Shown in pieces: positions 1 to 64,000 of a DNA stretch of 64,000 nt; position 1 is the first letter of the stretch, and the number at the start of each line of letters is the position of its first letter. The notes beneath the pieces were generated by a model. That model saw only the letters and a list, made by a program, of their open reading frames with translations, made no database searches and was not told the origin of the DNA. The DNA comes from Polyangium sp. 15x6 (GTDB lineage: Bacteria; Myxococcota_A; Polyangia; Polyangiales; Polyangiaceae), in the NCBI RefSeq assembly GCF_029960785.1, contig NZ_JASBQE010000031.1:1-64000 (forward strand), given 5' to 3'. The position numbers and the translations under genes are program-made.

Positions 1-2
1 CG

Positions 3-257
3 GGTGGCGCGGGTGGTGCTGGCGGCGCTGGTGGTGCCGGTGGCGAGGGCGGCGCGGGCGGTGCTGGTGGTGCCGGTGGCGCTGGCGGCGCGGGCGGCGC
101 TGGTGGCGGCGGGTCTGGCGCTGGCACGGCGGGCGAGGACGGCGGCGCCTGCGGCTGCCGCACCGTCGGCTCGACCGGCGACACGCACACGGGCTTCGTG
201 CTCGTCTTCGGCGCAGCGCTGATTGCCCTGCGTCGCCGTCCGCGGCGCGCGGCCTGA
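3..257 (+). CDS. C-terminal end of Gly/Ala-rich surface protein with MYXO-CTERM-like tail (5' truncated)
   Basis: Only the last 84 residues lie in the window. The reading frame enters from the left as a long (Gly-Gly-Ala)n tract, about 45 residues, then a short Cys-containing patch (GGACGCRTVGS), a hydrophobic stretch of about 15 residues and an Arg-rich end (RRRPRR) before TGA at 255-257. Cys-x-Cys, transmembrane helix and basic tail in this order are the layout of the MYXO-CTERM sorting signal of myxobacterial exported proteins, so the protein is probably anchored to or processed at the cell surface. The functional domains are outside the window. The other two frames across the repeat are also open, but only this one gives the Cys/TM/Arg tail. 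Confidence 0.75.
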   Translation, partial: GGAGGAGGAGGAGGEGGAGGAGGAGGAGGAGGAGGGGSGAGTAGEDGGACGCRTVGSTGDTHTGFVLVFGAALIALRRRPRRAA

Positions 258-300
258 TCAGGACCGGGGCGGATCTCCTCCGCCCCGCGTCGATCCCCTC

Positions 301-525
301 ACGCAAACCCGGTCGCTCGACCTCCTCGACCCGGTCACTCGACCTTCTCGACCCGGTCGCGGACCTCCTCGACCCGGTCGCTCGACCTTCTCGACCCGGT
401 CGCGGACCGCCTCGACCCGGTCGTGGACCTCCTCGACCCGATCGTGGACCTCCTCGACCCGGTCGTGGACCTCCTCGACCTGGTCGTGGACCTCCTCGAC
501 CTGGTCGTGGACCTGTTGGAGAGGG
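301..525. repeat. Tandem 21/22-bp direct repeat tract, about 10 units
   Basis: About ten head-to-tail units follow the consensus CTCCTCGACCCGGTC plus GTGGAC or GCTCGAC. The left units alternate between 21 and 22 bp; the right-hand six are all 21 bp. Units differ by a few substitutions, so the array is old or drifting. The 21-bp part, read on the minus strand, encodes a clean heptad (VHDRVEE) with valines spaced 4-3-4-3, as in a coiled coil. The 22-bp units break that frame. There are no unique spacers, so it is not a CRISPR array. Confidence 0.85.
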
Positions 526-556
526 TCGCCCGACCCGTTCCCCACCAGGCTCGGCC

Positions 557-665
557 TGTTCGATGAACTGCGCATCGCGCAGTTCATCGACCCCGGGTCC
601 AGCGCTTGCGCTGGTCCGGGTCCAGGGGCGGATAGCCCCGGTGGGGCCTGGGGCAACGCCCCAGC
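557..665. repeat. Half copy (right arm) of the dispersed hairpin-array element
   Basis: Four hairpins lie in a row. At 560-590, arms TCGATGAACTGCGC and its complement enclose loop ATC. Next is CCAGCGC-TT-GCGCTGG, then GGGGC-GGATA-GCCCC, then CTGGGGC-AAC-GCCCCAG at 648-664. The order and loops match the right arms of the full copies at 18351-18646 and 30033-30322. The left arm is absent; the 21-bp tandem repeat tract takes its place. It lies between two genes of the same orientation, unlike the full copies. Confidence 0.85.
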
Positions 666-887
666 GAACCGGCTTCTGGATGACACCCCTGCCCGGAGGA
701 GCACACCACACTGCCCTGCAATACTGCTTGACCTCCGTGAAGCACGGCAGTTATCGTCGCAACATCGCCTTGGGGGGCCCGGGCGTCGGGGTGGGTGGTT
801 CGACGCTCGAGGGCATCGACGTTGGTCGGTGCCGGTGATCGACGGTGAAACGGCGCGAGGCACGGCCTTGCCGCCTGGAGGGGAGTC
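666..887. other. Gene-free leader region upstream of the FAD oxidase
   Basis: No convincing coding frame was seen here. The stretch holds a weak promoter-like pair (728-756, listed separately) and a good ribosome binding site (GGAGGGGAG, 877-885) for the gene at 888. Nothing else was recognised. Confidence 0.5.
728..756 (+). promoter_or_regulatory. Weak sigma70-like promoter candidate with internal inverted repeat
   Basis: TTGACC (728-733) is followed after 17 bp by TTATCG (751-756), a poor -10 box. The spacer contains the inverted repeat CCGTG-AAG-CACGG, which could be an operator or chance. It is placed plausibly for transcription of the FAD oxidase 130 bp downstream. This is inference from spacing only. 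Confidence 0.2.
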
Positions 888-2423
888 ATGGGAGTTTTCG
901 AGTTCGATTTTTTGGCGCCTGAATGGAGACGCGTGGCCGATCGTATCGAAAGGATCGCTCGCACCTGGGCCATCAACACTGCCAATACGGCCGTTTACAT
1001 TGCCTCGTTCGGCGAGCGCGTCCTCCATGAAGGGCGTCATGCGAGCCTTCGGGGCATCTGGTCGAACTGGAACCGTAGCTTCGAGAGCCAGCCGGCGTCC
1101 TTCGAGACGCCGGAGACCGAGGCGGAGATCTGCCGTATCGTCAAGGAGGCGACGCGGCTCCGGGCGGTCGGCGGCGGGCACACCTTCAATGCTTCTCCGC
1201 TGACGAACGGGACCATGCTCTCGCTCGACCGGTACACGAAAATCCTTTCGGTCGACCAAGCGACTGGCAGGGTCCGCGTGCAAACCGGCATTCGCCTGCG
1301 TGATTTGACGGCTGCGCTGCTCGAACATGGCCTCGCGCTCGCGGTGCAGGGGTCGACCGACGCGCAGAGCATCGCTGGGCTCCTCTCGACCGACATTCAT
1401 GGGACCGGACGCGACGTGGGGTTCTTGTCCTCGAACGTCCTCTCTCTCCGCCTCGTCGATGCCGACGGTCGCGCGCGGACGCTCCACCCGAGGGATGAGA
1501 TGTTCCACGCGGCGCTCGGCGGGCTCGGCGCGTGCGGGGTGATCACCGAGGTCGAGATCCAGTGCGAGCGGGCGTACAACCTTCGCAAATCAGTCGAGAT
1601 CGTCAAGCGCGACTGGGTCACGAAGAACATCGATGCGATCCTCGAGGAGCACAAGCACGTCAGCTTCTATTACGTCGGCGGCGTCTTCACGGAGAGCGTC
1701 CGCATGAACGTCTGGGATCGCACCGTGGCGCCCCCGACTCCGCTCTACCGGCTGCACAAGATGCGGCTCGAGCTCACGGACATGCTGGTCTCCGGCTACG
1801 CGCTCGGCCTCGCGAAGCTCCTCGACCTGTCGGACCTCGTGGCGAACCTCGGCCTCGCCTTCATGTGGCTCACGATGAATGGGCACTCCACCGTCTACCC
1901 CGCGCGCGAGGGTTTTCCGCGCAAACTCTTTTATCGCCACGACGAGCTCGAATACGGCGTCCCGTACGACACGCACCAGGCCTGCCTCGACGAGGTGTTC
2001 GCGTACCTCGAAGAGAAGAGGTTTTTGACGATCATCGAGGTACGCTTCACGCCGAACACGTCGGAGAGCCTCCTCGGCCCCGGCGTGGGCCGTCGAACCT
2101 GCTTCATCGAGCTCGCGCCGAGCCTCTCGATCGATTCCACGGAGGTCTTCGCCGACGTGGAGAAGATTCTCTGGAAGTACGGCGGGCAACTCCACCTGGG
2201 AAAGGCGACACGCGCCGGCGCGAGGGAGATGGCGGCGATGTACGGGGAGCGCTTCACCCGCTTCCAGAGGGCGCGGCGCGAGGCCGATCCCACGGGAAAG
2301 TTCGTCAACGACTTCACCGCGCGCCTGTTCACGGGCGTCGCGACGACAGAGCCCTCCGTGACGGCCACGAGCAGCGCCGAGCACGCCGCGCCGATCCCTG
2401 GGCTCCAGCCGATCACGGCGTGA
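888..2423 (+). CDS. VAO-family FAD-dependent oxidase (L-gulonolactone / aldonolactone / alditol oxidase-like)
   Basis: A 511-residue protein of the vanillyl-alcohol-oxidase flavoprotein family. The FAD-binding half starts near residue 75; GGGHTF near residue 96 carries the histidine that in alditol and gulonolactone oxidases holds FAD covalently. STDIHGTG near residue 168 is the second conserved FAD-contact segment, and GALGACGVITEVE-like sequence follows. The C-terminal half resembles the ALO domain, with HLGK near residue 437 where sugar-lactone oxidases have HWGK. The likely reaction is O2-dependent oxidation of a sugar lactone or polyol with release of H2O2; the substrate cannot be read from sequence. 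ATG at 888 has a strong ribosome binding site. No signal peptide is obvious; the first 50 residues precede the fold. It appears to be transcribed alone. Confidence 0.82.
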   Translation: MGVFEFDFLAPEWRRVADRIERIARTWAINTANTAVYIASFGERVLHEGRHASLRGIWSNWNRSFESQPASFETPETEAEICRIVKEATRLRAVGGGHTFNASPLTNGTMLSLDRYTKILSVDQATGRVRVQTGIRLRDLTAALLEHGLALAVQGSTDAQSIAGLLSTDIHGTGRDVGFLSSNVLSLRLVDADGRARTLHPRDEMFHAALGGLGACGVITEVEIQCERAYNLRKSVEIVKRDWVTKNIDAILEEHKHVSFYYVGGVFTESVRMNVWDRTVAPPTPLYRLHKMRLELTDMLVSGYALGLAKLLDLSDLVANLGLAFMWLTMNGHSTVYPAREGFPRKLFYRHDELEYGVPYDTHQACLDEVFAYLEEKRFLTIIEVRFTPNTSESLLGPGVGRRTCFIELAPSLSIDSTEVFADVEKILWKYGGQLHLGKATRAGAREMAAMYGERFTRFQRARREADPTGKFVNDFTARLFTGVATTEPSVTATSSAEHAAPIPGLQPITA

Positions 2424-2490
2424 CGGCCGCGCCCGCTTCCGACGCCTGATTCTTCGCCGAAGCCTGGAAGAAGGCCACCGCCGCTCTTCC

Positions 2491-3789
2491 TTGCCCCCGC
2501 CCGTTCGTCCTGCCACCCTGCGCGCCGTGTCCGCCGCGGACGAGCCTCTTCAGCCCGAGACGACGCCCGTGCCGAGCGACGCGCCTTCCCCCGATCAACC
2601 CTTGGGGGCTACGCCCGGACAAGCCGGGCTACGCCCCCAAACGCCCGGTCTGCGCTCGGGGGCTACGCCCGGACAAGCCGGGCTACGCCCCCAAACGCCC
2701 GGTCTGCGCTCGGGGGCTACGCCCGGACAAGCCGGGCTACGCCCCCAAACCCCCTGGCGCGGCCGCCTCGCCATCTCCCTCCTCTGCGGCCTCGGCCTCG
2801 CCTGGATCCTTTTTCGTGGCGGCCTCCCCCTCCTCCCGCCGGACGGCTCCTTCGACCTCCTCCGCCCCTGGACCGTCGTCGCCTACGTGGCCTCCCTCGC
2901 CGCCGTCCACTGGTTCCGCGCGGCTCGCTGGCGCCACCTCCTCCGCCCGCTCGGCCGGGTTTCCCTTCGCGACGTCATGTCCGTCTCCTGGGTCGGCTTC
3001 GGCGCCATCCTCCTCTCGCCTCTTCGCAGCGGCGAGATCGTCCGGCCGTACCTCATCACCCGCCGCAGCTCCGTCCGCATGTGGGAGGCCACCGGCACCG
3101 TCGGGGCCGAGCGTGTCATCGACGGCCTCACGCTGAGCACCATCCTCTTCGTCGCCCTCCGCCGCGCCACGCCGCTCGATCCCCTCCCCGATCACATCGG
3201 CGATCTCCCCGTCCCCGTCGCGGCCGTCCCCCGCGCCGCCAACATCACGCTTTTCGTCTTCTTCTCGGCCTTCGTCGCGATGGCCGTCTTCTTCTTCGCC
3301 CGCGATTTCGCCCGCCGCGCGACCCAGAACATCCTCGGCCTCGTCTCCGCGCGCCTCGGCGAGCGCGTCGCGGACATCGTCGACCGCGTCGCGCAGGGCA
3401 TCCGCTTCTTGCCCTCGCCCCGCCACCTCTTGCCGTTTCTCCTGGAGACGGCCGCGTACTGGAGCGTGAATGCCGCGGGGGTGTGGCTGCTCGCGTGGGG
3501 GTCGGGGCTCTCGGGGATCACGCTGGCCGAGGCGTGTGTGACCATGGGCTGCGTCGGCATCGGGATCCTCGTCCCCTCCGGGCCCGGCTATTTCGGCGCG
3601 TTCCAGCTCTCCACGTACATGGCCCTCGCGATGTACTTCCCCGAGCACGCGCTCCGGGGCCCCGGCGCCGCGTTCGTGTTCGTGCTGTACGCGTCGCAGG
3701 TGGGATTCCACCTCCTCGCGCTCGGGCTCGGGCTGTGGATGCTCCGGCGGGCTCCGGAAAGCTTTTCCAAGGCCGAAGCCTTGGGGTAA
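2491..3789 (+). CDS. UPF0104 / lysylphosphatidylglycerol-synthase-TM-like flippase family membrane protein
   Basis: About 432 residues with eight or so hydrophobic helices starting near residue 90, and the family-like segments VHWFRAARWRHLLRPLG and VPSGPGYFGAFQLSTY. This family contains the membrane half of MprF and bacterial lipid or glycolipid flippase-like proteins, so a role in moving a lipid-linked substrate across the inner membrane is likely but unproven. The N-terminal 85 residues are hydrophilic and built from an 18-residue repeat (GATPGQAGLRPQTPGLRS) encoded by a 54-bp DNA repeat; this linker looks like an insertion. The start is uncertain: TTG at 2491, GTG at 2527 and GTG at 2569 are all in frame and none has a good ribosome binding site. 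The stop is followed directly by the next gene. Confidence 0.75.
   Translation: MPPPVRPATLRAVSAADEPLQPETTPVPSDAPSPDQPLGATPGQAGLRPQTPGLRSGATPGQAGLRPQTPGLRSGATPGQAGLRPQTPWRGRLAISLLCGLGLAWILFRGGLPLLPPDGSFDLLRPWTVVAYVASLAAVHWFRAARWRHLLRPLGRVSLRDVMSVSWVGFGAILLSPLRSGEIVRPYLITRRSSVRMWEATGTVGAERVIDGLTLSTILFVALRRATPLDPLPDHIGDLPVPVAAVPRAANITLFVFFSAFVAMAVFFFARDFARRATQNILGLVSARLGERVADIVDRVAQGIRFLPSPRHLLPFLLETAAYWSVNAAGVWLLAWGSGLSGITLAEACVTMGCVGIGILVPSGPGYFGAFQLSTYMALAMYFPEHALRGPGAAFVFVLYASQVGFHLLALGLGLWMLRRAPESFSKAEALG
2604..2747. repeat. Two and two-thirds copies of a 54-bp direct repeat inside a coding region
   Basis: Units begin at 2604, 2658 and 2712; the first two are full 54-bp copies and the third is cut after 36 bp. 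The copies look identical. Each holds an inverted repeat (GGGGGC ... GCCCCC outside, CCCGG-ACAA-CCGGG inside). 54 is a multiple of three, so the frame is kept and an 18-residue peptide is repeated. Identity at the DNA level suggests recent duplication of a small inverted-repeat insertion. Confidence 0.9.
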
Positions 3790-4266
3790 ATGCTGGACAT
3801 GCGAAGGCTCCGGGGCATGGCTCTTTGTGCGTTCCTCCTCGGGGGCGTGGTCCTCGTGCCCGCCTTCGAACCCGAAGCGCTCGCGGCCACGGCCTACGAG
3901 TCGCCCTACACCTTCGAGCAGACCTGGGGCACCGCGGTGCGCCTCGTCCGCGTGGATCTCGGGCTCGAGATCACCGAGAAGGATCCCGAGCACGGCTACC
4001 TGCTCTTCAAGTACACGAGCCCCGAGAGCGGAAAACGCGTGCACGCGGGCTCGATCGAGATCGTGAAGAGCGGCAAGGACGTCGTGCGCGTGACGGTGCA
4101 GCTCGCCACGATGCCGAGCTACCACGAGCGGATGATCGTCGACGCGCTCGCGAAGAAGCTCTCCGTCGAGTACGGCGATCCGCCGCGGAAGCCCGATCCC
4201 CCGCCCCCGCCGCCGCCGCCCGAGAAGGACGGTCGCAAGGACGGCAAGGACGAATCCCCTTACTGA
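3790..4266 (+). CDS. Small exported protein of unknown function
   Basis: A 158-residue protein whose ATG directly follows the TAA of the flippase-like gene, so the two are probably co-transcribed and coupled. The N-terminus has a signal peptide (MLDMRRLRGMALCAFLLG, then A-rich cleavage region near residue 34). The mature part is a compact domain of about 95 residues, with alternating strands suggested by ITEKDPEHGYLLFKYT and VVRVTVQLATMPSY. It ends in a run of prolines and a Lys/Asp-rich tail. Similar small secreted proteins are common in myxobacteria without assigned function. No catalytic motif is seen. An inner ATG (3799) could be the start. Confidence 0.7.
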   Translation: MLDMRRLRGMALCAFLLGGVVLVPAFEPEALAATAYESPYTFEQTWGTAVRLVRVDLGLEITEKDPEHGYLLFKYTSPESGKRVHAGSIEIVKSGKDVVRVTVQLATMPSYHERMIVDALAKKLSVEYGDPPRKPDPPPPPPPPEKDGRKDGKDESPY

Positions 4267-4276
4267 AGGAACGATC

Positions 4277-5005
4277 ATGCTGACGGTCTACAAATTCGGC
4301 CCCGCGTTTGGCATGCCCGACCTCGGTCCATTCGTCATCAAGCTCGAGACGTGGCTCCGCATGGCGGGCCTTCCCTATCGCAGCGAGCTCGGTGATTTTC
4401 GCAAGGCGCCGAAGGGAAAAATCCCCTACGCGGCGGACGGCGACCGGCTGATCCCCGATTCGAGCCAGATCATCGATTACCTCATCGAGAAGCACGGCGA
4501 TCTCTTGAACGACGGCCGGTTCGGCCCGAAGGAGCGGGCGCTCGGGCTCGCCATGAAATCGATGTTCGAGGCCGACTTTTATTTCGTCTTCGTGTACCTG
4601 CGCTGGTGGCGCGACGAGGATTTCGCCTGCTTCCGCTCCGTGATCGCGCAGGGCATGACGGCCGGCGGGGTCCCGCGCTTCGCCGTGTCCCCGCTCCTCG
4701 CGTTCGCGCAGCGGCAGACGCGCAGCATGCTCAAGGCGCAGGGGATCGGGCGGCACACGCGTGAAGAGGTCTACGCCATGGGCCGCTCGCTCGTGGATGC
4801 CGCTTCCGAGCTGCTCGGAGACAAGCCGTTTTTCCTGGACGACGCGCCCTCGACGCTCGACACGACGGCGTACGGGCTGCTCGCGCCGCTCGTCTTCACG
4901 CCCCCCGAGAACCCGGTGAAGGCGCGCGTGCTCGAGAAGGCGAACCTCGTCGCGTTCTGCGAGCGGATCCGGGACAAGTACTGGGCGAACGAGCCTGCGG
5001 CCTAG
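4277..5005 (+). CDS. Glutathione S-transferase family protein (FAXC/metaxin-like)
   Basis: A 242-residue protein with an N-terminal thioredoxin-like domain (VYKFGPAFGMPDLGPFVIK, then the cis-Pro segment KGKIPYAADGD and the GSH-contact-like LIPDSSQIIDYL). An all-helical GST C-terminal domain ends in the TTAYGLLAPL ... FCERIRDKYW pattern typical of the failed-axon-connections/metaxin branch. It is probably cytosolic; whether it binds glutathione cannot be told. GAAGGAAC upstream of ATG 4277 is a good ribosome binding site. Its TAG overlaps the stop of the convergent FAD gene by the shared CTAG at 5002-5005. Confidence 0.8.
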   Translation: MLTVYKFGPAFGMPDLGPFVIKLETWLRMAGLPYRSELGDFRKAPKGKIPYAADGDRLIPDSSQIIDYLIEKHGDLLNDGRFGPKERALGLAMKSMFEADFYFVFVYLRWWRDEDFACFRSVIAQGMTAGGVPRFAVSPLLAFAQRQTRSMLKAQGIGRHTREEVYAMGRSLVDAASELLGDKPFFLDDAPSTLDTTAYGLLAPLVFTPPENPVKARVLEKANLVAFCERIRDKYWANEPAA

Positions 5006-6405
5006 CGTTCCGGGCGCGGCGGAGGGTTTTTCGCGAGCGGCCTCGGGTGGAGGCGCGACGCGGCCATGCTCGCCGCGCCGCCGAGCAGGATCCGCGCGAC
5101 GAGCTCCGGCTCGAAGAGCGAGCGCGCCGGTTTCATCATGTAATACACGGGCATCACGCGCCGGAGCACCGCGGCGTCGTAGATCATCGTGTGCTGGATG
5201 GAATCGTCGAAGAACGACGCGAACCTCGACGGCCTCGGCAAATCACTCTTCGCGCCCGGGAACCGCATGTCGGCGCGCGTGGCGAGGTTCCACGCGTCCT
5301 CGATCGCGCGGAGCTGATGGCCGAAGAAGACCCGCTCGAAGCCCGGATCCCCGAGTGAAACCCGCGAGAGCGTGGATTCGAGGGCGCGCGCCGAGAGGGT
5401 GGCCACCGTCATCCCCTGGCCATACACCGGGTTGAACGCACACACGCTGTCGCAGACGGCGACGAACCCCGGCAATGGCTGGGCGAGCTCGTCGAACCGG
5501 CGCAGGCGGTTCTGGTTCGCGCGGCTCGAATAGATCGGCGAGATGGGCCTCCCGAGCTCCGCCATACGCGCGAGGACCGGCGAGCGCAATTCGCCGAGCG
5601 CGCGAACAAAATCCTCCTCGTCGCTCGGCGGGTAATGCTTGGCGTACCCGGCGAGCGTGATGATCCAGCGGCGCCCTTCGACCGGGAAGAGCACGCCGCT
5701 GATGAAATGGTTCTCCGCGGGCGAAGGGTCGAGCCAGACCATCTTCCACCAGAAGTCGGGCGGCAATTGCTCGGGGGCCTCGTACCAGCGGGAGCTATAC
5801 CCCGAGTAACAATCGACCACCTCCTCGCGCGGCACCTCGGCGCCGAGCGACGCGAGCCACGAAGGCGCCTTCGACGAGCGGCCGCTCGCGTCGACCACGA
5901 GATCGGCCGGGAGCGTGAGGTTCGTCCCGCCGCCCCGCTGCACCGCGAGCACACCCGCGACGCGGCCGGGCGCGTCCGGACGAACGTACAGGCCCGTCGC
6001 GTCGGTGCGCGGAAGGATCTCCACGCGGCCGCCCTCCCGGAGCCGCCGGCGTACGATCGATTCCGTCAGATCCCGCGTCGCGAGATAGGCCGTGCAGCCG
6101 CTCCGCATCGGCTGCTGCCAGCCCGAATATCGCAGAATCGCGCCCTCGTGGGCGACGTCGAGCTCGTGCGCGCCCTTCGCCTCGTACTCCGCGAGGAAGC
6201 CCGGGAACATGGCCTCGAGCTCCTTGGCTCCTCGCGTGAGGAGCGCATGCACGTGCCTCGCCTGCGGCACTCCGGCGCGCGCGGTGGGCCCCTCCGGGAG
6301 CTCGTCACGATCGAGAATCGTGATTTTCTCGAAGAATCGCTCGAGCACCCGCGCCGCCGAGAGGCCCGCCATGCCCGCACCGATGACGACCGCGCGATTC
6401 TGCAT
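5002..6405 (-). CDS. FAD-dependent oxidoreductase / monooxygenase-like
   Basis: A 467-residue protein starting MQNRAVVIGAGMAGLSAARV, a textbook Rossmann FAD-binding GxGxxG, with the ribose-binding acidic residue in the ITILDRDELP strand. DLVVDASGRSS near residue 180 and VAVCDSVCAFNPVYGQGMT near residue 330 match the second FAD motif (GD-type) of the geranylgeranyl-reductase / PHBH-like group. The expected activity is FAD-dependent hydroxylation or reduction of an unknown, perhaps hydrophobic, substrate. ATG at 6405 was chosen because the Rossmann strand begins three residues later. It lies 23 bp after the kinase gene on the same strand and is probably the last gene of that operon. Confidence 0.82.
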   Translation of the reverse strand: MQNRAVVIGAGMAGLSAARVLERFFEKITILDRDELPEGPTARAGVPQARHVHALLTRGAKELEAMFPGFLAEYEAKGAHELDVAHEGAILRYSGWQQPMRSGCTAYLATRDLTESIVRRRLREGGRVEILPRTDATGLYVRPDAPGRVAGVLAVQRGGGTNLTLPADLVVDASGRSSKAPSWLASLGAEVPREEVVDCYSGYSSRWYEAPEQLPPDFWWKMVWLDPSPAENHFISGVLFPVEGRRWIITLAGYAKHYPPSDEEDFVRALGELRSPVLARMAELGRPISPIYSSRANQNRLRRFDELAQPLPGFVAVCDSVCAFNPVYGQGMTVATLSARALESTLSRVSLGDPGFERVFFGHQLRAIEDAWNLATRADMRFPGAKSDLPRPSRFASFFDDSIQHTMIYDAAVLRRVMPVYYMMKPARSLFEPELVARILLGGAASMAASRLHPRPLAKNPPPRPER

Positions 6406-6428
6406 GCTCCGCGTCTCGTAAAGCGCGG

Positions 6429-10274
<3,846 letters not shown>

Positions 10275-10308
10275 GGGTCGCTCCTCCCCAGAGATCCCTA
10301 GCCTCGCT

Positions 10309-11136
10309 TCACCGGGGTCGCAGAATCAAGTCGAACGTCGGAAAAAAATCGTTCGTTCGTACGGGAGCCCTGCGCCACCGCCCGTCGTCCCCTCTTTGAA
10401 GGACCTTTTCGCGTTGATCGTAATTGTACCAGATCCCCCCGACCGCCACGCGCAGCGTCTTGCCGAGCCCGATCTCGAGCCCGATCTCCGCGCTCGCGTA
10501 GAACGGCGAGCGCGGCGGGTGCGGGCTCCGCCCGATCGCATATCCGTTCACGGCGGCGCGCGCCCGCAGCCAATCGAGGATCGCGTAATCGTAGGCCAGG
10601 CCGGTCCGGACCCGGAAACCGTTCAAGGCCGGCGCGAAGAGCAGCTCGAGCGGCGCGTACGTCTCGAGAGGCGTCGCGGGATTCTCTCCGAGCGAAAAGC
10701 CCACCGTCGTCTCCAGCCGCCCCGTCAGCACGCCGCGCTCGCCGCCCGAGATCCAGAGCCCCGCCGTCGGCGCGACCACCCAGCCGGGCCGCTGCCCCGA
10801 CGTCTCCCACGTCGGGAACAGATACCCCTGCGTCAAGCGCATTGCGCCCGTCGGCACGGAAAGTCCGTATTCGCCCGTCACCACGACGCCCTTGCCGAGA
10901 TGGCCGAGCTCGCCGCGGAGCGTGAAGTTCGGCGAGAGCAAGAGCCACGGCACGATCATCGTGGTGACCTCCCAGCCGCCCCCGAGCCCGAGCTCGAATG
11001 GCGACATCAGCCCGCCGGAGAGTTTTCCCTTGTCGAGGACCCGCGCCGTCTCGCGCGCATCCATGGGCTCGGCCTCGGCGAGGGCCGGCGAGAGCAGGGC
11101 GAAGAGCCCGATCACGGCAAACCACGCTCGCTTCAC
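10309..11136 (-). CDS. Predicted outer-membrane beta-barrel protein
   Basis: A 275-residue protein with a signal peptide ending in ALAEAEP (cleavage near residue 21). The body is rich in Gly and aromatic residues, with alternating strands (GYLFPTWETSG, GVLTGRLETTVGF, ASAEIGLEIGLG, VAVGGIWYNYD) and ends in FDLILRPR. It has no enzyme motif. It most resembles small barrel or porin-like proteins of unknown function. Its start ATG overlaps the TGA of the upstream phosphoesterase gene by 4 bp (ATGA, 11133-11136), and the kinase gene follows after 34 bp, which suggests a common mRNA. Confidence 0.7.
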   Translation of the reverse strand: MKRAWFAVIGLFALLSPALAEAEPMDARETARVLDKGKLSGGLMSPFELGLGGGWEVTTMIVPWLLLSPNFTLRGELGHLGKGVVVTGEYGLSVPTGAMRLTQGYLFPTWETSGQRPGWVVAPTAGLWISGGERGVLTGRLETTVGFSLGENPATPLETYAPLELLFAPALNGFRVRTGLAYDYAILDWLRARAAVNGYAIGRSPHPPRSPFYASAEIGLEIGLGKTLRVAVGGIWYNYDQREKVLQRGDDGRWRRAPVRTNDFFPTFDLILRPR

Positions 11137-12293
11137 GGCGTCCCTCCCCCGAGCACCCAGGTCCCCACGACGGGCGCGTGATCACTGAGGAGCTGCGGAT
11201 CACTCTGGATCCCTTGCCTCCCCGGCTCCTGGAGCACGTCCGCCCCGCCCGGGGCCCAGGCGTCGGCCTTCGTGACGAAGAGGTAATCGAGGGTGCGGTT
11301 CCAGAACTGGGGATTGCCCTGCTCGTCGTTCCGCAGCGGCCCGGCCACGGTATGCGTGAAATAACGCTTCTGGTCGGCCTCGGTGGTGCCGTAGGCTTCG
11401 AGGCTCACCCAGGGGACGAAATCGTCGTAGAACTTCTGCATGATCTCCGGCGTGTACGGGGGCTGCTCATACTCGGTGCCGATCGAGCTCGGGTGTTCGT
11501 CGGGGAAACCCACGAGCTTGATCGCGGTCGGCGGCAGCTCGTTCCAATCGCCGCCGATCACGAACGGGAGCGTCTCTTTCTTGATCTCGTCGTAGATCTG
11601 CTGGATCTGCCGTCCTTTCGTGCCGTCGACGTCGTAGGCCTCGGTGTGCACCACGTACGCGGCCACGTCCCTCCCCGCGCCCACGTCGATCACGGCGCGC
11701 CCGATCATGCGGTGAATGTAGAACTTCGCAGTGAGCGCGTCCTGATCGGTCCGATCCTCCTGCCGGATCCGTTCGGCGAACTTGATGGGGTATTTCGAGA
11801 AGATCGCGTTGCCGAGATCCATCCGGCCGACGCCCTCGGAGGGGATGTAGCGGCTGTTCCAGGTCTGGATGTAGGCCGCGTAGTTGAGGCTCGTGCCCTC
11901 CAGCATGCCCTGCACCATGTCGTAATAGGCGCTGCGCCGGGAGTTCACCTCGATCTCCTCGGTCATGAGGATATCGGGGTCGTACTCGTTCACGAGGCGG
12001 TAGAGGTCGGCCATGTTCTCCACGACCTCCTGCTTCGTCATCTGCACGCGATCGCCCCAATAATCGAACCAGAAGTCGATCCGCGCGGCGCCGTATTTCA
12101 CGTTCCAGGCCATGACCTTGAGCGTGGCGGGCGCCGCATCGGCAGGCGGCACGAGCGTGCTGCGCGTCGTGACCTGCACCTCCTGACGGACGAAATCCAT
12201 GTCGTCCGAGAGCGGCTCGCAGGCCGGGAGCAAGGCGAGGAGCGCCGACATCGAGAGCGCGCATGACGCGCGGCGGCGGGTGAGGAGTCCCAT
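11133..12293 (-). CDS. Lipoprotein of the endonuclease/exonuclease/phosphatase family
   Basis: A 386-residue protein with a type II signal peptide (LLALLPAC, lipobox LPAC at about residues 22-25), so it is probably lipid-anchored in the envelope. The EEP fold is marked by KVMAWNVKYG near residue 60, an acidic metal-binding position in ILMTEEIEVNSRR, GDWNELPP near 245 and the terminal SDHAPVVGTW. This superfamily includes DNase I, sphingomyelinases and inositol phosphatases; an extracellular nuclease or phosphodiesterase is likely. It is the first gene of the minus-strand group that continues with the barrel protein, the kinase and the FAD enzyme. ATG at 12293 immediately precedes the signal sequence. 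Confidence 0.85.
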   Translation of the reverse strand: MGLLTRRRASCALSMSALLALLPACEPLSDDMDFVRQEVQVTTRSTLVPPADAAPATLKVMAWNVKYGAARIDFWFDYWGDRVQMTKQEVVENMADLYRLVNEYDPDILMTEEIEVNSRRSAYYDMVQGMLEGTSLNYAAYIQTWNSRYIPSEGVGRMDLGNAIFSKYPIKFAERIRQEDRTDQDALTAKFYIHRMIGRAVIDVGAGRDVAAYVVHTEAYDVDGTKGRQIQQIYDEIKKETLPFVIGGDWNELPPTAIKLVGFPDEHPSSIGTEYEQPPYTPEIMQKFYDDFVPWVSLEAYGTTEADQKRYFTHTVAGPLRNDEQGNPQFWNRTLDYLFVTKADAWAPGGADVLQEPGRQGIQSDPQLLSDHAPVVGTWVLGGGTP

Positions 12294-12516
12294 GACCGTC
12301 CATGCTACCCGCCACGCCCCGACCGTTGAAAGATCCTTACGTGTGGCTCCCGGTCACCGACCTCTGCATGCGCGCCACCTGATCACCATTTGGACCACCC
12401 CTGCTCACGGCTCCTTCCACCCCACGCGGAAAAGCTCCACCATTCTGCAATTCGTTCGAATGTCGCGGGCCGGGTTCCTGCTTGACACCCAAGGCCCCCT
12501 CGATTCTCCTCGAAGG

Positions 12517-13407
12517 ATGTCCCGCGCCTCTCTCCTCCTCGCATTCGCACCTCTGGCTGCCGCCGCGCTCCTCGTCGCTCCGGACGCGTCGGCAACGAAC
12601 TACTCGCTCTGGATTCACGGCCGGAACACCGGCACGGCGACCAAGGCGGGCACGTACACCGATTTCTCCTACTGGGGTTCGTCGGCGACCGCGGCCGGCA
12701 TCAACAAGAAGGCCGTCAACTGGGACGGCAAGAGCCACATCTCCGAGCAGAACTTCCGCATCCGCGACGCCCTCGATTGCTACTGTACGGGCGCGAACTG
12801 GTGTTACATCGCCGCCCACAGCGCCGGCGACGCCCAGATCGGGTATGCGCTCGACAAATTCGGCGGCTCGACGCGCAGCATCAAGAACGCGACCCCGTCC
12901 TCGAATGGCACGTGCGGCAATGCGGGCGGCACGCAGACCGGCTGGAACATCCACTGGGTCGACGTCGCGAGCGGCGCCGGCGGCGGCAGCGAGCTCGCGA
13001 ACATCGGCGCCTGGGCGGTGAGCGACGCGCTCACGGACGACCTGAAAACGGCCACGATGCGCGCCCTCTACGACCACAACCAGACCCGCGGAAAATGGTT
13101 TTACATGTTCGCGGGCGCGAAGGGCACGCTCTACTCGGCCACGCTGGCCGGCCAGGACGACGAGGCGGTCGGCTACCACTCGACCGGCGGCGTCTCCGTG
13201 ACGGGCGGCTTCTGCAACGCGGGCGACCTCTTCTGCGACGGTACGCTCACGACGGGCTCGGGCGCGACGAGCAACGGCAAGGCGAAATGGTCGTACCACA
13301 ACGTCGAGCTCGTCGACACGTCGGAGCAGTACAACCATTACGCGAACGGCGCCTGGGCAGGTATCATCGCCCCGGTGCGCACCGACATGGTCAACTTCGC
13401 CAAGTAA
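12517..13407 (+). CDS. Secreted protein with lipase-like AHSAG motif
   Basis: A 296-residue exported protein. The signal peptide (MSRASLLLAFAPLAAAALL, cleaved around DASA) argues for ATG 12517; an in-frame ATG at 12460 would add 19 residues in front of it. The mature protein opens with a strand-loop NYSLWIHGRN and has CYIAAHSAGDAQIGYAL near residues 98-114. This looks like the nucleophile elbow of alpha/beta hydrolases, with HSAG in place of GHSxG. Further candidates for an acid and a histidine (GQDDEAVGYHSTGG and the final SEQYNHY) are present, and several cysteines could form disulfides. A secreted esterase or lipase is plausible but unproven. The region 12294-12516 between it and the divergent phosphoesterase gene should hold both promoters; no clear boxes were found. 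Confidence 0.65.
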   Translation: MSRASLLLAFAPLAAAALLVAPDASATNYSLWIHGRNTGTATKAGTYTDFSYWGSSATAAGINKKAVNWDGKSHISEQNFRIRDALDCYCTGANWCYIAAHSAGDAQIGYALDKFGGSTRSIKNATPSSNGTCGNAGGTQTGWNIHWVDVASGAGGGSELANIGAWAVSDALTDDLKTATMRALYDHNQTRGKWFYMFAGAKGTLYSATLAGQDDEAVGYHSTGGVSVTGGFCNAGDLFCDGTLTTGSGATSNGKAKWSYHNVELVDTSEQYNHYANGAWAGIIAPVRTDMVNFAK

Positions 13408-13416
13408 GCCCGCCGC

Positions 13417-14649
13417 GTGACGAAACGCTCGGCAGGAACGACGGCCTCCCCGCGGCCGGGACGGCGGCGCCTCGTCATCGGGGCGGCCGTCCTCGCCGCG
13501 GGCCTGCTGCTCTTCTGGCAACGCGACCGCCTCTCGCCGCGGCGCGCGCCCTCCGAAGACGAGATCCTCGCCGCGGCCCCGGCGCACTCCGCAGGGTCCG
13601 CGCCTGGCCGCGACCAGAACGGCCCGAAGCCACGCTGGATGCCCGCCGCGGGCGAGGACGGGGCGGAGGAAAGCGCGCGTAAAATCGCCGAAAAACGCCT
13701 GGAGCGAGCACGGCATACGCTCGAAGGGTATGTGCAGGCGACACGTTACCCACCCGGCGCGCGCCCGCTTTCGGAAAAACCCGACCTCCAAAAGCCGCAT
13801 TCCGTCGCGAAAAACACGCTGCCGCTCGCGCGCCCGGATCACAAGCTCACGGACGCCCGCGTGACGCTGGAGCAGGATCGCATGTATCTCGTGGGCGACG
13901 AGGCCGCGCGCCTCGTGGTCTCGTGCACGACGAGCGACGGCCCCGCGCGTTGCGAGGTCCTCCGGGCCGAGGCCCGCGTCCCGGAGACGATGCCGCAAGC
14001 GAGCACGATGCCCCCGGCCCGCGTCGCGTTCGCCGACGAAGGCGCGGGCGGCTCCGCGATCGCCGCGCTCTTCGCCCCGGCGAAGGAAGGGTTCGGCGGG
14101 TATCACGGCCCCATCGCGGTGAACCTCGATCTGCGTATCGAGGGCGAGGAAGGCGCCGCGCAATTCAACCTCGTCTACACGCCCGCGCCGCCGGCGCGCT
14201 TCACGGGCGACGTGCGCGAGGTCATCGAGAACGGCTCGCTCTGCTTGTACCTGCGCCTCGCGGTGGACAAACCGGGCCGTTACGTGGTCGTGGGCCGCGT
14301 GGACGACGCCGAGGGAGACGGATTCGCGTACCTCGAGCACAACGATCCGCTCGGCGCGGGCGCGCAGGAGGCGAAAATGTGCATTTTCGGCAAACTCGTC
14401 CTCGACGAGCGAGCGAAATCGCCATTCGTGCTGCGCGACGTGGAGGCGTACCTGCTCAAGGAAGACACCTACCCCGACCGCGAGCTCGTCCCGGGGCGCG
14501 ACGGGCCTTTCCACACGACGAAGGCCTATCCGGAGAGCGTGTTTTCCGATGCGGAATGGCAGAGCGAGGAGCGCGACCGCCACATCAAGGAGTTCACGAA
14601 GAACGTGAAGGAGGCGGAGGGCGAGCTGGAAGCGGCGGGCGGGCCTTAG
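13417..14649 (+). CDS. Single-pass membrane protein of unknown function
   Basis: A 410-residue protein beginning at GTG 13417, ten bases after the hydrolase-like gene, so the two may be co-transcribed. A basic N-terminus (RPGRRRL) is followed by one transmembrane helix (VIGAAVLAAGLLLFWQ, residues about 21-37). The rest lies outside the cytoplasm: a linker, a short helix rich in Arg/Glu, then a domain from about residue 130 with Ig-like strand patterns (ARVTLEQDRMYLVGDEA, PIAVNLDLRIEGEEG, GRYVVVGRVDDAEGDG). No enzyme motif or named family was recognised. It ends 10 bp before the convergent lipoprotein gene. Confidence 0.65.
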   Translation: MTKRSAGTTASPRPGRRRLVIGAAVLAAGLLLFWQRDRLSPRRAPSEDEILAAAPAHSAGSAPGRDQNGPKPRWMPAAGEDGAEESARKIAEKRLERARHTLEGYVQATRYPPGARPLSEKPDLQKPHSVAKNTLPLARPDHKLTDARVTLEQDRMYLVGDEAARLVVSCTTSDGPARCEVLRAEARVPETMPQASTMPPARVAFADEGAGGSAIAALFAPAKEGFGGYHGPIAVNLDLRIEGEEGAAQFNLVYTPAPPARFTGDVREVIENGSLCLYLRLAVDKPGRYVVVGRVDDAEGDGFAYLEHNDPLGAGAQEAKMCIFGKLVLDERAKSPFVLRDVEAYLLKEDTYPDRELVPGRDGPFHTTKAYPESVFSDAEWQSEERDRHIKEFTKNVKEAEGELEAAGGP

Positions 14650-14659
14650 TCGCGTCGCG

Positions 14660-16429
14660 TCATTGCGGCGGCTCGATCTGGAACACGTCCCACGCGGGCG
14701 TGTGGTTGTTCTCTTCCGGGACCTGCGACGTCACGTAAAGCGCGGGGTACGTCTTGTCGATCACCTCGGAGCCGTCGGCCTGCACGGTCGTCACGACGCC
14801 GCTCACGAAGAGCTGCGGATTGTTCAGATCGCGCCGCTTCGAGCTGAACGTCAGCCAGTAATACTTTTTCCCGTTGAACCCCTCGGCGCTCGGGGCCCAG
14901 CGCGGCCAGGAGTTCGTGAGGCCCGGGCTCTTCCGATCCACGCAGGCCGGCGGATCGTTGCCCGCCACGCGCACGGCCTCGCCGCCTTTCGCAGGGACCA
15001 CGAGGACCTCGGCCATCGGCTCGTCGTACGAATCCGCCCAGTTCACGCCGTCGGCCTTGTATGGCGCGAATCGATTGAACGCGAGCAGCGTGTCGCCCGG
15101 CGAGATGACCGGGTAAAACTCCACGAACGCCGGATCACTCGCGCCGGGCAGCGGCGTCGCATTGCCGCCTTGCCGGTTGTTGAAGGGCACCGTGTAGATG
15201 TCCATCGTGGTGTCGGCGTCCGAGATCCCCGTGATGACGCCTTCGCCGCCGGCGGGCGCCGTCGTGTAAGCGATCGTCGTCCCGTCGTGCCACCACGTCG
15301 GCGACGCGACCACCGCGCGTCCGTCCCCCACGCGCGGCAAGATACCCCAGCCAGTCGCGGGATCCTGCGCATGGAGGTCGGTCCAGGCGAGCTCGTACCT
15401 GTTCCCCGTGAGCGCGGGATCGAACATCACCGTGATGGCCACGGCGTCCTGCGCCGTGTAATGGGCCCCGGAGAGCGTCGGCGCCGTTTGCTTGTTCCGG
15501 CCGAGCAGCCCGAGCGCCACGGCCGAGACCTGCATCTCCGTGGGCAAAGCCGCCGTCCCGTCCACTTTCCGCGCCGAGACGGTCCGCGTCCCGATCGACG
15601 CGTCGCGCGTGAAAAACGAGAGCGCGCCGTCCGGCGACGAGGCGTGGCAAGCCACGCACGTCGTGTCGCCACCCACGATCTCGGGCGAGAGCACCGTCGT
15701 GACCTGGGTGTCGCCGATGGAAAAACCCTTCAATGCGGTCTTGCCCGAGCCCGGCGCGCCCGTCGTCCAGTAGACGATCGATCCCGGCGCGGCGACGGGC
15801 GCCACGTGCACGACGCCCTCGGTGCCGACGAACGGTCCAGCGACGAGCTGACCGCCGTCGATCTGCGCGCTGCGCACGGCCATCTTGATGTCCCGGCCCG
15901 CGCTGTGCCCCGCGAGCCCGGACCAGATGTCCGCGGGAATCGTGTACGAGGTGGTCGTCGTGTAGACCACGAGCTCGTTCACCTGGTTGTCGACCCCGAG
16001 CCGGAGCTCGAAGACGTTGTGCCCCGCCGGCGCGATCCATTCGAATCGCAGCGGCGTCCAGTTCGTCGGGACGAGCGCCTCCATCGGCGGCTCCGCGACG
16101 CAAGGGCCGCCCTGCGGCTGCGCGGGCGTGCCCTGGAAGAGCTCGGGTGCCTGCGCAGGCACGCCCATGTCGATTTGAGGGCCGGCGGGGAAATCGAGGA
16201 ACGGTCCGTTCGGATTGGGGCCGCTGCCGATGAAGTCGCCGCCTTCCCCGCCCGCGCCGGCCGAGCCGGCCGAGCCGCCCGAGCCCGAGGCGCCGGCTCC
16301 GCCCGTTCCCTGGGTCGCAGACGAGCCACCACCGCCGTTCGAGGAGCACGAGACCCCAGCTGCGCCGAGCGAGGCGGCCGAGGCCAAGGCCAAGAAGAGC
16401 GCGATATCGCGCCGAAGTTTGGTTTTCAT
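14660..16429 (-). CDS. TolB/PD40-like lipoprotein with one CXXCH heme-type motif
   Basis: A 589-residue protein with a lipoprotein signal (AGVSC at about residue 27) and a Ser/Gly-rich linker (GSGGSAGSAGAGGEGG). A large beta domain follows: a strand-rich middle region, then propeller-like repeats such as PVISPGDTLLAFNRFA and PRWAPSAEGFNGKKYYWLTF, typical of TolB/PD40 blades. TTCVACHASSPDG near residue 265 is a CXXCH motif, suggesting one covalently bound c-type heme. A surface-anchored redox or sensing protein is the best guess. ATG at 16429 fits the signal peptide; an upstream in-frame GTG (16450) adds seven residues. Confidence 0.72.
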   Translation of the reverse strand: MKTKLRRDIALFLALASAASLGAAGVSCSSNGGGGSSATQGTGGAGASGSGGSAGSAGAGGEGGDFIGSGPNPNGPFLDFPAGPQIDMGVPAQAPELFQGTPAQPQGGPCVAEPPMEALVPTNWTPLRFEWIAPAGHNVFELRLGVDNQVNELVVYTTTTSYTIPADIWSGLAGHSAGRDIKMAVRSAQIDGGQLVAGPFVGTEGVVHVAPVAAPGSIVYWTTGAPGSGKTALKGFSIGDTQVTTVLSPEIVGGDTTCVACHASSPDGALSFFTRDASIGTRTVSARKVDGTAALPTEMQVSAVALGLLGRNKQTAPTLSGAHYTAQDAVAITVMFDPALTGNRYELAWTDLHAQDPATGWGILPRVGDGRAVVASPTWWHDGTTIAYTTAPAGGEGVITGISDADTTMDIYTVPFNNRQGGNATPLPGASDPAFVEFYPVISPGDTLLAFNRFAPYKADGVNWADSYDEPMAEVLVVPAKGGEAVRVAGNDPPACVDRKSPGLTNSWPRWAPSAEGFNGKKYYWLTFSSKRRDLNNPQLFVSGVVTTVQADGSEVIDKTYPALYVTSQVPEENNHTPAWDVFQIEPPQ

Positions 16430-16541
16430 GGTGGGATGATCGGGAGCCACCGGCCGGCGTCAAGGCTCGGGCGCAGAGCCCGCCCGATTGCGACAGGATT
16501 CCCGCGGTTGACACGCGCTCGCCCAGCGCCACGGGACCTAC

Positions 16542-17024
16542 ATGGCGGCGAGGGGGAGACAGCGATCGATCATCGCGCTCTCGGGCGGCGTGATCGCGGG
16601 CATTTTCGCGGGAATCGTGGCGAGCCTGTACGGGCTCCTCTCGACGGTCGCGCGCGGCGGCGATCCGTGGGTCGTGTTCAAGTGGGCTTCGGCGCCGTTC
16701 CTCGACGATCGCGCATTCGCGCCCGGCTTCGACGCGGGCGCCGTGGTGCTCGGCATCCTCGTGCATTTCGCCGTGTCGATCGCCTGGGGCGCGCTGTTCG
16801 GTCTGCTCGTCTTCGGCGCGAACGTGTTCCGAACGCTCGTGTTCGGCGCGGCGTACGGCGTGATCATCTGGTTCGTCATGTACAAGGCGGTGTTGCCCGC
16901 GGTAGGCCTCGGCGCGATCGCGGAGCGCGTGCCCGTGGGTCCGGCGATCCTCGAACACGTGATCTTCGGGCTCGCGCTCGCAATCGGGTTTCTCCCGTTC
17001 CAACGACGCGCGCCCACGGTTTGA
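16542..17024 (+). CDS. Small integral membrane protein of unknown function
   Basis: A 160-residue protein with about four hydrophobic helices: residues 10-33, 63-87, 92-113 and 134-152. A short basic N-terminus and a basic C-terminus (FQRRAPTV) suggest cytoplasmic ends. Gly/Ala-rich helices resemble the DUF1440/YagU-like and related small membrane families, but the match is by eye only. Its ATG lies about 110 bp from the divergent lipoprotein gene start, so the short gap must hold both promoters. Confidence 0.6.
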   Translation: MAARGRQRSIIALSGGVIAGIFAGIVASLYGLLSTVARGGDPWVVFKWASAPFLDDRAFAPGFDAGAVVLGILVHFAVSIAWGALFGLLVFGANVFRTLVFGAAYGVIIWFVMYKAVLPAVGLGAIAERVPVGPAILEHVIFGLALAIGFLPFQRRAPTV

Positions 17025-17063
17025 CGCGTAGCGCCTTCCGAAGCGGCCTTCGCCTCGACTAGG

Positions 17064-18329
17064 ATGCGGGGCATGCCTCTCACGGTCACGTCGCAGGCCG
17101 CGACGCACGTCGGTCGCAAGCGCAAGCGCAACGAGGACAGTCACCTCGTGGACCCCGACCTCGGCCTGTACATCGTGGCCGACGGCATGGGTGGTCAGGC
17201 GGCCGGTGATGTCGCCTCGCGCCGCGCGGTCGACGTCGCGCGGGCCTACGTGGCCGACCGAGTCGAGGTGCTGACGCGCTTTGCGGAGAACCCGTCGCAG
17301 GAGAACCGCGTCGCCGCGCAAGAGCTCGTCGCAGCGGCAATCCAGGCTGCCTGCGCCGATCTCTGGAGCATGGCCGAGAACGACCCGAAGCTCCGCGGCA
17401 TGGGCACGACGATGGTGCTCTTCGCCGTCGCAGGGGATCGCGCCGTGGTCGGGCACGTGGGCGACAGCCGCGCCTACCTCCTGCGGCAGGACGTGGCGAA
17501 CCGGCTCACCGAGGATCACACGATCGTCGCGGCCTCGATCAAAAACGGGACGATGACGAAGGAGCAGGCGAAGATCAGCGCCCTGCGCAGCGTGCTCACG
17601 CGGGCCGTGGGGACGCAGGAGTCGGTGCAGGTCGACACGCTGCTCGTGGAGATCACGCCGGGCGACCTCTTCCTGATCTGCAGCGACGGCCTGCACGGTT
17701 ACATCGAGGACGAAGAGGTCCCCTTGCTCTGCGCGAGCGTACCGGACAACCTCGCGGAGCAGCTCATCGACTTCGCGAACGAGCGTGGCGGCCGGGACAA
17801 CATCACGGCAATCGTGCTCTCGTTCCACGGCGCGACGGCGGAGGAGCCCGAAGCGCTCACGAAGCACGAGGCGCTGCGCGGCATCCCGCTGTTCATGCAC
17901 CTCACCTACCGCGAGCAAGCCGAGATCCTCGCGATCTCGGAGGTGAAGAGCTACCCCCTCGGCGCAGCCATCGTGACCGAGGGCGAGCCCGGCGAGGACC
18001 TGTACGTGATCCTGCGCGGGCGCGTGGCCGTCGAGAAGGACAACGTCGCAATCACGACGATCATGACGGGTGGTTATTTCGGCGAGATGGGCCTCGTCGA
18101 CGACTCACGGCGCTCGGCCACGGTGCGGGCACTCGAGTCGGTGCGCACGATGGTCATCACACGAACGGACATGATGAACGTCATGCGACGCGAGCCAGTG
18201 CTCGCCGTGAAGCTGCTCTGGAGCTTCGTGCAGGGCCTCTCGCAGCGTCTGCGCACGGTGAACACCGAGCTCTCCGAAGCCCGCGCCGAGCTCTTCGAAG
18301 CACAAGGCGTCGCGCCGTACACGTCGTAG
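17064..18329 (+). CDS. PP2C-type Ser/Thr protein phosphatase fused to a cyclic-nucleotide-binding domain
   Basis: A 421-residue protein. Residues about 10-255 are a PP2C (PPM) phosphatase: RKRNEDSH, DGMGGQAAGDVAS with the metal aspartate, GTTMVLF, GHVGDSRAYLL, LTEDHT, ICSDGLHGYI and GGRDNITAIV are all present, so it should be active. Residues about 270-395 form a cNMP-binding domain (PLGAAIVTEGEPGEDLYVILRGRV, FGEMGLVDDSRRSATVRAL), where the phosphate-binding cassette resembles CRP-type FGEM...RSATV. The likely role is dephosphorylating targets of the many Hanks kinases in such a genome, possibly tuned by cAMP, c-di-GMP or another nucleotide. ATG 17064 or 17073 could be the start. Confidence 0.9.
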   Translation: MRGMPLTVTSQAATHVGRKRKRNEDSHLVDPDLGLYIVADGMGGQAAGDVASRRAVDVARAYVADRVEVLTRFAENPSQENRVAAQELVAAAIQAACADLWSMAENDPKLRGMGTTMVLFAVAGDRAVVGHVGDSRAYLLRQDVANRLTEDHTIVAASIKNGTMTKEQAKISALRSVLTRAVGTQESVQVDTLLVEITPGDLFLICSDGLHGYIEDEEVPLLCASVPDNLAEQLIDFANERGGRDNITAIVLSFHGATAEEPEALTKHEALRGIPLFMHLTYREQAEILAISEVKSYPLGAAIVTEGEPGEDLYVILRGRVAVEKDNVAITTIMTGGYFGEMGLVDDSRRSATVRALESVRTMVITRTDMMNVMRREPVLAVKLLWSFVQGLSQRLRTVNTELSEARAELFEAQGVAPYTS

Positions 18330-18350
18330 GCCGAGCGGTGGGGCGCCGCG

Positions 18351-18646
18351 CCGGGGCGCTGCCCCGGACCCCGGCAGGGGCTATCCGCCCCTGCACCCGG
18401 ACCAGGCACGGCCTGGACCGAGGGGGGAAGAACTGCGCGATGCGCAGTTCTTCCCACGGGCCCGTGACAAGACCACGAAGGTCTTGTCCACACGTCGACG
18501 AGGGAGAGCAGGATCGTTGGTGGTCTTGTCAGCGGCTGTTCGATGAACTGCGCATCGCGCAGTTCATCGACCCCGAGTCCAGCGCTTGCGCTGGTCCGGG
18601 TCCCGGGGCGGACAGCCCCGGGTGGGGCCTGGGGCAAAGCCCCAGC
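18351..18646. repeat. Full copy of the mirror-symmetric hairpin-array element (between convergent genes)
   Basis: Fills most of the gene-free gap between the phosphatase (+) and boxB (-). Left arm hairpins: CCGGGGC-GCT-GCCCCGG (18351-18367), CAGGGGC-TATCC-GCCCCTG (18375-18393), CCAGGC-ACG-GCCTGG (18402-18416), and a 14-bp stem with loop GAT (18425-18455). The spacer has GACAAGACC-ACGAA-GGTCTTGTC (18466-18488). Right arm, same hairpins in reverse order and orientation: 14-bp stem with loop ATC (18540-18570), CCAGCGC-TT-GCGCTGG, CCCGGGGC-GGACA-GCCCCGGG (18602-18622), CTGGGGC-AAA-GCCCCAG (18629-18645). It may act as a bidirectional terminator or be a REP/MITE-like element. Confidence 0.88.
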
Positions 18647-18667
18647 GACGCGGCCTCAACCCGAGCC

Positions 18668-20103
<1,436 letters not shown>

Positions 20104-20107
<4 letters not shown>

Positions 20108-21783
20108 GTTCGCCTCCAGTCGAATTCGGGTCGCTCGGGCCGGCCGTACATCGTGAGCGCGCCCCGCTCGCCGACCGCATTCGGGCGCTGGAAGATCCAG
20201 TTTTGCCAGGCCGAGAGACGCCCGAAGATCTTCGTCTCCAGCGTCTCGGGCCCGGCGAAGCGCAGCGAAGCCTCCATCCCGGTCAGCGCGTCGGGCGACA
20301 GGCTCGCGCGCTCCTCGACCGCGATCCGCACCTCGTCGTCCCAGTCCATCTCGTCGGGCGTGAACGTCACGAGCCCGAGCTTTGCCGCGCTCTCTGCGTC
20401 CACCAAGGACGTTTGTCCTTCCAGACGCTTCACGGCCGAAGGATCGTGGAGGAATCGCGTCTCGAGGCGCGTGAGGCCGTTCGGCATCGGGAACGGGCCG
20501 AAGTTCAGCGGCGAGAGGCCGATCACGGGCGGCTCGTCCCCGCCGTCGAGCATGTACGTCCGGTCGCCGGCGAGGGCCAGCTCGAACAGGCTGCCCGCGA
20601 AGCACGAGCCGGGCTCGACCAGCGAGAACACGCTACGCGCCGTGAGATCCAGGCGCTTCAGGGTGCGGCGCATCTTGAGCAGGATCTCGCGGGCGAACCA
20701 GTCGTCGCGCAGCGCGTGGAGCGCCTTGTCCGCGGCGCGCACGGCCTCGGGATCACCCTTCGTCCGGAGCAGCACGAGGCCTGCCTCCGGATGGTTGAAG
20801 CGCAGATCGAGCAGCGCATCGTCGATCTCGCGGAACACGCGGAGCGCCCACACGTCGGAGCCGCTCTTGTGCAGCGCCTCCGCGGTGGTCTCCGGCGCGC
20901 CCTCGGGCGCGCGCACCTCGAGCTCGGCGACGCGCGTCTGGCTGTCGACGACGAGCGTGACGTACTTGTATTCGGCCTTCGACTTGCTGCCGTCCTCGGA
21001 GCGCTTCACCTCGAGCGGGACCAGCGTCACGCCCGGGCCCTGCTTGTCCTTCGTGCGCGCGGCGATCGCGTTTGCCTCCTCGATCACTCCCTGATCGAAG
21101 CGGCTCTTCGGGATCGAACGATCGACGAGACGCCACTCCTCGGCGCGCTTGCCGCGAACGCCCTCGGCGAGTGTGCTGAACACGTCGGCGAGATCGCGGC
21201 GGACCTTGCGTTTGTCGACGAGGCGCGTGAGCCCGCCCGTGCCCGGGAGCACGGCGAGCAGCGGTGTCTCTGGGAACGAGACCGCGCTCGATCCATCGTC
21301 GCAGAGCAGGATCTTCTCACACGCGAGTGCCAGCTCGTAACCACCGCCCGAGGCCACGCCGTTCAGCGCGGCCACGTAGTGCTGGTCGCTCTCGCTGCAC
21401 GCCTCTTCGAGCGAGAGGCGCGTCTCGTTCGTGTACTTGCAGAAGTTGACCTTGAAGGCGTGCGTCGACGAACCGAGCATGTAGATGTTCGCGCCGGCGC
21501 AGAAGATGCGCGGCTGACCGCTCGTGACGATCACGACCTTCACCTCGGGATGCTCGAAGCGCAGCCGCTCCACCGCGTCCGCGAGCTCGATGTCCACGCC
21601 GAGGTCGTAGCTGTTCAGCTTGAGCGTGTAGCCGGGGCGCATCGGCGCCTCCTCGACCACATCCATCACGAGCCGCGCGATCGCGCCGTCGAACGACAGC
21701 TTCCAGTGCTTGTACCGGCTCGGATGTGTCTCGAAACGGATGGCGGGCGCCTTGGCCCCGCTGCTTTCACTCTCGATGCCCAT
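20104..21783 (-). CDS. boxC: Benzoyl-CoA-dihydrodiol lyase BoxC
   Basis: A 559-residue crotonase-superfamily protein, the typical BoxC length. It opens the ring of 2,3-epoxybenzoyl-CoA hydrolytically with loss of formate to give 3,4-dehydroadipyl-CoA semialdehyde. The N-terminal crotonase-like part shows IFCAGANIYMLGSSTHAFK and NGVASGGGYELALAC (oxyanion-hole region), the middle shows PLLAVLPGTGGLTRLVDKRKVRRD, and the C-terminal half ends in NAVGERGALTMYG. ATG 21783 is preceded by GTGGAG at good spacing; an upstream GTG (21801) is less likely. It is first in the boxCB operon and divergent from boxR, with two palindromic operators in the shared promoter region. Confidence 0.95.
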
Positions 21784-21816
21784 CGCCGAAAACTCCACCA
21801 CCGGGGCGATGGAGTG

Positions 21817-21835
21817 TCAAGCAATATACTGCTTG
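21817..21835. promoter_or_regulatory. Putative BoxR operator 1
   Basis: TCAAGCAATATACTGCTTG contains the perfect inverted repeat CAAGCA-6-TGCTTG in an unusually AT-rich stretch, between boxC and boxR. A second site with 15 of 19 identical positions begins 31 bp downstream (about three helical turns). BoxR-family regulators of other bacteria bind TGCA-type repeats in box promoters and are released by benzoyl-CoA; assigning these sites to the adjacent BoxR is inference. Confidence 0.7.
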
Positions 21836-21847
21836 TTGGATCTTGGT

Positions 21848-21866
21848 TCATGAAATATAGTGCATG
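21848..21866. promoter_or_regulatory. Putative BoxR operator 2, overlapping the boxR start
   Basis: TCATGAAATATAGTGCATG matches operator 1 at 15 of 19 positions and keeps the AATATA centre, with outer inverted arms TCATG and CATGA (to 21867). It covers the first GTG of boxR (21860), so binding should block boxR transcription or translation and would give autoregulation. Confidence 0.65.
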
Positions 21867-22705
21867 ACGTGGCGGCCCGAAAGAAGCCCGACGCGGGTGC
21901 AGAGGAAGCGGAAGGCACAGGCTCGCCCCTCTTGCAGGCGCTCGGCGAGCGGGTGCGCGAGCGGCGGCGCGCGGCGGGTTTGACGCTGCGGGATCTCGGG
22001 GCCGCGTCGGGCGTGAGCGAGCGCTTTCTGGTGCTCGTCGAGGGCGGCAAGGCGAACGTGTCCGTGGTTCGCCTCGACGCGATCGCGCGCGCGCTCGATA
22101 CGACCGCCTCGACGCTGCTCGCGAGTGCTCCCACGGAGCCGCCGCGCGCGGCGGAGAAGGGCCCGCTCGTGGCGCTGCTCGGCCTGCGTGGGGCGGGAAA
22201 AACCACGCTCGGGAGCCGCGCGGCCGCCCGGCTCGGTTTGCCCTTCGTGGAGCTCGACAGCCTCGTCGTGACGCGGGCCGGTATGAGCCTCACTGAAATC
22301 TTCGAGATGCACGGGACCGCGTACTTCCGCAGGCTCGAACGCGAGGAGCTCGAGCGGCTCGTGGCGCGCGGCGTGCGCGGGATCGTCGCGACGAGCGGCA
22401 GCCTCGTGACCGATCACGAGACGTTCGAGCTGCTCTGCCGCGAGGCCGTGACCGTGTGGCTGCGCGCGCGCCCGGAAGACCATTTTCAGCGCGTGATCGA
22501 TCAGGGGGACGCGAGGCCGATGGCGAGCCGGCCGGCGGCGATGGAGGAGCTCCGCGCGATCCTGCGCGCGCGAAGGGCTCTCTACGAGCGCGCGGCCCAC
22601 ATCATCGACACCTCGGCGCTCGGACTCGAACGCTCGATCGACAGGCTCGTGAAGATCGTCAACGCGGCGAGCCGTGGTAGGCTGCCGGCACCGTCGGTCG
22701 GTTGA
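21860..22705 (+). CDS. boxR: BoxR-family regulator: XRE helix-turn-helix fused to shikimate-kinase-like domain
   Basis: A 281-residue protein. Residues about 27-82 are an XRE-type helix-turn-helix (GERVRERRRAAGLTLRDLG, SGVSERFLVLVEGGKANVS). Residues about 100-270 resemble shikimate kinase, with Walker A GLRGAGKTTLG and VELDSLVV, as in BzdR and BoxR, whose kinase-like domain senses benzoyl-CoA. It is divergent from boxCB and probably represses it and itself until benzoyl-CoA accumulates. The start is GTG 21860 or, nine bases later, GTG 21869; the second would lie wholly downstream of operator 2. glgA follows after four bases, an unexpected neighbour that may share the mRNA. Confidence 0.9.
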   Translation: MHDVAARKKPDAGAEEAEGTGSPLLQALGERVRERRRAAGLTLRDLGAASGVSERFLVLVEGGKANVSVVRLDAIARALDTTASTLLASAPTEPPRAAEKGPLVALLGLRGAGKTTLGSRAAARLGLPFVELDSLVVTRAGMSLTEIFEMHGTAYFRRLEREELERLVARGVRGIVATSGSLVTDHETFELLCREAVTVWLRARPEDHFQRVIDQGDARPMASRPAAMEELRAILRARRALYERAAHIIDTSALGLERSIDRLVKIVNAASRGRLPAPSVG

Positions 22706-22709
22706 ACGC

Positions 22710-24158
22710 ATGCCCCGCCTCCGCATCCTCAACGTCGTCTCCGAGTGCGTCCCTTTCGCCAAGACGGGAGGCCTGGCGGACGTAGCCGGCGCGCTCCCCA
22801 TCGCGCTCGCGGCGCGCGGACACGACGTCCGCACGGTGATGCCGCGCTACCGCGTGGCGAAGAAACACCCGGCCAAACGGCTGCCGATCTCGCTCGGCGT
22901 GCCCGTGGGCGGCGGCGAAGCGTGGGGCGCGGTGTGGGAGGCGCGGCTCGGCGAGAGCACGTCGCGCGTGTACCTGCTCGAGCACGACGAGCTCTACGAT
23001 CGCAGCGGCATCTACAACGATTCGAACGGGGACTACCGCGACAACCTCGCGCGCTTCACGTTCCTCTCGCGCGGGGCGCTCCGGCTCGCGCTCGCGCTCG
23101 GGTTCATCCCCGACGTCGTGCACGTGCACGACTGGCCGACGTGCCTCGTGCCGATTTACATGAAGACGCTCGACGCCCGCTCCCCGCTCGGCGGCGCCGC
23201 GTCGGTCCTGACGATCCACAACATGGGCTATCAGGGCTGGTTCGGCAAAAACGAGCTCTACCAGACCGGCCTCGGCTGGGACGTCTTCCACCACCGCGCG
23301 CTCGAGTCCTACGATCGGCTGAACCTGCTGAAAGGCGGCATCAACTTCTCGACGATGCTCTCGACCGTGTCGCCGCGGTACGCGCTGGAGATCCAGACGA
23401 GCGAGGGAGGCCACGGGCTCGAAGGCTCCTTGCGCGAGCGCGGCGGCGACGTGCTCGGCATCCTGAACGGGATCGACGACGAGATCTGGAACCCCGCGAC
23501 GGATCGGCACCTCGCCGCGCATTTCGACGCCGACGATCTACAAGGGAAGGCCTTCTGCAAGGCGGAGCTCCAGCGCGAGATGGGGCTCCCGGTTCGTCCC
23601 GACGTACCGATCATCGGCCTCATCAGCCGGCTCGTGCACCAGAAGGGCATCGACATCTTCGCGGGCGCGCTGGGCACGCTACTGAACCACGACGTGCAGG
23701 TCGTGGTGCTCGGATCGGGCGAAGGCTGGGCGGAGGATCTCTTCAAGCGGCTCAGCCACTCGACGGATCGATTCCGCGCATACATCGGCATGAACGACGC
23801 GCTCGCGCACCGCATCGAGGCGGGCGTGGATCTGTTCGTCATGCCGTCGCGGTACGAGCCTTGCGGGCTGAATCAGCTCTACAGCCAGCGATACGGCACG
23901 CTGCCCGTCGTACGCGCGGTGGGCGGGCTCGACGATACGGTCGAGCACATGGCGACGGGCTTCAAGTTCCTCGACCTCTCGCCCTCGGTGCTCGCGGACA
24001 CGGTGCTCGAAGCGGTATGGATCTACCGCGAGCACCCCGAGCATTTCCGCTCGATGCAGCGACGGGCCATGAAAAAACCGTTTGGCTGGGATTACGCGAG
24101 CCGCCAGTACGAGGCGCTTTATCGGCTCGCGATCTCGAGGCATCGCGGCGAGCGCTGA
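22710..24158 (+). CDS. glgA: Glycogen synthase (ADP-glucose type)
   Basis: A 482-residue GT5 enzyme that adds glucose from ADP-glucose to growing alpha-1,4-glucan in the cytosol. The substrate motif KTGGLADVAGALP is at residues 17-30 as in known GlgA proteins. VVHVHDWPT, LTIHNMGYQG, ILNGIDDEIWNP, GLISRLVHQKG and the catalytic-site segment PSRYEPCGLNQLYSQRYGT near residue 380 are intact, as is the GLDDTV tail. ATG 22710 gives the family N-terminus. It starts four bases after boxR on the same strand; no other glycogen gene lies in the window. A hairpin follows the stop. Confidence 0.95.
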   Translation: MPRLRILNVVSECVPFAKTGGLADVAGALPIALAARGHDVRTVMPRYRVAKKHPAKRLPISLGVPVGGGEAWGAVWEARLGESTSRVYLLEHDELYDRSGIYNDSNGDYRDNLARFTFLSRGALRLALALGFIPDVVHVHDWPTCLVPIYMKTLDARSPLGGAASVLTIHNMGYQGWFGKNELYQTGLGWDVFHHRALESYDRLNLLKGGINFSTMLSTVSPRYALEIQTSEGGHGLEGSLRERGGDVLGILNGIDDEIWNPATDRHLAAHFDADDLQGKAFCKAELQREMGLPVRPDVPIIGLISRLVHQKGIDIFAGALGTLLNHDVQVVVLGSGEGWAEDLFKRLSHSTDRFRAYIGMNDALAHRIEAGVDLFVMPSRYEPCGLNQLYSQRYGTLPVVRAVGGLDDTVEHMATGFKFLDLSPSVLADTVLEAVWIYREHPEHFRSMQRRAMKKPFGWDYASRQYEALYRLAISRHRGER

Positions 24159-24178
24159 GGCGGGCCCGAGAGCCCGCC
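24159..24178. terminator. Hairpin between convergent glgA and the lipoprotein gene
   Basis: Stem GGCGGGC, loop CCGAGA, stem GCCCGCC, directly after the glgA stop. There is no T-run, so it is a weak intrinsic terminator at best, but its place between convergent genes fits a transcription barrier. Confidence 0.5.
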
Positions 24179-24193
24179 CCCGCGACCCTCGCC

Positions 24194-25417
24194 TCAATGC
24201 GCGTGGCCGGCGTGATCGTCGGGATGCTCGACCTGCTGCCCCGGCGTCGGGATCTGCCGCATGGGCGGGCCCGCCTTCGGCTCGACGACCTGACCCTTCG
24301 CGGTGAGCGAGCGGGAGAGCGCGCGGTGCTTCGCCTCGATCACCGACGTGAACCCGTTGACGAGCGAGAGGAACGCGTCGGGCTCGATCCCCTTGTCGCT
24401 GATCTTCGCCTGGGCCTCCTCGGCTGCCTTCTGGAACGCGCTCAGCGGCGGGACCGTGATCTTCGCCCACGGATCGTTCGGGTTGTTCGTGCCGAACGTC
24501 TTGATGGCCTCGATGTCCTTCGCGAGCGCCGCGACGCCCTCCTTGTAGGCGGCCGCGTCGATCTTCTTCGCGAGCACCGACAGGACGAGCGTGCGCGCCT
24601 TTTCGTAGGCCGTGAGCACGAGCCGCTCGCCCTCGTCGAGCTTCGCCATGTCGACGGGGTGATCCTTGCGCCACGCGGCGATCGTGCTCCCGAGTTTGTC
24701 GGCGGTCTCGTCGAGCTTGGCGAAGTCGGCGACGAGCTTCTTGTGCAGCTCCTTGCCGCGCTCGAACTTGTCCTTCGAGTACTCCTCGCGCTGGTAGTAC
24801 ACGCTGGCCGCGGCGATGTTGCGGCTGAGCTCCAGGGAGAACGGGGCGAACGTCGCGAGCGCCGCGTCGACGTCGGGCATCGGCGGCTCCTTCAGGCCGG
24901 CGGCGACGGTGCAAGCCCGCGCGTTGCGCTCGTGCGGCGCGCGCATGCCCATCTCCGCCATCTTACGGCCCGCGTGGACGCTCGGCGCGCCGGAGGGGCC
25001 GGGGCCGGCCGAGGGCGCGGGGCCGGCCGAGGGCGCCGCGGAGCCGCCGGGCTTCGGCGGAGCCGCAAGCGTGGGCGGGGCCGGCGGCATGGAAGAGCCG
25101 GGGATGCCGAAGCTCGGGATCTTCTTCTCGCTCGGTTCGTCCTTCCCGAGGCTCGTGAGGTAAGCGTCACGCGCTTGGCGCAGGGTGAGCGTACCGAAGT
25201 AACAAACCTCGAGGCGGTAGTCCTTCATCGCCTGCGGGTCGAACTTCGGGACGGGCGCGATCGGACTGCGCAGCGGCAGCTTGCCCTTCCCGCTCGGCAG
25301 CGCCGCCGTCGACGGCTTCGCCTCCGGCGCGGGCGCGGGCGGCTCGTCCTTCTTACAGCCTACGGCCAGGGGAGCGAGCGCGAGCACGAACGGAAGAAAA
25401 GACCGCAGCCGGATCAT
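24194..25417 (-). CDS. Lipoprotein, DUF3829-like
   Basis: A 407-residue protein with a lipoprotein signal (ALAPLAVGC, lipobox at about residue 21) followed by a Pro/Ala/Ser-rich linker. A helical domain begins with LEVCYFGTLTLRQARDAYL and is interrupted by a 60-residue Pro/Gly/Ala-rich insert. It continues as a long helical segment with many Lys/Glu/Ala (YYQREEYSKDKFERGKELHKK, KIDAAAYKEGVAAL). This pattern is like the YiiG/DUF3829 envelope lipoproteins of unknown function; the family call is by eye. The His-rich end (HPDDHAGHAH) could bind metal. ATG 25417 immediately precedes the signal peptide. Confidence 0.7.
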   Translation of the reverse strand: MIRLRSFLPFVLALAPLAVGCKKDEPPAPAPEAKPSTAALPSGKGKLPLRSPIAPVPKFDPQAMKDYRLEVCYFGTLTLRQARDAYLTSLGKDEPSEKKIPSFGIPGSSMPPAPPTLAAPPKPGGSAAPSAGPAPSAGPGPSGAPSVHAGRKMAEMGMRAPHERNARACTVAAGLKEPPMPDVDAALATFAPFSLELSRNIAAASVYYQREEYSKDKFERGKELHKKLVADFAKLDETADKLGSTIAAWRKDHPVDMAKLDEGERLVLTAYEKARTLVLSVLAKKIDAAAYKEGVAALAKDIEAIKTFGTNNPNDPWAKITVPPLSAFQKAAEEAQAKISDKGIEPDAFLSLVNGFTSVIEAKHRALSRSLTAKGQVVEPKAGPPMRQIPTPGQQVEHPDDHAGHAH

Positions 25418-25563
25418 GAAGACATGCCTCCTCGAAGACGACCTATGTCAGGGCATTGGCCCCGGCGAGGTCGGACCGGCATCATGCCCGACCAGCACGG
25501 ACTTTCAAGCGTGGCCCCGTGGCGATCCTGCGCCCGCCCCTTGCGGCCGCGCGCAGCGGAATC

Positions 25564-25938
25564 ATGTTGGCCGTCGTGAAAAAGACCACCGACCTGCGCC
25601 CGCAGAAGCTCGAAGGCAAGAAGGTCTCCGGAAAAGCTCGCGGGCTCGCGCTCGTGCCCCTTCTCCGGGATGCGCCAGCGGCTTGGCGGCTGCTCCGCGA
25701 CCGGGAAGCCGCGCTCTGGGCGAAGGCGCTGGTCGTCCTTTCGGTCGTTTACTGCGTCTGGCCCCTCGATCTCGTGCCCGACGCCGTGCCTTTCATCACC
25801 TGGATCGACGATGTGGGCGTGGTGCTCCTCTTCCGGCTGATCCTCCACCGGCAACTCGGCCGGTACCACGAGCCCCGAGAGGAAATCGTGGCAGACGTGC
25901 GTGGGCCTCGATCCGGAGCCGATGTCCGCGTAGCCTGA
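25564..25938 (+). CDS. DUF1232 (YkvA-like) membrane protein
   Basis: A 124-residue protein with the family signature VYCVWPLDLVPDAVPFITWIDD, split here as the motif positions Y, P-DL-PD-P and DD around residues 63-84. Two hydrophobic segments cover that motif and the following LLFRLILHR. The function is unknown; members are small inner-membrane proteins. ATG 25564 was chosen because the 36 residues that an upstream start (25456) would add are basic and unrelated to the family. The next gene begins 12 bases after the stop. Confidence 0.75.
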   Translation: MLAVVKKTTDLRPQKLEGKKVSGKARGLALVPLLRDAPAAWRLLRDREAALWAKALVVLSVVYCVWPLDLVPDAVPFITWIDDVGVVLLFRLILHRQLGRYHEPREEIVADVRGPRSGADVRVA

Positions 25939-25950
25939 ACGCGGGTTCCC

Positions 25951-26778
25951 GTGCGACTTCAACGTTTCACGCTCGACAATCTCCGCATCGAGGACGAGCG
26001 CTCGTATCGACACATCGGCCTGTACGCCGAGCTCAAGCGCGCGCTCGTGCGTGACCACGTCGCTTTTCTCGTGCCGAAGCCCGGCACGCCGGAAGCGCGG
26101 TGGGATCGCGCGCTCTTCTTGAACCTCACGTTCTGGTCGCCCGACCAGCCCGGCGACGTCCTCGACGGCGACGCGATCCACGCCGACGTGGTGATGCACG
26201 CGGGCTGGCATCACGTCACGCGTCGCGCGCTCGAGGCGCTCGGCACGACGGCGAGTCAGAGCCCCGAGGCGCTCCTGCTCGGCGAGTCGATCGCGAGCGC
26301 GTTCGATCTCTACCTCGTCGGTCGCTTGCTCGGCCACGCGCCGGACGCCGCGTTTCTCGAGACGCAGGTGCCCGCGATGGCCGAGGTCGCGCAGCAAGCC
26401 GGCATGCCGGAAGACGCGTTCGAGGCGATGCTCGACGAGGTGTCGCAGGACCCGGACAAGGCGTTCGAGGATCTGCGCGAGCTGCTCTTCGACGCGAGCA
26501 CCGCGCTCGTGCGCGCGCCTTCCGTCGAGGAAGCCGCCGAGAGGATCGCGCGTTTCGACACGCATCGTTTCGGGCCGCTCCTGCACCACTACGAGCTCTC
26601 GACGTGGATCCTCTACGCGCGCGCCTACGCCAAGGATCTGGGCGCGCCGGATCCGCAAGTGATGGCCGTCGACGCGGCGCTCCGCAGCGCGGACGTCGCG
26701 CTCGATTGGCTCGAAAAGCACTGGATCTCCGGGGTCTCGGGGGCCGGACCCGACGGCGACGAGGTTCTTCCACGATGA
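25951..26778 (+). CDS. Conserved-looking cytosolic protein of unknown function
   Basis: A 275-residue soluble protein starting at GTG 25951. It is acidic and helical, with no signal peptide or membrane segment. HADVVMHAGWHH near residue 75 and LLLGESIASAFDLYL near 110 recall the metal-binding alpha-helical pattern of some hydrolases (His and Glu placed on helices), but no family was recognised. Its TGA overlaps the ATG of the AgmX-like gene by 4 bp (26775-26778), which couples the two proteins and suggests they act together. Confidence 0.65.
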   Translation: MRLQRFTLDNLRIEDERSYRHIGLYAELKRALVRDHVAFLVPKPGTPEARWDRALFLNLTFWSPDQPGDVLDGDAIHADVVMHAGWHHVTRRALEALGTTASQSPEALLLGESIASAFDLYLVGRLLGHAPDAAFLETQVPAMAEVAQQAGMPEDAFEAMLDEVSQDPDKAFEDLRELLFDASTALVRAPSVEEAAERIARFDTHRFGPLLHHYELSTWILYARAYAKDLGAPDPQVMAVDAALRSADVALDWLEKHWISGVSGAGPDGDEVLPR

Positions 26779-28214
26779 GCAACAAGAAAAACGACACGAC
26801 GACGGCGGCGGGCAACGTGGAGATTCCGCCAGAGACGATGAAGTCGATCCCCGAGCGGACGAGCGTCTTCGACCTCGACGTGTCGGCCGAGGTCGTGACG
26901 GTGCCGCCGCCCGCGCTCGCAGGCGCCGACAACCCGAAGATCCCACCTCCGCCGCCGGCGCCGCGCGCGAAGGCGGCCTCGCAGCCCGCGCTCGCGAAGA
27001 CCTCGGAGCCGGTCCCGACCACGACGAAGAGCACGACGACGTCGAAGGACGACGACGACAGGCCCTCGTTCTTCGAGGTCTTCGACGTCGAGAAGCACGA
27101 GGCCAAGCACGCGCAGCCCGAAGCCGCCCCGGAAAAACCCGCGGACAAGGCGGCACAGCGCGGCTCGAAACCCGATCCGCGCGAGATCAGCCGCAGCCGG
27201 AAGATCGTCGACGAGGATCTGTTCAACCTGAGCAGCAGCCTCTTCAACAACCAGTCGCTCACGCCGCTCGTGGCGCCCGACGTGTCGGCGCTCGGCGTGT
27301 CCGCACTCGGCAAGGATCTCACGACCGCGCCGAAGCCGGCCGAGGCCGCCGCAGGAAAAGCCGACGCGGCGAACAGCGGAGGAGCGCTCTACCTGGCCGC
27401 GCCGCCGATCACGGCGCCGCCGGCGCCTGCGACGAAGTCGTCGATGGACGCGATCGATCTCGACGTCGATGTCGCGGCCGCGAGCGGGAAGCTCGATCGC
27501 AAGCGCCTCGGGATCGGCGTCGTGGTGGTCGCGGCCCTCGCGGGTCTTGTGTTTTTCGCGGTGCAACAGGCGTCGACGACGACCGAGGAGCCGACGGCCG
27601 CGGTGGGGATCGAGTCGACGACCTCGCCGAGCCCGGCGAACGACACGGTGCCCGCGCTGCAGACGGCGAACACGAACCAGGCGCCCACGCCGACCACGAA
27701 CACCCCGACGTCGAAGGCTGGCACCGAGGCGCCCGCGGACAAACGCGCCCCTTCTTCGACAGAGGCGGCGGCGAAGGGCGATGGTCGCGACAAACCCGCG
27801 GCGGGCGGCGACAAACCGGCCGAGAAGACGCCGGAGACGAAGCCGAACGAGGCGGCATCGGGGAACAAGGCGCAAGATCTCGCGGCCGCGATGGCCGCGG
27901 CGAACAGCAAGCCCGCTGCGCCCGAGGCGCCTTCGGGCGGCGGGAACGAGTTCAACAGGGGCGCCGCGTCGTCCGCGCTCGGCGCCGCCGCCGGCAGGGC
28001 CGCGGGCTGCAGGGCGCCCACGGATCCGAGCGGCACCGCCCGCGTGAGCGTCACGTTCGCCCCGTCCGGCCGCGCCACGAAGGCGCAGGTGAACGGTCCG
28101 CCGTTCGCCGGCACGCCGACCGGCGGCTGCATCGCCGCGGCGTTCCGCAGCGCCTCGGTCCCGCCGTTCTCCGGCGATCCCGTGACGGTGAGCAAGTCGG
28201 TCACGATCCGCTGA
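26775..28214 (+). CDS. AgmX/PglI-type C-terminal domain protein, single transmembrane helix
   Basis: A 479-residue protein. The N-terminal 240 residues are hydrophilic, cytosolic and low in complexity (Pro, Lys, Asp), with a possible conserved segment RPSFFEVFDVEKHEAK. One helix (LGIGVVVVAALAGLVFFAV, about 245-263) crosses the inner membrane. A Thr/Ala/Pro-rich linker follows, then a C-terminal domain of about 95 residues with two cysteines 50 residues apart (GCRAPTDPSGTARVSVTF ... GGCIAAAFRSASVPPF). That layout, TonB-like with a paired-Cys periplasmic end, is that of AgmX/PglI proteins linked to gliding and envelope machines in myxobacteria. Start and stop overlap with the upstream unknown gene. 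Confidence 0.75.
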   Translation: MSNKKNDTTTAAGNVEIPPETMKSIPERTSVFDLDVSAEVVTVPPPALAGADNPKIPPPPPAPRAKAASQPALAKTSEPVPTTTKSTTTSKDDDDRPSFFEVFDVEKHEAKHAQPEAAPEKPADKAAQRGSKPDPREISRSRKIVDEDLFNLSSSLFNNQSLTPLVAPDVSALGVSALGKDLTTAPKPAEAAAGKADAANSGGALYLAAPPITAPPAPATKSSMDAIDLDVDVAAASGKLDRKRLGIGVVVVAALAGLVFFAVQQASTTTEEPTAAVGIESTTSPSPANDTVPALQTANTNQAPTPTTNTPTSKAGTEAPADKRAPSSTEAAAKGDGRDKPAAGGDKPAEKTPETKPNEAASGNKAQDLAAAMAAANSKPAAPEAPSGGGNEFNRGAASSALGAAAGRAAGCRAPTDPSGTARVSVTFAPSGRATKAQVNGPPFAGTPTGGCIAAAFRSASVPPFSGDPVTVSKSVTIR

Positions 28215-28269
28215 TCGTCGCGCGGAACGCGTCGACGTTTCTCGCCGCGTTCTTTATCCTCCCGGCCCC

Positions 28270-30030
28270 GTGCTGGTCGCCCTCCGCGTCAAGAACTTCG
28301 TCCTCATGGATTCGCTCGAGCTCCGCCTCGAGCCTGGCTTCAACGTGCTCACCGGCGAGACCGGCGCGGGCAAGTCGATCGTCGTCGGCGCGCTCTCGCT
28401 CGTGCTCGGCGGCCGCGGCAACGCCGAGCAAGTGCGGCCCGGCGCCGACGAGGCCGAGGTCGAAGCGCTCTTCGATGTGACGGGCAGCGAGCGGCTCGCG
28501 ACGGCCCTCGAAGCAGCCGGCGTGTCCTCCGGCGGCGAGCTCGTCATCCGCCGCGTGGTGCAGCAAAACGGCCGATCGCGCGCGTACCTGAACGGGCGTC
28601 TCTGCACCGCGGGCGAGCTGCAAGCGCTCGCGTCGGAGCTCTGCGACGTGGCCTCGCAACACGAGAGCGTCGCGCTGACCGATCCCTCGACGCACCTCGG
28701 TTACCTCGATCGTTTCGGCCGTCTCTCGACCGCACGCGAGGCGCTCGCCGCGGAGGTCGAGAAGCTCGAGAAGGTCGTCGCCGAGATCCGCGAGGTGCGC
28801 GAAGCCGAGCGCGGGCGGGCCGAGCGCGAGGCGTTCCTCGGCTTCCAGCTCCAGGGCATCGACGCGGTGTCCCCGCGGCCCGGCGAGCTCGAAGAGCTCG
28901 CGGCCGACCGGCAGAGGTTGCGCCACGCCGGCCGGCTGCGCGAGCTGACCGAGCACGCCGCCGCGCGGCTCGATCAGGGCGAGCACGCGATCTGCGACGA
29001 GCTCGCGAAGCTCTCGAAGGATCTGCGCGCCGCCGCGGATCTCGATCCATCCCTCGAGGCGACGGCGAACTCGCTCGATGGTTTGTTCTCCGAGCTTCGC
29101 GAGATCGCCCGCGAGGTCGATCGATACGCCGAGCGCGCCGAGGCGAACCCGTCGCGGCTCTCGGAGATCGAGGACCGCATGTACCGGCTCGAAGGCCTGC
29201 TCCGGCAGCACGGGCCCACGGTCGACGACGTGCTCGCGGCGCGATCGCGGATCGCGGCGGAGCTCGAAGGGCTCGGCAACGTGGAGACGAAGCTCGAAGC
29301 GCTGGAGCACGAGCGCGATCGGCTCTTGCGCGCGGCAGGCGAGCGCGCACGGCAGCTCTCGCAGAAGCGGCGCGAGGCCGGCGAGAAGCTCGGCGCGTCG
29401 ATCGGCGGAGAGCTCGCCGATCTCGGCATGGGCGGCGCGCGCGTGATCGTCGACGTCGCGCCGCTCTCGGGTGACCGATCGGAGCTCGTCGTCGACGGCG
29501 CGCGTCTCGGTCGCGACGGCATCGACCGCGTGGAGTTCCTCATCGCGCCGAACAAGGGCATCGAGCCGCGCCCGCTGCGCAAGATCGCCTCGGGCGGCGA
29601 GCTCTCGCGCGCGCTGCTGGCGCTCAAGCGCACGCTCGCGGAGTCGGGGCCGGCGGGACTTTACGTGTTCGACGAGGTCGACGCCGGCGTCGGCGGCGCG
29701 GTGGCGGACAAGATCGGCCGCGCGATCGCGGACGTGGCGCGGCACCACCAGGTCCTCTGCATCACGCACCTCGCCACGATCGCGGCGTTCGCGGACGCGC
29801 ATTTCGTGGTGTCGAAGCAGGTCGACGGGCCGATCACGAAGAGCACGGTCAAGCGCGTCGAAGGCAAAGATCGCGTCGCGGAGGTCGCGCGCATGCTTGC
29901 GGGCGCGAAGGTCGGCCCGAGCGCGCTGAAGGCGGCCTCCGAGATGCTGGACGAGGCGAAGGCGCGTTCGGCGGCCGCCGCCGCGAGTCCGAAGCGCGGC
30001 GGCAAGGGCCGCGCTTCTTCTACAGCGTAG
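28270..30030 (+). CDS. recN: DNA repair ATPase RecN
   Basis: A 586-residue SMC-like protein that binds and tethers DNA ends at double-strand breaks. It begins ALRVKNFVLMDSLEL and has Walker A GETGAGKS at residues 31-38. A long coiled-coil middle part (about 150-370) is followed by the signature ASGGELSRALLALK near 440 and Walker B LYVFDEVDAGVGG. The Q-loop-like CITHLATIAAFAD is also present. GTG 28270 is the only start that keeps the family N-terminus. No LexA-like box was evident in the 55-bp upstream gap. The hairpin-array element begins three bases after the stop. Confidence 0.95.
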   Translation: MLVALRVKNFVLMDSLELRLEPGFNVLTGETGAGKSIVVGALSLVLGGRGNAEQVRPGADEAEVEALFDVTGSERLATALEAAGVSSGGELVIRRVVQQNGRSRAYLNGRLCTAGELQALASELCDVASQHESVALTDPSTHLGYLDRFGRLSTAREALAAEVEKLEKVVAEIREVREAERGRAEREAFLGFQLQGIDAVSPRPGELEELAADRQRLRHAGRLRELTEHAAARLDQGEHAICDELAKLSKDLRAAADLDPSLEATANSLDGLFSELREIAREVDRYAERAEANPSRLSEIEDRMYRLEGLLRQHGPTVDDVLAARSRIAAELEGLGNVETKLEALEHERDRLLRAAGERARQLSQKRREAGEKLGASIGGELADLGMGGARVIVDVAPLSGDRSELVVDGARLGRDGIDRVEFLIAPNKGIEPRPLRKIASGGELSRALLALKRTLAESGPAGLYVFDEVDAGVGGAVADKIGRAIADVARHHQVLCITHLATIAAFADAHFVVSKQVDGPITKSTVKRVEGKDRVAEVARMLAGAKVGPSALKAASEMLDEAKARSAAAAASPKRGGKGRASSTA

Positions 30031-30032
30031 CG

Positions 30033-30322
30033 CCGGGGTTTCACCCCGGACCCGACCAGGGGCTATCCGCCCCTGGACCCGGACCAGCGCAAGCGCTGGA
30101 CCCGGGGCGACAGCGCGCGATGCGCGCTGTCGACAGGGAAGGCGTCCCCAGCACGTACGGCAGCGCTGTTGTCTCGATGGGCAAGGCCTTTGTGGTCTTG
30201 CCACGGCCTCTGTTCGATGAACTGCGCATCGCGCAGTTCATCGACCCCGAGTCCAGCGCTTGCGCTGGTCCGGGGTGCAGGGGGCGGACAGCCCCCTGCT
30301 GGGGTGCGGGGCAACGCCCCGC
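30033..30322. repeat. Full copy of the mirror-symmetric hairpin-array element (between convergent genes)
   Basis: Fills the gap between recN (+) and the thyX-like gene (-). Left arm: CCGGGGT-TTC-ACCCCGG (30033-30049), CCAGGGGC-TATCC-GCCCCTGG (30056-30076), CCAGCGC-AA-GCGCTGG (30084-30099), CGACAGCGCGC-GAT-GCGCGCTGTCG (30108-30132). Spacer hairpin: GGCAAGGCC-TTTGT-GGTCTTGCC (30180-30202). Right arm: 14-bp stem with loop ATC (30214-30244), CCAGCGC-TT-GCGCTGG, CAGGGGGC-GGACA-GCCCCCTG (30278-30298), GCGGGGC-AAC-GCCCCGC (30306-30322). The layout equals the copy at 18351 although many stem bases differ. Confidence 0.88.
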
Positions 30323-30336
30323 GCATCCCGTGGGGG

Positions 30337-31863
30337 TCAGGCGCGCGAGAGCGTGTAGTCGCCGAGATCCACGCGGACGAGACCTTCGAGCCAGGGGTGC
30401 ACCGCGATCGCCGCGCGGAAGAGCCCCTGCGCGATGCGCCGGTAGCTCGCGTGCCCTTGCCGCGCCGATCGCAGCTCGATCACGTGGAAAAGCTCGCGCA
30501 GGTTGAGCGTCCAGAGCGTGCGGATCCGGAAGCCGAGCGGCACCGCGTACTGCGCTTCGAGCGGCCGTTGGCTCTCGAGCACCTCCCACGCGTCGCACGC
30601 TGCGACCATCGCGTCCGTGTAGGCCCGAGCGAGCTCGAGCTCCTCGAGCTCCGCGGGCGTCTCGAAGCCGAGCCGGCACGTGAGCCGCTGCGTCGCCGGC
30701 AGGAGCATGCGATGCCTCTGCAGATCTCGGTACGCGCCGTAATCGAGCATCAGCTCGAACGTCATCGTCGTCGCCTCGAAGCCACGCGGCACAGGATCGT
30801 ACGCGCCGCGACGCGCGAGCGACGCGCGCACGACGTCTTCGAGCTCGCGCGACGTCGCGTGCCGCATCGCCTCCGTGAGCCCGCGGGCGTGCACGTTCGG
30901 CTCGCTGCTGTCGTACGCGAGTGCGAGCACGATCCGTTCGAGCGCGTCCTTATCGTGACGCACGAGCCGCACTGGCTGCCCGACCACGTTCGTCGCGCCG
31001 GCGTCCCAGGGGCCGGGATCGTAGATCGAGCGCAGCTTGTCCCCCACGTCGGCCCGCTGCGCGGATCGGTGCTCGCTCCGCGCAGCGTACTTGACGAGGG
31101 TCGGCGTCACGGTGCGCGCGGCCGCGTGCATGCCTGTCGCGATCTTCCGGACCTCCGCGAGCGGATGCGAGAGCATCTTCGTGAGCAGCGCTTCGAGCGC
31201 GCGCGCGTTCGCGGTGAGACCGAGGTTCGTCCGCGTCCCGGCCGGCAGGAGCCCGCGCAACAGATCACAGGCATGCGCGCGGATCGCCGCTGCATGCGCT
31301 GCCTCCGACGCGCCCGGCGGACGCAGCACGCGCACGCGCAGCGCATCCATCACACGCGCCATGAGATCGACGTACGTCGTGAAAAGGCGCTCTGCGCTCG
31401 CGCGGTACGTCTGGCCCAATGACCCTTCGAGCTCGGGCAGGTTCACGAAACTGTTCCGATCGAAGACCACGTAGCGCGTGCTCTTCTCGGTGTACGAGCC
31501 GAGCCTGAGGTCCTCGATCACCTTCGAGGCCACGATGCTCACGTTCTCGATCGCGAGGTGCACGACCGCGTGCTCCGCGACCGACGCGTGCCCGTAGCCA
31601 ACGACCCACTTTTCGTGGAACGCGCGCGCCTTCTCGGTCGCGAGCCCGAACGAGGGGCGCGTCGTCACGCCCTCCTCGACGTCGAGCTCCTGATCCGCGA
31701 GCAGGCGCGCGAGGTTCGTCCGCAGGTCGTCGCGGCTGCGCGAGTAGTAGGCGAAGAGGACGGCGATCACCTCCTCGGGCAAACCCGAGAGTGCGAAAAC
31801 GTCGTCGGTCAGGCTGGAGACGTACGGCGCAATGCGGCCACGCGCAGCTTCATCGAGGGACAT
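30337..31863 (-). CDS. Tandem ThyX-like protein (FAD-dependent thymidylate synthase family, two divergent halves)
   Basis: A 508-residue protein, about twice the length of ThyX. The N-terminal half has ASVAEHAVVHLAIENVS and then LRLGSYTEKSTRYV, which lines up with the SxNExSxRY end of the ThyX signature but lacks its RHR. The C-terminal half has RDLQRHRMLLPATQRLTCR, which keeps the RHR but not the Ser/Glu/Ser part. Each half also has the flanking helices of the family (LLPAGTRTNLGLTANARALEALL; YAVPLGFRIRTLWTLNLRELFHVIELRS). ThyX makes dTMP from dUMP with FAD and methylenetetrahydrofolate; whether this one does is open. It follows map by 15 bp on the same strand. Confidence 0.8.
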   Translation of the reverse strand: MSLDEAARGRIAPYVSSLTDDVFALSGLPEEVIAVLFAYYSRSRDDLRTNLARLLADQELDVEEGVTTRPSFGLATEKARAFHEKWVVGYGHASVAEHAVVHLAIENVSIVASKVIEDLRLGSYTEKSTRYVVFDRNSFVNLPELEGSLGQTYRASAERLFTTYVDLMARVMDALRVRVLRPPGASEAAHAAAIRAHACDLLRGLLPAGTRTNLGLTANARALEALLTKMLSHPLAEVRKIATGMHAAARTVTPTLVKYAARSEHRSAQRADVGDKLRSIYDPGPWDAGATNVVGQPVRLVRHDKDALERIVLALAYDSSEPNVHARGLTEAMRHATSRELEDVVRASLARRGAYDPVPRGFEATTMTFELMLDYGAYRDLQRHRMLLPATQRLTCRLGFETPAELEELELARAYTDAMVAACDAWEVLESQRPLEAQYAVPLGFRIRTLWTLNLRELFHVIELRSARQGHASYRRIAQGLFRAAIAVHPWLEGLVRVDLGDYTLSRA

Positions 31864-31878
31864 GGGACCGAAGGTCCG

Positions 31879-32700
31879 TTAGCGCGTCGTGGCCGCGGCG
31901 GCGACCGAAAACACGTCCCCGAAGATCTCGCTGTTCGCGAGCTTCCTGCTCCGACGCGTGAGCACCTCGCAGCCGTTCTTCGTCACGACCAGCGTGTGCT
32001 CGAACTGCGCGGAGAGCGATCCATCCGCGGTGACGGCCGTCCACTTGTCCGAGAGGACCTCCACGTCGTGGTGGCCGAGGTTGATCATCGGCTCGATCGT
32101 GAAGCACATCCCGGCGCGCAAGCGCATGCCCGTGCCGCGCTTGCCGACGTGCGAGACCTGCGGCGCCTCGTGGAACACCCGGCCGATGCCGTGCCCCACG
32201 AACGCGCGCACCACCGAGCAGCCCTCGCCCTCGGCAAACTCCTGGATCGCCGCGCCGATGTCCCCGAGCCGCGCGCCCTCGCGCACCTGCGCGATCGCGA
32301 GCTCGAGCGAGCGCCGCGACACCTCGGTCACGTGCTTGGCCGCGGACGAGGGTTTGCCTACGTAGAACGTCGCCGACGTGTCGCCGTAAAACCCGTTGTA
32401 GATCGTGGTGACGTCGACGTTGATGATGTCGCCGGGCTCGAGGACCCGCGCGCCCGGGATGCCGTGGCAGACGACCTCGTTCACCGAGGTGCACACGCTC
32501 TTCGGGAACCCGTGGTAGTTCAGCGGCGCGGGCCAGCCGCCGCGCCGAACCGTGTCGTCGTGGACGAAGCGGTTGATGTCCTCCGTGGTGATCCCCGGGC
32601 GGATCATCTCCCCGACGTCGAGCAGCGTCTCCGCGGCCATCTGGCACGCGGCTCGCATCCCTTCGACTTCCTTCAACGTTTTGATGCCGACGTTGCTCAC
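31879..32700 (-). CDS. map: Methionine aminopeptidase type I
   Basis: A 273-residue cytosolic metalloprotease that removes the initiator methionine from new proteins. All five metal ligands are visible: the aspartates in INVDVTTIYNGFYGDTS, the histidine in FVGHGIGRVFHE, and the glutamates in CFTIEPM and QFEHTLVV; the substrate histidine is in NEVVCHGIP. The length fits type Ia. GTG 32700 overlaps the TGA of the upstream lipoprotein gene (GTGA, 32697-32700). It sits between that gene and the tandem thyX-like gene in a probable three-gene operon. Confidence 0.95.
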   Translation of the reverse strand: MSNVGIKTLKEVEGMRAACQMAAETLLDVGEMIRPGITTEDINRFVHDDTVRRGGWPAPLNYHGFPKSVCTSVNEVVCHGIPGARVLEPGDIINVDVTTIYNGFYGDTSATFYVGKPSSAAKHVTEVSRRSLELAIAQVREGARLGDIGAAIQEFAEGEGCSVVRAFVGHGIGRVFHEAPQVSHVGKRGTGMRLRAGMCFTIEPMINLGHHDVEVLSDKWTAVTADGSLSAQFEHTLVVTKNGCEVLTRRSRKLANSEIFGDVFSVAAAATTR

Positions 32701-33290
32701 GATCCCGACAGCTCCGCGAGGGCGAGGGCATCCGTCACGGCAGCCGCCACCTCGGCGGTGTCCGGCGACAGGTGCCAGTGAAGCCTGCTCGGCTCGTCCC
32801 CCTCGCCGGCGAAGCGACGGAGAAAGCCAATGAACGACGCGCCACGAAGGCGCATGTCGAACGCCTGCGCGACCCCGTAGGACGGGGCCGTTGGGCCAAT
32901 GACGAGCTCGAACGCCGTCTGCTCGAAGGCCGGCGTGCCGAACGGCGGCGCGACGACCTGGAGGACGAGGCGGTAGGTGCGGACCTCGGCCAGCGACTCC
33001 ACGGTCACCGTGCTCACGCGCACCCGCGAGACGAGCTCGGAACCACGCGCCCGCTCTTTCAGGAGAGGATCCTTCTGCGCGTTCGAGACGTCGGCGCCGA
33101 GGCCGAGGGCGGCCGCGTCGACGACGTCGTCGAAGAGGACCCGGTCGTGCCCGAGCCAGGCGGGATGCGCGGGGGTGGTCGTATCGCCCTGGACGCCGGC
33201 GGCGCCGCACCCGGACACGAGCCCCCCGAGGGCCGCGCCGAACGCGACCGCTCTGGCCCGCCTGGCCGTTCGCGTCGAGGGCTGCGCCAT
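32697..33290 (-). CDS. Small lipoprotein of unknown function
   Basis: A 197-residue protein with a lipoprotein signal: basic start (RTARRARAVAF), hydrophobic helix, lipobox VSGC at about residue 28. The mature part is a single domain with strands such as VSRVRVSTVTVESLAEVRTY and QTAFELVIGPTAPSYG, ending in a helical segment. No named family was recognised. ATG 33290 was chosen over an upstream in-frame start at 33308 because it leaves a normal signal length. It is translationally coupled to map, an odd pairing that may just reflect operon fusion. Confidence 0.65.
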   Translation of the reverse strand: MAQPSTRTARRARAVAFGAALGGLVSGCGAAGVQGDTTTPAHPAWLGHDRVLFDDVVDAAALGLGADVSNAQKDPLLKERARGSELVSRVRVSTVTVESLAEVRTYRLVLQVVAPPFGTPAFEQTAFELVIGPTAPSYGVAQAFDMRLRGASFIGFLRRFAGEGDEPSRLHWHLSPDTAEVAAAVTDALALAELSGS

Positions 33291-33478
33291 TGGGCCTGCA
33301 CGTAGCACGTCCCCTCCGATCTGTCAGTGCTGGCAGGCTCCTGCCTCGATCGGATCCTTTTCCATCGATCCGGCGCGGGCTCCGTCCAACCCCCCGAAGA
33401 CCTCGGCGGGCCCCTTTTCCCGCAGAATCTGGTAGATCCCGGTTGCCGGCCGCGGGCCGGCGGGGCGGAGGATTGGAG

Positions 33479-34318
33479 ATGAAGGTGAACAAGCTTTGGG
33501 CAGCGCTCCTCGCGACCACGTTCGGCCTCGCGGCGACGGCAACCCCGGTGGTGGTCGAGGCGCAGGCGAAGAAGAAAGCGGCGGCTGCGCCCGCCATGAC
33601 GGGCCCGGCCGTCGCCAAGAAGCCCATCGCGCTCGACCCCACTTCGCTGAAGTGGGGCATGAACACGAAGCAGGTCGGCGAGGCGATCGACAAGCAGCTC
33701 GACGAGGAATACAAGCCGCTCTACCAGAAGGTCTCGCCCGGCGTGAAGATGCGGGAGCTCGACGCGGCGCTCCTGGAAGAGAAAAACGCCTTCCGCCGCA
33801 GCAAGATCGAGTTCGGCAAGCTGCCCACGGCGCTCGACTCGACGGCGCTCCGCGGTGAATACAGCTACCTCAACAAAGAGTGGATCCTGACGCTCTCGCG
33901 CAAAGACAAGCCGACGCGTCACTTCTTCTTCATCCAGGACAAGCTCTGGAAGATCATCGACGAGATCAAGCTCTCCAAGGGCGGGCCGCTCGGCGCGAAC
34001 TTCCAGGAGTCCGCGGTCAAGCTCTCCACGACGTACGGCACGCCGGGCCGGATCATCCCGCCGAACCCGGACCTCGGATGGTTCGCGACCGTCATCGACT
34101 GGAAGGACGCGACGACGCACGTGCGCCTCATCGAGCGCGGTGAGACGGCGATCGCGATCGCGTACGAGGACAACGCGACGCTGCAGAACATCGAGTCGCT
34201 GCGTCCGAACAAGCCGAAGCAGGAGGACGCCATCGATCCTGCCGTCGCTGCCGCGATCCGCGGGCCCGACCCCGAGCCTGCGCCTCCGCCGCCCGCCGAC
34301 AACAAGAAGAAGAAGTGA
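33479..34318 (+). CDS. Secreted protein of unknown function
   Basis: A 279-residue protein with a signal peptide (MKVNKLWAALLATTFGLAA, cleavage near residue 28) and a Lys/Ala-rich mature start. The body looks like one globular domain (LKWGMNTKQVGEAIDKQL, RHFFFIQDKLWKIIDEIKL, DLGWFATVIDWKDATTHVRLI), with a segment resembling small substrate-free binding domains. It ends in a Pro-rich and Lys-rich tail. No motif identifies it. GGAGG seven bases upstream supports ATG 33479. The divergent gap 33291-33478 must hold its promoter and that of the lipoprotein-map operon; no clear boxes were seen. A strong terminator follows. Confidence 0.7.
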   Translation: MKVNKLWAALLATTFGLAATATPVVVEAQAKKKAAAAPAMTGPAVAKKPIALDPTSLKWGMNTKQVGEAIDKQLDEEYKPLYQKVSPGVKMRELDAALLEEKNAFRRSKIEFGKLPTALDSTALRGEYSYLNKEWILTLSRKDKPTRHFFFIQDKLWKIIDEIKLSKGGPLGANFQESAVKLSTTYGTPGRIIPPNPDLGWFATVIDWKDATTHVRLIERGETAIAIAYEDNATLQNIESLRPNKPKQEDAIDPAVAAAIRGPDPEPAPPPPADNKKKK

Positions 34319-34325
34319 GCCGACG

Positions 34326-34358
34326 AGGGCCCCGCCAAACGCGGGGCCCTTCGCTTTT
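34326..34358 (+). terminator. Rho-independent terminator
   Basis: Perfect 10-bp stem AGGGCCCCGC / GCGGGGCCCT with loop CAAAC, followed by TCGCTTTT. It lies eight bases after the stop of the secreted-protein gene. It is the clearest intrinsic terminator in the window. Confidence 0.9.
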
Positions 34359-34393
34359 CAGGGGGATCAGCGTCACCTCCGCAGGCGCGTCGC

Positions 34394-34660
34394 TCAGGTG
34401 ACGAGCGACGCGCCTTCGGGGATGCGGATGCCGCTCGTCACGACGACACGCGCCGAGGGCGCGACCGCATGCACGGCCGGCTCGATGACGCCCTTCGTGG
34501 TGAGGTTCGCGCCAGGGCAACCCGCGCACATCCCAGCGAGGTGGAGCGTGATCTGGTCGGGCTCCACCGCCACGAGGTACAGCTCGCCTTGATCCGCACG
34601 CACGAGCGGAGCGATCACCTCACGGCAAACCTTGAGCATCTGGTCGATGTTCGCGGGCAT
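34394..34660 (-). CDS. NifU-like C-terminal domain (Nfu-type Fe-S scaffold) protein
   Basis: An 88-residue protein that consists only of the NifU C-terminal domain: VCREVIAPLVRADQGELYLVAV, then CAGCPGANLTTKGVIEP with the paired CxxC that carries a [4Fe-4S] cluster. Such proteins deliver Fe-S clusters to apo-enzymes; several Fe-S-rich products in the window (for example at 44399) could be clients. In the first helix, where the usual start is IRPxLxxDGG, the glycine pair is replaced (VRADQGE). ATG 34660; the next gene on the strand begins after 41 bp. Confidence 0.88.
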   Translation of the reverse strand: MPANIDQMLKVCREVIAPLVRADQGELYLVAVEPDQITLHLAGMCAGCPGANLTTKGVIEPAVHAVAPSARVVVTSGIRIPEGASLVT

Positions 34661-34701
34661 CGTCTCGAGTTATCTCCGGGGCCGAACGTACCACGAAGCG
34701 A

Positions 34702-36021
34702 TCAGAGCGTGAAGCACACCGGAAAACGATAGAGCAAGCATTGCAGGCGGAAGCTCGCGCGCTCGATCGCCCGGGCGTCCTCGGGGGTCCACACGTGGCC
34801 CGGCTCGGCCATGGCATCGAGGCGACCCCGATCACCGAGGATGCGCACCGCGGAGATCGGGCTCGTGCCAGGGATCGAGCTCCACGGCTTGGCGGCCGCG
34901 TCGAAGGCGAACCGGAGGGTGTCGCGATCGGCCGCGAAGTCCTCGCCGCGCGGGTCGAAGGAGAACGCGGGCGGCGACGCGGCGAGCGCGGCGACGAGCG
35001 CGGCGATCCAGCGCGAGGTGCGCGCCATGCGGTCGTAGTAGAGCGTGTCCGGTAGGTCCGAGGCGCGGTGGTAACGAGGTGTGCGGCCGCTCGAGAGGAA
35101 GAGGAACGGGACGCCGTGGTCGCGGAAGACGTCGTAGTCGGAGAAAGGCTGCGGCGCGTAGCCGGGGATGTTCTCGACCGCGTGGATGCCGAGGCGGCGA
35201 ACGTCGAGCCGAGGCTCGCGGACAGCGTCGACGATCGCCGGGAGGCCGCGGGTCTTCTCGGCGCCACACGCGAAGATGGTGTCGGCCGTGCGGCGCCAGA
35301 CGACGCCGCCGATGAGGTCCATGACGAGGGCGAGGCGAATCGAGGCAAAGCCGCCGATCTCCTTGGGGAGCGTGGCGACGAAGCGCTGCGAGCCCTGGCG
35401 CGGGGTGTTGAAGTAGGGCGACTCTTCGGTGTTGAAGAAGGCGACCGCGATGCCGTACGGGCGCGGGCTCTGCGTGAGGAGCGAGGGGATCACGCCGAGG
35501 AGGACGGCGACGGCCGCAGCGTTGTCGTCGGCGCCGAGGAGGAGGCCTTCGTCGGTCTGGCCGAGGTGATCGAAGTGCGCGCCGAGGACGATGGTGCCGC
35601 GCGGCTCGCCGGGGCCTTCGGGCGGGATCCATCCGAGCACGTTGTGCCCGAGCGGCGAGCTTGGCTCGGCGAGCGGCGCGAGGTAGCCGCCGAGCGACGG
35701 GAAAGGTTTTACGCCGGCCGCGGCGAGCGCGTCGGCGAGGTAACGCGCGGATGCGGCGTTGCCCTCGGTGCCGGGAACGCGGCCGCCCCACGCGGGCGCG
35801 GCGAGCGTCTCGACGTGCGCGCGGAGCGTGGGCGAGAGCGGGTCGGTCTGCGGAAAATCGCGGCCCGAGAGCTCACGCACGCCGACTTGATCGAGGACGA
35901 GGAGGAGCGCGACGGCGAGGACGACGAGCGCGGCGATGCGACGACGACGCGAGCGAGGCTTGCGCGGCGCTTTCGCCGCGGGATCACGGGCCGGAGGCGC
36001 GGGCGGGGGATCGCTCGCCAC
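34702..36021 (-). CDS. Membrane-anchored M28-family metallopeptidase
   Basis: A 439-residue protein with one N-terminal transmembrane helix (IAALVVLAVALLLVLDQVG, residues about 28-46) after a basic segment. The peptidase domain faces the periplasm. Its di-zinc site is visible: GAHFDHLG near residue 150, LLLGADDNAAAVA near 163, FFNTEESPYF with the catalytic Glu near 200, LVMDLIGG near 235, and the last ligand in PRYHRASDLPD near 315. Family members are aminopeptidases or cyclases. A C-terminal region of about 80 residues is not part of the usual fold. The Cache-like lipoprotein gene lies 13 bp upstream and is probably co-transcribed. Confidence 0.87.
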   Translation of the reverse strand: MASDPPPAPPARDPAAKAPRKPRSRRRRIAALVVLAVALLLVLDQVGVRELSGRDFPQTDPLSPTLRAHVETLAAPAWGGRVPGTEGNAASARYLADALAAAGVKPFPSLGGYLAPLAEPSSPLGHNVLGWIPPEGPGEPRGTIVLGAHFDHLGQTDEGLLLGADDNAAAVAVLLGVIPSLLTQSPRPYGIAVAFFNTEESPYFNTPRQGSQRFVATLPKEIGGFASIRLALVMDLIGGVVWRRTADTIFACGAEKTRGLPAIVDAVREPRLDVRRLGIHAVENIPGYAPQPFSDYDVFRDHGVPFLFLSSGRTPRYHRASDLPDTLYYDRMARTSRWIAALVAALAASPPAFSFDPRGEDFAADRDTLRFAFDAAAKPWSSIPGTSPISAVRILGDRGRLDAMAEPGHVWTPEDARAIERASFRLQCLLYRFPVCFTL

Positions 36022-36034
36022 GACGAACCACGCT

Positions 36035-36895
36035 TCAGACCGAGGAGGCGATCACGGAGAGGATCGTGCCCTCGCCGAGATCGGGCATGCGCTGGGCCGC
36101 GACGCCGTACGAGCGGTTCGTGATCTCGATGGTGCCGCGGAAGGGGCCGCTCTGCGTCTTGTTCGCGAGATCCAGTCCCTCGACGGCCTGCGCGTTGATG
36201 TCGGGCGTGACGGGCGCGCCGTAGGCCTTCCCGTCGCGGACGAGGAAGACGTACACGATGGGGACCTTCTTCTGCTTCTCGCGCGCGGCGCGATCGAGGA
36301 GCTCGCGCTTCGCCATCTCCTCGAGGTGAAGCGCGAAGCGGCGGAAGGACCAGCCGGTGACGAACATGCCCTTCACCTGGCCTTCCTTGTCCTTCACGGG
36401 ATGCGCCGCGACCCACTGCGTGTCGGGACCCGTGCGCACGCCGCGCATCTCCTGCATCTCGCCCCACGCCTCGACGAGGCCCGCGCTCGGCTCGAGCGCC
36501 TTCTTCAGCGAAGGGAACGAGGAGAGGACCGACTTCTGCGCGAGCAGATCGGGGTCGGCCTCGCTGCGCAGCGCGATGCCCGTGGTATCGACGAAGGTGA
36601 AGAACGTGCTCTTCGCGATGTCGAGGTCCTTCACCGACGCGCGCGCCCCACGGATGGCCTTCTGCAGGGCGACGAGGTTGGCGCCGGGATCGCTGTCGAC
36701 GATCTCGCCGAGCTTCTTCGCTCCCTCGGGCAAGCCGCGGCGCACCTGCGCGGCGTCCTCGTTCGCGACGGGCACGAGCTTGTCGAGCACGTAGCCAGCG
36801 GCCTGCTCCTGCTCCTTGCTGTTGTCCTCACACCCGGAGAGCGTCGCCACGAGGGCGGCAGGGACGATCAGAGAAGCGAGCCAGCTCGAACGCAT
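36035..36895 (-). CDS. Lipoprotein with Cache-like sensor fold
   Basis: A 286-residue protein with a lipoprotein signal (LVATLSGC, Cys near residue 22). A helical part (residues 30-110) is followed by a segment resembling Cache/PAS-like extracellular sensors: FFTFVDTTGIALRS, WVAAHPVKDKEGQVKGMFVTGWSF and VPIVYVFLVRDGKAYGAPVT. There is no membrane-spanning signalling tail, so it may be a free ligand-binding lipoprotein. The fold call is by eye. ATG 36895. It shares an operon with the M28 peptidase. Confidence 0.65.
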   Translation of the reverse strand: MRSSWLASLIVPAALVATLSGCEDNSKEQEQAAGYVLDKLVPVANEDAAQVRRGLPEGAKKLGEIVDSDPGANLVALQKAIRGARASVKDLDIAKSTFFTFVDTTGIALRSEADPDLLAQKSVLSSFPSLKKALEPSAGLVEAWGEMQEMRGVRTGPDTQWVAAHPVKDKEGQVKGMFVTGWSFRRFALHLEEMAKRELLDRAAREKQKKVPIVYVFLVRDGKAYGAPVTPDINAQAVEGLDLANKTQSGPFRGTIEITNRSYGVAAQRMPDLGEGTILSVIASSV

Positions 36896-36936
36896 CGGGA
36901 CCTCATGCGCAAAAACGCGCGCGCGGGTGCATGCTA

Positions 36937-38097
36937 CTAGAATGTCTCGGGAGTGACGAAGACGATCTCGACGCGCGCGTTGCGCGCCCGATCGCTGCCC
37001 GCAGGATCCACGACGGGCGAGGCCGCGCCCGCGAGGACGACGTCGACGCGCGGCGCGTTCGCCCCCCGGAGCGCCGTCGCGACGGCATCGGCGCGCGCCT
37101 TCACGGCCGCCTGCTCCTTCGCGGAGGGCTCCTTGTCCTGATGCACGACGACCGCGAGCGGGAAGCGCGGGTTTTGCGCGGCGAGCTTGCCGAGCCGCGT
37201 GATCTGCTCGGTCGCGGCGGGCGTGAGCTTGTCGCCGGCGAAGAGGTTGCGCAGCGTGATCACGATGCCGCGATCGTCGCGCGACGGCGAAAACGCCCGC
37301 GTGGCGGAGATCTCGCCGAGGAGCGCGTCCCCCGCGCCGGGCGCGCGCGTGACCGGGGTCATGGCGCGGCGCATGCCCGTGAGCGCGGAGAGGCAGGTCG
37401 AGCGGCCGCGCGTGGCGAGATCGATCGGCGCAGGGCCCGCCTGTGCGAGCGACTCGTCGAGCTTCTTCACGATGAGCTCTGCCTCGTCGAGCTCGGCGAC
37501 GAGCGCCTCGCGGGTCGGCGCGCCGATGGGCGCGGGCGTATCCGCCTTCGGTGCCGGGACCTCGGGCAAGAGCAGGCGCGCCGCCGTGCAGAGCATGCGC
37601 GCTTCGAGGGCGAGCGAGCGCGCCGCGGCGACGCGGGCCTTCTCGCGCGCCGCATCCGCGGGGCCGGACGGCGCGACGGGCTGCGCGTCGCGGGCGACCT
37701 TGATGCGGGCTTCGAGCGCCGCGACCTCGGCGGTCGCGCGGCTCTGCTCACCGTCGAGCGACGAGAGCTCGGCCTGTCGCGAGGCAAGCTCGGCCTCGGC
37801 GCTCTTTGCGTCCGTCTCCGCGCGCGCAACGCGGGCAAGCGTGTGAGCGTGGGCGTACGCGGCGAGCGCCCACTCGGCGTGAAGCTGCGCGCCCGCGACG
37901 TCGCCGGCCTCGTATGCGGCGTGCGCTTCTTTCCGGTGCTTTTCGGCGCGCGCATACGCGAGCGGCGCAAGATCACGCGCCTCCTTCGCCGCTGCGCCCT
38001 GCTGCACGGCATCGACCTCCGAGAGGATCGGCGGGCGCGGCACCGGAGCGCACGCCGAGGCGAGCGCGACGAGCGCCGCGAGGAGCATTCGCTTCAT
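36937..38097 (-). CDS. OmpA-like lipoprotein with helical middle region
   Basis: A 386-residue protein: lipobox ASAC at about residue 16, a long Ala/Glu/Arg-rich helical stretch (about 30-150) that may form a coiled coil, a linker, then an OmpA-like peptidoglycan-binding domain (about 275-380). The latter shows LTPAATEQITRLGKLAAQNP, AAVKARADAVATALR and RARNARVEIVFV. It would link the outer membrane to the cell wall. Its ATG shares one base with the TGA of the coiled-coil gene (TGATG, 38095-38099), the last of a series of coupled envelope genes. Confidence 0.8.
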   Translation of the reverse strand: MKRMLLAALVALASACAPVPRPPILSEVDAVQQGAAAKEARDLAPLAYARAEKHRKEAHAAYEAGDVAGAQLHAEWALAAYAHAHTLARVARAETDAKSAEAELASRQAELSSLDGEQSRATAEVAALEARIKVARDAQPVAPSGPADAAREKARVAAARSLALEARMLCTAARLLLPEVPAPKADTPAPIGAPTREALVAELDEAELIVKKLDESLAQAGPAPIDLATRGRSTCLSALTGMRRAMTPVTRAPGAGDALLGEISATRAFSPSRDDRGIVITLRNLFAGDKLTPAATEQITRLGKLAAQNPRFPLAVVVHQDKEPSAKEQAAVKARADAVATALRGANAPRVDVVLAGAASPVVDPAGSDRARNARVEIVFVTPETF

Positions 38098-38837
38098 CAC
38101 TTCCCCTTCCCCTTCTTGGGGACCGCGGCCGCGCCGCCGCCGGCCTTCTTCGGGGCCTTGGCGTCGTCCTTCTTGGCCGGTTTGTCCTTGCCCTTGCCCG
38201 CGGCGATGCGCGCGTCCTCGGCCTTCCCGGCGGCCTCGCGGGCCTCTTTCTCCTCGGCCGTCGCGCGCTCGAGCTCGGCCTCGGCGCGGCCTCTTCGGGC
38301 CTGCGTCTCTTCGAGGAGCGCGCGCGCGCGCTCGGCCTGCGTCGAGGCTTCCTTCGCCTTGTCGGCGACGGCCGCGGCCGCCTGCTCGGCCTCCGCCGCG
38401 CGGAGCAAATCCCTCGCCGTCTCCGCCCATTCGAGCGCGAGCCCGTCGAGGAGCCGCGCGTGCGGAGCGTCCCCCGACGCGCGCGCGCCGTGCGCCCGTT
38501 CGAGCGCCTTCTTCGAGCGCGTGACCGCGTCCGCGACCGCCTTCTTCGAGCGTGGATCCTGGGCCTTGGCTTCGACGTCCTTGAGGATCTGGAGCGCCGT
38601 CGCGCCGTCGCCCGGCGGCGGCGGCGGGACCTCGATCGGCGGGCTCGCCACGCCTCCGCCGTGCGCGTTCGCGGGCGCGGGCAGGAGGAGCGCGGGCAAG
38701 AGGAACGCGACGCCGGCGAGCGACCTTGGCCGCGGGCGATCGAGCCTATGGCCGGACGGGAGGAGGTGACGCACCAGACGCGGGGTAGCAAAGGGGCCGA
38801 GCGCAAGCAAGGCGACTGTCCGCGCTCGGGGGCCCAT
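38097..38837 (-). CDS. Exported Ala/Glu/Lys-rich coiled-coil protein
   Basis: A 246-residue protein. A hydrophobic export signal lies unusually deep (FLLPALLLPAPANAHG, residues 45-60), so a GTG at 38774 might be the true start, but ATG 38837 overlaps the upstream stop (TGATG). The mature part is Pro-rich at first, then a long predicted coiled coil (KAVADAVTRSKKALERAH; AEAEQAAAAVADKAKEAS; RGRAEAELERATAEEKEARE), and ends in a Lys/Gly-rich tail. No enzyme motif is present. Position between a small lipoprotein and an OmpA-like protein suggests a periplasmic spacer or scaffold role. Confidence 0.68.
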   Translation of the reverse strand: MGPRARTVALLALGPFATPRLVRHLLPSGHRLDRPRPRSLAGVAFLLPALLLPAPANAHGGGVASPPIEVPPPPPGDGATALQILKDVEAKAQDPRSKKAVADAVTRSKKALERAHGARASGDAPHARLLDGLALEWAETARDLLRAAEAEQAAAAVADKAKEASTQAERARALLEETQARRGRAEAELERATAEEKEAREAAGKAEDARIAAGKGKDKPAKKDDAKAPKKAGGGAAAVPKKGKGK

Positions 38838-39316
38838 CAGTGATGGAGGAAATTCTTCACCGACCAGTCGATCTGCTCGGCGAGCCGCTGCATCTGCGGC
38901 CGAGCCCCGCCCGCTTCGAGGACGAACACGCGATCGTCGGTCACGAAGATCGTGAGGTAGTAGAGGTACGGCTCGTCCCCCTCGTCGTGGCCGAAGCGGA
39001 GCTGCGTCCCCGCGAGGCCGGCGCGATCCTTGACCTCGCGCTTCTCGAGCAGCGCGTAGCCGCCCATGTCGCGCACGCGGTTCTCCAGGGCGCGCACCCA
39101 GAAGGCGCGCTCGCCCTTGGGATCGTTGTCGAACGCGCGGACCCCGAGCACCACGCCGTCGGCCGTCGTGGCGCGGTACTCGGCGCGGCCATACCGATCT
39201 TCGAGCTCGACGAAGCCGGGCGGCGTGGCCGGCTCGAAGGGACGGCAGGCCGAGACGAACAGCAGAGCGAACAGAGCGATGGAGTCAAATCGAGCTCGCA
39301 CGAAATACTCCGTCAC
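38837..39316 (-). CDS. Small lipoprotein of unknown function
   Basis: A 159-residue protein with a short lipoprotein signal (ALLFVSAC, Cys near residue 24). The rest is one compact alpha/beta domain (VELEDRYGRAEYRATTADG, FWVRALENRVRDMGGYAL, YLTIFVTDDRVFVLEAGG). GTG 39316 overlaps the stop of the DUF4349 gene (GTGA), and its own stop overlaps the next ATG, so it is coupled on both sides. No family was recognised. Confidence 0.68.
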   Translation of the reverse strand: MTEYFVRARFDSIALFALLFVSACRPFEPATPPGFVELEDRYGRAEYRATTADGVVLGVRAFDNDPKGERAFWVRALENRVRDMGGYALLEKREVKDRAGLAGTQLRFGHDEGDEPYLYYLTIFVTDDRVFVLEAGGARPQMQRLAEQIDWSVKNFLHH

Positions 39317-40266
39317 AGGCTGAGCAGCCGGCCGAGGCCGAGCTCGTAGATCCAGGGCACGGGCAGGTTGAAGCGACGCTTGCCGAGCTCGGCCGAGCTC
39401 TGCGGCTGGAACGTCACGGTGATGGTCGAGAACGCCGCGCGATCGCGGAGGAACTTCATGCGCCCTTCGAGCCGGTCGATGGTCTCGGCCACGCGCTCGA
39501 GCTCCTTCTCGATCTGGATCGACTCCTCGACCTTCGTCGCCTTCGCGAGGAGCTGCTCGAGCCGCTCGCGCACGGCGCGCGCGTTCTTCAGGCGGATCTC
39601 GGTGTCGTGGTACTCCTCGGTCACGTCCTCGACCTGCACGTCGCGCGAGAGCATGTCGCCGAGCTTCTCGATGCGCCGGATCGCCTCGTCGAAGCGGGCG
39701 GCCGGCACGCGGATCGTGATCGACTGATCGTTCCTCCGCGCGAGGAAGCCGCCGAGGCTCCGCGCGAGCGACTCGACCTCGCCGAGCGAGCTCTTCACCT
39801 CGTAGACGGCCATGTTCACGCGGGCCGTGTAGACGAGCATCGGCGCGCGCATGACGGCCACGGTGCCGTCGCCTTCGAGCTGCTTGCCGGTATTCTCCGC
39901 GCGCGGCTTTGTTTCACCCCCCACGGGCGACTCTTTCGCGGGCGCCTCGTCCTTCTTGCCCCCCGACGGCGGGGGCGGCGGGGGCGGCGGCGCCGCGGGG
40001 GCCGTGTTCGCCTCCGCCGCGCGCAGGCCCAGCGCGAGGCTGCCCGGCGTCGTGCTCGCGTACGAGATGCCATCCTCATCGCCGCCGCTGGCCGTGAGCG
40101 CCTCCCCCGCGCCTTCGACGGCGCCGGCGACCGTGATCTCCTCGGCCACGCTCGCGTCGGCCATGGATCGCGAAGGCGCGTACGACCGCGCTTGCGCGCC
40201 CGCGTAACAAGCCGGCAGGAGCCCGAGAATCACGCTGGAGAGCGCGAGGAGCACTTTCGGTCGCAT
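39313..40266 (-). CDS. DUF4349 lipoprotein
   Basis: A 317-residue protein with a lipoprotein signal (VILGLLPAC, Cys near residue 20), an Ala/Pro-rich linker and a DUF4349-like domain. That domain has VYTARVNMAVYEVKSSLGEV, SITIRVPAARFDEAIRRIEKLG, EYHDTEIRLKNARAVRERL and a coiled coil, then AFSTITVTFQ. Members usually end with a transmembrane helix; here the end (VPWIYELGLGRLL) is short and only mildly hydrophobic. Function unknown; probable envelope role. ATG 40266 gives a normal lipoprotein signal; an upstream start (40290) is less fitting. It is the first of four overlapping envelope genes. Confidence 0.8.
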   Translation of the reverse strand: MRPKVLLALSSVILGLLPACYAGAQARSYAPSRSMADASVAEEITVAGAVEGAGEALTASGGDEDGISYASTTPGSLALGLRAAEANTAPAAPPPPPPPPSGGKKDEAPAKESPVGGETKPRAENTGKQLEGDGTVAVMRAPMLVYTARVNMAVYEVKSSLGEVESLARSLGGFLARRNDQSITIRVPAARFDEAIRRIEKLGDMLSRDVQVEDVTEEYHDTEIRLKNARAVRERLEQLLAKATKVEESIQIEKELERVAETIDRLEGRMKFLRDRAAFSTITVTFQPQSSAELGKRRFNLPVPWIYELGLGRLLSL

Positions 40267-40351
40267 CGTTCGTCCTGGTCGAGGAGGCACCTTGGTGTGG
40301 CGACCAGCACGTTACATGCGCCCGCGTCGCGAGCGAAGGGGCTCGTTCGCC

Positions 40352-40924
40352 TCAGGGGCCGCGCGGCGCCCCGCCCGCGAGCTTCCGCGCCCGATCGATC
40401 TCGCGCGTCCAGTACGACACGCCCGCCAAGGTCCCCGCGCACGCCGAAGCGACGAGCATCCCTTCCACGAGATCAGGCGCCGTGATCGCCGTGACCACCG
40501 CGACGAACTGCACGCAGGTCGCGAGCTTGCCAGGCACGTTCGACCGCGCCCCCGCCCGCCGCGCCCCGCGGAACCTCGGGCTCACGAGCACCCACACGAG
40601 CAGCGGCGCCTCCAGGATCTCCCGCGAGAGCAAGGCCAGAGGCGCCCACACGGGCATACGCCGCGTGTAGAGCAAGGTGCCCACGACGGTCACCGCGAAG
40701 ACCTTGTCCGCGATCGGATCCACGACCGCGCCGACCGCCGTGAGTTGACCCCGGCGCCGCGCGAGCCAGCCGTCGAGCACGTCCGTCAGCGCGGCCGCGA
40801 ACAGCACGGCGAGCGCGGCCCGCACGTCGTCGACGACGAACGGGAAGACCGCCGCGAGCGGAAGGCGCAGCGCGCTGAGGACGTTCGGCAAGAGACCGAG
40901 ATCCGCGACACGGTACTGCGGCAT
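40352..40924 (-). CDS. CDP-alcohol phosphatidyltransferase family protein
   Basis: A 190-residue membrane enzyme carrying the full signature D-x2-DG-x2-AR-x8-G-x3-D-x3-D in DVLDGWLARRRG ... GAVVDPIADK (residues about 47-73). About five transmembrane helices surround it. Such enzymes displace CMP from CDP-diacylglycerol to make phospholipids such as phosphatidylglycerol phosphate (PgsA-like) or phosphatidylinositol-type lipids; the acceptor alcohol cannot be read here. ATG 40924 lies 19 bp from the universal stress protein gene on the same strand. Confidence 0.9.
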   Translation of the reverse strand: MPQYRVADLGLLPNVLSALRLPLAAVFPFVVDDVRAALAVLFAAALTDVLDGWLARRRGQLTAVGAVVDPIADKVFAVTVVGTLLYTRRMPVWAPLALLSREILEAPLLVWVLVSPRFRGARRAGARSNVPGKLATCVQFVAVVTAITAPDLVEGMLVASACAGTLAGVSYWTREIDRARKLAGGAPRGP

Positions 40925-40943
40925 GAAGGCCCCCCCGGGTCTT

Positions 40944-41375
40944 TCAGTCCGCCCGCACGGTCACCACGGGGACCGGGCTCTTCCGTACGATCTTCTCCGC
41001 CACGCTGCCGAGGATCAGGTGTGCGACGCCGGTGCGCCCGTGCGTGCCCATGACGATCATCGTGGCGCCGAGCTCTTCCGCCGCCGCGAGCACCTCCGTC
41101 GCGGGATCGCCCTCGCGCAGCACCGCGGCCACGCCTTCCTGCTTCGCGAGTTGATCCACCGCGCGTTGCGCCGCCGCGGCCACCTCCGTGTGGAAGCCGG
41201 GCAAGAGCGTCGGTTCGAGGCCCGGGTACGTGTAGACCGGGAGCTGGTAGGCGTGCACCAGCACGACCTCGGCTCCGAGGCGCGCGGCGAGATCCTTCGC
41301 CAGCGCGAGCGCCTTGGCCGAGGCGGCTTCGAAGTCGATGGGGACCAGCAGTTTCTCGTTCGCTCCCGTCGTCAT
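40944..41375 (-). CDS. Universal stress protein (UspA family)
   Basis: A 143-residue single-domain USP. It starts KLLVPIDFEAAS and has VVLVHAY; the ATP-binding pattern G-x2-G-x9-G-S is present in GTHGRTGVAHLILGSVAEKI, followed by the terminal strand VPVVTV, so it is probably of the ATP-binding subgroup. It is first in a short minus-strand run with the phosphatidyltransferase. ATG 41375 has AAGGAG about eight bases upstream. Confidence 0.93.
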   Translation of the reverse strand: MTTGANEKLLVPIDFEAASAKALALAKDLAARLGAEVVLVHAYQLPVYTYPGLEPTLLPGFHTEVAAAAQRAVDQLAKQEGVAAVLREGDPATEVLAAAEELGATMIVMGTHGRTGVAHLILGSVAEKIVRKSPVPVVTVRAD

Positions 41376-41573
41376 GAATGCTCCTTTTCCCTGGGGAGCG
41401 CAGGTTGCAAGCTCACCCCGAGCCGCGCAACCAGGGAGATCTCGCCCCTCGGCGGCACCTCCTTGCTCGGCCGCCGGGGCCTGCCCGAGGGACTTGCACG
41501 CGCCGAGCCAGGGCGGGGCGCGCTGCTGCTTTCTCGCGGCGCGGGGAGGCCTCGCGGTACGCTCGTCCTCGCC

Positions 41574-43310
41574 GTGAAGAGCTCGAACCTCCGCGCCACC
41601 GTCACCGTGCACGCCTACGCCGTGACCGTCGTGGACGACTCCCAGCGGGCCGGGGCCCCCCCGCACGAGAGCCAAAGCCCTCCTTCGGTGGTCGTCATGC
41701 CGACCATCGACGACGTCGTGGGCGGTGTCTACCGGCTGAAGCGCCTGCTCGGCGCCGGCATGTTCGGCAAGGTCTACGTCGCCCAGCGCGAGGACGTCCC
41801 CGAGCACCAGGTCGCGCTGAAGATCCTGCCGCGCTCGCACTTCGCCGGGCGCAACGTCGAGCGTGAGCTCGTCATGCTGGCGACGGTCGGCCACCCGAAC
41901 GTCGTCCAGATGAAGGACCACGGCACGACGCCCGAGTACGTGTGGCTCACGATGCCCGTCTACCGCGGCGAGACCCTCGCCGAGCGGCTCGAACGGGGTC
42001 CGCTCGGGCTGCGCGAGGCGCACGACGTTTTTCTGGCGATCGCCCGCGGCCTCGAAGCGCTGCACGGGGCTGGCCTTCGGCATCAGGACATCAAGCCGGA
42101 CAACATCTTCCTGGCCACGTTCGGCGGGCGCGTGCACCCGATCCTGCTCGACCTCGGCGTCGCGGCGGAGCGCGAGGGCACGTTCGTCGCGGGCACGGCG
42201 CTCTACGCCTCGCCCGAGCAGCTCGCCGCGATGAGGGGCAACCTCGCGGCTCTGCCCATCAGCGAGAAGATGGACACGTACTGCCTCGCCGCGACGCTCC
42301 TCGTCTCGCTCGTCGGCGAGGATCGGTACCCGGGTTCCACGGCGAACACGATGGACGACCTCGAACAGGCGCTCGAGGTCCGCGCGAAGCATCCGCTGCC
42401 CGACGGCACGCTCGCCGAGGTGCGGGGCGAGGCGCGCGAGCTCATCGATCGGGCGCTCGCGCGGTGGCTCGCGCACGATCCACGCGAACGTCCGACCATG
42501 AGCGAGCTCGCGGAGGAGCTCGACGTCCTGCTCGAACCGGAGCGCGAGATCGCCCGCGCCGAGGAGCGACAGCGCCAGAAGCAACGCGCCTCGCTCCAGG
42601 CCTTCCGCGTCTCGGCGGGCGCGCTCCTGCTGCTCGCCGCCGCCGGCGCCGTCGTCGCCTTCTCCAAGCGTGAAACCTTGAAGCTCGCGACGGAGCTCGA
42701 ACGCGCGCGGGCCGAAGGCGCGCGGCGGTTCGATCAGATCGAGATCTGCAACGCCTCCTACAAGACGGCGATGTCGGACGTCGACAAGTGCAAGGCGTCC
42801 GCGAGCAAGGACAAAAAACTCTTCGAGGAGCAGCTCGACGCGCAGATGAAGCTCTGCGAGTCGGGCAGCGAGCTCGATTGCGCCATCGAGATCAAGAAGG
42901 TCCGCGATCAGGGCGCCGCGCGCCTGCAGACCTGCGAGGAGACCGCCGAGAAGGCCGAGGCCGAGTGGAAGCGCCGCGAGGCCGAGTGGGACAAACAGCG
43001 CGTCGCCCTCAGTGGCGAACGCGACGAGCAGCGCACCCTCGCCGAAAAGAAGGCCGAGGAGCTGAAGAAGCTCACCGAGGAGCGGGATCGCGCTGTCGCC
43101 GAGCAGAAGGCGTGCAGCGACGAACGGGACAAACTCCGCGCCGAGGTGAAATCTTCCGGGGCAGGCGCGGCGAGCCCCGCGAGCTCCGCCTCCGTCTCGC
43201 CTTCGCCGGCCGTCACGTCGATCGCCTCGGTGGGACCGCCCCCTCCCCCTCCGCCGCCTCCAGCGCCTCCGCCGCCTCCACCTGCGCCGCCTGCGCCGCC
43301 TGCGCCGTAG
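41574..43310 (+). CDS. Ser/Thr protein kinase with non-canonical HQD/DLG motifs and coiled-coil extracytoplasmic part
   Basis: About 578 residues. The kinase domain (about 45-320) has LGAGMFGKVYVA, VALKIL with the lysine, HQDIKPDN in place of HRDxKxxN, and DLG in place of DFG, so the catalytic Asp, Lys and Asn remain but the arginine and the phenylalanine are changed. A transmembrane helix (ALLLLAAAGAVVAFS, about 346-362) leads to a helical region with six spaced cysteines and strongly charged coiled coil (about 370-520), then a Pro-rich tail. The start is uncertain: GTG 41574 or ATG 41697, neither with a clear ribosome binding site. Adjacent genes give no hint of the target. Confidence 0.85.
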   Translation: MKSSNLRATVTVHAYAVTVVDDSQRAGAPPHESQSPPSVVVMPTIDDVVGGVYRLKRLLGAGMFGKVYVAQREDVPEHQVALKILPRSHFAGRNVERELVMLATVGHPNVVQMKDHGTTPEYVWLTMPVYRGETLAERLERGPLGLREAHDVFLAIARGLEALHGAGLRHQDIKPDNIFLATFGGRVHPILLDLGVAAEREGTFVAGTALYASPEQLAAMRGNLAALPISEKMDTYCLAATLLVSLVGEDRYPGSTANTMDDLEQALEVRAKHPLPDGTLAEVRGEARELIDRALARWLAHDPRERPTMSELAEELDVLLEPEREIARAEERQRQKQRASLQAFRVSAGALLLLAAAGAVVAFSKRETLKLATELERARAEGARRFDQIEICNASYKTAMSDVDKCKASASKDKKLFEEQLDAQMKLCESGSELDCAIEIKKVRDQGAARLQTCEETAEKAEAEWKRREAEWDKQRVALSGERDEQRTLAEKKAEELKKLTEERDRAVAEQKACSDERDKLRAEVKSSGAGAASPASSASVSPSPAVTSIASVGPPPPPPPPPAPPPPPPAPPAPPAP

Positions 43311-43424
43311 CCACTCTCCCGCGGTCGATCCTCATCGACGACCCTTGCTCCCCCCACTAGCTTCTCCGCAGCGCGGCCCGCTTGTTCCACCGGCGCGGCC
43401 TTGCTATCCGTAGGAAAGCTTCCG

Positions 43425-44396
43425 ATGCGTAACATTTCGCGCCGTGAGATGATCGAGCGCCTCGCCGCCGTGGGGCTCGTGCTCGGCGGGGCCGGGGCCC
43501 TCGCGAAGATGCGCTTCGATCGCGGCTCGATCACCGAGGGCCCCTCGAAGGATCGGCCCCAGACGCGGGATTATCGGCTCAAGGACGCCCCGGCGGAGCT
43601 CCCGAAGCTCGTCATCGCGAAGAACGAGGCCGAGCCCGAGGCGCTCGTGCGCAAGGCGGTCGCCGCGCTCGGCGGCATGAACCGCTTCATCTCGCGCGGC
43701 GACATCGTCGTCGTGAAGCCGAACATCGGCTGGGATCGCACCCCCATCCACGCGGCGAACACGAACCCGCGCGTCGTCGCCGAGGTGGTCAAGCTCGCCT
43801 ACGACGCGGGCGCCAAGCGCGTCGTGGTCACGGACGCCTCGTGCAACGAGCCGAACCGCTGCTTCCAGCGCTCCGGCATCTGGAAGGCGGCGTACGACGT
43901 CGGCGCCGAGGTCGTGCTCCCCGCGGCGCATCGGTTCCGCGGCATGCGGCTCAAGGGCGAGGTCCTCGACGAGTGGCCCGTCTACACGCCGCTCATCAAC
44001 GCGGACAAGGTCATCAACGTCCCGATCGCCAAGCACCACAACCTCTCGAAGTACACGGCGGCGATGAAAAACTGGTACGGCTCGCTCGGCGGACGCAGAA
44101 ACCGGCTGCACCAGAACATCGACGTCTCCATCGCGGATCTCGCGACGTTCATGCAGCCGACGCTCACCATCGTCGACGCCTGGCGCGTCCTCGTGCGCAA
44201 CGGCCCGCAGGGCGGCAACATCGCCGACGCGAAGGAGATGCGCACGCTGCTCGCCTCGACGGATCAGGTCGCCGTCGACGCGTACGGCTGCCAGCTCGTC
44301 GGCCGCTCGCCCGAGGAGATCCCGTACCTGCGCATGGCCCACGAACGCGGGCTCGGCACGATGCACTGGAAAGACCTGCGCTGGGTGGAGGTCTGA
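43425..44396 (+). CDS. Tat-exported DUF362 family protein
   Basis: A 323-residue protein with a twin-arginine signal (ISRREMIERLAAVGLVLGG) at the N-terminus, so it is folded with a cofactor before export. The DUF362 domain is marked by DIVVVKPNIGWDR near residue 100, VVVTDASCNEPNR near 140, LINADKVINVPIAKHHNL near 195 and VAVDAYGCQLVGRSPEE near 290. DUF362 proteins often sit beside ferredoxin-like or Fe-S genes. Here the next gene, two bases after the stop, encodes an Fe-S membrane protein, so the two probably form one electron-transfer unit. AGGAAAG supports ATG 43425. Confidence 0.85.
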   Translation: MRNISRREMIERLAAVGLVLGGAGALAKMRFDRGSITEGPSKDRPQTRDYRLKDAPAELPKLVIAKNEAEPEALVRKAVAALGGMNRFISRGDIVVVKPNIGWDRTPIHAANTNPRVVAEVVKLAYDAGAKRVVVTDASCNEPNRCFQRSGIWKAAYDVGAEVVLPAAHRFRGMRLKGEVLDEWPVYTPLINADKVINVPIAKHHNLSKYTAAMKNWYGSLGGRRNRLHQNIDVSIADLATFMQPTLTIVDAWRVLVRNGPQGGNIADAKEMRTLLASTDQVAVDAYGCQLVGRSPEEIPYLRMAHERGLGTMHWKDLRWVEV

Positions 44397-44398
44397 CG

Positions 44399-46174
44399 AT
44401 GGCCGCTCCCGCTGTCGTCGGAACGGCCAAGGCGCCGCCTGCAAAACCCGCCAAGGTGAAAGGGCGCGCCGGCTCGGGCATCGAGGCGCGTTTGTCGATC
44501 CGCATCCTCGTCTGGGTGCGTCGCGTCTCGCAGGCCGGCTTCCTCGCGCTGTTTCTTTATTTCCTCTTCCAGACCGCGTTCCGCGGCTCGTTCGCGTCCG
44601 CCGAGACGGCGGTGCGCCTGCCCCTGCCCGTCGAGGCGTTCCTCCTCGCCGACCCGTTCGTCGCGGCGATGACGCTGCTCTCGACGCACACGGTCTACCG
44701 CGGGCTCGCCTGGTCCGTGGGGCTCCTCGGCGTCACGCTCGTCTTCGGCCGCGTCTTTTGCGGGTGGATCTGCCCGTTCGGCACGCTCCACCATTTCTTC
44801 GGCTGGATCTTCCCCTCCCGTTATTTGCGCGGCAACAAGCGCGTCGAATCGAACAAGACCGCGCCGCGCCAGCAGGTGAAGTATTACCTGCTCTACGCCT
44901 TCCTCGCGGCGAGCGTCGCCGGCAGCGCGATCGGCGGCCTCTTCGATCCGATCTGCGTCGCGGTCCGCGCGATCGGCCTCGCCGTCGTCCCGGCCCTCCA
45001 ATACATCACCGGCGTCGCCAGCATGGCCACGGGCCAGACCGGCATTCGCCCCGTGCAGGCCGCCGCCGACAGCGCCCAGGATTTCCTGGCGCAGACCGTC
45101 TGGCAATCGAAGCAGTTCTATTTCCACCAGACCTGGTTCATCGGGATCCTGCTCGTCGCGATCCTGTTCATGAACCGCGTGATCCCGCGGTTCTGGTGCC
45201 GCGTCCTCTGCCCGCTCGGCGCGTTCCTCGGCGTCTTCGCCCGCTTCGCGCTCTTCGGCATGGAGAAGGACCACGCGAAGTGCACCGATTGCAATCTCTG
45301 CCTCGTGCATTGCCAGGGCGCGGATTCGCCGCAGGGAGGCGTGAAGTGGCGCCAGGACGAGTGCCACATGTGCCTCAATTGCGAGAATGCCTGCCCGGAG
45401 GACGTGATCAAGTTCCGCTTCCTCCCGACCCGCAAGAGCACGATCTCGAAGCCGGACACGGGCCGCCGCACCGCCATTGCCTCGGCCGCGGCGGGCGCCG
45501 TGGTCATCCCGGCGATGCGCATCGCCGACGTCATCGACGCGAACTACGACCACCGCGTCATCCGGCCGCCGGGCTCGGTCGAGGAGCGCGAGTTCCTCGA
45601 GCGCTGCATCCGCTGCGCCGAATGCATGAAGGTTTGCCCGAACAACGCCCTGCACCCCGCGTTCTTCGAGGCCGGCGTCGAGGGCATCTGGACCCCGATC
45701 CTCATCCCGCGCATCGGCTATTGCGAGCACTCCTGCGTCCTCTGCGGCCAGGTTTGTCCCACCGGCGCAATCCAGAAGATCACCGAGGACCAGAAGCTCG
45801 GCATCAACCAGAAGGCCATCTCGATCGGCACCGCGTTCTACGACCAGGGCCGCTGCCTGCCCTGGGCCATGGCCACGCCGTGCATCGTTTGTGAAGAGTT
45901 CTGCCCCACCTCGCCCAAGGCCATCTGGGTCGAGGAGGTCGACATCCCGAAGCGCCTGCCCATGGCGGGCGAGGACGGCAAGGAGCCCGGGATGACCACC
46001 GTGCACGTGCAGCGCCCGCACGTCGACCCCTCGCTCTGCATCGGCTGTGGTGCCTGCGAAAAGGTCTGCCCTGTCCAGGACAAGCCCGCCGTCTACGTGA
46101 CGAACGTTGGCGAGACCCGCTCGAAGACGAACGTCATCCTGCTCGAAGACACGAACTACAACCGACCCGGCTGA
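44399..46174 (+). CDS. NapH/NapG-like fusion: polytopic 4Fe-4S membrane protein
   Basis: A 591-residue protein. The N-terminal half (about 35-290) has five or so transmembrane helices with CGWICPFG near residue 121 and CRVLCPLGAFLG near 270, as in NapH/RdxA/CcoG-type proteins. Next are cysteine clusters CTDCNLCLVHC (about 295) and CHMCLNCENACP (about 322). A second twin-arginine-like segment (TGRRTAIASAAAGAVVIP, about 350) is followed by a NapG-like ferredoxin part with clusters near 403, 442, 496 and CIGCGACEKVCP near 547. This looks like NapH and NapG joined in one chain. It should pass electrons from quinol across the membrane to a periplasmic acceptor. ATG 44399 lies two bases after the DUF362 gene. 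Confidence 0.88.
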   Translation: MAAPAVVGTAKAPPAKPAKVKGRAGSGIEARLSIRILVWVRRVSQAGFLALFLYFLFQTAFRGSFASAETAVRLPLPVEAFLLADPFVAAMTLLSTHTVYRGLAWSVGLLGVTLVFGRVFCGWICPFGTLHHFFGWIFPSRYLRGNKRVESNKTAPRQQVKYYLLYAFLAASVAGSAIGGLFDPICVAVRAIGLAVVPALQYITGVASMATGQTGIRPVQAAADSAQDFLAQTVWQSKQFYFHQTWFIGILLVAILFMNRVIPRFWCRVLCPLGAFLGVFARFALFGMEKDHAKCTDCNLCLVHCQGADSPQGGVKWRQDECHMCLNCENACPEDVIKFRFLPTRKSTISKPDTGRRTAIASAAAGAVVIPAMRIADVIDANYDHRVIRPPGSVEEREFLERCIRCAECMKVCPNNALHPAFFEAGVEGIWTPILIPRIGYCEHSCVLCGQVCPTGAIQKITEDQKLGINQKAISIGTAFYDQGRCLPWAMATPCIVCEEFCPTSPKAIWVEEVDIPKRLPMAGEDGKEPGMTTVHVQRPHVDPSLCIGCGACEKVCPVQDKPAVYVTNVGETRSKTNVILLEDTNYNRPG

Positions 46175-46355
46175 AGCGCCTTTCCGCGCGCCCGCCGAGC
46201 CGCCGTCCCCGGCGATGGACGCGGTCCAAACCTTCGACAAGCCCGTTCGACCGCGTCGTTCTCGAACGATTCCGCTTGTGTTAGGTTCGTGGTTCGTTCA
46301 GCAAACTAGCGGCGCTCACGTGAGCAAGTGGAGGGGAACAACGGGGCCAGCGTGG

Positions 46356-49085
46356 ATGGGCAAAGCCTTCGGGCCGCACGCCATGGAGGGCTCTGCCGCG
46401 CGTGATTGGACCCGCGAATCCGTGGCAGAGCCCTTCGAGCGCCTGTACACGGCGGCGCTCCGCGCGCTCGACGCCAATGTTCTCTTGCTTTACCTGCCGA
46501 ACGCGAGGCGCGCGCTCGAGCTCGTCGCCCATCGCGGCGGACCGCCGGAATGGCCCCCTCCGCTCCACCGCATCGCCCCCGGCGCGTCGAGCCTCGTCGC
46601 TCGGGTCGCTCGCGACGGCACGACCGAGGACGTCGACGCCGAGGCGCCCGCCGCTCCCGAGGACGTCCGCATGGCCCACGCGGCGAGCGGGGCGCGCCAT
46701 TTCATTGCCGCGCCCGTCGCCCTCCCCGGCGGACGCGCCGGCGCGCTCGTGGCGGGTTTGTCGGGACCAAACAGCCCAAGGTCCCGCGGCGCGCTCGAAG
46801 CCCTGGCCATCCTCGCGGCGAGCGTCCTCGAAGAGAAGCTCGCGCGAGCCGAGGCCGAAGCGAATGCCGAGGCCTGGCAGAATGCGTTTCAAAGCTTCTT
46901 CGACGCCGCGTTCGACAGCATCCTCGTGGCGAACGACGACGGCCGGTTCGTCGAGGCGAACCCCGCGGCCTGCAGCCTGCTCGGCCGGACCCGCGAGGAG
47001 ATCCTGGGCCTCACGATCCACGAAATCACGCCCGCCCACGGCACCACGCGTTTCGAGGAGCTCTGGCGCGAGTTCCTGGTCGAAGGCATCCTGACCGGCG
47101 ATTTCACGTTCGTCCGGGGCGACGGCAGCACGATCGACGTCGCGTGCCACGCGCGGGCGAACGTGGTCCCCGGCTGCCACGTCGCGGGCTTCCACGACGT
47201 GACGGCGCGAAACCGCGCCGCGGAGCAGCTCCGAAGGAACCACGAGAGCCTGGCGCGCGCGCAGCGGGTCGCGCGTGTCGGCAGCCTCGACTGGAACATC
47301 AAAGAGAACCAGGTCGTCTGGTCGGACGAGTACTACCGCCTGCTCGGGCTCGAACCCTCCCCTACCCCGCGCACGCTCGCGGAGGCGAACGCGATCTTCG
47401 CGGCGCGGATGACCCCCGAGGAACAAGCGCGCCTGCGCGCGGCCTACGAGGCGGCGCTCGAGACTGGCGGGAGCTTGTCGGTCGACATCCACATCCGTCG
47501 CCCGGACGGCGCGGAGCGGCTCCTCCACCAGGAGGCCGACATCGAGCGCGACGCCGCGGGCAAGACCGCGCGGGTCGTCGGCACGCTCCAGGACGTGACC
47601 GAGCAGCGCCGTGCCGAGCAGGCGCTCCGGAGGAGCCGCGAGAGCCTCGCGCAGGCGCAACGCGTCGCGCACGTCGGCCACTGGGAGTGGGACGCGAAGG
47701 CGGGCGTGTCGTCCTGGTCCGAAGAGGTTTACCGCATCTTCGGCCTGCCGCCGCGCGCCGGCCCCGAGCCGCCGCAGACGCTCGCGAGCGTGCTCCTGCC
47801 CGAGGACCGGATGCGGGTCCTCCTCGGCTTCCGCTCGCTCGTCGAGGACGGCGAGCGCTTCGCGTGCGAGCACCGGGTCGTCCGGCCGAACGGCGAGCTC
47901 CGGATCGTCCGGATGGAGGCCGAGCTCACGCGGGACGAGGCGGGCAAGCCGCTCAGCGTGCTCGGCGTGGTGCAGGACATCACGGAGCTACGCCGCGCGG
48001 AGCGCGAGCGCGAGGCGCTGCTCAAGGCCCTCGGGGACGAGCGCCGCTGGCTCCGAGCCGTCATCGAGAGCTCGCCGATCGGCATCCAGCTCTGGGAGGG
48101 CGTGACGTCGCCGCGGGTCACGCGCAATCGCATGGCGGACCAGATCCTCGGGGAGCTCGTCGACGCCACGCCGAACCTCGACGACCTGCGGAAGCTCGTC
48201 ACGCGCCCGGACGGCACGCCGATCGAGCCCGGCGAACTGAGCGTCGAGCGCGCGATGGCGGGCGAGGTGATCGTCGGCCGCGAGCTCATCCTGAAGCGGC
48301 CCGACGGAACCTGCATGCACTCGCTGGTCAACGCCTCGCCCGTGCGCGACGAGAGCGGCGCGATCCAGGGGGCGGTGGTCCTCTTCAACGACATCACGGC
48401 GATGAAGGAGCTCGCGCGCCTGCGCGAGGAGTGGACGAGCATCGTCGCGCACGATCTCAGGCAGCCCATCACCACGATCCTCGCGACCGCGGCGCACCTC
48501 GTCCGCTGCGTCACCGATCCTTCCGTGAAGCTCAAGATCGAGCGGATCCGGGCGAGCGCCGAGCGGCTCGTCCGCATGACCGACGATCTCTCGGACCTGT
48601 CGCGCCTCGACACGCACAAGCTCGAGCTCGTCCGCGCCCCGACGAACCTGCCGGCCCTGCTCCGGCAGATCGTCGAGGACATGGCCGACGAGGACGCGCG
48701 CGCGCGCGTCTGGCTCTCGATCGATCGGGACGTGCCGCTCGTGCACGTCGACGCGGGGCGCATCCAGCAGGTGGTGGAGAACCTGGTCTCGAACGCGGTG
48801 AAGTACGGCAAGCCCGGGACGCCAATCGCGATCCGGCTGCGGGTGCAGTCGGCGGAGGTCGCGCTCAGCGTGTGCAACGAGGGGCCGGGGATCGACCCCG
48901 AGCTCATGCCGCGGCTCTTCTCGCGTTTTCAGCGGGGGATGGCGAGCACGTCCCGGATCAAGGGGCTCGGGCTCGGCCTCTACATCTGCCGCGGCCTCGT
49001 CGAGGCGCACGGCGGCGTCCTCCGGGTCGAGAGCGAGCCTTTCAAGACGACGACGTTCTCGTTCACGCTGCCGCTCGGCGCGTGA
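46356..49085 (+). CDS. Sensor histidine kinase with GAF-like and four PAS domains
   Basis: About 909 residues, soluble. A GAF-like region (to about residue 160) is followed by PAS domains near 180-285, 300-420, 430-550 and 560-685 (ILVANDDGRFVEANPAACSL; VWSDEYYRLLGLEP; WSEEVYRIFGLPP; GIQLWEGVTSPRVTRN). The transmitter has the H-box EEWTSIVAHDLRQPITTI, N-box VVENLVSNAVKYG, NEGPGIDPE and GLGLGLYICRGL, all intact. No receiver domain is attached and no response regulator lies next to it, so it is an orphan kinase. The start is unsure: ATG 46356 and 46383, GTG 46320 and ATG 46215 are all in frame. An AT-rich, promoter-like stretch at 46268-46305 favours the later ones. Confidence 0.88.
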   Translation: MGKAFGPHAMEGSAARDWTRESVAEPFERLYTAALRALDANVLLLYLPNARRALELVAHRGGPPEWPPPLHRIAPGASSLVARVARDGTTEDVDAEAPAAPEDVRMAHAASGARHFIAAPVALPGGRAGALVAGLSGPNSPRSRGALEALAILAASVLEEKLARAEAEANAEAWQNAFQSFFDAAFDSILVANDDGRFVEANPAACSLLGRTREEILGLTIHEITPAHGTTRFEELWREFLVEGILTGDFTFVRGDGSTIDVACHARANVVPGCHVAGFHDVTARNRAAEQLRRNHESLARAQRVARVGSLDWNIKENQVVWSDEYYRLLGLEPSPTPRTLAEANAIFAARMTPEEQARLRAAYEAALETGGSLSVDIHIRRPDGAERLLHQEADIERDAAGKTARVVGTLQDVTEQRRAEQALRRSRESLAQAQRVAHVGHWEWDAKAGVSSWSEEVYRIFGLPPRAGPEPPQTLASVLLPEDRMRVLLGFRSLVEDGERFACEHRVVRPNGELRIVRMEAELTRDEAGKPLSVLGVVQDITELRRAEREREALLKALGDERRWLRAVIESSPIGIQLWEGVTSPRVTRNRMADQILGELVDATPNLDDLRKLVTRPDGTPIEPGELSVERAMAGEVIVGRELILKRPDGTCMHSLVNASPVRDESGAIQGAVVLFNDITAMKELARLREEWTSIVAHDLRQPITTILATAAHLVRCVTDPSVKLKIERIRASAERLVRMTDDLSDLSRLDTHKLELVRAPTNLPALLRQIVEDMADEDARARVWLSIDRDVPLVHVDAGRIQQVVENLVSNAVKYGKPGTPIAIRLRVQSAEVALSVCNEGPGIDPELMPRLFSRFQRGMASTSRIKGLGLGLYICRGLVEAHGGVLRVESEPFKTTTFSFTLPLGA

Positions 49086-49088
49086 TCG

Positions 49089-50795
49089 CTACTGGGCGCG
49101 GAAGCCCTCGGCGGGGCGGAGGCGGGCGGCGTAGAGGCTCGGCACGATGGTGGCGACGAGGCAGATCACGATGGCGATGGCGCCCGTGATGATGAACTCG
49201 AGCGGACGCACCTGCACCGGCAGCTCCGAGATGAAGTAGACCTTCGGATCCAGCGGGAAGCCGTAGACGAGCAGGCCCTTGCAGACGGCGACGCCGAGCA
49301 GGAGCCCGAACGTCGTGCCGAGCAGGCCGATGATCCCGCCCTGGTAGAGGAAGATGCGCAGGATCTCCCCGTCCGTCGCGCCCATCGCCTTGAGGACCGA
49401 GATCTCCTTCGTCTTGTCGAGCACGACCATGATCAGCGTGGCCACGACGGTGAACGCGGCGACGACGATGATCAGCGCGAGCACGCCGCTCATGAGGATC
49501 TGCTGGATGAGCAGGGCCGTGAACAGGCCGTGGTTCAGCTCCTCCCAGTCCATCGTGTGGTAGAGGCCGCTGGCGAGGTTCTGGCTGATCTGCTTGGCGA
49601 TGGGCTTGGCCTGGTCGATGTCGTCGACCTTCATCTCCACGCCGGTGACCGTGTCGCCCTGGTCGTAGAAGGCCTGCGCCTCGTAGAGGTCGGTGTAGAC
49701 GAGCTTCGAGTCGTACTGATCGAAGCCGGCCTCGAACTGCGCGATGACGCGGAAGCGCTTGGCCACGGGCGGCTTCAGCGACCCGCCCGAGTACGAGTAG
49801 CCGATCGTCGGCGAGGTGACCGTGACGCAATCGCCGAGTTCGAGCTTCAAGGTCTTCGAGAGCGACATGCCGACGACGATGCCGGGGAGCTTCGCGACCT
49901 CGGCCGGATCGGCGCAGAGGTCGGGATCGACCTCCTTGGGCACGTCGTCGTCGTCCGGCAGCTTGCTCGCGTAGCCGCCCTCGGGCTCGACCGAGCCGAC
50001 GGGCGCGTTGGCGGCGAGCTTGTCGTCCGCCGCGGCGGCCTTGTCGTCCGCCGGTTTGTCCGCGCCGGGTTTGTCGTCCGCCGGTTTGTCCGCGCCGCCG
50101 AGCTTGCCGGCCTCGATCGCGAGGATCTCCTCGATGCCCCCGCCGCTCGGCTCGAGCTTCTCCTTGTCGGGTGCGGGCGCCTTCTCGGCCTTGCGCAGAT
50201 CCTCCTCGATCGCGCGGAGCAACCCCTGCGTGCCCGAGCCGCCGTCTGCGCCCGCGTCCTGATCGAGCGCCCGTTTGTCCGGCAGAATGGGCACGGGAGG
50301 CAGCTCGGGCCCGCTGCTCCTACGCTCGGGCGGCTTTGCGCCGGGCAGGCGCAGGCCGTTGAGGGAGCCGAACTTCACCTGCTTCGGCAAGTCCAGGACG
50401 AACGACGACCCCTCCGGCATGCCCACGCCGAGGCTCGTCGCGGGATCGACGCCCTTGAGCAGCACGCCCGTGGCCGTCGCGTCGCCGTGCGTCAGCATCA
50501 TCGGGTTGATGCTGAACGGCGCCACCGCGAGCACGCCGGGGACCTTCCCGACCTGCTCCATGATCGAGCGATACTCGCGGAAATCCGTGGAGTACTTCAG
50601 CACGAGCACGTGGGCGTTCACGCCGAGGACCTTCTCGCGGAACTGCGCCTGGAAGCCGCCCGTCACGCTCATGACGGTGGCGAGCGCAGCCACGCCGAGC
50701 GTGACGCCCAGGATCGCGAAGGCCGTGCCGACCGAAATGAACGCGCGCTTCTTGCTCCCCAGGTATCGGAGCGCAACCTCGATAGGGTAGCCCAT
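49089..50795 (-). CDS. LolC/LolE-like ABC transporter permease with acidic insert
   Basis: A 568-residue inner-membrane protein. The first helix (ISVGTAFAILGVTLGVAAL) is preceded by the family start EVALRYLGSKKRAF. A large periplasmic domain follows, then three helices near residues 425-550 with DKTKEISVLKAMGAT, the FtsX/LolCE coupling segment. Lol permeases release lipoproteins to LolA. The chain is about 150 residues longer than LolC because of an insert (about 165-285) rich in Asp, Lys and Ala (KPADDKPGADKPADDK). No LolD ATPase gene is adjacent. The end is only three bases from the convergent histidine kinase stop. Confidence 0.85.
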   Translation of the reverse strand: MGYPIEVALRYLGSKKRAFISVGTAFAILGVTLGVAALATVMSVTGGFQAQFREKVLGVNAHVLVLKYSTDFREYRSIMEQVGKVPGVLAVAPFSINPMMLTHGDATATGVLLKGVDPATSLGVGMPEGSSFVLDLPKQVKFGSLNGLRLPGAKPPERRSSGPELPPVPILPDKRALDQDAGADGGSGTQGLLRAIEEDLRKAEKAPAPDKEKLEPSGGGIEEILAIEAGKLGGADKPADDKPGADKPADDKAAAADDKLAANAPVGSVEPEGGYASKLPDDDDVPKEVDPDLCADPAEVAKLPGIVVGMSLSKTLKLELGDCVTVTSPTIGYSYSGGSLKPPVAKRFRVIAQFEAGFDQYDSKLVYTDLYEAQAFYDQGDTVTGVEMKVDDIDQAKPIAKQISQNLASGLYHTMDWEELNHGLFTALLIQQILMSGVLALIIVVAAFTVVATLIMVVLDKTKEISVLKAMGATDGEILRIFLYQGGIIGLLGTTFGLLLGVAVCKGLLVYGFPLDPKVYFISELPVQVRPLEFIITGAIAIVICLVATIVPSLYAARLRPAEGFRAQ

Positions 50796-51020
50796 CTGGC
50801 GGAGCCTCTAGCAGAACGGGCGCGGTGCAGCACGTGGGAGCTTCGGGGCGGACACGGGAGCGCGTCGGGGTGACGGTGAGGGGGCTTCGGGGGATGCCCG
50901 AACATCGTCCCTGAAAGCCAATCCTGCCTGGACCGGACAGACGTCCTCCACGCTCTTCTCGTGCTCGCCGCGTCCTGCTACGATGGCCCCTAGCTTCCCG
51001 ATCTATCTGCGATCTCCTGC

Positions 51021-53117
<2,097 letters not shown>

Positions 53118-53139
53118 GGGGTATCGCCGCGCCCGAAGC

Positions 53140-54546
53140 GTGGTAAAGCCGAGCGCCGTGGAAGGCGTCGCTCACCTCATCGAGAAGGTCCCCGAAGACG
53201 TGCTCGGGATCTGCCGCCGCCTGCGCGACAACGGCAAGCGGGGCTGGATCGTGGGCGGCTGCGTGCGGGATCTCCTGCGCGGCGAGCCCGCGAAGGACTG
53301 GGACGTCGCGACCGATGCGCGGCCGGAGGAGGTCATGCGGATGTTCCGCAAGGTCATCCCCACGGGCCTGCAGCACGGCACGGTCACGGTGCTCCTGCGC
53401 GGCGTGCACTACGAGGTGACGACGCTGCGCGGAGAAGGCGCCTACAGCGACGGGCGAAGGCCCGACTCGGTCGAGTTCGTCGATGACATCAGCGCGGATC
53501 TCGCGCGGCGCGACTTCACGGTGAATGCGATTGCCCTCGATCCCGTGGACGGCCACCTGATCGATCCGTTCGGCGGCAAGCGTGATCTCGACGCCCGCGT
53601 GGTGCGCGCGGTGGGCGAGCCGCGCGAGCGCTTCGGCGAGGACGGGCTCCGGATCCTGCGCGCCGCGCGCTTCTCGGCGACGCTCGAGTTCACGATCGAT
53701 CCCGACACCGAGCGCGCGATGGGTGAGCCGCGATCGCTCGTGACCTTCCGCCGCGTGAGCGCCGAGCGGGTGCGCGACGAGTGGCTGAAGAGCATGCGCG
53801 CGCGGCGGCCGAGCGTGGCGTTCGAGGCCATGCGGCGCACGGGCGTCCTCGAGATCACCTGCCCCGAGCTGCTCGAAGGCGTCGGGTGCGTGCAGAACAA
53901 GTGGCACGCGTTCGACGTCTGGGGCCACGTGATGGCTTGCCTCGACGCGAGCGAGCCCGTGCCGCTGCTCCGCGTGGCGGCGCTCCTGCACGACGTGGCC
54001 AAGCCGCGCACGCGCGCGTTCTCCGAGAAGACCGAGGACTACACGTTCTACGATCACGAAAAGATCGGCGCGGAGATGGCGACGGAGATCCTGGGCCGCC
54101 TGCGCTTCTCGAACGAGGAGCGCGACCGGATCGCCGCGCTCGTCCGGCATCACCTCATCTGTTACGACGAGGGCTGGACCGACGCGGCCGTGCGGCGCTG
54201 GATCCGGCGCGTCACGCCGGATCTCGCGCCGGATCTGTACGCGCTCGCGCTCTCGGACGTGCGCGGCAAGGGGCGCGACGCGACGGACGAGGTGCAGGCG
54301 ATCGAGCAGCTGCGGGCGCGCGCGACGAGCCTGCTCGCGGCGGGCACGGCGCTCGGCACGAAGGACCTGAAGATCCGGGGAAACGAGCTCATGCGGGAGC
54401 TCGCCATCCCGCCGGGGCCCGTGGTCGGGGAGATCCTCGCGGCGCTCGTGGAGCTCGTGACCGACGATCCGGCCGAGAACGAGCGCGATCGGCTGCTCGC
54501 TGCGGCGCGGCGTCTCTACGACGAGCGGCGGAAGAGCGAGCCCTGA
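53140..54546 (+). CDS. CCA tRNA nucleotidyltransferase / poly(A) polymerase family with HD domain
   Basis: A 468-residue class II nucleotidyltransferase. GWIVGGCVRDLLRG and KDWDVATDA give the GG and DxD catalytic motifs (residues about 34-58); RRDFTVNAIALD and FGEDGLRILRAARFSA follow as in CCA-adding enzymes. The C-terminal part has an HD phosphohydrolase core (LLHDVAKP near 290, YDHEKIGAE, LVRHHL). CCA-adding enzymes with HD domains repair tRNA 3' ends and remove cyclic phosphates. GTG 53140. It lies downstream of the PEGA kinase gene, with a 22-bp gap. Confidence 0.9.
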   Translation: MVKPSAVEGVAHLIEKVPEDVLGICRRLRDNGKRGWIVGGCVRDLLRGEPAKDWDVATDARPEEVMRMFRKVIPTGLQHGTVTVLLRGVHYEVTTLRGEGAYSDGRRPDSVEFVDDISADLARRDFTVNAIALDPVDGHLIDPFGGKRDLDARVVRAVGEPRERFGEDGLRILRAARFSATLEFTIDPDTERAMGEPRSLVTFRRVSAERVRDEWLKSMRARRPSVAFEAMRRTGVLEITCPELLEGVGCVQNKWHAFDVWGHVMACLDASEPVPLLRVAALLHDVAKPRTRAFSEKTEDYTFYDHEKIGAEMATEILGRLRFSNEERDRIAALVRHHLICYDEGWTDAAVRRWIRRVTPDLAPDLYALALSDVRGKGRDATDEVQAIEQLRARATSLLAAGTALGTKDLKIRGNELMRELAIPPGPVVGEILAALVELVTDDPAENERDRLLAAARRLYDERRKSEP

Positions 54547-54598
54547 GGCGCGAGAAAACGCGTCGACGCGCGGCGCGCGATTGGGTAGACGGCGCTCC

Positions 54599-55453
54599 GT
54601 GACTACTTCCCTCCCCGATCCGGGCCCGCTCGTGCGCGCGCGCGCCTACCTCGGCCGCGCCGCCTCGATCGGCGTCGCGATGGCTCGCTTCGCCAAGCTC
54701 GGGCGCAAGGACGGCGTCGAGAACGGCGTCCGCGCCTTCCGCGCGCTCGGCCGCGAGATCGGCGGCGCGCTCCGGGGCCGCGAGGGCGATCGGGTCTGCA
54801 CGCTCTGCGGCTGGACCGGCGAGCGCTTCGGGCCGATCTACTACGTCGACAACTACCGCGAGGACACGCTCTGCTACGCGTGCGGCTCGACCGATCGCGT
54901 CCGCCTCTTGCCCCTCTTCTGCCGGGACGCGCTCGGCGGTTTCTTCGGCGAGAAGCGCCGCCGCGTGCTCGACATCGGGCCCCTCTCGAACTCGCGCCGC
55001 TTCTTCCCGGACGACGTCGACTACGTCTCGTTCGACCTCTACGCGAAGCACGCGATGGTGCGCGGGGACCTCGTCGCCGCGCCGTTCGCGGATGACACCT
55101 TCGACCTCTGGGTCTGCTTCCACGTGCTCGACCTCATCGAGGACGACGAGCGCGCGATGCGCGAGCTTTACCGCATCCTCGCGCCGGGCGGGATCGGCCT
55201 GCTCGACAACGCGATGAACTGGAACGCGCCGACCGAGGAGTACGGCAGGGTGCGGCCCGAGGACTCGCTGCATCGCCGCCGGTACGGCCACGATCTGCCG
55301 GATCGACTACGCAAGCTCGGCTTCGAGATCGAGATCGTCGACGTCGAGCGCACGTTCGACGAAGCAACGCGGACGCGCTACGGCATCCACCCGCGCAAGT
55401 TCCTCATGTGCAAGAAGCCGCGCCGCGAGGACGCGGATCAGACGCGCACGTAG
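54599..55453 (+). CDS. Methyltransferase with N-terminal zinc-ribbon-like motif
   Basis: A 284-residue protein. CTLCGWTG (about residue 66) and CYACGSTDR (about 91) form a four-Cys zinc ribbon, followed by a class I SAM-binding fold: RVLDIGPLSNSRRFF, VDYVSFDL, ADDTFDLWVCFHVLDLIEDD, LYRILAPGGIGLLD. This layout recalls sugar or lipid methyltransferases of glycan clusters. Its 3' end overlaps the convergent methyltransferase gene by 16 bp (55438-55453). GTG 54599 is preferred over TTG 54581. It may belong functionally to the glycan locus that follows on the other strand. Confidence 0.75.
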   Translation: MTTSLPDPGPLVRARAYLGRAASIGVAMARFAKLGRKDGVENGVRAFRALGREIGGALRGREGDRVCTLCGWTGERFGPIYYVDNYREDTLCYACGSTDRVRLLPLFCRDALGGFFGEKRRRVLDIGPLSNSRRFFPDDVDYVSFDLYAKHAMVRGDLVAAPFADDTFDLWVCFHVLDLIEDDERAMRELYRILAPGGIGLLDNAMNWNAPTEEYGRVRPEDSLHRRRYGHDLPDRLRKLGFEIEIVDVERTFDEATRTRYGIHPRKFLMCKKPRREDADQTRT

Positions 55454-56178
55454 GCGAACGAGGCCTCGATGTTGAAGACGCCGAGCGCCTGCACGAGTTC
55501 GGCGGCGGTGACGCCGAAGCGCGTGACGATGGACTCGGCCAGCGACGCGCGCAGGTAGTCCCGCTTGAACCAGCGCGCCTTGCGGCCGCGGAGGTAGCCC
55601 TCGAGCTCGGCGTACGAGAGGCGCTTGTAGTTGTCCGAGCCGCGCTCGTCCTTGCGGCTCATGTAGTCGTAGAAGAAGAACACGCCGCCCGGCCGCAAGA
55701 GCGAGAGGCACTTGTCCACGATCCGCTGCTTGAGCTCCGGGTCCTTGATCGACGTGAGGACCGCGACGAGCAGGATGACGTCGAACGGCCCGCCCACGTC
55801 GACCGAGGAGAAATCCCCCGCGAGCCAGCGGAGCTGCGGCAGCCGCTCGCGCGCGACGGCCACGCTCTCGGGCATGAGATCGATGCCCGTGCAGCGCGCG
55901 GGATCCACGCCGAGCTCGACGAGCCACGCGAGGTTCGTCCCCGTGCCCGCGCCGACGTCGAGCACGTCGATCGAGCGCAGCCGCTCGGGCGTGTCGATGC
56001 CGCAGGCGATGAGCGTATCGCGCAGCCTTCGCTGGCGCTGACGGAGGTAGAGGTAAGGGCGCGGCAGGAGCGTCGACCACGCGTTCGCGGGGAGGAACTT
56101 GTCCCGGTAGAAGCGCCGGATCCGGTCGAGATCCTCCTCGATGGCGGCGTCGCTCGGCGACGAGCTCGTCTCGCTCAT
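55438..56178 (-). CDS. Class I SAM-dependent methyltransferase of the glycan operon
   Basis: A 246-residue protein. An N-terminal helical part (FYRDKFLPANAWSTLLPRP) is followed by the SAM fold: VLDVGAGTGTNLAWLVELG (motif I, near residue 80), CTGIDLMPESVAVARE, PFDVILLVAVLTSIKDP and LLRPGGVFFFYDYMS. No second domain. It is the last gene of the operon that begins beyond the right edge. Its ATG overlaps the stop of the upstream gene (ATGA, 56175-56178), with GGGGAAG as ribosome binding site. The substrate is probably a sugar or lipid-linked glycan. Confidence 0.85.
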   Translation of the reverse strand: MSETSSSPSDAAIEEDLDRIRRFYRDKFLPANAWSTLLPRPYLYLRQRQRRLRDTLIACGIDTPERLRSIDVLDVGAGTGTNLAWLVELGVDPARCTGIDLMPESVAVARERLPQLRWLAGDFSSVDVGGPFDVILLVAVLTSIKDPELKQRIVDKCLSLLRPGGVFFFYDYMSRKDERGSDNYKRLSYAELEGYLRGRKARWFKRDYLRASLAESIVTRFGVTAAELVQALGVFNIEASFAYVRV

Positions 56179-57128
56179 TTCTTCCCCCGCGCGAAGTGAC
56201 GTCCGATGTACGGGAGCGCGACGAGCGCGCTCCGCCAGGCGTGGATGCGCTGCGCGCGGATGCGCACGCGGTTCCGCTCCTTCACGGCGCTCATGTGCCC
56301 ATCGAGGGAGCTCCGTTGCTCGGGCTGCCACAGGAAGAGCTCGCAGAGCTCCTGCCGCGTGCGCACGAAGGGGACACCGAGCTCCTCGGCGCCGATCTGG
56401 GGGTACGGCTCGTCCTTGAAGTTCTTCCAGATCAGCATGGGAAACTCGAGGCTCTGCCACGCGTGAAAGAGCTGCCCCGAGGGATCGAGGCGCTGCTCGA
56501 CGCCGGCCGTGGGCCCGTGGAGGAAGACCTTGCGGCCGAGGTGCAGCGCGTAAAACGTGGCCGTCTGCGCGCGGTTCGACGACACGTACTCGTGGCGCAG
56601 GAGCAAGCGGCGCAGGTCGTAGAGGAAGCTCGGGTTATCGTCGCGCGGCCCCGAGGTGACGACCCGGTAGCCGCGCGCCTCGAAGGGCTTCCGGTAGCGC
56701 TCCTCCCGATGCTCGATCCAGTAAAGGCAGATGGTGATCGACCGAAAGTGGCGCTCGATCTCGGCGAGATCCTGCACGTACTGATCGAAGTCGCAGAGCA
56801 GCCGCGCCTTCTCCCAGCCGTGGATGGGCATCACCAGGAGCGAGCCGGGCTCGGCCTCGATCTTCTCTTCGAGCGGAGGCAGATACAGAAACGGCGCGCC
56901 GAGGGGCACCACGTGATCGAGCCCCCCGGCCTTGCGGCAATTGCGCAGGTTGCGCTCCGACCACACGTAAAACGGGTCCGGCAGCGGGTGGAGGATGTCT
57001 TCGTGGGTGGCCCCGAGGTCGTAGTTCCAGCCGTGCTCCACCATGCCGGGGATGGGCGTACCGTCGGGGACCCCGCCGTACCGGTTGAGGATCGTCCGAT
57101 GACCGTAGTGGGCGTTGCTAACGAACAT
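56175..57128 (-). CDS. Protein of unknown function in the pseudaminic acid operon (glycosyltransferase-like?)
   Basis: A 317-residue soluble protein. It starts MFVSNAHYGHRTILNRYGG and contains VMPIHGWEKARLL, EIERHFRSITICLYWIEHRE, YRVVTSGPRDDNPSFLYDL and RKVFLHGPTAGVEQRL. The last two, with the FLYDLRRLLLRHEYVSSN segment between them, look like the C-terminal nucleotide-sugar half of GT-B or surface-polysaccharide proteins such as CDP-glycerol-type transferases, but no family is certain. It has no signal or membrane segment. It is translationally coupled to the following methyltransferase and lies 21 bp after the Pse-type methylase. Confidence 0.6.
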   Translation of the reverse strand: MFVSNAHYGHRTILNRYGGVPDGTPIPGMVEHGWNYDLGATHEDILHPLPDPFYVWSERNLRNCRKAGGLDHVVPLGAPFLYLPPLEEKIEAEPGSLLVMPIHGWEKARLLCDFDQYVQDLAEIERHFRSITICLYWIEHREERYRKPFEARGYRVVTSGPRDDNPSFLYDLRRLLLRHEYVSSNRAQTATFYALHLGRKVFLHGPTAGVEQRLDPSGQLFHAWQSLEFPMLIWKNFKDEPYPQIGAEELGVPFVRTRQELCELFLWQPEQRSSLDGHMSAVKERNRVRIRAQRIHAWRSALVALPYIGRHFARGKK

Positions 57129-57149
57129 GAGCGCGCCGCCGCGTGAGGA

Positions 57150-57770
57150 TCAGGGCTTGCGGAAGAGGTGCCACGTGATGCGATCGAACCCTTCCTCGAG
57201 CCCCTTGTAGCCCTCCTCGACCACCACGAGGTCGGGGAACATCTCGAGGAAGAGCTTCCTGTAGTTGCGCCGAAACAGGGCCGCGGCCTGGCCCCGCCAG
57301 GGCACGGCGACCTCGTCCTGATCGTCGTGGTACTCCGCGCAGAGCAAGAAGCGGCCGCTCACGCGGTGCATCTCGCGGATCGCGTCCCGGATGCCCGCCG
57401 GCGGGACGTGGATGAGCACGCCGCACGTGAACGCGAGGTCGAAGCGCCCGTCCCGGAAGGGCAGGTCGAAGAGGCTGCCCACGACGAAGTTGCCGCCGGC
57501 ATGCGAGGCCCACGCGTCGCGGATGGCGCCGCGCTGGATGTCGATCCCCCAGACGTCCATGTCCGCATCACGGACGCAGTCGGTCAGGTTGAGGCCGAGG
57601 TTCGAACCACACTCGAGGACCCGACGGATCCCGTGGCGCCGGAAGAGGTCGTGGAAAAAGGCCGGCTTGCGCGGGTCGACCGCGCGGTTCCGATCGGTGT
57701 ACTGCGCGCCGAATTCGCTTGCGAAGAGGCGCTCGACGTCGCGCGCGTCCGGGGACTTCGTCTCGTTCAT
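57150..57770 (-). CDS. Pseudaminic acid biosynthesis-associated methylase (TIGR03587-like)
   Basis: A 206-residue methyltransferase that fits the small family found beside pse genes. Marks are FASEFGAQYTDRNR near the N-terminus, VLECGSNLGLNL (SAM motif I in its unusual ECGSN form, near residue 50), WGIDIQRGAI, DLPFRDGRFDLAFTCGVLIHVPP and the end FDRITWHLFRK. It may methylate a nonulosonic acid or its precursor. ATG 57770 is nine bases downstream of the GT2 stop. Confidence 0.88.
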   Translation of the reverse strand: MNETKSPDARDVERLFASEFGAQYTDRNRAVDPRKPAFFHDLFRRHGIRRVLECGSNLGLNLTDCVRDADMDVWGIDIQRGAIRDAWASHAGGNFVVGSLFDLPFRDGRFDLAFTCGVLIHVPPAGIRDAIREMHRVSGRFLLCAEYHDDQDEVAVPWRGQAAALFRRNYRKLFLEMFPDLVVVEEGYKGLEEGFDRITWHLFRKP

Positions 57771-57779
57771 GTCGTCCTT

Positions 57780-58682
57780 TTACCTCGATTCACCCGCGGT
57801 GCGGGCTGGGCGCGCGACGAGCGCGCGAAGCAGAAGCGGCCAGGGCTCGAGAGAGAGGGGCGCGAGCCGGAGCGCGCGGAAAAGGCTCTTTCGCGCGCCA
57901 TGGATGTCTCCGCCCATGAGGCGGAGGCGCCCGTCGCGTAGCTCCGTGTCCCGATCGAACTGCCCGAGCTTGCCCGAGCGCCGGTAGCCCTCGAGATGCA
58001 TGTCCCGGAGCAGCTCCCGCGACAGGCGCGTCTTTTCGGCGCGCTCGAGCGTCGGCTGCGACGTCCAGGAGCCCTCGTGGATGCGATACGCGTAGAGCGG
58101 CTCGGCGACGTAGGAGGCCGTGAATCCGGCCTCGATGATCGAGAGCCAGAAATCCCAGTCCTCGTTGCCGATGTTGAACTCGCTCCGGTAGCCGGGCGTC
58201 TTCGCGAAGGCGCTCTTGCGGAAGAGGCTGCCGGCGAAGATGTACTGGTCGACGTAGAGCAGATCCCGATCGAAGGGTTTTCCCCGCGCCGTGCCCTGCC
58301 GCCCGCCGAAGTACACGTAGTCGGTGTAGACGATGCCGCAGCGCGGATCGGCGAGGAGCAGGGGGACGGTGCGCGCGAGGTGATCGGGCTCGAGCTTGTC
58401 GTCCGCGTCGAGGCTCATCACGGCCTCGCTCTCGGCGCGCTCGATCCCGACGTTGCGCGCGCCCGCGCGGCCCATGTTCTCGGCGAGGTGCACGACCTCG
58501 ACGCGATCACTCCGGACAGCGTCGGCGAGCGCGGGGGTCTCGCCGTCGGTCGAGGCGTCGTCGATCACGATGGCGCGCCAGCGCGAATGGCGCTGGCGCT
58601 CGAGGCTCCCGATGCAGTCCGCGAGGAAACGGCCGTGGTTGAAGCAGGGGATCACGACGGTGACGGGAGCGTCACCGCTCAT
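57780..58682 (-). CDS. Family 2 glycosyltransferase
   Basis: A 300-residue GT-A enzyme. VTVVIPCFNHGRFLADCI at the start, AIVIDDASTDGE, GRAGARNVGIERAESEAVMSLDADD with the DxD metal motif near residue 100, and GNEDWDFWLSIIEAG near 175 are all present. It should transfer a sugar from a nucleotide donor; a CMP-pseudaminic acid or a neutral sugar donor are both possible. A C-terminal helical tail of about 60 residues may bind membrane or partner. ATG 58682 shares ATGA with the stop of the PseI-GNAT gene. Confidence 0.9.
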   Translation of the reverse strand: MSGDAPVTVVIPCFNHGRFLADCIGSLERQRHSRWRAIVIDDASTDGETPALADAVRSDRVEVVHLAENMGRAGARNVGIERAESEAVMSLDADDKLEPDHLARTVPLLLADPRCGIVYTDYVYFGGRQGTARGKPFDRDLLYVDQYIFAGSLFRKSAFAKTPGYRSEFNIGNEDWDFWLSIIEAGFTASYVAEPLYAYRIHEGSWTSQPTLERAEKTRLSRELLRDMHLEGYRRSGKLGQFDRDTELRDGRLRLMGGDIHGARKSLFRALRLAPLSLEPWPLLLRALVARPARTAGESR

Positions 58683-60232
58683 CGAGCGCCCTCCGGGGCC
58701 GGCGGGCGCGCCGCGCGGACGAACACGGAAACCGTCGTCCCCTGCACGTCGCGGCTGCCCACCTGGACGAACCCCGCGCGCTCGAAGGCGCGCGCGCTCG
58801 CCGTATTGTCGGGACGAACGAGCGCGACGAGCTCTCCTTCGTGCCGCCGCGCGGCCTCGACGATCGCGGCGACGCCGATCCCGCGGCCGCGCGCCGAGGG
58901 CGTGAGGGCGATCGAGATCTGATCCTCCTCGCCGCGCCGCTCGATCCGCACGGTCCCCACGGCCTCGCTTTCGCACTCGACGATGAAGAGCGAGGCCTTC
59001 GGATCGGCGAGCCTCGCGGCGAACCAGGCCTTGTGCGCCTCCCACGGGATGGGGTCCTTCGAGAGCGACACGCGGCGGGCGCCCGGCTCGTCGTTGTAGA
59101 CCCATACACGCCCCTCGTCGCGACGCTCGGCCTTGCGCAGGACGACGGTGGGCGCGGCGGGCGCGGGCACGGGCGCGAGGTCCTCGAGGCTCACGGGCTC
59201 GTAGGGCTCGAGGACGCGCGTCACCTTGCGCCCGAGCGCCTCGATCCCTTGCCGCGGCGACATCCCGTGCCGGTGCTTGCCGGCGCGCAGGACGATCGTG
59301 TTGCTCGTCGAGAGGGGCTCGCCGGGCTCGATCCTCCGCGACGAGAAGACCGTCCGCCTCGCGAAGGCGCGCAGCTCCTCCTCGACCGCGTGCACCTCCT
59401 TGCGGCCCGTCCCGAGCGTCCGCTCGACCTCGCGGATGCGCCGGATCATCTCCGTGAGCTCGTGCGGCTCGAGGGCGAAGGCGTGGTCGGGCCCCGGCAG
59501 GCGATTGCTCAGCGTGTAGTGTTTCTCGATCACCACCGCGCCGAGCGCCACCGAGGTCACGGGCGCGGCGACGGCGTCACGCGAGTGGTCGGACAGGCCC
59601 GTGAGGACCCCGAAGACCTCGCGCATCGTCACGAGCGCGCGGGCGTTGATGCTCTCGAGCGGCGCGGGATAGGCGGCCGTGCATTGCAGCACGATCATCT
59701 GATCGTTGCCCGCGGCGCGCACCGCCTCGATCGCCTCGCCCACCTCGACGAGCGACGCCGTGCCCGTCGAGAACACGATGGGCTTCCCCTTGGACGCCAT
59801 GTGCCGCAGGAGCGGCGTGTGCGTCATCTCGTAGCTCGCGCATTTGTACGCATCGACGTACGGGTCGAGCATGTCCGTCGACGCCTCGTCGAACGCCGAC
59901 GCCATGAACCCGATCCCCTTCTCCCGCGCGTACGCGGCGAGCTTGGGCAGCCACTCGGGCGGCATCTCCATCGACTTGATGATGTCGAAGATGTTGCGCT
60001 CGTCGCCGAGGTAGTCGCTCTTGCCCGCGCTCGGCGGGTAGAGCGCGGACGCGCGGAAGATCTGGAACTTGACGGCGTCCGCGCCTGCCTCGACGGCCAC
60101 GTCGATCAGCCGGTAGGCCTGCTCCAGGCTGCCGTTGTGGTTGCTGCCGGCCTCCGCGATGACATAGCAGCCTTCGTCGAGACCGACGCGGCGCTGGCCG
60201 ATGAGGATGCTCGGGATCGATCGCTCCATCAT
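58679..60232 (-). CDS. pseI: Pseudaminic acid synthase (PseI/NeuB family) fused to PseH-like GNAT domain
   Basis: A 517-residue two-part enzyme. Residues 1-365 are a NeuB/PseI synthase: CYVIAEAGSNHNGSLEQA, AGADAVKFQIF, MASAFDEASTD, VLQCTAAYPAPLESIN, GLSDHSRD and VIEKHYTLS are all clear, followed by a SAF domain (ARRTVFSSRRIEPGEPLS). It condenses a 6-deoxy-hexosamine with phosphoenolpyruvate to a nonulosonic acid. Residues about 375-510 are a GNAT acetyltransferase (WVYNDEPGARRVSLSKDPI, ARGRGIGVAAIVEAAR) that resembles PseH, which acetylates the 4-amino group earlier in the route. That fusion is unusual. ATG 60232 shares ATGA with the SpsF-PseG gene. Confidence 0.9.
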   Translation of the reverse strand: MMERSIPSILIGQRRVGLDEGCYVIAEAGSNHNGSLEQAYRLIDVAVEAGADAVKFQIFRASALYPPSAGKSDYLGDERNIFDIIKSMEMPPEWLPKLAAYAREKGIGFMASAFDEASTDMLDPYVDAYKCASYEMTHTPLLRHMASKGKPIVFSTGTASLVEVGEAIEAVRAAGNDQMIVLQCTAAYPAPLESINARALVTMREVFGVLTGLSDHSRDAVAAPVTSVALGAVVIEKHYTLSNRLPGPDHAFALEPHELTEMIRRIREVERTLGTGRKEVHAVEEELRAFARRTVFSSRRIEPGEPLSTSNTIVLRAGKHRHGMSPRQGIEALGRKVTRVLEPYEPVSLEDLAPVPAPAAPTVVLRKAERRDEGRVWVYNDEPGARRVSLSKDPIPWEAHKAWFAARLADPKASLFIVECESEAVGTVRIERRGEEDQISIALTPSARGRGIGVAAIVEAARRHEGELVALVRPDNTASARAFERAGFVQVGSRDVQGTTVSVFVRAARPPAPEGAR

Positions 60233-62079
60233 GCTCTCTCCTTGCGGTCTCTCTGCGCTGCCCGGGCGAACGCGGCGTCCGCGAGCGCGCGGCAGATACG
60301 GCTCGCGCCGCGGCCGTCGACGAGATCCAGGCACGCGCGCGCCATCGCTCGATGCGCGTCGGGGCCCGCGCGGACGAACGCCTCGATCGCGTCCGCGAGC
60401 TTGGCCTCGTTCCTCGCGTCTTCGAGATCGATACGCCGGGCCGCGCCGGCGGTAACGAGCGGATCGATCACCGCGCGCTGATTGTCGGCGACGGCCACGA
60501 GGAGCATCGGCGCGCCCATCGCCGCGAGCTCCCACGCCGTGCTCCCCGCCGCCGCGACGGCGAGATCGATCGACGCGAAGAGCGCGGCGACGTCCTTCGT
60601 GTCGTGCACGATCACCGGCCGGAGCGCGCCCTCGCCCGTGGACGCGGCGAGCGCGCGCAAGGCGTCGAGGTCCGGGTGCATCGGCCCCGCGAGGACCGTG
60701 ATCCGAAGGGGCACGCTCGCCGCGATCGCGAGCGCGACCCGGAGCGCGAGGAGCGAGAGCCGCGCAGGATCACTCGCCCCGAACGTGAGGAGCAGGCCGA
60801 GCGGCGCTCGCTCGAACGATCGCGCAGGCGCCGCGTCTCGCCCGAACTCCGCGCGGAGCGGCGTGTACCGCGCGCCCGCGAGCACGAGCTTCGGCCCCAC
60901 GCCACGCCCCTCCTCGCGCCCTCCCGCGTTGGGATCGAGGACCACGTCGACGGGGAGGTCCTGCTGGGAGAAATCGTCGACGTACGCCGTGACGAACGGG
61001 CCCCGGAGCGTCGCCAGCCATCGGGCCTCGAAGGCATACCCGTCCGCGACGACGACGACGGCCCCACGCGCCTCGGCCGCCTCGCGCAGCCAGAGCGCAT
61101 CCGCCTCGGATCCAGGCACGATCCGGGTCGGCACGGCGTGCACCTCGATCCCTCGCTCGGCGAAGCGCTCGGCGATCGACGCGGGCACGAGGCCGAGGAG
61201 GGCGGCGCGCCCGCCCGCGAGGACCCAGGCCTCCGCGATCGCGAGGCAACGCATGGCATGACCCGCGCCGACCTCCGGCGTCGCGTCCGCGCGGAAAAAC
61301 GCCCATGCGCCGTCGAGCCGCGCCGGTCCGTCGCTCTCCCGGAACGAGCGCTGCCGCACCGAGGCATTGAGCCGCGCGATCTCGGGGTGCGCCGCGAGGA
61401 ACCGCGCCGCGCGGGCGAGCGACATCCGATCGGGATCGCCTTCGATCGCCTCGAGCACCGTGCGCACGACGGCGAGATCCTCCGGCGTGTCCACCGTGAG
61501 GCGCAGGTGCGAGAGATCCTCGGCGGGGTGCACCACGCACGTCCGGAACCGCCCCTTCTCTTCGTAGAGGTAGGGCGTCACGTGCTCGCGGTGGTAGCCC
61601 GCGCGCCCCTCGGCGTGCGCGCGTTCGAGCGCCGCGCGGGAGAACACCTCGACCGAGAGGCCGAGCGGGATCCGTCGATCGTCGGGCGCGAAGTTCGCCG
61701 CGTAGTCGAGCGGCGCCGCGAGGAACGCCGCGACGACCCGGTCCACCTCGGCCGGATCGAGCAGCGGGCAGTCGGCCGTGATGCGCACGACGACGTCCGC
61801 GTGCGCCGCGCGCGCCGCGAGGACGAACCGCTCGAGCACGTCGTCTTCGCTGCCACGGAAGCAGGAGAGCCCGAGCCGCGCCGCCTCGGCTTCGAGCACG
61901 TCGTCGAGCGGGCGGCGCGTCGTCGCGACGACGATCGCCGACAGCCGCTTCGCCGCGCCGAGCCGCTCCGCGAGGTGATCGAGCAGCGCGCGGCCGGCGG
62001 CGCGCTCGAGCACCTTTCCGGGCAGCCGGCTCGACCCCATGCGGGCCTGCACGATCGCGACGACACGCGGATCAGACAC
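60229..62079 (-). CDS. pseG: SpsF-type cytidylyltransferase fused to PseG-like UDP-sugar hydrolase
   Basis: A 616-residue protein with two enzymes. Residues 1-250 have VVAIVQARMGSSRLPGKVL, the SpsF/KdsB-like cytidylyltransferase hallmark, and VRITADCPLLDP with metal aspartates; it should activate the nonulosonic acid with CTP (PseF role). Residues about 275-600 match PseG: FRADATPEVGAGHAMRCLAIAE, YVDDFSQQDLPVDVVLDPN, LLTFGASDP and VAAAGSTAWELAAMGAPMLL. That hydrolase removes UDP from UDP-2,4-diacetamido-trideoxy-altrose. GTG 62079 overlaps pseC by eight bases. The symbol refers to the C-terminal half. Confidence 0.9.
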   Translation of the reverse strand: MSDPRVVAIVQARMGSSRLPGKVLERAAGRALLDHLAERLGAAKRLSAIVVATTRRPLDDVLEAEAARLGLSCFRGSEDDVLERFVLAARAAHADVVVRITADCPLLDPAEVDRVVAAFLAAPLDYAANFAPDDRRIPLGLSVEVFSRAALERAHAEGRAGYHREHVTPYLYEEKGRFRTCVVHPAEDLSHLRLTVDTPEDLAVVRTVLEAIEGDPDRMSLARAARFLAAHPEIARLNASVRQRSFRESDGPARLDGAWAFFRADATPEVGAGHAMRCLAIAEAWVLAGGRAALLGLVPASIAERFAERGIEVHAVPTRIVPGSEADALWLREAAEARGAVVVVADGYAFEARWLATLRGPFVTAYVDDFSQQDLPVDVVLDPNAGGREEGRGVGPKLVLAGARYTPLRAEFGRDAAPARSFERAPLGLLLTFGASDPARLSLLALRVALAIAASVPLRITVLAGPMHPDLDALRALAASTGEGALRPVIVHDTKDVAALFASIDLAVAAAGSTAWELAAMGAPMLLVAVADNQRAVIDPLVTAGAARRIDLEDARNEAKLADAIEAFVRAGPDAHRAMARACLDLVDGRGASRICRALADAAFARAAQRDRKERA

Positions 62080-63226
62080 CCAGGACCTCGACGAGGGCGG
62101 AGACGACCCGATCGACGTCCGCGTCCTGCATGGCCGGGAACATGGGGATCGAGAGCGCCTCGGCGTAGAACGCATCCGCCACCGGGAAGCTCCCCGGACC
62201 CCAGCCGCGGTCGGCGTACGAGGGGTGGTGGTGCACCGGCACGTAATGCACCTGGGTGCCGATGCCGCGCTCGCGGAGCGCGATCATCACCTCGGCGCGG
62301 GACTTACCGAGCCCGGCGAAGTCGATCCGCACGACGTACAGGTGGAACGCGTGCTCCGTGCCCTCGAGCCTCCCGACCGGCTCGACGCCGCGCACGGGCT
62401 GGAAGAGCGCGTCGTAGCGCGCCGCGATCTCGCGCCTCCGGGCGACGAAGCGCTCGAGCTTTCCGAGCTGGGAGCGGCCGAGCGCCGCCTGGATGTCCGT
62501 GAGCCGGAAGTTGTGGCCGAGCAGGATCTGCTCCTGGTACCAGGGCCCCGGCGACGGCGCGTGGAGCCGGGCCGGATCCCGCGTGATGCCGTGGCTCCGG
62601 AAGAGCCGGAGCGCGTCGCGGAGCTTCTCGTCGTTCGTCGTGATGGCGCCCCCCTCCCCCGTCGTCACGTGCTTGACCGGGTGGAACGAGAACATCGTCA
62701 TGTCGGAGAACCGACCCGAACCGATGGGCGATCCGCCGACCGTGGCCCCGAGCGCGTGCGCCGCGTCGTCCAGGATCGCGAGGCCGTGGCGCTTCGCGAT
62801 CGCGCTGATCTCCTCCATCCGCGCCGGCTGCCCCGCGTAATGCACCGGGATGATCGCGCGCGTCTTCGGGCCGATGGCCGCTTCGAGCCGCGCCGGATCG
62901 ATCGTCGCGGCCTTCGCCTCGATGTCGACGAGCACGGGCGTCGCGCCCACGTACCGCACGCAGTTCGCCGATGCGGTGAAGGTGATCGGCGTCGTGATCA
63001 CCTCGTCTTCGGGGCCGAGCCCGAGCGCGGCGCAGGCCGCGTGCAAGGCCGTCGTGCCGTTCGAGAAGGCGACCGCGAAGCGGGCCGAGGTGAGCCGCGC
63101 GATATCGGCCTCGAAGGCGTCCACGGTGGGGCCCTGTGTGAGCCAATCGCCGCGCAGGACGGCCGCGACCGCGGCGATGTCGTCCTCGTCGATCCACTGC
63201 CTGCCATACGGGAGAAACGTACTCAT
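62072..63226 (-). CDS. pseC: PLP-dependent aminotransferase PseC
   Basis: A 384-residue DegT/DnrJ/EryC1-family aminotransferase. NGTTALHAACAALGLGPEDEV and PITFTASANCVRYVGATPV are typical of PseC, the UDP-4-amino-4,6-dideoxy-N-acetyl-altrosamine aminotransferase. LAILDDAAHALGA has the PLP aspartate, and FSFHPVKHVTTGEGG the Schiff-base lysine near residue 183. YDALFQPV and GIGTQVHYVPVHHHPSY follow as in the family. It makes the 4-amino group that the GNAT domain would acetylate. ATG 63226 shares ATGA with the flippase stop. Confidence 0.92.
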   Translation of the reverse strand: MSTFLPYGRQWIDEDDIAAVAAVLRGDWLTQGPTVDAFEADIARLTSARFAVAFSNGTTALHAACAALGLGPEDEVITTPITFTASANCVRYVGATPVLVDIEAKAATIDPARLEAAIGPKTRAIIPVHYAGQPARMEEISAIAKRHGLAILDDAAHALGATVGGSPIGSGRFSDMTMFSFHPVKHVTTGEGGAITTNDEKLRDALRLFRSHGITRDPARLHAPSPGPWYQEQILLGHNFRLTDIQAALGRSQLGKLERFVARRREIAARYDALFQPVRGVEPVGRLEGTEHAFHLYVVRIDFAGLGKSRAEVMIALRERGIGTQVHYVPVHHHPSYADRGWGPGSFPVADAFYAEALSIPMFPAMQDADVDRVVSALVEVLGV

Positions 63227-64000
63227 GACGACCACCTCGCGGCGATCACGCCGCGCTTGTTCGCTATCCACGCCCGCTCTTCGTCCGTCAAGAACCCCGT
63301 GGCGGCGAGCAGGACCGGCGCCGCGACGGCAATGGCGAGCTTGAGGCCGAGCTCCACGGCGACGGAGAACCTCCCGTCGACCCCCATCGCCGCGGCCGTC
63401 ACGCAGACCGCGACGAAGGCGATCCGCGCGAGCCGCCCCTTCTCGTAGGGCAGGCGCTCGCCGCGCGCCCCGGCCCAGAAGAGCAGCGCGAGGATGGCGT
63501 ACCCGAGGAGCGTCGCCCACGCCGCGCCCACGATGCCGTAGCGCGGGAGCGCCCACACGTTGAGCCCGATGTTCGCGAGGCCGGCGACGAGCGTGAGGAC
63601 CGGGATGATCCGCGTCCGCGACGCGTGGAAGAGGGCGCCCACGTGCACGAGGTAGACGGCGTGCAGCGGCGCGGCAAGCGAGAGGACCATCGTGAGCGGA
63701 GCCGCCTCGGCGAAGCGCGCGGAGTAGAGGGTCCGCACGATCGTGGGCGCGAAGATCACGAAGCCGAGCGTCGCCGCCGACACCGTGAGCAAGACGAGCG
63801 TGATCGCCCGACCGATGAACTTCTCTTCGTCCGGCTTTCCATGCGCCCGCATGAACTGCGGCACGTACGCGCCGTTGACCGACTGGTTGATCATGAAGAG
63901 CGTCGTCGTCGATCCGTACGCGACCGTATAAAGGCCGACCGCGTCGCGCCCGAGGTACTTCTCGATGAGGAGCCGATCGGCCGCCTCGAGCGCCCAGTGG
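63223..64000 (-). CDS. Polysaccharide/oligosaccharide flippase (Wzx-like), 5' part missing
   Basis: The C-terminal 258 residues are present; the start lies beyond the right edge of the window. About seven transmembrane helices, and the mid-segment WALEAADRLLIEKYLGRDAVGLYTVAYG, typical of MATE/MOP-superfamily exporters of lipid-linked glycans (the R and D around the helix hinge). It would move the pseudaminic acid-containing glycan unit across the inner membrane. It is the first visible gene of the coupled operon; pseB, needed at the start of the pathway, is not in the window and may lie further upstream. Confidence 0.87.
   Translation of the reverse strand, partial: HWALEAADRLLIEKYLGRDAVGLYTVAYGSTTTLFMINQSVNGAYVPQFMRAHGKPDEEKFIGRAITLVLLTVSAATLGFVIFAPTIVRTLYSARFAEAAPLTMVLSLAAPLHAVYLVHVGALFHASRTRIIPVLTLVAGLANIGLNVWALPRYGIVGAAWATLLGYAILALLFWAGARGERLPYEKGRLARIAFVAVCVTAAAMGVDGRFSVAVELGLKLAIAVAAPVLLAATGFLTDEERAWIANKRGVIAARWSS

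Follow-up and report, generated by a model that had tools for sequence, protein, structure and literature searches.

The closest described relatives of the element reported here are the REP (or PU) sequences and BIMEs of enterobacteria and pseudomonads, which are dispersed extragenic palindromes present in high copy. As described in the accessible part of PMC3733652, these occur as inverted pairs that can be heterodimers, with alternative, complementary stem residues, and they are placed convergently near 3' ends. A REP unit spans ~20-60 bp according to the accessible part of PMC3116915, which also covers the REPIN and RAYT system, in which two inverted units and a spacer seem to replicate as one, and the ERIC (or RU) and MITE-like repeats, which are palindromic and intergenic and fall within the 100-400 bp range of non-autonomous transposons. 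Hairpins between convergent genes are also found in bidirectional Rho-independent terminators. It is in these respects that the Polyangium element resembles what is known. It differs from REP and BIME repeats in that its arm is an array of four hairpins over ~102 bp, carries no common GTAG or CGTC tag and has no linked transposase that was found; from REPINs in that its units are four-hairpin arrays and that three of six carrier genomes are without a Y1_Tnp match; from ERIC/RU repeats in that no target duplication was found, that it lies close to stop codons and that its hairpins are separate; and from Rho-independent terminators in that its 706 hairpin tails are without a T-tract and that it is repeated, variably present and multi-hairpin. 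As to tags, in a set of 114 arms CTAC (equivalent to GTAG) occurs in 28 outer flanks, CGTC and GACG occur in 8 and 23 outer flanks and in 21 and 9 inner flanks, respectively, and one H1 type has GTAG just outside H1. Because neither a common tag nor a linked transposase was found, and because the element is compound, it is kept apart from membership of the REP/BIME/REPIN group; this group is its nearest kind, and the element is a BIME-like variant rather than a member. The accessible part of PMC2267715 adds nothing on this phylum, and no relevant description of Polyangium, Sorangium or myxobacterial repeats was found in the open-licence literature, outside which most subscription papers lie.

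The window, that is, the whole stretch of 64,000 nucleotides that was analysed, belongs to a genome (G000) of 13.4 Mb in 275 contigs and holds two full copies and one solo arm (Table 1). The full copies lie where an earlier note on this DNA had placed them, at 18351-18646 and 30033-30322, and the half copy described there is likewise present, at 556-662 (562-662 by the arm model). That note had each full copy made of four hairpins and the same four reversed; the plan stands but the letters do not, the two arms being of different types, above all in H4. Both full copies sit in convergent gaps, as had been said, with the stop codons of the facing genes (18329, 18668, 30030 and 30337) 2-21 bp from their ends, the neighbouring genes having been called by a codon-usage script. 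The product of the gene at 28270-30030 is presumably RecN, and the gene ending at 18668 has a sub-threshold Pfam match. The half copy breaks the stop-codon rule, in that a gene start lies 270 bp from its H1 end and the end of a weakly scored ORF touches its H4 end. Folding of 30033-30322 is far more stable than that of shuffled sequences (z -13.0 and -12.9 for the two strands; 0/100 shuffles as stable on each), as is that of the + strand of 18351-18646 (z -13.1; 0/100). A repeat search returned the inverted arms of the first copy as two pairs, 18341-18405/18591-18655 (78% complementary) and 18406-18453/18542-18589 (79%), and an inverted pair in the second copy at 30078-30107/30245-30274 (97%).

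Table 1. Parts of the element at 30033-30322, arms of the other copies and neighbouring genes (window coordinates).
Feature	Position	Strand	Sequence or type	Evidence and remarks
Outer left end, conserved	30024-30034		GGCGCTACGCT on - strand	Contains the left gene's stop TAG (30028-30030)
H1 left	30033-30049	+	CCGGGG-TTTCA-CCCCGG	Sequence and arm alignment
H2 left	30056-30076	+	CCAGGGGC-TATCC-GCCCCTGG	
H3 left	30084-30099	+	CCAGCGC-AA-GCGCTGG	
H4 left	30108-30132	+	CGACAGCGCGC-GAT-GCGCGCTGTCG	GACAG type
Inter-arm spacer	30133-30213			Own hairpin H5 at 30180-30202 (GGCAAG...CTTGCC)
H4 right	30214-30244	+	TCGATGAACTGCGC-ATC-GCGCAGTTCATCGA	GATGAAC type; 27-nt core
H3 right	30253-30268	+	CCAGCGC-TT-GCGCTGG	
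H2 right	30277-30299	+	GCAGGGGGC-GGACA-GCCCCCTGC	
H1 right	30306-30322	+	GCGGGGC-AAC-GCCCCGC	
Left arm, whole	30035-30133	-		nhmmer arm model 65.7 bits over 30035-30125, then extended to model end
Right arm, whole	30216-30320	+		nhmmer arm model 80.3 bits
Left convergent neighbour, SMC/RecN-type ATPase	28270-30030	+		PF02463 1.4e-19; context, outside element
Right convergent neighbour, Thy1/thyX-like	30337-31863	-		PF02511 5.1e-47; context
Left arm, other full copy	18353-18453	-	GAAG-type H4	nhmmer arm model 81.2 bits over 18354-18453, then extended
Right arm, other full copy	18542-18643	+	GATGAAC-type H4	Arm model 91.0 bits
Left neighbour of other full copy	17064-18329	+		PP2C phosphatase and cyclic-nucleotide-binding domains (PF00027, PF13672); context
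Solo arm (half copy)	562-662	+	GATGAAC-type H4	Arm model 90.0 bits

A full element consists of two inverted arms of ~102 bp, each with hairpins H1-H4, flanking a spacer, and comes to ~300 bp and about nine hairpins. On the model strand the order within an arm is H4, H3, H2, H1; in other words, the order met from the neighbouring gene is stop-H1-H2-H3-H4. A conserved end reaches ~11 nt beyond H1, most clearly in one H1 type (GGCGCTACGCT), after which conservation is at background, and since this end extends outside H1 the TAG of the window's left gene lies inside the element. The arms are 70-124 bp apart in 20 full copies and 38-163 bp apart in the named loci, with inverted GGTCTTG/CAAGACC motifs in the spacers between them. 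Each hairpin slot is occupied by one of a few alternative versions, giving 58 combinations in 118 arms (with 'other' counted as a version), and the arms are mosaics of these alternative hairpins with compensatory changes in their stems. Indeed, standard pairs fill 93.5% of the stem pair cells of the arm alignment, and changes on both sides of a pair affect 14 pairs and 104 cells, against 34 such cells in shuffles that ignore relatedness (0/500 as high) and at most 28 in slid controls that keep it, the structure having been derived from the same sequences. One of five covariation measures, that of further pair types, gave no excess over shuffles (96/500). Among the stem mismatches of the 118 arms, 15 are of the G-U type and 2 of the A-C type when read on the H4-to-H1 strand; this might point to the strand that folds, and the counts, not being independent, are set aside from the argument.

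The two arms of an element are usually different. Exactly one GATGAAC H4 arm is present in 36 of 41 full elements, a figure reached by 0/100000 permutations given the 38 such arms among 82, and the same holds for 30/35 full elements of a smaller set; the element is therefore heterotypic in most cases and no plain mirror. Solo arms have an H4 of their own, the ATCGAC type, which is found in 15/30 of them and in 0/82 arms of full elements, such that many solo arms form a sub-family and are not simply broken full elements. The named loci, chosen by the exact GATGAAC core, were left out of the pairing counts, as they were out of the placement counts below; arm matches of 60 bp or less were dropped, and the arms of long 'split' copies were counted as two solo arms.

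The modular, non-coding family proposed in the earlier note has many further copies, in this genome and in its relatives. A query with the 290-bp element returned at least 98 match pieces in G000, the best 40 of its 439 candidate places having been scored; where an element gave inverted pieces, each was counted. Among 59 genomes, strong matches occur in 6/6 Polyangium (5/5 besides the window's own) and in 0/31 genomes from other genera of the Polyangiaceae; order-level matches in G048 (48 bp) and G055 (23 bp) were dismissed as chance-like. The covariance-model search that had been put forward as a check matched 6 of 44 genomes, all of them Polyangium, with at least 91 places scored in five of these. 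The exact 27-nt H4 core occurs in at least 73 stretches, those listed all in Polyangium records, with P. fumosum DSM 14668, Polyangium sp. y55x31 and Polyangium sp. 6x1 as carriers among the matches listed. An arm search gave no match in 200 kb each of two genomes from other genera (G036 and G024), the full element matched no plasmid or phage record at E 1e-5, and the exact core was found in no viral contig. As far as searched, therefore, the element is private to Polyangium, a genus of soil bacteria. Within the genus the arms are dense, with 35 in 452 kb of G000 (77 per Mb), 39 in 571 kb of G004 (68 per Mb) and 44 in 800 kb of G005 (55 per Mb), which is 118 arms in 1.82 Mb, made up of 41 full elements, 30 solo arms and 6 stretch-end arms. 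Extrapolation from 3.4% of the genome gives G000 roughly a thousand arms, an estimate that may be somewhat high since the sampled stretches were chosen around known copies. Of the first 40 G000 matches listed, eleven reach a contig end or come to within 60 bp of it (C36, C73 at both ends, C60, C254, C155, C25, C57, C6, C47 and C34); the repeat thus probably breaks the G000 assembly, and copy counts in draft genomes are low.

Copies are placed with regard to gene ends, and the two outcomes held in the earlier note to count against its reading, an absence of further copies and an indifference to gene ends, did not occur. Among 57 elements in 1.606 Mb (4 stretch-end arms excluded, as were 6 from the contexts of the 118-arm set), the gap is convergent for 40, tandem for 13 and divergent for 4, the expected convergent share being 16% by free length (p about 2e-19) or 18% by gap number. 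Even in tandem gaps, 9/9 full elements lie 4-32 bp downstream of a stop. A scan from -60 to 200 bp shows a stop facing H1 in 82 of 112 arms, at a median of 20 bp and in nine in ten of the 82 within 32 bp; the other 30/112 have no facing stop in that range. In ten arms the stop lies within the first 12 nt, and in five of these, the window's left gene included, its TAG is supplied by the conserved end RGCGCTACGC, two of the five being an orthologous pair. Isolated convergent solo arms have their H1 end closer to a stop in 14/17 cases. The residual gap around 25 full convergent elements has a median of 48 bp, while free convergent gaps have a median of 620 bp weighted by length; the elements are therefore not simply where there is most room, although the 48 bp is remarkable only against the length-weighted expectation, unweighted free convergent gaps also being short (median 26 bp by number). 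The 61 full copies of the named loci lie in 35 convergent, 15 tandem and 2 divergent contexts, with 9 at edges. This placement may merely reflect where insertion is tolerated.

The element is present or absent at orthologous sites, as seen when orthologous neighbour pairs, defined by reciprocal best hits, are compared. Between G000 and G004, 49 convergent gaps are occupied in both genomes in 12 cases, in G000 only in 2, in G004 only in 1 and in neither in 34, with occupation of 0/170 tandem and 1/48 divergent gaps; between G000 and G005 the corresponding figures for 34 convergent gaps are 4, 7, 2 (G005 only) and 21, with 1/128 tandem and 1/33 divergent; and between G004 and G005, for 40 convergent gaps, they are 6, 6 (G004 only), 1 (G005 only) and 27, with 150 tandem gaps of which 2 are filled in both and 1 in G005 only, and 0/39 divergent. 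Many orthologous genes are without the element. Nineteen convergent comparisons, with some overlap between species pairs, set a filled gap against an empty one; the empty gap measures 1-45 bp in 13 and 106-589 bp in the remainder, the 589-bp gap holding arm remains and so being no clean empty site. At one clear site a full element stands in G000 and G004, the gap is 10-18 bp in G002, G003 and G005, and the genes overlap in G001. Beside the solo arm L117 (2239-2339; G000 C144:102222-102389) the upstream gene has final codons and a stop unlike those in G004 and G005, both of which are without an arm at that site.

Where both genomes are filled, a full element is closer to other copies within its genome than to its orthologue. 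There are 25 orthologous element pairs, 13 full-full, 8 full-solo and 4 solo-solo. In 13/13 of the full-full pairs a same-genome copy matches better than the orthologue does, and 6/13 show their best match in turned-round orientation; the orthologue is best in 1/8 full-solo pairs and in 2/4 solo-solo pairs, and not in the other two. Identity between G000 and G004 full-full pairs is 75-89% (7 pairs), against a median of 91.8% for the last 300 nt of the genes beside shared sites (24 ends), which alone would prove little; it is the comparison with same-genome copies that carries the argument, because non-coding DNA diverges faster than coding DNA. At one site the outer hairpins are alike between species and the inner ones different. 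This suggests that other copies have overwritten the orthologous full elements, although a gap may instead have taken up an element more than once.

The earlier note's observation is thus confirmed and its interpretation partly supported, in that the family is tied to gene ends, has paired stem changes and is REP/BIME-like in design. Our preferred reading, which we think probable though well short of assured, is of a compound palindromic repeat with a REP/BIME-like mode of working, whose copies multiply through insertion and conversion and by which each of two facing genes is provided with a hairpin at its 3' end. Entry of a copy into a short convergent gap would leave no target duplication that can be seen, and may be the work of a single-strand transposase that acts in trans or has since been lost. 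Later ectopic recombination between copies would replace modules or whole elements, the inverted arms allowing this in both orientations. From the inverted layout both facing mRNAs would receive the same 3' order, stop-H1-H2-H3-H4, and the resulting two-way 3'-end structure may limit read-through into the facing gene, guard the mRNA 3' end from exonucleases, or both. In this regard, ribosomes are stalled by REPs that lie no more than 15 nt from a stop (PMC12306157, accessible part), and a terminator only a few bases past a gene is repressed, its action being better further downstream (PMC4824070, accessible part). Hairpins in series would leave some structure free while the terminating ribosome covers H1, and by analogy the array could be a way round the repression of terminators close to a gene.

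An account in terms of termination only, with the family kept as bidirectional terminators and spread by recombination, is unlikely, if a serious possibility. The convergent placement would suit it, and other hairpins are enriched in element-free convergent gaps too, with 22 in 94 gaps, or 1.10 per kb as against 0.34 in tandem and 0.09 in divergent gaps and 0.03-0.06 in shuffled sequence. The 22 include a few that resemble arm remains (C144 4937 and D5_50 69912) and one orthologous hairpin counted twice, so that they offer no more than a hint that 3'-end hairpins matter in Polyangium. Convergent gaps of the two other genera (200 kb each) contain hairpins of at least nine pairs in 0/15 (G036) and 2/21 (G024) cases, compared with 21/94 element-free ones in Polyangium. 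On the other hand, a perfect hairpin of at least nine pairs is absent from 73/94 of these element-free convergent gaps (20-1500 bp), which speaks against termination as the sole purpose, and so do the tails of the element's own hairpins, 0/706 of which have five or more T in eight; a canonical intrinsic terminator is not supported. The corresponding figure for the hairpins of element-free gaps is 4/44 tails, and a terminator scan gave no site inside either full copy. Separately, a hairpin AGGGCCCCGC..GCGGGGCCCT lies at 34326-34350 of the window, in an element-free convergent gap, and also in a sister species (G004 contig C51, 53136); further convergent gaps contain other AGGG...CCCT hairpins.

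The next alternative dispenses with any service to the host and takes the element for a non-autonomous repeat that is purely selfish and owes its movement to a transposase, whether single-strand (Y1/HUH-type) or other; gene ends would be its sites of least harm, and the hairpins would serve as DNA for enzyme recognition. We consider this doubtful. Y1 enzymes are not expected to produce target duplications, and direct repeats of 4-8 nt are indeed no more frequent than in shuffled pairs across 98 full elements, ~58 of which come from named loci, with some possibly duplicating G004 copies and some duplications possibly lost in converted copies. The two different element ends and the many closely similar copies in G000 and G004 also suit a selfish repeat, as does the occurrence of REP repeats within 20 bp of convergent 3' ends, also as heterodimers (PMC3733652, accessible part). 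Against it, Y1_Tnp (PF01797) is absent from 3/6 Polyangium genomes, four loci of 3.2-3.4 kb around its matches have no arm at E 1, and the IS605-type TnpB zinc ribbon (PF07282) is present in 0/6; a RAYT/Y1 transposase as the driver, for which the earlier note had proposed to look, was rejected on the first two of these grounds. Moreover, random insertion in spare DNA would favour long gaps, yet the residual gap falls far below the length-weighted median. No transposase was recognised inside the long copies. Four of these in P. fumosum (L039, L047, L056 and L092) have 591-760 bp between their arms and no called gene, L039 and L047 showing tandem sub-repeats by eye; a fifth, L150 (G005 C1, about 7870127-7871493), has 1169 bp between its arms with a 200-aa ORF that is HAD-like by eye, and is perhaps a gene caught between two arms.

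A bolder form of our reading would make the element a partner or parasite of genomes of a new class, in the shape of a hairpin-array cassette with two ends that settles in tight convergent stop junctions, supplies 3' ends and, for some genes, even the stop codon, and is renewed mainly by ectopic recombination in either orientation with no dedicated transposase; we hold this to be distinctly improbable. A DDE-type MITE with the arms as terminal inverted repeats is very improbable indeed: the size of ~300 bp, the long inverted ends, the high copy number and the lack of recognised coding capacity would fit, but the target duplications expected of a MITE were not found in the 98 full elements, solo arms have H4 types of their own, the four long copies hold no called gene and the ORF of the G005 long copy is HAD-like by eye. 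Hardly any credence can be given to a structured RNA or ribozyme acting in trans from many encoded copies. The strong folding and covariation speak for it, but no Rfam family matches the window at the gathering score (12 sub-threshold matches at 29950-30400), and a cis element agrees better with the placement at 3' ends and with a symmetry that is nearly that of a mirror.

On the preferred reading, that of a REP/BIME-like repeat serving gene ends, the element may shape where neighbouring messages end. With it the known small palindromic repeats gain an abundant family of compound structure, from a bacterial group for which the literature search found no such description. Its placement at stop codons, its filled and empty sites and the six related genomes that carry it are natural replicates for two old questions, which are thereby made testable, namely whether gene 3' ends are served by repeats of this kind, and by what route the repeats spread without a linked transposase.
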